Of a DNA stretch of 28,536 bases, positions 1 to 28,536 are shown in pieces (within the stretch, counting starts at the first letter, position 1; each line of letters opens with the position of its first letter). The stretch is from the IMG/VR virus record IMGVR_UViG_3300049440_000145, positions 1-28,536 of that record, one strand, 5' to 3'. The stretch comes from a virus. The position numbers and the translations under genes were made by a program. A model generated the notes under the pieces. It did no database searches and was not told the DNA's origin. It was given only the letters and a program-made list of their open reading frames with translations.

Positions 1-97
1 GTGTCCTTTCAACGCAACATTATTGTTTTTTTCGTCCCCCCGCCACGGGTCTTGAATTCTTTTTTGTTTTTCCGGCAGCGTGGCTGGTGGCCACACA

Positions 98-871
98 CTA
101 CACAAAATTATTTGCATCACGTTGCACATAGTATGCATCCACTGCACAGCACAACGCTTCTGCGTACACGTGCCTGGTGGTGTCGCCTCTGATGCGCTGC
201 TTGCATGTACTGGCATCCACATCAAACGCATGTATCACGCATAATGCACCTAATGCACTGACCCATGCTGTGCGTTCATCTTCTGTCGGTGCCATCACCA
301 CCAGCCACGCAGCACAGTCACACTTGGTGTGTAGTGCATGAATTAATTTGTCACGATACTGGAACGCACGATGCCGTACCCATGAATTTGTATCGTAACG
401 ATTTCCACTGATGGCCTGTCTGATGTCATCGTAGTCAATGACCACATCACCAGGCTTGGCATTCGCTTTCACAAATGTTGTCTTGCCGCTTCCTGGTGGA
501 CCACACACAAGGTGAACTGGAATTGCGGAATGTTTGACAAACCGCGGAATTGAAAATGGCTGTTTGCCGTCATTGATATTTGCCGGATGATTTGCGTCTG
601 TCGGCCAACCATCGTTTCCAATTTCGGTGTGGTAGCCTTTGCCTTCAATTTGTTTTTTCAGACTATCGTGACAAAGTTTGCACAACGATTGCAATTCGCC
701 ATACCAAAATAAATTCAGGTCGCCTTTGTGTTCAATGACGTGATCGGCAATTGTTGCAATTTCAACTCTGCCGGTTTTTGCGCACATCACGCACAACGGA
801 TGCGCCATTAATTGCAGCAACCGTTTTTTGCGCCAACGCTTTGTGTTGTAGAGGTGGGCGAATTGTCCCAT
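98..871 (-). CDS. HNH nuclease domain fused to a P-loop kinase-like domain
   Basis: This 257-aa protein has two recognisable parts. Residues about 20-80 form a zinc-type HNH module: a CxxC at 27-30, an ADH at 42-44 followed by His48 and Asn53, then CxxCH at 64-68. Residues about 117-245 contain a perfect Walker A (GPPGSGKTT, 124-132), then VVIDYDDI at 143-150. That spacing is typical of AAA_33/polynucleotide-kinase-like P-loop enzymes. HNH domains nick or cut DNA with a metal ion; kinase-like P-loop domains bind ATP and often phosphorylate nucleic-acid ends. A combined role in processing DNA ends is inference. It is the last visible gene of the leftward early operon, 65 bases after the NusG-like gene. 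Phage HNH genes often sit near terminase, but none is seen here. The domain calls are secure; the biological role is unknown. Confidence 0.85.
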   Translation of the reverse strand: MGQFAHLYNTKRWRKKRLLQLMAHPLCVMCAKTGRVEIATIADHVIEHKGDLNLFWYGELQSLCKLCHDSLKKQIEGKGYHTEIGNDGWPTDANHPANINDGKQPFSIPRFVKHSAIPVHLVCGPPGSGKTTFVKANAKPGDVVIDYDDIRQAISGNRYDTNSWVRHRAFQYRDKLIHALHTKCDCAAWLVVMAPTEDERTAWVSALGALCVIHAFDVDASTCKQRIRGDTTRHVYAEALCCAVDAYYVQRDANNFV

Positions 872-936
872 TTGCTAAGCATCCGCAATGCAGGATGTTT
901 GTGCATCCGACATTGCAACACCACAAGCACTGGCAA

Positions 937-1443
937 TCAGTGCAGTGAAACGCTTTCAATGCGGCTATCTGAATTCAATTCAACGGAAACGTACTGGCCC
1001 AACAACTGCAACAGCACCCGTTCGCGTTCGCGTGATGTCATGCCATCGTAAACGGCAAGCTGCCCAGCAAATTGACCTGAAACAATTTTGACGTTCTGGC
1101 CAAGCTTGAATTTCTCTTTTTTCGGCAGCACCACAAAGCCGTTGCGGTCTTCCCGTGATTTCAATTCCGCAATCACGCTTTCGCCAACGACGATTGGCTT
1201 TTGCGCACCGTTCAACAGCAAGCACGAAATGCCGGGTGACGAATTGATTGCGTGCCAGGCATTTTCGATGCGCACAAACAGGTAGCGTGCAAACAGTGCC
1301 AATTCACGGGTGCGCTTCAAATTGCGCACGTGCTGCGTCACTTGGATTTTTGGGCAGTAGCTTTCAAAACTTTGGCTGGCCAGGAAGCGCTGGGCTTTGT
1401 TTTCGGAAAACGGTTGCGTCTGTGCCACTGACCAAAAAGCCAT
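937..1443 (-). CDS. NusG/RfaH-family transcription antitermination protein
   Basis: This 168-aa protein has the NusG layout. An N-terminal NGN domain begins FWSVAQTQPFSENKAQRF and includes the SYCPKI and ARYLFVRI segments that RfaH-type proteins share. A C-terminal KOW domain covers about residues 111-160 (KFKLGQNVKIVSGQFAGQLA). Family members bind the RNA polymerase clamp and suppress pausing or termination, and specialised paralogues load at specific sites. Here it lies in the leftward early operon behind the replication genes, so it may help transcribe distal or late genes; that is inference. The ATG at 1443 is preceded by GTGGAA about 6-8 bases away. Its leader has four tandem 9-mers (1470-1505) that could be a loading or control site. 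The family call is strong; the target operon is unknown. Confidence 0.88.
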   Translation of the reverse strand: MAFWSVAQTQPFSENKAQRFLASQSFESYCPKIQVTQHVRNLKRTRELALFARYLFVRIENAWHAINSSPGISCLLLNGAQKPIVVGESVIAELKSREDRNGFVVLPKKEKFKLGQNVKIVSGQFAGQLAVYDGMTSRERERVLLQLLGQYVSVELNSDSRIESVSLH

Positions 1444-1469
1444 GATGTTCCACGTGCAACATTTGTTCC

Positions 1470-1505
1470 GTCACGAACGTCACTAACGTCACCAACGTCA
1501 TTGAC
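1470..1505 (-). repeat. Four tandem 9-bp repeats in the leader of the NusG-like gene
   Basis: On the plus strand GTCACGAAC, GTCACTAAC, GTCACCAAC and GTCATTGAC follow each other without gaps. Read in the direction of the NusG-like gene they are GTTNGTGAC-type units, ending 26 bases before its ATG. They could be a protein-binding or RNA-loading site in the untranslated leader. No known motif (boxA, ops) was recognised. Confidence 0.7.
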
Positions 1506-1590
1506 GATGGTGACGTTTGACAATTGGCACGAAAACTTCACAGGCGCAAACGCCATAACAAAAAAATCCGCTCCCTATAGAGAGAGTAAG

Positions 1591-1780
1591 CGTTACAACT
1601 CGCACCCCATTAAGCAGACTATGGATGCTGCTTATGGGGCGACCGTAACAACGCAAAACGCTCAACTGTGCCCGATAAAACAATGCAATCTGAATTTTCG
1701 TAACAAGTGGATTGTCACCACTTGTTACGTGTTACGAAAAACCGAAAAGGGGTCAAAAGTGCGTAACAAACTTTGTTACG
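1591..1780. repeat. Cluster of CGTAACAA/TTGTTACG inverted repeats (candidate origin or operator array)
   Basis: Seven copies or near-copies of CGTAACAA lie in about 190 bases. One near-copy is at 1591 (CGTTACAA) and one copy at 1645. A perfect 12-bp inverted repeat has arms CGTAACAAGTGG at 1699-1710 and CCACTTGTTACG at 1718-1729, followed directly by another TGTTACG at 1730-1736. A perfect 9-1-9 palindrome, CGTAACAAACTTTGTTACG, is at 1762-1780. The last palindrome overlaps the stop of the small AT-hook-like gene. The position directly after the primase-helicase operon suggests replication iterons or an operator array; which of these is unproven. The 330-base stretch 1444-1775 holds no convincing gene. 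Confidence 0.65.
1605..1639. repeat. 12-bp hairpin with one bulge inside the non-coding region
   Basis: The arms CCCCAT-T-AAGCAG (1605-1617) and CTGCTTATGGGG (1628-1639) pair perfectly except for one bulged T, with a 10-base loop. Outer GTTAC (1592-1596) and GTAAC (1645-1649) are also complementary. There is no T tract on either side, so it is not an intrinsic terminator. It may be a structural part of the neighbouring repeat cluster. Confidence 0.55.
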
Positions 1781-2081
1781 ATTTTTTCCCAATGATTTCA
1801 GTGGTGGGTTTTTTTGGTCTGCCACGGTGCGGTGGCTTATGCTGCGGCTCTAAAATTGTGCCCATGACGCCGTGGGCGGCAATTCGCGCCAACCTGGTTG
1901 GGTCACCATCCAACGCAAGCATCATTGCAACGCCACCGTTTTCCGCCAAACAGCGTTCCAGCGCGTCAGCAAAAGCATCCGCATCGGCAACTACTTCCGC
2001 GAATGTCACTTTTTTAACTTTTAGCGCCGTCCAGTGTGTGCGAACAAAATCGGCGCAAAATACCAGTGTGCGTTTTGTCAT
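1776..2081 (-). CDS. Small protein with AT-hook-like tail
   Basis: This 101-aa protein follows the primase-helicase stop by two bases, so the two are almost certainly co-translated. The reading frame is open further upstream, but that part overlaps the primase in another frame. ATG 2081 is the sensible start, with GGTGAAG upstream. Residues about 25-75 look helical and acidic-hydrophobic. The C-terminus carries RGRPKKP (86-92), which matches the AT-hook core GRP flanked by basic residues, so minor-groove DNA binding is plausible. The coding end runs into the CGTAACAAA palindrome at 1762-1780. No family is recognised. A role with the primase or in binding the adjacent repeats is inference only. 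Confidence 0.7.
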   Translation of the reverse strand: MTKRTLVFCADFVRTHWTALKVKKVTFAEVVADADAFADALERCLAENGGVAMMLALDGDPTRLARIAAHGVMGTILEPQHKPPHRGRPKKPTTEIIGKKS

Positions 2082-2083
2082 TT

Positions 2084-3973
2084 TCAAAACATCTTCACCT
2101 GGCTTTTGTCTTCGTCTTCGGCCTGGAAGCGCAGCGCTGCCGTGCGGGCCACTTGCTTGCCTTCCTCTGTCAACTGCCAGCGGTTGCCGCGCACTTTCCT
2201 GGTCAATATCGGGTGCTGCTTGGCCAGCCGTTCCATGATGCGCTGGACGCGCATTTTGTACGGTTCGCCAGTGTCGGTGACCCAACCCAACTGCTTCGCC
2301 CAGCCACCCAGGGAATTTTTCGGATTGGCCAGCACCGCTGTCAGCACGCGGTCTTCATCATTTTCGGCTTTGTCGGCGCGTTGGTCTTCCTCTACATCGT
2401 CAATGGCCACCGCTTGCACGGTTGGCAAAATGCGCCCTTTGTTGTCCACCAGCTTCAAATTGCGGATTGTTTCCAGCTTGAACGCCACCGGCTGAAAACC
2501 TGGCCCGCGCATTTTGTTGTAATTCAATTCCACCATGTCATCGGTCTTGCGCCACAGTGTCAGGTTGCCGTCTATTTCGGCCAGGTAAGCGCCGCCGCCG
2601 CGTGGCAATAATTGGTCAGGCTCTATGACGTGCTTGATTGGGTGACACAGCACCAGCACGCATGGGCCACCTGGCAGCGTGGTCAGTGACCGCAACATGC
2701 GGGCGTAGTTGCCCATTTGCGTGTTGCTCAATTCCTCATTGCCCAGGAAATACGCGGCGCTGGTGTCGATGATGATTAAGCTGACTTCGCCCTGGCGCTT
2801 AAAGTTTTCTGACAGCACGTGCATCATGCCCGCGATGTTGAACACGCCAGGAATAAACCAAATGTCATCTTTTTCGGGGTTGTCGTTGCGCTCGGCATCG
2901 GCACCGATGATGCGCATTCGCACGTCATCGGGATTTTCCCCGACAAAGTAAACAACCCTGCCCTTTTCGACGCGGTGGCGTTTCAGCGTGGCGTTTTTGT
3001 CGGCGCAACTGACCAGGCGTGCAATCAGCAACGCCACTGCCGTCTTGGCGTGGCCGGTCTGCCCGGTCAGCGCATAAATAAATCGGCGCTGCAACATGCC
3101 TTCAATCAGGTAATCGGGCGGCACGAAGCCTTCCAGGAATTGCGCGTGCGACAATATTGCCGGTTCACCGGCCACCGCAGCGGGCGCGTGCGTGTCGCCA
3201 TTGCCGGTGGGCGCTTTGTAGTCGGGCAAGTCGCCAACAATCTGCCAAAGCAAATCCACCATGTGGCTGTGCAGCCAATCGGAAATGTCATCACTGGCTT
3301 GCATGTCGGGCCAGAACTTCGCCAGGTCCAGCACACGCACGCGGGCGGCAACGCCCAGCAAATTGTTGGCGACCATCGCCACGTGATCGCGCCCAGGCTG
3401 GTCATTGTCGCCGCACACCACAACGTCAGCGTCTTTGAAAATCGGGTTGAAGTCATCGCGCCACTTGTTTGCGCCCATCGGGCAGCACGTGGCGGGCACT
3501 CCAGCGTCACGCAAATTGTTCACGTCTTTTTCGCCTTCAACGACAAACACCACCTGGTCGTTGGCCAATTCAGCCGTCAATTCCGGCAGACGATAAGGCA
3601 CGATGCGCACGCCCTTGATTGACCATTTTTCCTGGTGCGGGTCTTTGCGCTGGCGGAATTGTTTGGGTTGCCCAGGCGGTTCAAAACGCAACACCTGGAA
3701 AAGCAATTTGCCGCCTTCGTCCTGGTAATCGTAAATGGCGCGGATTGGACCTAAGCCGCCGTCAGCGCCTTTGGCTTTTTCTTTTTGCTCGAAAGCTTCG
3801 CTGGCACCGACATCGCACTGATGGCAAAACCACGCCACCTTGTCGCGCTGCACGGTCACATTCAGATAACCCTGGCCGCAATTCGGGCACGTGGTGGTGA
3901 ATTTGCCGGATTTGTTCGCCACGTAGTCAATGCCGTGGGCTTTCAATAATTCCTGGGCGCTGTGCGTGGTCAT
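2084..3973 (-). CDS. DNA primase-helicase (zinc finger, TOPRIM, RecA-like ATPase)
   Basis: This 629-aa replication protein has three modules. Residues 1-60 hold a zinc ribbon (C29, C32, C50, C53). About 138-215 is a TOPRIM fold with VVEGEKD (144-150, Glu146) and CGDNDQPG (187-194), the acidic metal-binding residues used in primer synthesis. About 270-500 is a RepA/AAA_25-type ATPase with Walker A GQTGHAKT (304-311), Walker B LIIIDT (399-404) and a CHP sensor near 443. Phage proteins of this type combine primase and hexameric helicase activity at the fork. About 550-615 may be a winged-helix tail. It overlaps the 67-aa gene before it by ATGA and precedes the AT-hook gene by two bases. The family call is strong; independent primase activity is inferred from the motifs. 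Confidence 0.93.
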   Translation of the reverse strand: MTTHSAQELLKAHGIDYVANKSGKFTTTCPNCGQGYLNVTVQRDKVAWFCHQCDVGASEAFEQKEKAKGADGGLGPIRAIYDYQDEGGKLLFQVLRFEPPGQPKQFRQRKDPHQEKWSIKGVRIVPYRLPELTAELANDQVVFVVEGEKDVNNLRDAGVPATCCPMGANKWRDDFNPIFKDADVVVCGDNDQPGRDHVAMVANNLLGVAARVRVLDLAKFWPDMQASDDISDWLHSHMVDLLWQIVGDLPDYKAPTGNGDTHAPAAVAGEPAILSHAQFLEGFVPPDYLIEGMLQRRFIYALTGQTGHAKTAVALLIARLVSCADKNATLKRHRVEKGRVVYFVGENPDDVRMRIIGADAERNDNPEKDDIWFIPGVFNIAGMMHVLSENFKRQGEVSLIIIDTSAAYFLGNEELSNTQMGNYARMLRSLTTLPGGPCVLVLCHPIKHVIEPDQLLPRGGGAYLAEIDGNLTLWRKTDDMVELNYNKMRGPGFQPVAFKLETIRNLKLVDNKGRILPTVQAVAIDDVEEDQRADKAENDEDRVLTAVLANPKNSLGGWAKQLGWVTDTGEPYKMRVQRIMERLAKQHPILTRKVRGNRWQLTEEGKQVARTAALRFQAEDEDKSQVKMF

Positions 3974-4173
3974 GCTCGCACCACTTCCGGTGCAACATTG
4001 CGCCGCCGTTTGTGTTGCGCTTCCACTGTAATCATCGCGGCGCGGATTTGTTCACCGTCACGCCGTTCGCACTGTGCCATCAACAAACCCCACACCACGC
4101 GGCGCACATGAAAGCCGTTGCGGCGCTGCGTGCCGATGGCCCAGGCGCTACAATTGGCAGGGTGTTTCATCAT
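3970..4173 (-). CDS. Small basic hypothetical protein
   Basis: This 67-aa, arginine-rich protein is joined at both ends by four-base ATGA overlaps, with the nuclease-like gene before it (4170-4173) and the primase-helicase after it (3970-3973). That is strong evidence for a real translationally coupled gene. The start is one of two adjacent ATGs (4173 or 4170). No domain is recognised. The last 12 residues (RRRNVAPEVVRA) nearly repeat the tail of the Cro-like protein at 5122-5349, and the similarity extends to the DNA. It may be a replication accessory factor by position only. Confidence 0.65.
   Translation of the reverse strand: MMKHPANCSAWAIGTQRRNGFHVRRVVWGLLMAQCERRDGEQIRAAMITVEAQHKRRRNVAPEVVRA
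3978..4020. repeat. Imperfect direct repeat, copy 1 (pairs with 5151-5200)
   Basis: The stretch beginning GCACCACTTCCGGTGCAACA matches 5151-5200, which begins GCACAACTTCCGGCGCAACA. The first 23 bases differ at two positions, then copy 2 has a 6-base insertion (CAATTG), then CGCCGCCG is shared and a looser match follows to TTGCGC. Both copies encode the C-terminal NVAPEVVR segment of a small early-operon protein. Confidence 0.65.
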
Positions 4174-4691
4174 TGCGCCGCCTCTGAAACGGTTTCCGGC
4201 AGCACCATCATTGCTACATCCACGTGCAATGTTTCGATTGGCCGCAAATCTGTTTGCGGCACAAAGAACGCTGGCCGGTCGCTTCGCTGTTTGTCGGCCC
4301 AATATTTTTGCTGTTTGCCTTCGTGGCCGTAGCACCAGCCCATTAGGTGAAACTTCGGCGCTTCTGGATGTACCAGGACAAATGGCAATTCGTCCTGGTC
4401 TTTGTCACCTGGGTGCAAAATTAAACAATCTGAACGCCTGGTGCATGACCGCACTTCAATTAAATTTCCCACATCAATCGCGCCAACATGCTTTGGCCCG
4501 GTCCAATAAAGATTGAAATGTTTTGCAACCGCCAATTCCGCCATTGCGCCCATCAATTGAAATTCCCACGGGAAAGGATTTGCTTCTGACCCGTAGGTTG
4601 GCGCGTGCTTAAACAATCCTTTCACGCGATACATGCAACCGACATGGCTGGCCATCATCAATTCGCGCCAGGTCAGCGTCACAGTAATCAT
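4170..4691 (-). CDS. Phage PD-(D/E)XK-like nuclease family protein (putative)
   Basis: This 173-aa protein starts at ATG 4691, which overlaps the VRR-NUC stop by ATGA; the frame is open further upstream but lacks a better start. The pattern GAMAELAVAKHF (48-59, Glu52), then AIDVG (71-75, Asp73), then LIEVR (77-81, Glu79) is the spacing of a PD-(D/E)XK core, with Arg81 in place of the usual Lys. The following PFVLVHPEAPKFHLMGWCYG (103-122) resembles strands of Holliday-resolvase-like phage proteins. From memory it belongs to a conserved but uncharacterised phage family. It sits between a VRR-NUC nuclease and the primase-helicase, consistent with recombination or fork processing. With the Lys replaced, catalytic activity is uncertain. 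Confidence 0.75.
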   Translation of the reverse strand: MITVTLTWRELMMASHVGCMYRVKGLFKHAPTYGSEANPFPWEFQLMGAMAELAVAKHFNLYWTGPKHVGAIDVGNLIEVRSCTRRSDCLILHPGDKDQDELPFVLVHPEAPKFHLMGWCYGHEGKQQKYWADKQRSDRPAFFVPQTDLRPIETLHVDVAMMVLPETVSEAAQ

Positions 4692-5107
4692 CACTGCACC
4701 TTCAGCACGGTGCGCAACGCGCCCCAATGCTGCAAATGCGCCACCACGTCTTCCAGATTGTCACACACCGCGTGCGGGAAGCCGTAGCGCAAACACCACG
4801 CCTTGAATTCCACTTGCGTCTTGCTGAGTTGGCCACCCTTGCGCTTCAACTCGATAAAGAACGTCTGCCGGTTTGGGCCAAGCAACACAAAATCCGGCAC
4901 GCCCGCCATCACGCCTTTGCGGTTCATTTCAACGCGGGTGATGATGTCGCGCCGCCCGCCGTTGGGCACGTGAAACATTTTCCATTCGGGATGCTTCCAG
5001 CGCCGCCAAACTTGAAACGCTTGCTTGTGCAGCTTGTCTTCAAGCGGTGTCGGTGGCGCTTTGCCGCGTTGGCGCTTGCTTCCAAATAAGGATAGCTGAC
5101 CAGCCAA
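4691..5107 (-). CDS. VRR-NUC domain nuclease
   Basis: This 138-aa protein shows the VRR-NUC signature: HVPNGGRR at 46-53, GVPDFVLL at 69-76 (Asp72), FIELKRKGGQLSKTQ at 84-98 (Glu86, Lys88, Gln98), then AWCLRYGF. Stand-alone viral VRR-NUC proteins are structure-specific nucleases that can cleave branched DNA. The start is TTG 5107. No ATG exists upstream of the conserved core, and the sequence GGAAGGAAACGCC before the TTG is a strong ribosome-binding site. It lies 14 bases after the Cro-like gene and overlaps the next nuclease-like gene by ATGA, so it is part of the early replication-recombination operon. Confidence 0.9.
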   Translation of the reverse strand: MAGQLSLFGSKRQRGKAPPTPLEDKLHKQAFQVWRRWKHPEWKMFHVPNGGRRDIITRVEMNRKGVMAGVPDFVLLGPNRQTFFIELKRKGGQLSKTQVEFKAWCLRYGFPHAVCDNLEDVVAHLQHWGALRTVLKVQ

Positions 5108-5121
5108 GGCGTTTCCTTCCG

Positions 5122-5349
5122 CTAAGCGGCATCAACATTGTTTTCCTGGCGCACAACTTCCGGCGCAACATTGCAATTGCGCCGCCGCAAAAGTTTGCGC
5201 ACGTCATCGGCTTTTGTTGCCGGAAAAAATCCACGGTTGCGCCAATTCCAGACGCATTGCGGTGTGGTGTTTAAGGTGCGGGCAGCTTCGCTAAGCCCAC
5301 CCAATTCGCGCAACACTTCGTCAAAGGTGGTCAGGGTTTTGCGTGACAT
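5122..5349 (-). CDS. Cro-like helix-turn-helix regulator (carph-isopro/YdaS-like)
   Basis: This 75-aa protein is the first gene of the leftward operon. Residues about 8-50 form a compact HTH: DEVLRELGGLSEAARTLNTT followed by PQCVWNWRNRGFFPA. The pattern of a short HTH ending in a W-x-x-R-G-x-x-P motif is typical of Cro-type phage regulators of the YdaS/carph-isopro group. Such proteins repress promoters in the adjacent divergent control region. The CGCAAA/TTTGCG inverted repeats at 5352-5440 are the natural candidate operators. The C-terminal NVAPEVVRQ segment is duplicated in the 67-aa protein at 3970-4173. Being first in a leftward operon, as cro often is in a rightward one, fits an early-gene regulator. 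Confidence 0.82.
   Translation of the reverse strand: MSRKTLTTFDEVLRELGGLSEAARTLNTTPQCVWNWRNRGFFPATKADDVRKLLRRRNCNVAPEVVRQENNVDAA
5151..5200. repeat. Imperfect direct repeat, copy 2 (pairs with 3978-4020)
   Basis: This is the second copy of the shared 3'-coding segment, here inside the Cro-like gene. It contains a 6-base CAATTG insertion relative to copy 1, which adds two codons. Confidence 0.65.
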
Positions 5350-5642
5350 TTCCGCAAATTAAACGCAACGCATAACGCCGCGCAAATTTTTGCGTGTTGC
5401 CGCGTGAAGACATGACGGGCAGCAAAAAATATTTATTTGCGCGTTGGCACTACATGACAACACATGCTCCATCCGTCGCTACTATTCCACCGTGCAACCA
5501 TAGCACAGTAAGGATTTTCGTTTGACAGCGAATTTGTTTAGGATTTCATTGAACGTGTAAGTTTTGCGACAGCGAAAAATCGGAACCACAACCAGGACAA
5601 CACCCCACACGCGGCACACCGTGTTGCGCGAACGGGAAAGCC
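5350..5642. promoter_or_regulatory. Divergent early control region with CGCAAA inverted repeats
   Basis: This 293-base gap separates the leftward Cro-like operon from the rightward Xis/recombination operon and contains no convincing gene. A palindrome CGCAAATTTTTGCG lies at 5381-5394. A looser GCAAA...TTTGC pair is at 5422-5440 and a half-site CCGCAAATT at 5352-5360. These resemble operators for a small HTH dimer such as the adjacent Cro-like protein. A leftward promoter with TTGTCA near 5454-5459 and a TAAATA-like -10, and a rightward one using TACTAT near 5480 or TTGACA near 5523, are possible but weak. Confidence 0.5.
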
Positions 5643-5900
5643 ATGCACCGCAAACGCCGAAAGAAAAAAACGATGCAGCGAACAGTCACGGTGCCAGCAA
5701 AGCCGCCAGGTGCGCGGCGCGTGGCCAGGACAAATGAAGCCGCAGCCTATGGGCACTTTTCCCGCCGCACGCTGTTCCGCCTGATTGATAGCAAAAAAAT
5801 CAAAGCCTACCGCTACAGCGCACGCCTTGTGTTGGTTGACCTGGACAGCATTGACGCCTTTCAAAACAGTCTGCCGGAATTAACCCATGCTGACGGCTGA
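5643..5900 (+). CDS. Excisionase-like / HTH_17 DNA-binding protein
   Basis: This 85-aa protein has a basic N-terminus (MHRKRRKKK) and then RTNEAAAYGHFSRRTLFRLI, a MerR/excisionase-type winged HTH covering about residues 27-75 and ending in VLVDLDSIDAF. Proteins of this type bend DNA at att sites or act as regulators. It is the first gene of the rightward operon and overlaps the exonuclease gene by 14 bases. ATG 5643 has GGGAAAG upstream; ATG 5673 is an alternative start that would remove the basic leader. Because a second Xis-like protein lies next to the integrase (10753-10968), this one is more likely a regulator than the true excisionase. Confidence 0.75.
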   Translation: MHRKRRKKKTMQRTVTVPAKPPGARRVARTNEAAAYGHFSRRTLFRLIDSKKIKAYRYSARLVLVDLDSIDAFQNSLPELTHADG

Positions 5901-6684
5901 GCAACGCCGCTTACGTGAATTCCATTTCACCGCGTCAGCCGCGCCAGCGCTGATGGCGGGCGATGAAGCCGAGTTGCTCAGGTTGTGGCGCGTGGCCATT
6001 GGCGAAATTCCAGAGGAAGACTTGACGCACGTGTGGCCGGTGCAGTTGGGGTCATACCTGGAAACTTTCATTTTGGATTGGCACCAGGAAAAAACCGGGC
6101 TGGTGCTGACGGAACGCGGGCGCGTTGTCGAGCATCCGAAGTTGCCTTACGTGTGCGCCACGCTGGATGCGTTCCGCGCCCACGATGATTGCACGCTGGA
6201 TGTGAAGGTGTGCAATTCCTGGCAAGCGCTGGATGACATCGTGAACCACTACACACCGCAAGCGCTGGTGCAGAAATCATGCCGCCGTGCGGCACGGTGT
6301 TCGTTGCTGATTATGCACGGCACGGCAGAACCGCGTGAAATTGAAGTTAGCGCTGACGAAAACTATGAACGCGAATTGTGGGCACGCATCGCATCATTCT
6401 GGATGTGCATTGAAATGCTGGTGCCGCCCGTTCCGCTGCCGAAAATCGTGCCGCCAGAACAATGGCGCACGGTTGACTTGAACGTGGACCCCAAACCGAA
6501 TTGGGGTCACGCCATCATTCCTGAATTACTGGTTGCCGCTGACACCAAGGCTGCGGCTGACCAGTATGCGCACGCAGCAGACGTTGCAAAATCCCTTGTG
6601 CCGCAAGACGTCGGCTGCGTGCGCTTTTCCAACGTCACCGTCAAACGTGATCGGCGCGGTTATCTTTCGTTGAAGGTTGCATGA
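5887..6684 (+). CDS. YqaJ-type viral exonuclease (Red alpha-like)
   Basis: This 265-aa protein matches the YqaJ/lambda-exonuclease fold. It has an N-terminal HFTASAAPALM (13-23), corresponding to the family I-x-A-S motif, Glu59 in GSYLETF, Asp94 in ATLDAF, and LDVKV (104-108) giving the D-x-K catalytic strand, then Gln129 in a downstream helix. These enzymes degrade one strand of double-stranded DNA ends to expose single strands for annealing. The Bet/RecT gene lies one small gene downstream, making a standard phage recombination pair. The stop is followed immediately by the ATG of the 55-aa gene. The final 80 residues are less conserved. Confidence 0.9.
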   Translation: MLTAEQRRLREFHFTASAAPALMAGDEAELLRLWRVAIGEIPEEDLTHVWPVQLGSYLETFILDWHQEKTGLVLTERGRVVEHPKLPYVCATLDAFRAHDDCTLDVKVCNSWQALDDIVNHYTPQALVQKSCRRAARCSLLIMHGTAEPREIEVSADENYERELWARIASFWMCIEMLVPPVPLPKIVPPEQWRTVDLNVDPKPNWGHAIIPELLVAADTKAAADQYAHAADVAKSLVPQDVGCVRFSNVTVKRDRRGYLSLKVA

Positions 6685-6852
6685 ATGTCGGACGCAAACA
6701 TCGCCGCAATCGCCCGCCGCGTGGCGGTGGCCGCAGCCATCAGCGGTTACGAAAGGCACAACGAAAGCAAAAAAGACTTCCTGGCGGCGCTGACAGAACT
6801 TTGCGAAGCGGTGAAGCTGGAACGCGGCGAACAAAAGGAAAAGCCCCAATGA
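6685..6852 (+). CDS. Small helical protein between exonuclease and annealase
   Basis: This 55-aa gene is easily missed. It starts at the ATG directly after the exonuclease stop and ends with a TGA that overlaps the ATG of the Bet gene (ATGA, 6849-6852). The protein begins MSDANIAAIARRVAVAAAIS and continues into a helical, charged C-terminus. The tight fit between two recombination genes and reading-frame-perfect junctions support it strongly. No family is recognised. Single-strand binding or partner protein roles are possible from position only. Confidence 0.72.
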   Translation: MSDANIAAIARRVAVAAAISGYERHNESKKDFLAALTELCEAVKLERGEQKEKPQ

Positions 6853-7796
6853 ACAAATCACAAGCCGTTGCGATTTATCAGACACGCTTGCCGTTGCCCG
6901 CCCGCATGGATGCCGAATTCTGGCAGATATTATGCGAAGTGATTTTTCCGACATCGGATGACCCGCGTTCCATCGTGCTGGCGGTGGCCTACTGCAACAA
7001 ACGCAACCTGGATATTCTAAAGCGCCCTGTGAATATTGTGCCGATGTGGAATGCAAAGCTGCGCAAGGAAGTTGACACCATTTGGCCGAGCATCAACGAA
7101 ACGCAAATCACCGCCGCCCGCACGGGCGAATGGGTTGGCCTGGACGCGCCCGTGCTGGGAAAAATGGTCACGCAAACTTTCACCGGCAGACGCAAAGACC
7201 GCGATGGCGGCTGGTCTGATGCCAGCGTGACGGTCACGTTTCCAGAATGGGCCAGCGTGACCGTGTATCGCTTGAAGCATGGCGTGCGCTGCGCATTCAC
7301 GGGTGACCCGCCTTACTGGCTGGAAGCCTATGGTCGCATCGCTGGCGGTGTGCTGCCCAACGGCACCTGGCAGAAGCGGCCCATCGGCCAGCTTATCAAA
7401 GTTGCGAAAGCCGCCGCGTTGCGTGCCGCGTTTCCAGAGGAAGGCACCGGCCCAACCGATGACGAAATGGGCGGCGGCATCCTGCAAGACGATTTGCCGG
7501 AAACGGTGGAACGCACGCCGATTGCGCAAGCCACCACCGCACCCGTGGATGACGAAATTCTGGACCCAGCCCCGATGGGCAAAACCACTGATGAAAGCTG
7601 GCGCGAATGGGGTGCAAGATTTATTGCCCGCGTCCGCGCCGCCAGCGATGAAGCCATTGTGGATGCTTGGATGGCTTCAAACAAAGACAGCCTGGACGCA
7701 ATGGAAAAAGCTGAGCCGAAAATTCATGCCAACCTGATGCACTCGATTAATAAACACCGTCTGACGTTGGTGGATGAAACGGCAGCGGTGGAATGA
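6849..7796 (+). CDS. bet: Bet/RecT-family single-strand annealing protein
   Basis: This 315-aa protein has the Bet layout. DAEFWQILCEVIFPTSDDPR (21-40) is followed by AVAYCNKRNLDILKRPVNIV (45-64) and PMWNAK, the family's signature around the conserved N-x-D-P/K-R-P core. Residues 110-200 include EWASVTVYRL and a C-F-T-G-D-P-P-x-W segment with KRPIGQLIKVAKAAALRAAF (about 177-196), typical of Bet proteins. They anneal complementary single strands during recombination and work with the upstream exonuclease. ATG 6849 is chosen because AAGGAAAAG precedes it and the longer frame upstream belongs to the 55-aa gene. The C-terminal third is acidic and less conserved. Confidence 0.92.
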   Translation: MNKSQAVAIYQTRLPLPARMDAEFWQILCEVIFPTSDDPRSIVLAVAYCNKRNLDILKRPVNIVPMWNAKLRKEVDTIWPSINETQITAARTGEWVGLDAPVLGKMVTQTFTGRRKDRDGGWSDASVTVTFPEWASVTVYRLKHGVRCAFTGDPPYWLEAYGRIAGGVLPNGTWQKRPIGQLIKVAKAAALRAAFPEEGTGPTDDEMGGGILQDDLPETVERTPIAQATTAPVDDEILDPAPMGKTTDESWREWGARFIARVRAASDEAIVDAWMASNKDSLDAMEKAEPKIHANLMHSINKHRLTLVDETAAVE

Positions 7797-8062
7797 TGGC
7801 CCGCTATAACAACTATCCGTTTGACGAAATCGTGCGGGCGGCGGTGCCGATAATTGAACGCGGCGAATTCGACGTGTTCCAGAAATTCACGTGCCAGCAC
7901 TGCGGCGAACGGCTGACGATGGCAACGCCAAATATGTTGTATATGAAAGGCGATTGCGACAGGTGCGGCAAGCAAACCGACATCGCCCGACGCGGTTGCA
8001 ATTATTGCTTGGTGAGCAAAAGCCCGGTCATGCGCAAGCTACTGCAAAGGTACAGCGCATGA
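7793..8062 (+). CDS. Six-cysteine zinc-ribbon-like hypothetical protein
   Basis: This 89-aa protein has three CxxC pairs (C34/C37, C55/C58, C69/C72), enough for one or two zinc ribbons. It overlaps the Bet stop by ATGA (7793-7796) and the next gene by ATGA (8059-8062). The Cys pairs point to a metal-stabilised fold, possibly nucleic-acid binding. Cotranscription with exo and bet suggests an accessory role, but no family is recognised. Confidence 0.75.
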   Translation: MMARYNNYPFDEIVRAAVPIIERGEFDVFQKFTCQHCGERLTMATPNMLYMKGDCDRCGKQTDIARRGCNYCLVSKSPVMRKLLQRYSA

Positions 8063-8499
8063 TGATGTCCGTCATCAAAAACGGCTTGATTGCGCACGAT
8101 GACGAAGCCCGCGCATTGCTGAGCAAATTAAAAATCGGCGCGTTGGTGGACGTGGATGTGCTTAACCCCATCCACACAAAATTTCACGCCAAGATGATGG
8201 CGGCAATTGCCGCGCTCGCCAAAGCCAGCGGAATGACAGAAAAAGCCATGCGCACGAAACTGCTGGTGCTGACCGGGCGCTTTCAAATGGTGCCCATCAC
8301 CCCGCAGAAAAAAGTGCTGGTGGCTGATAGTATGTCACGCAGCGCCATGACCGAAACGGAACGCGAAACGTTTTGGACTGAATTGTGCGAAGTGGTGCAT
8401 AGTCAGCTTTTGCCGATGGTGGATGACCACACCGCCGATGAAATCCGCCCGATGTTTGATGCGAAGCAAACAGAGGAAACCGAAAATGAAAGCGCTTAA
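8059..8499 (+). CDS. DUF1367-like phage protein (putative)
   Basis: This 146-aa protein starts at an ATG overlapping the preceding stop; the longer open frame upstream is a shadow. The arrangement is a short N-terminal strand segment, KLKIGALVDVDVLNPIHTKFHAKMMAAIA (26-54), then a helical middle, and SMSRSAMTETERETFWTELC in the C-terminal half. From memory this recalls DUF1367/NinB-neighbourhood phage proteins (R-FHxKffal... then ...SisfaxmxexeFexly). That similarity is by eye only. It belongs to the recombination/accessory operon, and the exact function is unknown. Confidence 0.7.
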   Translation: MMMSVIKNGLIAHDDEARALLSKLKIGALVDVDVLNPIHTKFHAKMMAAIAALAKASGMTEKAMRTKLLVLTGRFQMVPITPQKKVLVADSMSRSAMTETERETFWTELCEVVHSQLLPMVDDHTADEIRPMFDAKQTEETENESA

Positions 8500-8689
8500 C
8501 CTTTCGATCTACACCGGCAACGATGACACCGGCCACAAAGTTACCATGACGGCTGAATTTGAAAACCACGAAGACGCGGTGCGCTTCCACGAAGGCATTG
8601 CAAAGTTGTGCCGCGATGTGTCGCACCCGACAAAATCGCTGGTGCCGTCCAGGTGGCCTGGGCTGCAAAGAATGATTGCAAATGACTGA
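8486..8689 (+). CDS. Small hypothetical protein
   Basis: This 67-aa protein starts at ATG 8486 with AGAGGA eight bases upstream, overlapping the previous gene by 14 bases. The sequence shows alternating strands (LNLSIYTGNDDTGHKVTMTA) followed by a helix (EDAVRFHEGIAKLCRDV). No family is recognised. Strong ribosome-binding site and tight packing support it. Confidence 0.65.
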   Translation: MKALNLSIYTGNDDTGHKVTMTAEFENHEDAVRFHEGIAKLCRDVSHPTKSLVPSRWPGLQRMIAND

Positions 8690-8906
8690 CGCCACCGAAA
8701 CCAAAATCAAAGATTTGCGGCGCGGTGATCGCGTTGAATTGATTGATGGCAGTATCGCAATCATTCGCGGTGTTGAACCGATACCGATTATAGACACCAG
8801 CAAAGGCGCTGGCGGCGCTTACATGGTGCGCTGGTCAAACAGCCGTGGCCAGGTGCATTGCGACATCGTGGCGGGCAACCACGCAATGGATGTGCTGGGA
8901 AAATAA
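8682..8906 (+). CDS. Small beta-rich hypothetical protein
   Basis: This 74-aa protein starts at ATG 8682, overlapping the previous stop by eight bases; a TTG six bases earlier is less likely. The segment IKDLRRGDRVELIDGSIAII resembles the opening of small SH3/KOW-like barrels. The next gene begins directly at its stop. Function is unknown. Confidence 0.65.
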   Translation: MTDATETKIKDLRRGDRVELIDGSIAIIRGVEPIPIIDTSKGAGGAYMVRWSNSRGQVHCDIVAGNHAMDVLGK

Positions 8907-9284
8907 ATGCGCAAAGCCTTTGCCGAAAAGATTGAAGCTGGCCGCATCGTGAATGGCTTTTTTGCCACCGTGCGCGGCCAGCCATTCGGCGCGTTTTTGG
9001 TGCAAGGGCCATGCGGGCGCGAATTGAACATTATTGCCAGCGATGGCGTGGACCCTGACCCGAAACTAAATGGCTGGCAGCACGTTTCGGTGTCGGTGCA
9101 AGGCAAGCACCCGCCCAACTGGCAGGAAATGAATTGGGTGAAAGAACACTTTTGGGATGACGATGAAACGGTGGTGCAGTTTCACCCGAAGCGGTCCAGC
9201 TACGTCAACATTCACCCGAATTGTTTGCACCTTTGGCGGCGCACTGACGTTGACTATGAACTGCCGCCGACACTGTTGGTGTGA
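8907..9284 (+). CDS. Conserved phage hypothetical protein (DUF7694-like)
   Basis: This 125-aa protein begins at the base after the preceding stop. Its second half is distinctive: WQHVSVSVQG, PPNWQEMNWVKEHFWDDDET, VVQFHPKRSSYVNIHPNCLH and LWR. I recall this HP-x-x-x-YVN-x-HPNCLHLWR signature from a conserved phage family (DUF7694). The clustered His, Cys and Trp suggest metal or nucleotide binding, but no activity is known. It belongs to the rightward accessory operon. Confidence 0.8.
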   Translation: MRKAFAEKIEAGRIVNGFFATVRGQPFGAFLVQGPCGRELNIIASDGVDPDPKLNGWQHVSVSVQGKHPPNWQEMNWVKEHFWDDDETVVQFHPKRSSYVNIHPNCLHLWRRTDVDYELPPTLLV

Positions 9285-9286
9285 CG

Positions 9287-9475
9287 ATGTTTAGTGACCA
9301 GGCCAAACTGAAATGCGTTGAACGCGAGTTGGCGTTGCGTAGAAACGTGTACCCGAAATGGGTGGCGCAGGGAAAAATGACACAAGCCGCCGCCGAAAAA
9401 GAAATACAAACACTGGAAGACATCGCCAATGATTATCGCGGGAAAATCAGCGCCAGCTTGTTCGCCGCCGGTTGA
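9287..9475 (+). CDS. Small conserved helical phage protein
   Basis: This 62-aa protein starts MFSDQAKLKCVERELALRRN and continues with VYPKWVAQGKMTQAAAEKEI. This pattern is common in small phage proteins of unknown function. A GTG at 9281, overlapping the previous stop, would add two residues. It is almost entirely helical. Confidence 0.7.
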   Translation: MFSDQAKLKCVERELALRRNVYPKWVAQGKMTQAAAEKEIQTLEDIANDYRGKISASLFAAG

Positions 9476-9710
9476 TGATGCGGAAGTCAGTCTGCTTGAC
9501 CAGTTGAAATGGGTCACGTTTGGCTATGACCCGGCTGACGTGTTTGTGGCACTCGCCATTCTGATGACCGAAAACGTGGTGACCAACACCAAAAGCAAAC
9601 ACGATGCGCTGCAATTGCTGGCGGGCACCGTCATGCGCATAGCCGAAGACATCGACAGGGATTATGAGGCGATCAAAGCCAGTGTAACAACCAGCGGGAA
9701 GGCATCCTGA
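9429..9710 (+). CDS. Small hypothetical protein
   Basis: This 93-aa frame overlaps the preceding gene by 47 bases because no better start is present downstream. The first 20 residues may not be native. The remainder (DQLKWVTFGYDPADVFVALA and onward) is helical with balanced composition. Its stop TGA shares a base with the ATG of the next gene, which supports real translation. No family is recognised. Confidence 0.6.
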   Translation: MIIAGKSAPACSPPVDDAEVSLLDQLKWVTFGYDPADVFVALAILMTENVVTNTKSKHDALQLLAGTVMRIAEDIDRDYEAIKASVTTSGKAS

Positions 9711-9997
9711 TGGCAGTATTGACCAGGCGTGAAGGTAAACTGATTGCGCGAATTGTTGACCGCGCAACTACGATTGCGCGTGAAGCTGGCGTGCGCCCTG
9801 GCCGCATCAATCTTTTCATCGGGCTTAGTCTTGCACACAAGCACATGCCGCTGAATTTGGATGTGTTGGCCGACGCTAATGACGTAACGCTGGCGCACGA
9901 TGTCTTCGGCATTATGCGGCACCTGGACCCAAAGACAGGCGAGTTGCGCGATTGCTTCGTACCGCGCACTGCGCAGTTTCAACACAAAGTGGAGTAA
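9710..9997 (+). CDS. Small hypothetical protein (possible DUF6874-like)
   Basis: This 95-aa protein is coupled to the previous gene by TGATG. LTRREGKLIARIVDRATTIA followed by GVRPGRINLFIGLSLAHKHM gives a helix-rich fold. The later LANDVTLAHDVFGIM-type segment (actual residues ADANDVTLAHDVFGIMRHLD) recalls a small phage family that I know as DUF6874, from memory and unverified. A ribosome-binding site for the next gene lies over its end. Confidence 0.65.
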   Translation: MAVLTRREGKLIARIVDRATTIAREAGVRPGRINLFIGLSLAHKHMPLNLDVLADANDVTLAHDVFGIMRHLDPKTGELRDCFVPRTAQFQHKVE

Positions 9998-10002
9998 CCG
10001 CC

Positions 10003-10623
10003 ATGCACACCGACATCATCAAAATGACGCGGCACGAAGCGGCAACGCTTCACCGTGAATACAAAAAGCACGTTGCATATTCGCAACCGATTGATTGGGA
10101 AATTCAGCGGGCTTATTTTCTGATGGCCAAAGGCAAGGTGATTATCCGCGCCATTGAAAGCATCAAGCAAGCCGGATTGAACCGCGAATTTTTGCCCAAG
10201 CTGGCGCTGACACCGGCCAGCGCTGCGCACTGCCAGCTTGAACGATACAGCGATGGCCAGATAAGCATGGCCCCGATATTTCCCGGCAAGCGCTGGCCGC
10301 AGCGTGGCGGCAAGCACAACCTTTCATTCCGGCAAAACACTTTCGTCTTTCCCCGCGACAGCTTCCCGATGGCCTGGGATGGCAAGCGCCGCAGTGAACG
10401 CAGCGAACACCAGGCCATCGTGCCCATCGCGCCGCTGCACTTGCGCCCGAAACGCGGGCTGCAAAACTATCACGTGTTGTGGGAAGCCGAATGGCAACCG
10501 ATACCGCCGCGTGACCCGTACCTGTTGCGCCGCATCGGCAAAGCCGACTTGTGGCTGGTGGTGGCGCATTGGGAATTGACCGAAGTGGAACGGGCGGCGC
10601 TCGCAACCAGGATTGCAACGTAA
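10003..10623 (+). CDS. Hypothetical protein of 206 residues
   Basis: ATG 10003 is preceded by GGAG eight bases away; the frame continues upstream only as a shadow of the previous gene. The N-terminal half is helical (HEAATLHREYKKHVAYSQPI). The C-terminal half is rich in Trp, Pro and Arg and contains NYHVLWEAEWQPIPPRDPYL followed by LLRRIGKADLWLVVAHWELT. The pattern H-x-L-W-E-A-x-W-x-x-x-P-P-x-D-P-x-L-L suggests a conserved family, perhaps nucleic-acid associated, but none is named. It precedes the structured leader of the Xis-like gene. Confidence 0.72.
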   Translation: MHTDIIKMTRHEAATLHREYKKHVAYSQPIDWEIQRAYFLMAKGKVIIRAIESIKQAGLNREFLPKLALTPASAAHCQLERYSDGQISMAPIFPGKRWPQRGGKHNLSFRQNTFVFPRDSFPMAWDGKRRSERSEHQAIVPIAPLHLRPKRGLQNYHVLWEAEWQPIPPRDPYLLRRIGKADLWLVVAHWELTEVERAALATRIAT

Positions 10624-10629
10624 CAACAG

Positions 10630-10752
10630 TTTGGCGTTGCCACCGAAAGCACGCCAAAGGTGCCCAGCGGCGACACGGTGGATGGTCCACCAACCGAAGT
10701 CAGGGATGGCTAACGGTATTACCAACGCCGTCGCTGGGCATTTTAAGGCACC
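10630..10752 (+). promoter_or_regulatory. Structured RNA leader with competing pairings before the Xis-like gene
   Basis: Hairpin 1 pairs TTTGGCGT (10630-10637) with ACGCCAAA (10651-10658). A second element is closed by nine perfect pairs, TGCCCAGCG (10661-10669) with CGCTGGGCA (10732-10740), followed at once by TTTT. Inside it is hairpin GGTGGA-TGG-TCCACC (10677-10691). Alternatives exist: GGCGTTG (10633-10639) can pair with CAACGCC (10723-10729), and GGTGCC (10659-10664) with GGCACC (10747-10752), which includes part of the AAGG ribosome-binding site of the next gene. This suggests attenuation or translational control, or a terminator with a branched loop. It matches no riboswitch I know. 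Confidence 0.5.
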
Positions 10753-10968
10753 ATGAAAAAAGAAAAACCGCAGCTAGATGATTTACTGACCGTGCCGGAA
10801 GCGGCGGCGGCGCTCAAAGTTGGGCGCGGCACGCTTGACAATTGGCGCGTGCTTGGCGCTGGCCCGCGCTACGTCAAATTTGGCCGTCACGTGCGGTATT
10901 CCAAAAATGATTTGGCCGCCTGGGTGGCGGCCAAAACACGTCAATCAACATCGCAGCCAGTTGATTAG
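10753..10968 (+). CDS. Excisionase/AlpA-like HTH_17 protein
   Basis: This 71-aa protein has DDLLTVPEAAAALKVGRGTL (9-28) then DNWRVLGAGPRYVKFGRHVR (29-48) and YSKNDLAAWVA, the standard excisionase-family winged HTH with the conserved GP-x-Y-x-K-x-G-x-x-V-R-Y segment. Such proteins either direct excision or regulate int. It lies tail-to-tail with the secreted protein/integrase pair, overlapping by four bases at the 3' end. It is the better candidate for the phage excisionase. Its AAGG ribosome-binding site lies within the structured leader. Confidence 0.83.
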   Translation: MKKEKPQLDDLLTVPEAAAALKVGRGTLDNWRVLGAGPRYVKFGRHVRYSKNDLAAWVAAKTRQSTSQPVD

Positions 10969-11306
10969 TAGCCGTCGCGCCGCATCAATTCAGCGATTTC
11001 GTCAAATTTTGCAACGCCCGCCTGTTGGCACGTTGTCTGCACACAAATTTCACGCAAGCCCACCGGCTTTGTTGTGGATGTGAATGTGCAAGACGCATTA
11101 ATTATCCCTTCAAAATTCATCCGCACCCGTGGCGGTGTGAGGTTTGAAAAATCTTGCACCGTGGCTGGCTTGACCGTGTTGGCATCGCCAGCCTTCATTT
11201 GCCAATGTGCCAACGCGACTTTGCACGCATGTACTAGCAGTGTGTCTTCCGCCAGGGCGGGTGATGTGCCCGTCAGCAACAGCGCAAGTAAAACAGTGTT
11301 TTTCAT
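10965..11306 (-). CDS. Small secreted protein with four cysteines
   Basis: This 113-aa protein starts at ATG 11306 after a strong AAGGAAAC ribosome-binding site. Residues 1-19 (MKNTVLLALLLTGTSPALA) are a classic Sec signal peptide with an ALA cleavage site, so the mature protein would be periplasmic. The mature part has four Cys (28, 73, 88, 93), consistent with two disulfides, and ends in a helical, charged tail. It follows the integrase by 22 bases in the same direction, so it may be expressed in the lysogen. Possible roles are a lysogenic-conversion or superinfection-exclusion factor; this is inference. No family is recognised. Confidence 0.8.
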   Translation of the reverse strand: MKNTVLLALLLTGTSPALAEDTLLVHACKVALAHWQMKAGDANTVKPATVQDFSNLTPPRVRMNFEGIINASCTFTSTTKPVGLREICVQTTCQQAGVAKFDEIAELMRRDGY

Positions 11307-11328
11307 TTTGTTTCCTTTTGTGTTTCGA

Positions 11329-12579
11329 TTAAGCGGTTTTGCGGAAAGCCACCACGTTGCCGCCCCGCTTCGGCTTGATGTCACCGCCAGCACGAATGCG
11401 CTTTAGCGCTTTGTCCAACACCACCAGCGCCGCCGCTTTGTCATCCTGGTAGGCATAGACTTCATTCGGGTCATAGACGCCGACAATGCCGCCCTGGATG
11501 TGGCCCAGCACCTTTTCGGCATACTCTTTCAGCACGCCATTCTGGCCCATGATGAAGCGTGCCGTGCGGCGCAAATCGTGATGCCGCCAAGCTGGAAACG
11601 GTTTGCGTCCGGTGCGCTTGCGGATTTCCGCCAGCTTTTTGTCCAGGGCTTTTTTGGCTTTTGAAAAGCCCTTGAAATCCGTTTCGCCGCCATCACTGGA
11701 AAACACGTAAGGGCTGTTGTTGTTTTTAATCAGCGCCAGCATGGTGTCGGTCAGCGTGACCAGGTGTGGGTGCTTGCCGCCTTTGTTGCGTTCCTTTGGG
11801 ATTATCCATTCGCGGCCTTTGACTTCGCTGCGCTTCATTTCCGATGGCATCCGCAGCCTGGTCGCGCTGAAAAACAGCATGTGGACAAACGGGCGATAAC
11901 AAAGTGGCGTTGACCCTTCGGCATGGCATTCGTCCAGTGCCAGAAACACGTCGCGGATTTCTTCGGCATCCAGCATCCGTTCACGCACGTTGCTTTTGCC
12001 ACCCATGCCTTTAACGATGGGCGAACGGAAATCGTCATCATCCGCCTTGGCGGCATACCAATTGAAAGCCTTGCGCACCCAGGCCAGCGTGCGGTTTGCC
12101 TGGGTGGGCGCACGCTCGCGGATTATATTCAGCATCCGGTTGATGTCGCTTTTTTTGACATCGTAAATGACCATGTTGCCGATGGCTGGGCGCACGTCCA
12201 ATTTGAACGCGCCCACCGCCTGGTGGCCGGATTTGATTTTTGCGAAGTGTTCTTTTTCAACCAGGTCCAGCAGGGCATTGACTGTTTTGCCGCCACGGTT
12301 GCGGGTCTGCTGTTTTTCCTGGTGCGGGTCACGCCCGTCAGCGATTTCGCCGCCACGCTTGACGGCCAGCTTGCGGGCCACGTCCGGTGTGATGCGATTG
12401 AACAAGCCAAGCACCGTTTCCTTCGGCTTCCCGTCTTTGCGGTATTTCAAAATGAAGGTGATGCCGCTGCCGTATTTACGCGCCGTGAAACCCTGAATTT
12501 TGTCATCGGTGATAAGGCTGGCATCCAGTTGGCCGTTGGCCAATTTGGTGCAATTGGCCTTGTTAATTCTTAGCTGCAT
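11329..12579 (-). CDS. int: Tyrosine recombinase integrase
   Basis: This 416-aa P4-like integrase has an N-terminal arm-binding region (about 1-90, with the GLFNRITPDVARKLAVKRGG segment), a core-binding SAM-like domain (about 95-190), and a catalytic domain. The latter shows Arg in SATRLRMPSEM (near 241-243), the Lys-containing KERNKGGKHPHLVTL (262-276), HHDLRR (333-338, the H-x-x-R box), LGH at 358-360 and the likely nucleophile Tyr369 in GVYDPNE. It catalyses site-specific integration and, with Xis, excision. It reads leftward into the secreted-protein gene. Upstream lies the CCCCTT repeat region and then tRNA-Lys, a common layout for attP. Confidence 0.95.
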   Translation of the reverse strand: MQLRINKANCTKLANGQLDASLITDDKIQGFTARKYGSGITFILKYRKDGKPKETVLGLFNRITPDVARKLAVKRGGEIADGRDPHQEKQQTRNRGGKTVNALLDLVEKEHFAKIKSGHQAVGAFKLDVRPAIGNMVIYDVKKSDINRMLNIIRERAPTQANRTLAWVRKAFNWYAAKADDDDFRSPIVKGMGGKSNVRERMLDAEEIRDVFLALDECHAEGSTPLCYRPFVHMLFFSATRLRMPSEMKRSEVKGREWIIPKERNKGGKHPHLVTLTDTMLALIKNNNSPYVFSSDGGETDFKGFSKAKKALDKKLAEIRKRTGRKPFPAWRHHDLRRTARFIMGQNGVLKEYAEKVLGHIQGGIVGVYDPNEVYAYQDDKAAALVVLDKALKRIRAGGDIKPKRGGNVVAFRKTA

Positions 12580-12647
12580 GGTGAGTTGTTCCCCGTTGAT
12601 TTGTTACACGCAGCGTGACTTTTATCGAAAAATCAGTGGGCCGTCCA

Positions 12648-12671
12648 CCCCTTCGCTGCCCCTTCGCATGA
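12648..12671 (+). repeat. CCCCTTC double-unit repeat, copy 1
   Basis: Two CCCCTTCG units start at 12648 and 12659, 11 bases apart. The block matches 12866-12889 with two differences. Candidate integrase arm-type site. Confidence 0.65.
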
Positions 12672-12865
12672 GCATGAAACGCTGGGAAACAAGGGGAAAC
12701 AGCCAACAGCGATGAAATGCCTGGATACCAGCGGTTTTATTGATTGTTTCGATGTTTTTGTGTGCTGTCAGTAACTTAATCAGTAGGGCGAAATAAAACT
12801 TTTAATCAGGTGGCCGATGCCAAAAGTGGCTGTGGCACAAGGGGTTTTGAAAGCCGAGTTTTGCG

Positions 12866-12889
12866 CCCCTTCACTGCCCCTTCGGATGA
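12866..12889 (+). repeat. CCCCTTC double-unit repeat, copy 2
   Basis: CCCCTTC units start at 12866 and 12877, keeping the 11-base spacing of copy 1. Together with the opposite-strand units at 12691 and 12839 this gives six copies around a presumed core. Confidence 0.65.
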
Positions 12890-12931
12890 AATCGGTTTTA
12901 AAAGGGAAATCGTCACGTCGCGTGTAACTGT

Positions 12932-13005
12932 GGACCCGTAGCACAACGGTAGTGCATCCGACTTTTAATCGGCTGACGAAGGTTCAACTCCTTCCGGGTC
13001 CACCA
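12932..13005 (+). tRNA. tRNA-Lys (UUU) with encoded CCA
   Basis: A complete 74-base cloverleaf folds by eye. Acceptor stem GGACCCG/CGGGTCC; D stem GCAC/GTGC; anticodon loop CTTTTAA with anticodon TTT at 12964-12966; anticodon stem four pairs plus a T-C mismatch at 27/43; T stem GAAGG/CCTTC with loop TTCAACT; discriminator A and an encoded CCA (13003-13005). It reads AAA and AAG lysine codons. It is intact, so it is more likely a phage-carried tRNA than an att fragment, although its anticodon region shares ten bases with the nearby attP-like core. Confidence 0.93.
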
Positions 13006-13061
13006 CCGCTTCACACACCCGTGATTTGCCATCGCGAAACTTACACGGCACGTTTAACTTG

Positions 13062-13077
13062 TACGTCTTATGACGTA
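13062..13077. promoter_or_regulatory. Perfect palindrome TACGTC-TTAT-GACGTA
   Basis: The six-base arms are perfect around a four-base centre, in the 200-base gap between the tRNA and the first rightward accessory gene. It could be an operator for that cluster. The rest of 13006-13206 holds no gene or strong promoter that I can see, apart from a tandem TGCAATGCAATGCA-like stretch near 13102-13114. Confidence 0.4.
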
Positions 13078-13206
13078 ACAACTTAGTCTAAACGGGTTAC
13101 GTGCAATGCAATGCAGTGGCGGGTGACGCAGCCCACAACAATTAAAAATAACAACGCAAGGTGCCGCGCCTAGTCCAGCCGCCACGCAAATGTGCAGGGT
13201 GGAAGC

Positions 13207-13584
13207 GTGCGTGGAAATGCTCAGCGCCATTCGCTGAAACACCGTCTGCGTGTGCTGCGCCAGGTCGCCGCACGAAAGCTTCGTGGGCTTCCACCAATCA
13301 CACCCGCCTTTTTTTCCGTTCAAAGCGGCCAGGTCGCCTGGGCATTAGTCCGGGAAGGTTTGCTGGCGATGCGGCCAAATGGGCTGGCGCTTAGCATCAC
13401 CGCCACTGGCAAGCGGTTCATCATCGCGCATAGCACGGCAAGCCGCGCCCGCCACAAATCCACAATTCGCGCCCAGCCAAAAACCCAGCGCCAGCCACAA
13501 CTGCCAGGACATCGCACGCCTTTCACACTGCCCGCCAGCTTTAAGATCATAGCTGGACCTGGTGCTGGCATGGTGGTGCGATAG
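13207..13584 (+). CDS. Possible winged-helix-like protein
   Basis: This 125-aa frame uses GTG 13207 (GGTGGA just upstream); GTG 13192 is an alternative. The central part HRLRVLRQVAARK ... SGQVAWALVREGLLAMRPNG LALSITATGKRFI looks like a small winged helix, with the final strand pair ending in a T-x-x-G-x-R-type turn. It stops four bases before the next rightward gene, fitting an operon. The C-terminal 45 residues are low-quality (Gln, Pro, Arg rich), and a leftward membrane-protein frame overlaps it, so one of the two may be false. Confidence 0.45.
   Translation: MRGNAQRHSLKHRLRVLRQVAARKLRGLPPITPAFFSVQSGQVAWALVREGLLAMRPNGLALSITATGKRFIIAHSTASRARHKSTIRAQPKTQRQPQLPGHRTPFTLPASFKIIAGPGAGMVVR
13345..13512 (-). 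CDS. Possible 55-aa membrane protein antisense to the preceding gene
   Basis: ATG 13512 has GAAAGG six bases upstream. The N-terminus MSWQLWLALGFWLGANCGFV continues AGAACRAMRDDE, giving one hydrophobic segment of about 22 residues followed by a charged tail, a plausible single-pass protein. Codon choice (GCG, GGC, CTG, GAT) matches neighbours. It lies entirely inside the rightward frame 13207-13584, so the two calls conflict unless the genes truly overlap. Confidence 0.4.
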   Translation of the reverse strand: MSWQLWLALGFWLGANCGFVAGAACRAMRDDEPLASGGDAKRQPIWPHRQQTFPD

Positions 13585-13588
13585 AACC

Positions 13589-13852
13589 ATGACCGATGAA
13601 GACACAAACCTGGCTGAATTTTCGGTGTGCCAATTCTTTCCAGACGGCAGCTATGAATACGTGCGCCGCTGGGTTACGGCGGAAGCGGCATGGGCGGCTT
13701 TCGTGCGCAGCACCACCAGCGTTGGCGCAAAGATTGGCACCACCAGGCGCGTCATCATCACCGATGGCGGTGACTGCACCAACGCTGAATGGAAATTTGG
13801 TGAAGGCTTGACCTACCCGCCCGTGAAAAATCCGCACGCACTTGGGAATTGA
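13589..13852 (+). CDS. Small hypothetical protein
   Basis: This 87-aa protein starts at ATG 13589 and begins MTDEDTNLAEFSVCQFFPDG, continuing SYEYVRRWVTAEAAWAAF and a beta-rich second half ending in GLTYPPVKN. The layout suggests a small alpha/beta protein. No clear ribosome-binding site is seen; translation may be coupled to the frame ending at 13584. No family is recognised. Confidence 0.7.
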   Translation: MTDEDTNLAEFSVCQFFPDGSYEYVRRWVTAEAAWAAFVRSTTSVGAKIGTTRRVIITDGGDCTNAEWKFGEGLTYPPVKNPHALGN

Positions 13853-13856
13853 AACG

Positions 13857-14057
13857 ATGGCAATTGGTCCGGGCAAATATGACAAAGCTTGCACCGTGGC
13901 GCGTGAAAGCACGGGCGGCATCGGTGCCGTTCTTATTGTGATCGGTGGTGACAATGGCAACGGGTTTTCCTGTCAGGTGCCGCCCGCCCTGATGTTTACG
14001 TTGCCCGCAATCCTGGAAACGCTGGCAGCGCAAATTCGGGCGGATATACCGCAATGA
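13857..14057 (+). CDS. Small conserved phage protein (GPGKYD type)
   Basis: This 66-aa protein begins MAIGPGKYDKACTVARESTG followed by GIGAVLIVIGGDNGNGFSCQ and a terminal helix with LPAILETLAAQIRADI. I recall this G-P-G-K-Y-D ... G-G-D-x-G-x-G-F-S pattern from small proteins of many alphaproteobacterial phages; no function is known. It lies four bases after the preceding stop and overlaps the next gene by ATGA. Confidence 0.78.
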   Translation: MAIGPGKYDKACTVARESTGGIGAVLIVIGGDNGNGFSCQVPPALMFTLPAILETLAAQIRADIPQ

Positions 14058-14623
14058 CCGAAATTCCACCACGAATGCGCAGCCTGGAACGCGATAGGCG
14101 CGGCTTGCCGGTGCCGTTTATCGTCTTCCATGACGATGCGGGCATTCCGCACTTCACCATCAACGACACGGTAAAACGCAGCTTCGTTGTGATGAATGAT
14201 TTGTGCGGCATCTGCGGCCAAGCGCTGACACGCGGGCGCTGGTTTTGCGGTGGCCCGATGTCGGCGCTGTTGCCGCAAGGTGCCTATATAGACCCGCCGA
14301 TGCATTACGAATGCATGGCCTATGCGCTGCAAGTTTGCCCGTATCTGGCGCTGCCAAACTATTCAAAGGAAATCGGCGCACGCACGGTGAAGCCGGAAAA
14401 CAATGTGCGTGCGGTTGTCTTTGAAGACCCCACCGTTTTCAACGACAAAATCCCGGTGTTTGTCGCCATCATGGTGACGGGCCAAAAAATGGACAGTGAT
14501 GGCCATTTGTTTCCGAAGCGCCCGCCGATGCGCACCGAGTATTGGCAACACGGCAAGCACCTGGGCGATGCGCAAGGTGAAGCGCTGGCCTGGGCATATA
14601 TCAATGAACGGGTGACAGCATGA
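14054..14623 (+). CDS. Conserved Cys-rich phage hypothetical protein
   Basis: This 189-aa protein contains LCGICG (50-55), a WFCGGP turn (63-68), then DPPMHYECMAYALQVCPYLA (80-99). Cys51, Cys54, Cys65, His84, Cys87 and Cys95 are potential metal ligands. The N-terminal half is beta-rich (PFIVFHDDAGIPHFTI) and the C-terminal half includes DPTVFNDKIPVFVAIMVTGQ. I recall similar sequences in rhizobial phages without known function. ATGA overlaps at both ends place it firmly in the operon. Confidence 0.8.
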   Translation: MTEIPPRMRSLERDRRGLPVPFIVFHDDAGIPHFTINDTVKRSFVVMNDLCGICGQALTRGRWFCGGPMSALLPQGAYIDPPMHYECMAYALQVCPYLALPNYSKEIGARTVKPENNVRAVVFEDPTVFNDKIPVFVAIMVTGQKMDSDGHLFPKRPPMRTEYWQHGKHLGDAQGEALAWAYINERVTA

Positions 14624-14865
14624 ATGATGTCATAGAACTGGACGCAACCAAACGCGCCCTGCTTTTAAATGGTTGGTGTGCTGCTTGCGGCAGCGGCTTA
14701 ACACCTGGCCCACGTGGCGGCGCGGCACAAAACTTTTACTGCACCAACCGCGATGACTGCCGTGCTGGTTTTAACCTGACAATTTGGCAAGGCGCGTTGG
14801 CGTTTGCCGAAAGCATCGGTGAAGTGGATGACAAGCGCTATGCGCTCTATGTGAAAAGTGGGTGA
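14620..14865 (+). CDS. Small four-cysteine zinc-ribbon-like protein
   Basis: This 81-aa protein has Cys20, Cys23, Cys41 and Cys47 in the arrangement WCAACG ... YCTNRDDC, a likely zinc knuckle, followed by a helical tail. It overlaps the preceding gene by ATGA. The pattern resembles short zinc-finger proteins often seen in phage accessory operons. Function unknown. Confidence 0.75.
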   Translation: MNDVIELDATKRALLLNGWCAACGSGLTPGPRGGAAQNFYCTNRDDCRAGFNLTIWQGALAFAESIGEVDDKRYALYVKSG

Positions 14866-14869
14866 CGTG

Positions 14870-15094
14870 ATGGGATACGTTTACGCCACGGGCACATGCA
14901 TCGGCTGCGGCAACCTGTTTTCCTTCCACCCCAACAAAGTGCCCAGCCTGACTTACAACGGCACGCGCCAGCCGGTCTGCCAGGGCTGCGTTGATCGGGT
15001 CAACCCGATGCGCAAGGCAAACGGCTTGCCACCCATCGTGCCGCTGCCTGGTGCTTATGAACCAGCCGACGAAAATGACATCAATTGGAGTTGA
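14870..15094 (+). CDS. Small four-cysteine conserved phage protein
   Basis: This 74-aa protein starts at ATG 14870, five bases after the previous stop; a GTG at 14858 would add four residues. CIGCGNLFSFHPNKVPS (10-26) and CQGC (37-40) form a zinc-binding pair around a beta hairpin. The C-terminus LPGAYEPADENDINW is acidic. I recall the same FSFNPxxVPS pattern from other actinobacterial and alphaproteobacterial phages, with unknown role. Confidence 0.78.
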   Translation: MGYVYATGTCIGCGNLFSFHPNKVPSLTYNGTRQPVCQGCVDRVNPMRKANGLPPIVPLPGAYEPADENDINWS

Positions 15095-15101
15095 AACAAC
15101 C

Positions 15102-15527
15102 ATGTCAAAACGGGCAACAGCGGTTGATTTTGAAATATCCAAACGCATAAAGGCGCTACGCATCAAGGCTGGGCTGACCCAGGAAAAGCTTGCCGAAAAG
15201 ATGGGGCTGACGTTCCAGCAAATGCAGAAATATGAAACGGGCAAAAACCGCGTTGCCGGGTCACGCTTTATGGATTTGTCCAAACATTTGAAAGTGCCGG
15301 TGGCCACTTTTTTCGGCCAGGATAATCAGGCCGGTGAAGTGTTTGTTGACACGCGCATCAACTCGCCGCTGCGCCAGGACATCATCAGTTTGCTTGACCG
15401 CGTTAATACCAAGGCGATGGAAAACAACATTTATGGCATCATCAGCCTGGTGGTTGATAAAAAATGGGCATTTCGGAAACGCAACGGCAATTACACCGCA
15501 ACACGGGTGAAGGCTGGAAGCCGATGA
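15102..15527 (+). CDS. XRE-family transcriptional regulator
   Basis: This 141-aa protein has a complete XRE helix-turn-helix at about 10-71: DFEISKRIKALRIKAGLTQE then KLAEKMGLTFQQMQKYETGK and LSKHLKVPVATFF. The C-terminal 70 residues form a helical domain (LRQDIISLLDRVNTKAMEN) that could dimerise. It is longer than Cro and is the best CI-like repressor candidate in the window, although it sits within an accessory operon. Possible targets include the palindromic operators at 17462-17478 and 17554-17572 or the early region at 5350-5440; this is inference. Confidence 0.88.
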   Translation: MSKRATAVDFEISKRIKALRIKAGLTQEKLAEKMGLTFQQMQKYETGKNRVAGSRFMDLSKHLKVPVATFFGQDNQAGEVFVDTRINSPLRQDIISLLDRVNTKAMENNIYGIISLVVDKKWAFRKRNGNYTATRVKAGSR

Positions 15528-16129
15528 TGCGCCAATGCAGCGGTTGCACGCTGTGCTGCAAGCTTCTGCCGATGACCGGCCAAAAGAAACCCGAAGTGCA
15601 ACGCGCACTGGACGCGATGCGGGCGCACGGGCTTGTCAACAACACCGAAGCGGCCAGCATGGTGCCCGACTTTGACAAGCCAGCGGGTGAACGGTGCCCG
15701 CATCAGCGCACATTCAAAGGCTGCGGAATTTATGCAACGCGCCCTTTCGGATGCCGTTATTGGAACTGCCGGTGGCTGGTCAACAATGACACCGCCGACC
15801 TGGGCCGACCTGACCGCACGCACTACGTCATCGACATCATGCCCGACTTCGTGACGATGCAAGACCACGAAACCGGCAAAACAACCCAGGTTGAAGTGGT
15901 GCAGATTTGGTGTGACCCGAAACACCCCGACGCGCACCATGACCCGGCCTTGCGGGAATACCTTTTGCGCCGCGCCAAGGAAAACATCATTGGCCTGGTG
16001 CGCTACAATGAACGCGATGCATTCGCGTTGCTGCCACCGACGATGACCAAAGAAAAACAATGGCGCGAACAGCACGGAAATGTTGAAAAAGAACACACGG
16101 TGGCCGACTTGGTGAAGGCGCTGCGATGA
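15524..16129 (+). CDS. YkgJ-like cysteine-cluster protein
   Basis: This 201-aa protein starts with CSGCTLCCKLLP (5-16), followed by CPHQRTFKGCGIYATRPFGC and RYWNCRWL. That set of Cys residues is the signature of the YkgJ/CxxCxxCC family, thought to bind zinc or iron. ATG 15524 overlaps the regulator's stop by ATGA; upstream open frame overlaps the regulator and is ignored. The later part has IWCDPKHPDAHHDPALREYL, rich in His and Asp. Function in phages is unknown. Confidence 0.82.
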   Translation: MMRQCSGCTLCCKLLPMTGQKKPEVQRALDAMRAHGLVNNTEAASMVPDFDKPAGERCPHQRTFKGCGIYATRPFGCRYWNCRWLVNNDTADLGRPDRTHYVIDIMPDFVTMQDHETGKTTQVEVVQIWCDPKHPDAHHDPALREYLLRRAKENIIGLVRYNERDAFALLPPTMTKEKQWREQHGNVEKEHTVADLVKALR

Positions 16130-16530
16130 CCAGCGACACGCTAATCATTTCAAACCTGGGCGTGGGTGATTGCACGTTTGCCAACGACTTCGGCACCTGG
16201 AATGTTTCGCGTGCGCTGCGTGACTGCGCTGCCGGAAAACATAAGTGTTACAAGCTGGACGTGGCCGAAGCGCACGCTGCCAATGCCGCCGTGGAAGTGG
16301 ATGCGGCCAAGGTGGAACGCTTCATGCACACGCCTGACGTGTTCAAATCACCGCTGCTGGGCGTGATTGAAGGCGGGCCATTGTGGATTATTGACGGCCA
16401 CCACCGGCTGCGTGCCCTGCACCGTGTTGGCGTCAAAGATTTTGTTGCTTATGTCATAGAGGAAAGTGACGCCAAGCCGTACCAGGTTTGGTTCAACGGA
16501 AGGCGGTTGATGCCAAAGGTAATGAAATGA
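16126..16530 (+). CDS. ParB/Srx-fold domain protein
   Basis: This 134-aa protein has the motif GPLWIIDGHHRLRALHRVGV (84-103). The D-G-H-H-R box is the nucleotide-binding loop of ParB/sulfiredoxin-like domains, which bind CTP or ATP or act on DNA. A lone domain without HTH suggests a partition-independent enzyme or modifier. The N-terminal part contains an unusual TWNVSRALRDCAAGKHKCYK segment. It overlaps genes on both sides by ATGA. Activity is unproven. Confidence 0.8.
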   Translation: MTSDTLIISNLGVGDCTFANDFGTWNVSRALRDCAAGKHKCYKLDVAEAHAANAAVEVDAAKVERFMHTPDVFKSPLLGVIEGGPLWIIDGHHRLRALHRVGVKDFVAYVIEESDAKPYQVWFNGRRLMPKVMK

Positions 16531-16784
16531 AACACCACAGCAAAAAGCTGCCGCCAAGCCACTGTCTGGATTGCGGCAAAATTTGTGATGCGGCCACCGG
16601 CATCAATGCACACCGGCCAAAGCCGGGTGACATCACGGTGTGCATTTACTGCGGCCACGTCATGGCCTTTGGCATCAATCTGGAATTGCGCCCACTGACC
16701 GCTGCCGAAATGCATTCGGTTGCCGGTGATAAATTAATACTGAAAGTGCAAGCGGCGCGGCTTAAAGCATTCGGGCGCAAATAA
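16527..16784 (+). CDS. Small zinc-ribbon-like protein
   Basis: This 85-aa protein has C13/C16, C20 and C39/C42, a probable zinc ribbon (HCLDCGKICDAATGI ... TVCIYCGHVMAF). It starts at an ATG overlapping the previous stop and ends at the terminator. I recall the C-terminal LRPLTAAEM pattern from small phage proteins. It is the last gene of the rightward accessory operon. Confidence 0.78.
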   Translation: MKHHSKKLPPSHCLDCGKICDAATGINAHRPKPGDITVCIYCGHVMAFGINLELRPLTAAEMHSVAGDKLILKVQAARLKAFGRK

Positions 16785-16811
16785 AAACCCCGCCAAGCTG
16801 GGCGGGGTTTT
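16784..16811 (+). terminator. Strong intrinsic terminator, probably bidirectional
   Basis: An 11-bp perfect stem, AAAACCCCGCC (16784-16794) with GGCGGGGTTTT (16801-16811), has a 6-base loop. The T run serves rightward transcription and the A run gives a T run for leftward transcription. It separates the rightward accessory operon from the leftward HTH cluster. Confidence 0.93.
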
Positions 16812-16829
16812 GATGTGTGGTGTTAGCAA

Positions 16830-16994
16830 CTAAATGCGGCCTTCAAATATGTCTGTGATTTTTTCCCAAAGCTTTTGAAAGCGCTGCTCCGCCTTTTCAT
16901 TTGCGGCGCGTTCTTTTATTGTTTCAAGGCCATTCAAAACGTCCACCATTTCTTGCTGGTCAAGCGTGATGGTATATTTGTCTTTCAGCGTCAT
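16830..16994 (-). CDS. Small helical protein at the end of the leftward regulator operon
   Basis: This 54-aa gene starts at ATG 16994 with an excellent GGAAGGAAG ribosome-binding site about eight bases away. The protein begins MTLKDKYTITLDQQEMVDVL and continues into a charged helix ending in WEKITDIFEGRI. Its ribosome-binding site overlaps the stop of the HTH gene, and its own stop lies just before the bidirectional terminator. No family is recognised. Confidence 0.75.
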   Translation of the reverse strand: MTLKDKYTITLDQQEMVDVLNGLETIKERAANEKAEQRFQKLWEKITDIFEGRI

Positions 16995-16996
16995 TG

Positions 16997-17209
16997 TCAG
17001 GCTTCCTTCCGTTTGATGAATTGTTTGAAGGCGGGTGTGTTCATCGTTGCCACCAGGTAACGCAAAAACCGCGTCACGGTGACGGGCACTGGCGTTTCAT
17101 CCAGCGCCCACTTGCGCGATGTGCGCGGGTCAACGCCCAGGACGCGGGCGGCTTCCACCTGGTTAAGTTGAAGGTGCGCAATCAGGGCGCGATATTCCTG
17201 GCCGGTCAT
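16997..17209 (-). CDS. Small helix-turn-helix DNA-binding protein
   Basis: This 70-aa protein uses ATG 17209 (AAGGTGG upstream); the longer open frame is a shadow of the promoter region. Residues 1-32, MTGQEYRALIAHLQLNQVEA followed by ARVLGVDPRTSRKW, form a Cro/XRE-like HTH, and the rest is helical (TVTRFLRYLVATMNTPAFKQ). It is the obvious candidate to bind the twin operators 250-360 bases upstream at its own promoter and the opposing one, so it may be autoregulated. That link is inference. Confidence 0.82.
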   Translation of the reverse strand: MTGQEYRALIAHLQLNQVEAARVLGVDPRTSRKWALDETPVPVTVTRFLRYLVATMNTPAFKQFIKRKEA

Positions 17210-17210
17210 A

Positions 17211-17432
17211 TCACGCCACCTTGTCGGCGCGGATGATGGCACACATTGAATAGTTGCCGAATGGCTTAAACTGTTCAACGCCGTCACGCAGCGAAAGCCC
17301 GCGCCGCACTGTTTTGCCGTGGACGTTGACGGTGACTGACTTGGCGGTGCGGCTGAGAATGGCGAAAGAAAAAATGCATTCGCTATCGCAGATTGACCGG
17401 GTGGCGTAGGTGCGTCCGACTTGGAATTGCAT
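17211..17432 (-). CDS. Conserved phage hypothetical protein
   Basis: This 73-aa protein is first in the leftward trio, with GGAG seven bases before ATG 17432. MQFQVGRTYATRSICDSECI then FSFAILSRTAKSVTVNVHGK and EQFKPFGNYSMCAIIRADKV are recalled from many alphaproteobacterial phages and plasmids, without known function. It appears to be a small beta protein. It ends just before the HTH gene. Confidence 0.78.
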   Translation of the reverse strand: MQFQVGRTYATRSICDSECIFSFAILSRTAKSVTVNVHGKTVRRGLSLRDGVEQFKPFGNYSMCAIIRADKVA

Positions 17433-17457
17433 GGCTGTTCTCCGTTGTTGATGCCCC

Positions 17458-17487
17458 TATATAGGCCCTTATGGCCTACGGTGTCAA
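17458..17487 (-). promoter_or_regulatory. Leftward promoter with embedded palindromic operator
   Basis: Reading leftward, TTGACA (17487-17482) and TATATA (17463-17458) are separated by 18 bases. The spacer and -10 contain TAGGCC-N5-GGCCTA (plus strand 17462-17478). A repressor bound here would block polymerase. It drives the 73-aa gene, the HTH protein and the 54-aa gene. Confidence 0.85.
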
Positions 17488-17545
17488 CACCCAAAAACAG
17501 CCATAAAAGCCTTGTATTGCAGGGCATTATTAATGATTTTCCCTG

Positions 17546-17575
17546 TTGACATGGTAGGCCCTAATGGCCTACTTT
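17546..17575 (+). promoter_or_regulatory. Rightward promoter with matching palindromic operator
   Basis: TTGACA (17546-17551), 18-base spacer and TACTTT (17570-17575). The spacer carries a perfect GTAGGCC-CTAAT-GGCCTAC palindrome (17554-17572), the same operator as in the opposing promoter. It drives the 176-aa gene at 17615. Confidence 0.85.
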
Positions 17576-17614
17576 GCACTCATGGATGCAAACCAAACAG
17601 AGGAATTTAAGCCA

Positions 17615-18145
17615 ATGCCTAACAAATACGTTGCCCGCCTGGACGGAAAAATCGTTGGCAAGCGCACCAGCGCCAGCCGCACCTACACCCACGCCATCGT
17701 TGTGTTGCCTGACGTGAACAAGGCGCGTGACGCGGCTTACAACTACGTTGGCTTTGACCATGACCGCAGCAACTATGAATATGAATGCGGCATCGCCAAG
17801 TGCGAAGGCGTCATCATCGACGCAAACGACACCACAACCTATAAAGGCCCATGCGCGGGCCAAACCAGCTACATCAACAAATACTGCGGTCGCATGGTTC
17901 GCAGCTACACCGCAGAGGAAATTGCCGATGCAAAAACACAAACTGCTGGTGGTTGGGATGGCTATGTCGCCCTGCAACGCGCCACTGCTGTTGAACGGTT
18001 TGAGGAAAACTTAGCGCAAGGCGTGTTCACACCTGGTGTGGCCACCTGGTGCGGGCGGGCTGACCTGGCGCAGAAGGAGGCCGCCAAGCATGGCAAGCGT
18101 GACTATATCGCCCAGGTCTGGATTGTACCGGCTGAAAAAGTCTGA
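17615..18145 (+). CDS. Operator-controlled hypothetical protein
   Basis: This 176-aa protein starts at ATG 17615, preceded by AGAGGA. Earlier in-frame ATGs (17564, 17582) fall inside the promoter or at its predicted transcription start, so they are rejected. It begins MPNKYVARLDGKIVGKRTSA followed by SRTYTHAIVVLPD, an opening that I recall from rhizobial phages and plasmids. The C-terminal third is helical with RADLAQKEAAKHGKRDYIAQ. No domain is recognised. Its own tightly repressed promoter and downstream terminator make a single-gene unit, a layout often used for lysogeny-time or counter-repressor functions; this is inference. Confidence 0.82.
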   Translation: MPNKYVARLDGKIVGKRTSASRTYTHAIVVLPDVNKARDAAYNYVGFDHDRSNYEYECGIAKCEGVIIDANDTTTYKGPCAGQTSYINKYCGRMVRSYTAEEIADAKTQTAGGWDGYVALQRATAVERFEENLAQGVFTPGVATWCGRADLAQKEAAKHGKRDYIAQVWIVPAEKV

Positions 18146-18172
18146 CACACCGCACCAGGACAAGACGCAAAG

Positions 18173-18196
18173 CCCCGCCACGTTGGCGGGGTTTTT
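18173..18196 (+). terminator. Intrinsic terminator of the operator-controlled gene
   Basis: CCCCGCCA (18173-18180) pairs with TGGCGGGG (18184-18191) around a CGT loop, followed by five Ts. The stop codon of the convergent 58-aa gene (18195-18197) lies in this T run. Confidence 0.92.
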
Positions 18197-18371
18197 ATTT
18201 GTCTGGAATGGCCCTGGCAAACATTTCGCCTTTCACAAATTTGTATTCATAGCCGTCTTGTGTTGGCCCAGGGCATTTGCATTCAGCGTAGTCGATTTTG
18301 CACACTGGACAGTTGCCAGCTTCATCACAATCCGCCGCGAACGCCACACGCTGCCAAAATTTATTTTTCAT
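18195..18371 (-). CDS. Small Cys-rich conserved phage protein
   Basis: This 58-aa gene is too short for most ORF cut-offs. It reads MKNKFWQRVAFAADCDEAGN then CPVCKIDYAECKCPGPTQDG and YEYKFVKGEMFARAI. The D-C-D-x-x-G-N-C-P-V-C-x-I-D-Y-A-E-C-x-C-P-G-P-T signature is one I recall from numerous phages, with five Cys likely binding zinc. Function unknown. The ribosome-binding site is weak (GCGGTG). It converges with the operator-controlled gene. Confidence 0.82.
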   Translation of the reverse strand: MKNKFWQRVAFAADCDEAGNCPVCKIDYAECKCPGPTQDGYEYKFVKGEMFARAIPDK

Positions 18372-18634
18372 AATTGCACCGCTTGTGCCGCAAAGACTTT
18401 TGCAATTTATTTTGACAAAAGTTTGTCACTTGTGCCTGGGCCATCGCTGTCAAGTTTTCAAATTTTAGATCGCGGTGCCTGTGCCGCAGTGACTTTTGAA
18501 ACGTCATCGGCGCAAAACGCCAAAATCCAGAAATCAATTTGCTAACATCGCTGCGTTGCTGTTTGAAAACTGAAACCCACACAAACAAAAACCCCGCTGG
18601 CGGGACAGCCAACGGGGTGAAGGAGTAAGAGCAG
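18372..18634. promoter_or_regulatory. Intergenic region with direct repeats and a palindrome
   Basis: This 263-base gap between divergent genes holds GTGCCGCAAAGACTTTTGCAA-type repeats (18385-18405 and 18481-18501, three differences in 21) 96 bases apart. A perfect TGACAAA-AG-TTTGTCA palindrome sits between them (18413-18428). Their spacing suggests a regulatory site for the divergent genes. No strong -35/-10 pair is obvious. Confidence 0.5.
18587..18618 (-). terminator. Leftward intrinsic terminator at the end of the late region
   Basis: Plus-strand AAAAACCCCGCTGGC pairs as ACCCCGCTGGC (18591-18601) with GCCAACGGGGT (18608-18618), one mismatch, loop GGGACA. On the minus strand the stem is followed by TTTTTG. 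It would stop leftward late transcription after the 54-aa gene at 19019, and also folds just upstream of the ribosome-binding site of the rightward gene at 18635. Confidence 0.8.
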
Positions 18635-18988
18635 ATGAATGACAAACATACCGTCAAACTACAAACCTGTGAAGCCGCCTTGCGCCGATGGCATACGCGC
18701 CTGACCAGGGCAACCAACATGCTGCAAAAGCTGGAACGTCAGCGCCGCCGCCTCATACTGCAATCGGCGGGCGCATCCGTCACCGTGCAAAAGGCAATTG
18801 AAGCGCACAACGATGCCAAGCCGGATGCTGGCCTGGACATTCCACCCTTCCTGCAACGCAAGCCGGTGGACGTTGCCGCGCTGGCCGCACAACGAAAAAG
18901 TAAGGAAGCGGATGCTAAAAAGAAAATGCCGCTAACTGGCAAAGCCGCGATTGACTACGTGAAAGTGAAGCGCAAAAAGACTGCGTGA
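18635..18988 (+). CDS. Coiled-coil basic phage protein
   Basis: This 117-aa protein starts at ATG 18635 with AAGGAG about nine bases upstream. Residues 1-45 (TCEAALRRWHTRLTRATNML, then QKLERQRRRLI) form a strong coiled coil or helical hairpin; the C-terminal half is Lys/Arg-rich (RKSKEADAKKK). I recall this type from alphaproteobacterial phages. Function unknown. It ends at its own terminator and lies antisense to the expected leftward late transcript. Confidence 0.8.
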   Translation: MNDKHTVKLQTCEAALRRWHTRLTRATNMLQKLERQRRRLILQSAGASVTVQKAIEAHNDAKPDAGLDIPPFLQRKPVDVAALAAQRKSKEADAKKKMPLTGKAAIDYVKVKRKKTA

Positions 18989-19009
18989 TGGATGTTGGAC
19001 CTGGCCGCA

Positions 19010-19037
19010 GCCGCGCCCTTAATCGGGCGCGGCTTTT
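19010..19037 (+). terminator. Intrinsic terminator of the coiled-coil gene
   Basis: GCCGCGCCC (19010-19018) pairs with GGGCGCGGC (19025-19033) around TTAATC, followed by TTTT. The stop codon of the convergent 54-aa gene lies in the loop (19019-19021). Confidence 0.92.
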
Positions 19038-19183
19038 GCGTTTTCGTCCCGATCTTCCCATTCACAAACGCGACGCTCTGCAACAATCGGCTCAAGGCCA
19101 ATGGCCTGTAAGCGTTCTATTGCATCAATATAGCTTAGCTGCCGCGCCTTAAATTCCCGCTCGATTGCATCCTCACTATCCAT
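19019..19183 (-). CDS. Small conserved phage protein at the end of the lysis cluster
   Basis: This 54-aa gene starts at ATG 19183 with GGGAG seven bases upstream. It reads MDSEDAIEREFKARQLSYID then AIERLQAIGLEPIVAERRVC and WEDRD. I recall this E-R-E-F-K-x-x-x-x-x-Y-x-D-A-I-E-x-L-Q pattern as a short conserved phage protein, predicted to be two helices; no function is known. It is the last leftward gene before the terminator at 18587-18618. Confidence 0.8.
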   Translation of the reverse strand: MDSEDAIEREFKARQLSYIDAIERLQAIGLEPIVAERRVCEWEDRDENAKAAPD

Positions 19184-19222
19184 TTCGATCTCCCTGCCGT
19201 TGTTGGCGCAGTTAAGCGGCGG

Positions 19223-19786
19223 TCAATGCACTGCCGTCAGTCTATCAGCAAACATCGGTGCGGCATAAGCCGTGGCCACTGTGCGCCGTGACCTGGCGCT
19301 GGCCGTCATCGTGGCTGGCCTACTGCCGCAAGCCGATGCCGTTTCGCCAACCTGGGCGTGGCCGTAATCCGAATTGCACCAGCGCCCGCCTTCAAACAAA
19401 TCGTGTGCGGCGGCAATTCTGCCCAGGGCCATGCGGTCAGGCAAATGGCAACTTGCATCCACGCGCCCGCGTGACGTTTGGCAAACGTCCAAGGCTTTGC
19501 CGCATGGGTGCAGACTTGAATTTGAACAATGCCCGCGCCGAATGCCGCCCATGAAACGCACCGTTGCGCCACGGGCTTCCAGGTCATCAACATAAGCCTG
19601 GAAGCGGCTGGCATATTGCCAGCCCACCCTGGCCGTTGCGCCTGTCTTGCGTGAAACAACAACGCCAGGGCCAGCGCTGTTACCGTTCGCATCAACCGTT
19701 GCGTGACGGTGCCGAGCAAACGCCGTGCCGGTTGCCACCGCGCCAATCGATGCCGCAACCAAAGTGATAAGCCACCATTGCTTCAT
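19223..19786 (-). CDS. Secreted M15-like peptidase
   Basis: This 187-aa protein has a Sec-type or anchor signal (MKQWWLITLVAASIGAVATG, then TAFA). The mature domain holds GGIRRGHCSNSSLHPCGKAL (80-99) with His93 and Asp100 in an S-x-H-x-x-G-x-A-x-D zinc motif, and YGH at 141-143 supplying a further His. M15-type enzymes cleave peptidoglycan peptides. Six Cys suggest disulfides in the periplasm. The C-terminal 35 residues are low in structure. It lies after the second lysin, so the phage may use two muralytic enzymes or this one may act as an entry/host-conversion factor. Confidence 0.8.
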   Translation of the reverse strand: MKQWWLITLVAASIGAVATGTAFARHRHATVDANGNSAGPGVVVSRKTGATARVGWQYASRFQAYVDDLEARGATVRFMGGIRRGHCSNSSLHPCGKALDVCQTSRGRVDASCHLPDRMALGRIAAAHDLFEGGRWCNSDYGHAQVGETASACGSRPATMTASARSRRTVATAYAAPMFADRLTAVH

Positions 19787-19856
19787 GGTTCAAACTCCCC
19801 ACACTGTTGCCAAGGAATTTAATGTTGCCACAGCCGCGCACCGCAGCGGTGGTAAT

Positions 19857-20294
19857 TTAGGAAGTCATCGCAAACCACCAGGGCGTTTCATCATCGTAAT
19901 ATTCGGGCGTTTCTTTCACGCTGATATGCACATGGCCGCTGTGCGGATTGTCGCCGCTGTAATCGCGCCACACCCAGGCGGGGTTGTCCTGGTCAGTGCC
20001 GCTGCAAATCTTGCCGTTTGAAATTATGTATTCAATGCGGTCATCGCGGCTGGCCACCAGCGCTTGCGCCAAGCCGTCGCTGGGCATTCCGTTTTGCGGG
20101 TCATTGGTGATGTCTTGGGCGGTGACAACCCAGGTATCGGTGGCTTCATCGTAAAGGTCAGGGTTGTGGTCGCTGGATGTTGCCTGGTGGCTTTCATCAC
20201 CTATCCAGCCATCGCTGGATTTGTCGCGGTTTGGCGCACGCGCATTCACCTGGTCAACCAGGACATCAAGACAGTATGCGCGGCGGTCTGTCAT
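19857..20294 (-). CDS. Endolysin, M15-type peptidoglycan peptidase
   Basis: This 145-aa protein matches a class of small phage lysins. NARAPNRDKSSDGWIGDESH is followed by TSSDHNPD (39-46, His43), AQDIT (59-63, Asp61) and NPHSGHVHIS (116-125, His121 and His123), the metal-binding set of M15-like peptidases. It has no signal peptide, so release would depend on a holin. It overlaps the 82-aa gene by ATGA and follows the holin-like gene, a typical lysis cassette. Confidence 0.88.
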   Translation of the reverse strand: MTDRRAYCLDVLVDQVNARAPNRDKSSDGWIGDESHQATSSDHNPDLYDEATDTWVVTAQDITNDPQNGMPSDGLAQALVASRDDRIEYIISNGKICSGTDQDNPAWVWRDYSGDNPHSGHVHISVKETPEYYDDETPWWFAMTS

Positions 20295-20539
20295 CGCAGT
20301 GGCGGTGAATTCGCGTCAGCAAGCAAATCCGTCACCGGGAAATATTCGCCGCACCAATCTTCGGCCATCACTTGCACGTGCTGAATTGTTATTTGGTCAT
20401 CCACTGCTTTCGCTTTTGGATTGTAAACGATGTGTGGCGGGAAGCGCTTGCACATGCCGAAGTCGGGTGACGTTTCGGCATAGTAAAAATAACACCCACG
20501 GCATTCGCCGGTTGGCGCTGGTTGTGCCCGGTCTGTCAT
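20291..20539 (-). CDS. Small four-cysteine protein in the lysis cassette
   Basis: This 82-aa protein has Cys13, Cys16, Cys30 and Cys63 (GECRGCYFY ... GMCKRFPP ... DWCGEYFP), likely binding one zinc. It is linked to the neighbouring genes by four-base overlaps on both sides. I recall similar short proteins beside phage lysis genes, with no known activity. Confidence 0.75.
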   Translation of the reverse strand: MTDRAQPAPTGECRGCYFYYAETSPDFGMCKRFPPHIVYNPKAKAVDDQITIQHVQVMAEDWCGEYFPVTDLLADANSPPLR

Positions 20540-20799
20540 TTGCCATTTCCTTTGCTGTTCAACTCGCGTGTCATCACATTAATGATGCGTTCAATGCTGG
20601 CTTTGTTGTCTTTGGTGCCGCTTTCCAAAATCGTCAGACGATTATCAATTTGCGCCAGGTGCGGGCTTCCCCGCGTTTCCAGCGTGGTCACGCGACCATC
20701 CAGCCGCACCGTGTAAACGATGATGGCCAGTGCTTGCACCGCCAGGAAATAAAGCAGTGTTTGATTTTCACGCAGCCATTGCCGTATGGGTGAATTCAT
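20536..20799 (-). CDS. Holin-like membrane protein with coiled coil
   Basis: This 87-aa protein has one N-terminal membrane segment (about 13-31, QTLLYFLAVQALAIIVYTV) followed by a heptad-rich helix (RLDGRVTTLETRGSPHLAQI and LTILESGTKDNKASIERIIN). One membrane span plus coiled coil next to an endolysin fits an XhlA-like holin partner or a spanin-type accessory. It overlaps the tail-tip gene stop by ATGA. Holin activity is inferred from position and shape. Confidence 0.65.
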   Translation of the reverse strand: MNSPIRQWLRENQTLLYFLAVQALAIIVYTVRLDGRVTTLETRGSPHLAQIDNRLTILESGTKDNKASIERIINVMTRELNSKGNGK

Positions 20800-23700
20800 C
20801 AGTTGCCTTGCGTGCCGCGCACATCGCCCGCCAGCGTGCCGGTGGCTGTGAAGGTGGTGCCATCCCAGGTGCCCTTGGTGGTGAAGCTGACGCCATCAAT
20901 GGCATAACCCGCCGCCCCACCAGGCCAGCCGTGGTAGGTCGGGGAAAGGGTTTGCCCGGTTTCACCCGGCTGGCCGGGGTCACCACCCTTGCCGCCGCTG
21001 TTACCGCTTGAAACTGGAAGACCGCCGCCAGTGAATTCGCTGCCAGGATAACCAGGATTGCCAGCATTTGCGCCAGCGCCACCGGCAGAAATTCCCGCGC
21101 CGCCTGACCCACCCGTTGACCCGGCTAAGCTGCCACCGCTGCCGCCACCACCGCCCCAAAGCGTGGCACCGGCTGGCACGGCCAGCTTGATCGGCACGCG
21201 GGTGTAAATGGCGGTGCCGCCCTGTTGTGCGCCACCACCGGCATATCCGCCGCCATTGCCGCCCGCGCCGCGCACACCGCCAGCAACGGAAACAATAAGG
21301 GTGACGCCAGTGGGCCAGCTTCCCATGTTGATGGCTGGAACGGTCGCGCCCGACAACGAATAGACACGCACGCCCGAATTGATCGTTATGACCACAATCG
21401 TGGTGGCATCAGGTGCCGGGAATAAACTGTCGTGGACGCTGCGAATGTTGAGGTTGGTAGTGTCGGCATCAACGATGATGTTGCGAATATTCAAATCTTC
21501 CGGTGGCGCGGTGAATAAAACTTCCTCCAATTCAATGTCTATGGTGTCGGCATTCGGCTTCAACCGGGTCACTTGCACATTGGCGGTTTCCCGTGCGCCT
21601 GTTTCATCTTGCATCGGCCAGCCGCCCGCCTGGTAGCCGCCCGCCAATAGGATTTCTGGCGTGGAATTGCGCATGACGGCCAAGCTGATTTTGCGCGGCG
21701 GGTCTTTGAAGCGGCCAATTAAAATCGCGCCCAGCCGGTCAGCAATCGTGCGCCCTAATGCCGGTATCCACCGTGAAAATATTTCTTTCAGTGCCGGTGA
21801 ACCATAGTCGGCTTCCGATTGCGCATCGATGATGAATGACGATGACCGATAATTTGCACTGTCGGTCAGCGATGTCAGCGGATTGATTTGCCCGAAATAA
21901 GTATGCACCTGGGACAGCCGCTTGTCGGGCTGTTCTTCAATCTTCAGCGTGTCGGCAATGGTGGAATTTTCGTCAAACAAATAATTTGAATAAATCAAGC
22001 CGCGCAACACCAGCAAACCAATTTGCTGGTTGCGGTCATCCCACCACACCGACAAGCCCGCTTGCTCGCACAATTCCGAAATCAGGTCATTGACGGAAGT
22101 TGGGTTGGCAATGGTCGCTGTGTAAACGCGGTTTAGGTGCGCGGCAATTTCAGTGGCCCATGCCGTTGACGGAATGTAAGCGGATGGCACCCCCGCATAA
22201 GTGGTCAGCAAATCCTTGATGATTAGGTCAGGGCTTTGCGCAGAATAGCGAATACACAATTGCACGCGGTCCTGGCCGGAATGCGAATTGGCCGGTGTGC
22301 CGAGTTGCGCCCTGACGATGGTGAAGTTGTCGCCGCTGCGCGTAAATGAAACAATTTCTGACCCGCCGATGTTGACATAGCCGCTGGCCGGATACTGCGC
22401 ACCCACGCCCGTTGGGGAAACGGTCATGGTGGTTTGCACGTTGGTAATCGATGCGGTCAGAAAACCATTGCTAAGATTTGGCGCAACCGACCTGTCACCG
22501 TCTGTCAGTTTCAAAATGTCTTTCGCAATGATTTGGAAAACACCGTCATTGTCGGGTCCGGTGAAGCTGTCAATGATGTAGTTGCGCGTTTCCATCGCGG
22601 ATAGCGCCTGGTCAGTGTTGCCGGTAATCCAGCGGATTTTATTGCCGCGCAAGAATGGTTGCCGCGCTCTGAATTTGCCCCAAAACGTGCCCTGCTTGTA
22701 CGGGTCATAGGTGCGCGTGGACAAATATTTATCGAAACCAGGCCCGGTGTCGCTGTGCTTGTGGTCATCAAACGAAACCGTCAGTGTGGCGCGTTGTCCT
22801 AAATCCTGGCCCAGCGAAATGGTGGCGGGGTCAAAATCGATTTGTTTAATGTTCGGGATGCAATCGATTGACGCGGGTAAATCCGCTGTCGGCACCGCAA
22901 AGCGCAGCGTGGCGGGCACATTGTTGAAATTCAAACGGTCCTGGCACGTCACAGCGGTGTTGAAACATTTGCGCGTGCCGGTGGGCGCGTTGTCGGATGT
23001 TGTGGGTGGCGTGAACGTGGTGCCATTCGGGAAGCGTGCAAATTTGGATATTCTGAGTTCATCCAAATAGCCGACAAACCAGGAAGCCCCACCGCCCGCC
23101 ACCCAGCGCCCAATGCTTAGCGAATTGGAGTTTGCCGGAATTGTCAGCGCTGATGTTGCCGTGCCCGTCTGCACGCCGTTTTTGTATCCATAAAACGTGT
23201 CACCCTGGCGCACGATGGCGCGGTGTGACCAGACGTTGGCAACAACGCTGCCCAGCGAAAGGCCCGCAACAATGTCCCAGCTTGTAGTGTTGCTGGATGA
23301 ATAAAACTGCATGATGCCAGTTGAGCAATAGCCCACCAGAAAAGGTTGGTAGGTCAGCGCCGTGGCGTCACGGCACATCAACACATTGGTATCGGCAACG
23401 CTGCTGCGGTATTCCCACCAATCAATGGTGAAGTCGCCGCTGCCAAAATCAAAATCAGGACTACTGTTAAATGTTAGCTGCGCAGTGCTGCCATCAAAAA
23501 ATCCGCACGCTGTGCCGAATTGTTTGATGCTGGTGGACATTTGCGCAGCGCCAAGCACGGTGGCGTTACCGTGCGCGGCAACAGAACTGTCAGGAAACAC
23601 CGTTGACAGGCTTGGCCCGTCGCAGTGCAGCACCAGCTTGTTATAAAGTCGCGGGTCTTCCGAATAAGCGGCGGCGGGTGGCGTAAAATTGGAAAGCCAG

Positions 23701-24401
23701 CGTGCCGTTGGCGAAATTCTTAGTTCGTCAACGTAGCCATTCAGAAAATAACTGCTGGTTGCCCACGCACCGATTTGCAGCGGGCCAGCAATGTCGGCGG
23801 GCGTTGGCACGGCCAGCGGTGTGCCACCAACGCCGTTCACATAAGTTGTTTGCGTCCCGCCAGAACGCACGTGTGCGATGTGATACCACTGGCCGGTGGC
23901 AAGCGCCGTTGGCCCGATTGTATAATAATCGGTGCCACCAATTCTGTTGACTAAATAAGTGTTCCCGGTGCCGTCCACCAACGTCAGCCAATAATTTACG
24001 GTGTCGCCGCCGTACTGCGAACACACGCACATTCCGCTGCCGACCGATGGCAGCGCGACCAGGCGCAGCCAGTAATCAATTGTAAAATCCGCGCTCTGGT
24101 TCCAATCGGGGCTGTCGGGAAATTGCAAATATTGGTTCACGCCGGGAAAGACACACGATGTGCCGCCAAAAACAGATTGTGCGCCCGTGCCACCGAAGCC
24201 AGCGGTAGTGCCGTTCACTGTTGGCCGACCATGTGCAGCCGGTGAAAAATCCCTAAGCCCGTCACCGCCGCTTTGCATGTGCATCAGCAATTTTGACCCG
24301 ATGCCGGTGGGCGTGTTGTTCGCCGCGCACGGGTCAGTGCCGTAAGTCAGGCTGCAATAATCGCAATCAACTTCCACGTATTGCAGAATTTTATTGGACA
24401 C
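20799..24401 (-). CDS. Tail-tip/fibre protein with two LamG domains and a glycine-rich tip
   Basis: This 1200-aa protein starts at GTG 24401 (sharing a base with the previous stop TAG). The conserved framework is VEVDCDYCSLTYGTDPC (9-25) and KCFNTAVTCQD (478-488), characteristic of alphaproteobacterial tail proteins, followed by a long hub/baseplate-like region to about 1040. Inserted between these Cys segments are two LamG/concanavalin-like domains (about 36-244 and 254-467), each ending GYVDELRIS then a FTPP. Residues about 1041-1170 are glycine-rich (GGNGGGYAGGG, LWGGGGGSGGS), compatible with a polyglycine-II receptor-binding tip. The LamG domains probably bind surface sugars. It lies after the distal tail protein and before the holin-like gene. 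Confidence 0.86.
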   Translation of the reverse strand: MSNKILQYVEVDCDYCSLTYGTDPCAANNTPTGIGSKLLMHMQSGGDGLRDFSPAAHGRPTVNGTTAGFGGTGAQSVFGGTSCVFPGVNQYLQFPDSPDWNQSADFTIDYWLRLVALPSVGSGMCVCSQYGGDTVNYWLTLVDGTGNTYLVNRIGGTDYYTIGPTALATGQWYHIAHVRSGGTQTTYVNGVGGTPLAVPTPADIAGPLQIGAWATSSYFLNGYVDELRISPTARWLSNFTPPAAAYSEDPRLYNKLVLHCDGPSLSTVFPDSSVAAHGNATVLGAAQMSTSIKQFGTACGFFDGSTAQLTFNSSPDFDFGSGDFTIDWWEYRSSVADTNVLMCRDATALTYQPFLVGYCSTGIMQFYSSSNTTSWDIVAGLSLGSVVANVWSHRAIVRQGDTFYGYKNGVQTGTATSALTIPANSNSLSIGRWVAGGGASWFVGYLDELRISKFARFPNGTTFTPPTTSDNAPTGTRKCFNTAVTCQDRLNFNNVPATLRFAVPTADLPASIDCIPNIKQIDFDPATISLGQDLGQRATLTVSFDDHKHSDTGPGFDKYLSTRTYDPYKQGTFWGKFRARQPFLRGNKIRWITGNTDQALSAMETRNYIIDSFTGPDNDGVFQIIAKDILKLTDGDRSVAPNLSNGFLTASITNVQTTMTVSPTGVGAQYPASGYVNIGGSEIVSFTRSGDNFTIVRAQLGTPANSHSGQDRVQLCIRYSAQSPDLIIKDLLTTYAGVPSAYIPSTAWATEIAAHLNRVYTATIANPTSVNDLISELCEQAGLSVWWDDRNQQIGLLVLRGLIYSNYLFDENSTIADTLKIEEQPDKRLSQVHTYFGQINPLTSLTDSANYRSSSFIIDAQSEADYGSPALKEIFSRWIPALGRTIADRLGAILIGRFKDPPRKISLAVMRNSTPEILLAGGYQAGGWPMQDETGARETANVQVTRLKPNADTIDIELEEVLFTAPPEDLNIRNIIVDADTTNLNIRSVHDSLFPAPDATTIVVITINSGVRVYSLSGATVPAINMGSWPTGVTLIVSVAGGVRGAGGNGGGYAGGGAQQGGTAIYTRVPIKLAVPAGATLWGGGGGSGGSLAGSTGGSGGAGISAGGAGANAGNPGYPGSEFTGGGLPVSSGNSGGKGGDPGQPGETGQTLSPTYHGWPGGAAGYAIDGVSFTTKGTWDGTTFTATGTLAGDVRGTQGN

Positions 24402-25222
24402 TAAATTATTCCCGTCATTTCCATCTGCATCGCAATCAAGCCGTGCGGCGCTTCATTCACCGGCATCGGGTCATTGGTCATCAGGCAGTAGCCCAGGCTT
24501 TCAGGGTGCGATTGCGGGCGGTAGGCGATGAAAAATGGTTGCTCTTTACTCAGCGATAAAAATTGATCGATGTGCGCCAGGTAATAAGCCGGGTCAATCA
24601 ACGAAAACGGCACCGTGTCTTGCACGAAGCGCTGCATGACAATGCGGCCCAGGAATTGCCCCGCTTCGCTTTTGCCGTTGGTCACTTTCGCCACGCGCCC
24701 GTAATTGATTGGGGTCAAGCCCTGGTAGAGTTTGCGCGGCATCACCAGCAATTTGCCGACATAGGCAACGGCAATGGCGGGCACTGCGGCGGGTGCCGCC
24801 AGCGTGATCTTGATGCCGGTTGCCGCCGTGATCGTTGAAAACCGAAACAGGGCTGGGCCATCGTCTGGAAGCGTGATGCTGGAAAACAACGTCACCAGGT
24901 TGGGCGGGCTGGCACTGTCCTGGTAGGCGATGGTGATGGGCGTGGCGGTGCTGCCAAGGTTGTGCCGCGCTATGGCAACATAATCGATGTCCTGGGCCAC
25001 AAACGTCAGGGCGATGTTGATGGACGATGCCGCCGCTGCGGCTTGCCAGCGCAAATGCGTTGCCGGGTTTATCAAATTTGATGCGGGATAGTTTGCATCA
25101 GCGCTGTCGGCGGTGGCACCCGTCGCTAAATTATTCCAGCCGATAATTGGATGGTCCAGCGTGAAGCCGGTTTCGTAGGATGTGACCAGGCTTAGACCGG
25201 CAGCGGGTATGACATTCGGCAT
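24401..25222 (-). CDS. Distal tail / baseplate protein
   Basis: This 273-aa protein follows the tape measure by zero bases. Residues about 40-155 have a galactose-binding-like jelly roll (DANYPASNLINPATHLRWQA, later DYVAIARHNLGSTATPITIA). The C-terminal third, RRVMQRFVQDT-like in layout (actual FLGRIVMQRFVQDTVPFSLI), then FFIAYRPQSHPESLGYCLMT, is conserved in alphaproteobacterial tails. It probably connects tail tube to tail tip. The assignment rests on position and fold impression. Confidence 0.75.
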   Translation of the reverse strand: MPNVIPAAGLSLVTSYETGFTLDHPIIGWNNLATGATADSADANYPASNLINPATHLRWQAAAAASSINIALTFVAQDIDYVAIARHNLGSTATPITIAYQDSASPPNLVTLFSSITLPDDGPALFRFSTITAATGIKITLAAPAAVPAIAVAYVGKLLVMPRKLYQGLTPINYGRVAKVTNGKSEAGQFLGRIVMQRFVQDTVPFSLIDPAYYLAHIDQFLSLSKEQPFFIAYRPQSHPESLGYCLMTNDPMPVNEAPHGLIAMQMEMTGII

Positions 25223-27181
25223 TTATGCCACCTTGATTTTGTAACCGTCGCTGACAGCCTGGTTGATGTTGCTGATGATGTCGCGCAACACATCGCCACG
25301 GTAATATTCCTTGGCGCTGATGCCCTGCACGGTCATCGTCTGCCCGCCCGCGCTTTCGCCGTATTTGTTTTGGTCAACGCTGACGCGTTCGCCTGGTGTT
25401 GCCATGATTGGCACCATTTGGCTGTCAACACCGCCCGCACCGCCCAGCATGAATGAACCGCCCGTGGCCATCTTTGCTGCCGGTTGCTGGCTGGCGATTT
25501 TCGCCACTTGCGCCATGCCGCCCGCAATCACGGCTGCGGCGAACACCGCGCCCAGCGGCCAGCCGAATTCAGCATAGGCTTTGGTTGCGCCCACCAGGGT
25601 GTTGATGATGGCTTGCGAAATGCTGAATGCCTTGCCGATGGCAAACATGGTGGCGTTGCCCTGGCCGAATTGCGTGAAAAATTCCGCCATGCTGCCCATC
25701 GCGGAAGCCGCAGCGGTGCCGTAGCTTTCCGCCATCGCGGCTGCGGCTTTTCCCGCCGACTGTGCCGCTTGCGCCGCCAATTCTGGATGGCGTTCTAAAA
25801 TCGCATTCACGTCTTTTAATTTTTGCTCATATTTTTCCCACGGTGACAGCAAATCCACTTTCATGTTTGCCGCCGCCACATCAATCGCGGCATCGGCGGC
25901 ACGCTGGCCCACCGCCGCAATGGCTGCGTTTTGTTTTTCGGTCAGCTTGATGTTGTTGTTGCGTGCAATTTGTTCTGCTTCCAATTGCACTTTGAGTTTT
26001 TCGCGCACGCCCAGGCCAAGCCCGATGGCTAAAGCTTCCGCTTCGTGACCCGCGATTGATTTAAGTTGGCTGTCCAGGAAGCTATCCAGCGAACTTTTGC
26101 TGCCCATCACCGATGTATTCAATTCGCCAAACGCTTTTTTCTGCTTGGTGGCTGTCGCGCCCATCCAGGCCAGCGCATCAGCGTCAGGCGCGGCAAACTG
26201 CGCACGGATGCCCGCCATTACTTGCTGGGTCTTGACACCTTCCGCATTGAATGCCGCCCATGCGGCTGTCAGCCCGCCGCTAAAAATGTCGGTATGAAGG
26301 AAATTTTGCAGCGCTTGCCATTCCGCGCCCAGGCGCTGGAAAATTGCAATCGTTGTAAATACCACTTCAACAATTTTGTTGAACGCTTCAACGATGTAGC
26401 CGCCGACTTCCCGCATCGTGGTGCCGTTGCGGGCGGTGGTCAGCATTGCATCGGCAAGCGTCTGCAAACCTGGCAACATGCCTTGCGTGATTTGCAGCAC
26501 GATGCTGTCGTGCGTGGCGTGCAGACGTTTTAGTGTTTGGTTGAATTCCTCTGCACGGGCGGCGGTGTTGGCGTCAATGACAATGCCCAGCCGTGCCGCT
26601 TCATCCGTCAATTCCTTAATGCCGTCTTTGCCTTGCGCCAGCAACGGGATTAATTCGGCACCCGACTTGCCAAACAGTTTCATCGCCGCAGCGGTGCGCT
26701 GGTTGGTGTCGCCAAGTTTGTTGAATTTTTCCGCCACATCACCCAGGATGGTGGTGGTGTCTTTCATCTTGCCGTTGCTGTCGGTGGCGGAAATGCCCAG
26801 CGCTGCAAATATTTTCCCGGCTTTGCCACCTGGTTCAACCACGGCATCCAGCAAGGTTTTTGAAAGCTTGCCCAAACCTTTTTCCAGGCTTTCAAAACTT
26901 ACTTCTGTCATGTCGGCGGCAAATTTCAGCGCTGATAGTTGCTCTACCGGCACACCATATTTTTGCGATGCCTTGCCGAGTGCATCGGCGGCATTAATCA
27001 TTTTGTTGATGTCATAGACGAAACCGGCGGCAATGCCGGTGATGGCCAAGCCACCCGCAAGCTTCTGGAAATTGACGCCAAATATTTCCAGCTTGCCGGT
27101 GGCCTTGTCCAGCCCTTCACTGAATGCCGCCGTATCGACGCCAAGCAGAACGCGCAGTGCGCCGATTAAGCCGTCAGCCAT
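25223..27181 (-). CDS. Tail tape measure protein
   Basis: This 652-aa protein has a tape-measure profile: an N-terminal part (GLIGALRVLLGVDTAAFSEG) with DALGKASQKYGVPVEQLSAL, long Ala-rich helices in the middle, hydrophobic segments near 530-560 (AKAYAEFGWPLGAVFAAAVI-like), and the C-terminal GERVSVDQNKYGESAGG. At 652 residues it predicts a fairly short siphoviral tail. Tape measures set tail length and help DNA entry. It is preceded by the two tail chaperone frames. Confidence 0.93.
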   Translation of the reverse strand: MADGLIGALRVLLGVDTAAFSEGLDKATGKLEIFGVNFQKLAGGLAITGIAAGFVYDINKMINAADALGKASQKYGVPVEQLSALKFAADMTEVSFESLEKGLGKLSKTLLDAVVEPGGKAGKIFAALGISATDSNGKMKDTTTILGDVAEKFNKLGDTNQRTAAAMKLFGKSGAELIPLLAQGKDGIKELTDEAARLGIVIDANTAARAEEFNQTLKRLHATHDSIVLQITQGMLPGLQTLADAMLTTARNGTTMREVGGYIVEAFNKIVEVVFTTIAIFQRLGAEWQALQNFLHTDIFSGGLTAAWAAFNAEGVKTQQVMAGIRAQFAAPDADALAWMGATATKQKKAFGELNTSVMGSKSSLDSFLDSQLKSIAGHEAEALAIGLGLGVREKLKVQLEAEQIARNNNIKLTEKQNAAIAAVGQRAADAAIDVAAANMKVDLLSPWEKYEQKLKDVNAILERHPELAAQAAQSAGKAAAAMAESYGTAAASAMGSMAEFFTQFGQGNATMFAIGKAFSISQAIINTLVGATKAYAEFGWPLGAVFAAAVIAGGMAQVAKIASQQPAAKMATGGSFMLGGAGGVDSQMVPIMATPGERVSVDQNKYGESAGGQTMTVQGISAKEYYRGDVLRDIISNINQAVSDGYKIKVA

Positions 27182-27190
27182 CGGTCACGC

Positions 27191-27460
27191 CTATTGTTTG
27201 TATAGAATTTTGCCGCCAGCGGCTTGCACCCACCGTTTCAATCCTTCCAGTTGGTCTTCCATGTCTGCTTGGGATTGTTTTTTTGCCAACAGCGTTTGTA
27301 ACTGCGGCAACGTCTTCGTGCGCTGCAACGCGGCTGTGTGCCACGCCAACCAGGCGCGTTCATTGTGCTGATACATCAGCCGGTCATTGTAGGCTTGGAA
27401 CGTCAGCGAAAGCGTGCGTGGTGTTTGGTCAAAGAAATCGTCATGGCTGTAGCCAAGCAT
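27191..27460 (-). CDS. Downstream tail assembly chaperone (T-like)
   Basis: This 89-aa frame from ATG 27460 reads MLGYSHDDFFDQTPRTLSLT then FQAYNDRLMYQHNERAWLAW. The F-x-x-x-T-P-R/E motif is typical of tail chaperones of GTA-like phages. In-frame sequence upstream of the ATG encodes DWDELLKRWL, a conserved part of the same domain, and stays open to 27520, overlapping the end of the preceding chaperone. The real protein may therefore be a -1 fusion or start at a non-AUG codon; no classical slippery heptamer is visible. It precedes the tape measure by nine bases. Confidence 0.78.
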   Translation of the reverse strand: MLGYSHDDFFDQTPRTLSLTFQAYNDRLMYQHNERAWLAWHTAALQRTKTLPQLQTLLAKKQSQADMEDQLEGLKRWVQAAGGKILYKQ

Positions 27461-27471
27461 CAGCCAGCGTT

Positions 27472-27843
27472 TTAAGAGTTCATCCCAATCCGCGCCGCCT
27501 TCGCCTTCGTAGGGCGCTGGTCATCACCATTGCCGCTGGTGTTGTTAATCGCCGCTGCGTATTCCACGGCTTCCAGAAATATCGCGGCAACTCTCGTTGC
27601 GCCGATTTCATCGATTAGGTCGCCAACGTCTTCCTCTGTCATTTTGTGCTGGCGGTAGAGGCCCGCCCAAAAAATAAGGCGCACTTCTGATGCGCCCAGG
27701 TCATTGAATTTGTCTTTGATGAATTGCGTCATTGTGGTGCCGCACTTCGCTTCAATCATAATTTGCGCGTTGGTGCCAAGCTTGAATGTGTAAGTTTGTC
27801 CCCGCGCCTCAAACGTCACTTCACCCTTTACCGGATTTGTCAC
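27472..27843 (-). CDS. Tail assembly chaperone (GTA gp11/TAC_11-like)
   Basis: This 123-aa protein has GEVTFEARGQTYTFKLGTNA then QIMIEAKCGTTMTQFIKDKF and VRLIFWAGLYRQHKMTEEDV, the pattern of the GTA gp11-like tail chaperone family. These bind the tape measure and tail tube during assembly. The C-terminal 20 residues (NGDDQRPTKAKAARIGMNS) lie over the start of the second chaperone frame, which is -1 relative to this one. Confidence 0.87.
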   Translation of the reverse strand: MTNPVKGEVTFEARGQTYTFKLGTNAQIMIEAKCGTTMTQFIKDKFNDLGASEVRLIFWAGLYRQHKMTEEDVGDLIDEIGATRVAAIFLEAVEYAAAINNTSGNGDDQRPTKAKAARIGMNS

Positions 27844-27860
27844 AGTGTTCCCTTTCCTGG

Positions 27861-28286
27861 TCAGACAACGGTAAGCGGCCCTGGTGCGCCCGACACGCGG
27901 AAGTGCGCCGTGGCTTGCACCACATCGCCAGTGGCCAGCCCGCTTTCCAGCGAAATCAAATAGGCGTTGAAAACGATGCTGGTGCCGTTTGGAAACACCA
28001 GGCGGCGCTGCCGCAGTAACATCGAATTCAATTCATTGAACAACGCCTGGTACGTTGTCGGCTGAAAATTGCAAACAACGGTGACATCGCCAGCCGTGCG
28101 GATGCCGGTCAGCACTTCACGATATTCACCCGGCATGGCTTCGTGGCCCGCATCAATCACGTCAACCGTCAGCGGCGGTGTGTTGAATGAAACAACTTCC
28201 GCCAAGCTGGTCCAGTCGTTTGGGCTTCCGCCCTGGTTGGTCTGGAACAGCGACCCATAGCCAATGGTCGCTTTGGTTGCTGTCAT
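27861..28286 (-). CDS. Tail tube protein-like
   Basis: This 141-aa protein reads ATIGYGSLFQTNQGGSPNDW then SLAEVVSFNTPPLTVDVIDA and later FPNGTSIVFNAYLISLESGL, FRVSGAPGPLTV. This is the fold pattern of lambda gpV-type tail tube proteins, which stack in rings to form the tail. It overlaps the stop of a second, partial tail-tube-like gene by ATGA. Order (tube, chaperones, tape measure) is standard. Confidence 0.82.
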   Translation of the reverse strand: MTATKATIGYGSLFQTNQGGSPNDWTSLAEVVSFNTPPLTVDVIDAGHEAMPGEYREVLTGIRTAGDVTVVCNFQPTTYQALFNELNSMLLRQRRLVFPNGTSIVFNAYLISLESGLATGDVVQATAHFRVSGAPGPLTVV

Positions 28287-28536
28287 GGTGCCGGTGATGG
28301 CAGCGTGATCGTTTGTGCGCCGTCAACTTTGAAAACGCACGTGGCCGTCATGCGGTCGCCCACGGGTGACACCGTTTCGTAGCCCTTGACGTGGCCAATG
28401 AATTGCCAGGTGGTTTGATTGGGCCAGGTGATAAGCACCGGCACCTTCGTCCCGGATGTTTGCAAGCCCATCAGCATCAATTCCGTCACGCTGCCAGGAA
28501 TGCGGTTCATCATCACCGATGCTTCGCCGCCCTCAA
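28283..28536 (-). CDS. Second tail-tube-like protein (partial at window edge)
   Basis: At least 83 residues are visible; the start is outside the window. An in-frame GTG/ATG near 28516 is not taken as the start because the frame continues as EGGEASVMMNRIPGSV. The segment ITWPNQTTWQFIGHVKGYET and TATCVFKVDGAQTITLP align by eye with FPNGTSIVFNAYLISLES and ATAHFRVSGAPGPLTV of the next gene, so the two are likely paralogues. Which forms the main tube is unknown. Confidence 0.72.
   Translation of the reverse strand, partial: EGGEASVMMNRIPGSVTELMLMGLQTSGTKVPVLITWPNQTTWQFIGHVKGYETVSPVGDRMTATCVFKVDGAQTITLPSPAP

Follow-up and report, generated by a model that had tools for sequence, protein, structure and literature searches.

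The two divergent promoters in this viral DNA are very probably repressed by one small helix-turn-helix (HTH) protein of 70 aa, which would act on both as an Aca1-like autorepressor. This reading was drawn from sequence and structure comparisons. It follows from the conservation of the operator beside relatives of the HTH protein, the reciprocal retrieval of such proteins with the operator as bait, an operator geometry like that of Aca1 and a kinship of the protein with Aca proteins. The whole stretch analyzed, here called the window, is the IMG/VR virus record IMGVR_UViG_3300049440_000145 with a length of 28,536 bases.

The palindrome TAGGCC-N5-GGCCTA was found exactly twice in the 28.5-kb record, as TAGGCCCTTATGGCCTA on the left and as TAGGCCCTAATGGCCTA on the right (Table 1). 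A record-wide search with the looser pattern TAGG-N9-CCTA returned the same two palindromes and no other sites. The preliminary description had placed one palindrome in the spacer of each of two opposing promoters with a TTGACA element and an 18-base spacer, and these coordinates were borne out. It had also rated both -10 elements as good. This was not upheld, since TATATA matches the consensus in 4/6 and TACTTT in 3/6 positions, and a consensus promoter scanner run on the window listed neither of the two promoters. The longer form of the operator, GTAGGCCN5GGCCTAC, applies to the right site with its perfect 7-bp arm, but the left site ends in T. At both promoters, the -10 begins with the final TA of the operator, as is the case across the whole operator family. 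The operator centers are 93 bp apart, corresponding to ~8.9 helical turns. Searching the record for TTGACANNGTAGGCCN5GGCCTA with up to three mismatches resulted in two matches, both exact, where a mean of 0.01 was expected; two matches were obtained in 0/100 shuffles. The window contains 13 perfect 6-N5-6 palindromes, and within the tested offset range behind TTGAC only the operator pair was found.

Table 1. Operators, promoters and genes of the divergent locus (positions in the window)
Feature	Position	Strand	Remarks
Left operator	17462..17478	-	TAGGCC-ATAAG-GGCCTA read leftward; within the spacer of the leftward promoter
Right operator	17555..17571	+	TAGGCC-CTAAT-GGCCTA; within the spacer of the rightward promoter
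Leftward promoter	17458..17487	-	-35 TTGACA 17482-17487, 18-bp spacer, -10 TATATA 17458-17463; geometry common to JBD30 and relatives
Rightward promoter	17546..17575	+	-35 TTGACA 17546-17551, 18-bp spacer, weak -10 TACTTT 17570-17575
73-aa protein	17211..17432	-	first gene of the leftward operon; predicted small beta protein; kept in other phages and some plasmids
70-aa helix-turn-helix protein	16997..17209	-	second leftward gene; proposed Aca1-like repressor of both promoters
54-aa protein	16830..16994	-	final gene of the leftward operon
176-aa orphan protein	17615..18145	+	sole rightward gene
Intrinsic terminator	18169..18195	+	12-bp stem, T-rich tail; 3' of the 176-aa gene

The leftward transcript does encode the 70-aa HTH protein, as had been described, and the gene lies between those of the 73-aa and 54-aa proteins. 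Likewise, the description of the rightward transcript as one orphan gene with its own terminator was confirmed, the terminator being a strong one. Weak relatives of the 176-aa protein (~30% identity; proteins unnamed) occur in Caulobacter jumbo phages and in one Serratia phage, where the divergent arrangement is not shared, and a search of IMG/VR for close relatives found none. Family libraries gave no relatives of the 54-aa protein. The 73-aa protein has a predicted small beta fold, and its structural matches are uncharacterized phage proteins only. It recurs as the first gene under a TAGG-N9-CCTA operator in three loci (L071, L020, L021), and in three others (L016, L017, L022) its homologues share an operon with HTH-family genes. 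In L020 (3196-3285) and in the matching leader of L021, a possible long stem, GGCGCTTTGGTCGCC...GGCGACCAAAGCGCC, lies between the operator promoter and the 73-aa gene; this stem had no match in Rfam. An Rfam scan of the window locus detected a tRNA and no other RNA family. A different arrangement was seen in L019. Here, the gene of the 73-aa homologue at 5001 is preceded by a pair of GTCACGTGAC palindromes, one within a promoter spacer and the other just upstream of that promoter, which by their sequence hint at an unrelated autorepressor acting on the same 73-aa gene family. Overall, the operon genes of HTH relatives are diverse and mostly without assigned function.

We then turn to the conservation of the operator. 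The closest relatives of the 70-aa HTH protein come from four viral contigs (53-59% identity). An exact TAGGCC-N5-GGCCTA heads the operon that ends with the HTH gene in L003 and L006, and a version with one mismatch does so in L004 and L005. Distant relatives were collected by a profile search in 392 genomes of the family of Bradyrhizobium jicamae. TAGG-N9-CCTA was present upstream of the HTH gene in 11 of 34 non-redundant loci, with 16 sites in all, 9 of them full 6-N5-6 palindromes. In these loci it stands 2-3 bp after a TTGAC -35. Dinucleotide shuffles of the 34 loci, a control whose model does not include promoter composition, gave an expectation of 0.05 sites and zero palindromes. As a further control, the downstream regions of the 34 loci were searched and contained zero TAGG-N9-CCTA sites. 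The check proposed in the preliminary description, conservation of the operator beside homologues of the HTH gene, thus turned out positive both in the closest relatives L003-L006 and in the set of 34 loci.

The inner operator bases differ among phages (TAGGCC, TAGGGC, TAGGAC, TAGGCT), and the constant features are TAGG/CCTA and the length of 17 bp. Some members of the wider HTH family have no TAGG operators, including those of L016, L017 and L022 that are co-operonic with 73-aa homologues; therefore, this operator type is not a trait of the whole superfamily. The HTH relative in L016 is accompanied by about five TATGCC/TGTGCC-N5-GGCATA-like sites across at least two promoters (4337-4401 and 4717-4781), indicating that operator specificity has shifted within the HTH family. 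Columns 23 and 33 of the HTH alignment are associated with operator base 5 (the observed value was reached in 0 and 6 of 500 permutations, which ignore kinship). This gives only a hint that these columns might be specificity residues. A TAGGAC palindrome from Streptomyces (L027) was set aside, as it is located 2.6 kb upstream and has long extra arms.

Among the compared loci, two strict sites facing apart behind strong -35 elements occur in the window only. In L166/L172 and L183, a leftward operator promoter is combined with a divergently transcribed HTH gene, and in L003/L006 a near-match to a second operator is directed toward a divergent gene. Some related phages have 5-14 TAGG-N9-CCTA operators. 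Counts per contig compared to a reversed control were 14 versus 0 (a 29-kb contig), 10 versus 1, 9 versus 0 and 9 versus 2, and tandem pairs 17 bp apart are frequent in these multi-operator phages. Since other phages use several operators, the window can be regarded as the two-promoter version of a wider design. One may ask if the HTH protein represses the leftward operon only, with the right operator as an extra site for cooperative binding or for a 93-bp loop and the 176-aa gene not being a target. Many relatives do carry a pair of operators at a single promoter, usually at a distance of 17 bp, second repeats at Aca1 and Aca2 promoters are dispensable for repression (PMC9410906), and the right -10 TACTTT is weak. 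In contrast, the right operator follows a perfect TTGACA of its own in the canonical position and is aligned with a separately terminated rightward gene, and the many operators of related phages lie mostly within promoters of their own. We consider repression of the leftward operon alone unlikely and favor an action of the HTH protein on both promoters. In the 29-kb contig with 14 operators (L071, G405), most of the sites form tandem pairs 17 bp apart, and the contig also encodes the HTH protein and a homologue of the 73-aa protein. Judged by its sequence, this contig looks like a phage-wide regulon.

A second regulator is encoded in the window, a 141-aa XRE protein (15105-15527, + strand). 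It could be the true operator-binding, immunity-type repressor, and the 70-aa HTH protein would then have another target. Such 17-bp palindromes are targets of XRE/HTH_3 proteins, and the 141-aa protein has by far the stronger HTH family score in the window. However, among the fetched loci, homologues of the XRE protein were found in 2 and those of the 70-aa HTH protein in 71, and the operator travels together with the 70-aa HTH family. The XRE gene is also ~1.5 kb away from the leftward operon, and its vicinity yielded no operator copies. Based on the co-occurrence (2 versus 71 loci), the XRE protein was rejected as the regulator, and we regard this possibility as very improbable.

The reciprocal experiment used the operator pattern as bait. 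A scan of IMG/VR with TTGACNNATAGGNCNNNNNGNCCTAT retrieved 100 stretches, compared to 1 for a control of the same composition with rearranged arms, where the control was a single pattern and the retrieved loci are partly redundant and include many fragments. The HTH family was detected at E < 1e-3 in 53 of 97 new loci. A broader profile increased this number to 65, leaving 32 operator loci, many of them short fragments, without an HTH of the 70-aa family. In 48 of the 53 loci, the nearest HTH gene followed the operator at a distance of up to 2.5 kb and had the same orientation (P ~1e-23 if four placements are taken as equally likely). A pattern with the window-like 18-bp spacer added 21 further IMG/VR stretches, most of them with a match to the HTH profile. 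Altogether, 80 distinct HTH sequences could be matched to operators. Of 230 non-redundant operator sites, 70 fall outside both retrieval patterns, and here TTGA hexamers are concentrated at distances of 2 bp (29) or 3 bp (4) ahead of TAGG. The full operator-promoter motif of the window had no exact match in IMG/VR, and no relevant publication on a phage operator of the TAGG/CCTA type came up in a literature search. Operator loci without a detectable HTH gene would agree with palindromes that are host-regulator sites, chance matches or RNA features, but the chance expectation of 0.01 in the window, the 16 versus 0.05 sites upstream and zero downstream of HTH genes, the 100 versus 1 stretches in IMG/VR, and the bias of operator strand and distance toward the HTH gene make this extremely improbable.

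Next, we consider the kinship of the 70-aa HTH protein with Aca proteins. In a profile search of solved structures, the top matches included Aca10 (7xi5, E-value 2e-6), Aca1 (2e-5), Aca3 (9e-5) and Aca2 (2e-4); structure 7xi5 was described as Aca10 (PMC9410881). An alignment with Aca1 by hhalign had a probability of 95% with 29% identity over 52 columns, i.e. the similarity is remote. The AlphaFold model of the protein (pLDDT 94) had its best fold match in Aca2, with 1.1 A over 56 columns and Aca1 close behind. The Foldseek E-values were weak (best 0.019), as is usual with small HTH folds. The Pfam family Aca2_YdiL (PF08965) scored 13.2 bits on the 70-aa protein, below the cut-off of 23.8, and reached 0.01 or better in 3 of 37 HTH relatives.

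The Aca1 binding sequence contains TAGGCACAATGTGCCTA (PMC9410881). In the record of Pseudomonas phage JBD30, the proven Aca1 operator precedes the acrIF1-aca1 operon and reads TTGCGA-AT-TAGGCACAATGTGCCTA-ATCT. The tested members of every bacterial Aca family repress promoters via such inverted repeats (PMC9410906). As in an Aca system, the window encodes a small single-domain HTH protein (70 aa) related to Aca1, and the core promoter of the operon encoding this protein contains an Aca1-type inverted repeat. In both JBD30 and the window, the TAGG-N9-CCTA skeleton starts at a distance of 2 bp from the -35 hexamer and extends into the -10, and a small HTH regulator with profile similarity is located downstream in the same operon. 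The operator operons in general resemble acr-aca operons, with an operator promoter, one to few short and varied genes, and the HTH gene last. The two systems differ in the inner operator bases, which are CA in JBD30 and CC in the window, in the remote sequence similarity of the HTH proteins, in the lack of known acr genes among the examined operons and in the second, divergent promoter of the window with its identical operator. Acr families represented in NCBIfam and Pfam gave no match at 1e-3 among 79 proteins of operator operons, including the three of the window. By this search, the operons examined contain no recognizable anti-CRISPR gene, and the 70-aa protein was therefore not filed as an Aca protein. 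Toxin families did not match the window neighbors of the 70-aa protein, so the partner expected in a toxin-antitoxin pair (HigA2, MqsA-like antitoxin) was not found.

Aca2/YdiL (PF08965), Aca3 and Aca10 have the HTH fold class in common with the window protein and repress their own operons through promoter inverted repeats (PMC9410906, PMC9410881). In contrast to it, Aca2 is longer with its own dimerization domain (PMC9410906), and the Aca10 operator ATACGCTCATTGAGCGTAT (PMC9410881) is unrelated to that of the window. The Bradyrhizobium phage ppBeUSDA76-2 (L009), one of the phages that Bradyrhizobium elkanii USDA 76 produces spontaneously (PMC10127595), encodes an HTH protein with 54% identity over 54 residues and carries the operator TAGGGCCACTTGCCCTA 344 bp upstream; it differs in the inner base G, in the absence of a clear TTGACA before the site and in other neighboring genes. 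The immunity repressors lambda cI and P22 c2 also bind as HTH dimers to 17-bp palindromes in promoter-overlapping operators. Unlike these two-domain lysogeny repressors, the regulator of the window is a single 70-aa domain in a short accessory operon.

Based on these data, we propose the following regulation. Early in infection, host RNA polymerase would fire both divergent promoters. The leftward operon would yield the 73-aa, HTH and 54-aa proteins, and the rightward transcript the 176-aa protein. Upon accumulation, the HTH protein would bind, presumably as a dimer, to each TAGGCC-N5-GGCCTA operator. A bound operator fills the spacer between -35 and -10 and overlaps the -10, so that RNA polymerase would be blocked and both transcripts shut off, including that of the HTH protein itself. 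The controlled genes would be accessory and possibly directed against host defense. The earlier suggestion that one regulator, the autoregulated 70-aa HTH protein, silences both directions is supported by conservation, reciprocal retrieval and the Aca1-like geometry. The term switch, which was used for the locus, is not supported, as there is no sign of a system with two stable states. An early burst limited by simple negative autoregulation is the better fit.

The pair of operator and HTH protein matches the Aca1 design, which makes the controlled genes candidates for anti-defense functions. A more far-reaching reading, which we put forward only tentatively, is that TAGG-N9-CCTA and its HTH family represent a widespread, undescribed phage regulatory code, mainly alphaproteobacterial. 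Under this code, a single Aca1-like repressor would control as many as about ten promoters, and the small genes under its control, including those for the 73-, 54- and 176-aa proteins, would encode new anti-defense proteins. Anti-CRISPR genes are usually searched for with Aca proteins as bait, and remote Aca families escape a profile search alone. A DNA operator is a specific bait, with one promoter-operator pattern leading to ~100 phage stretches versus 1 for the control, and each retrieved stretch gives a short operon of candidate genes for anti-defense tests. Judging from the multi-operator phages, the control exerted by an Aca-like repressor may extend past one operon to a regulon that spans the phage.

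In six loci (L069, L077, L081, L094, L149, L160), the first gene under the operator resembles SpoT/MESH1-like HD hydrolases. One scanned operon protein matched the HD_4 and RelA/SpoT families, and the remaining HD-like cases were recognized by sequence resemblance. Such a protein could possibly be an alarmone hydrolase directed at the host. Elsewhere in the window, a tyrosine integrase (11329-12579, - strand) adjoins a complete tRNA-Lys(TTT) gene (12932-13005), and the region 11329-13005 is likely the attachment region. A 75-aa protein (5122-5349, - strand) has similarity to YdaS, P22 Cro and carph-isopro, and is probably a separate Cro-like regulator.
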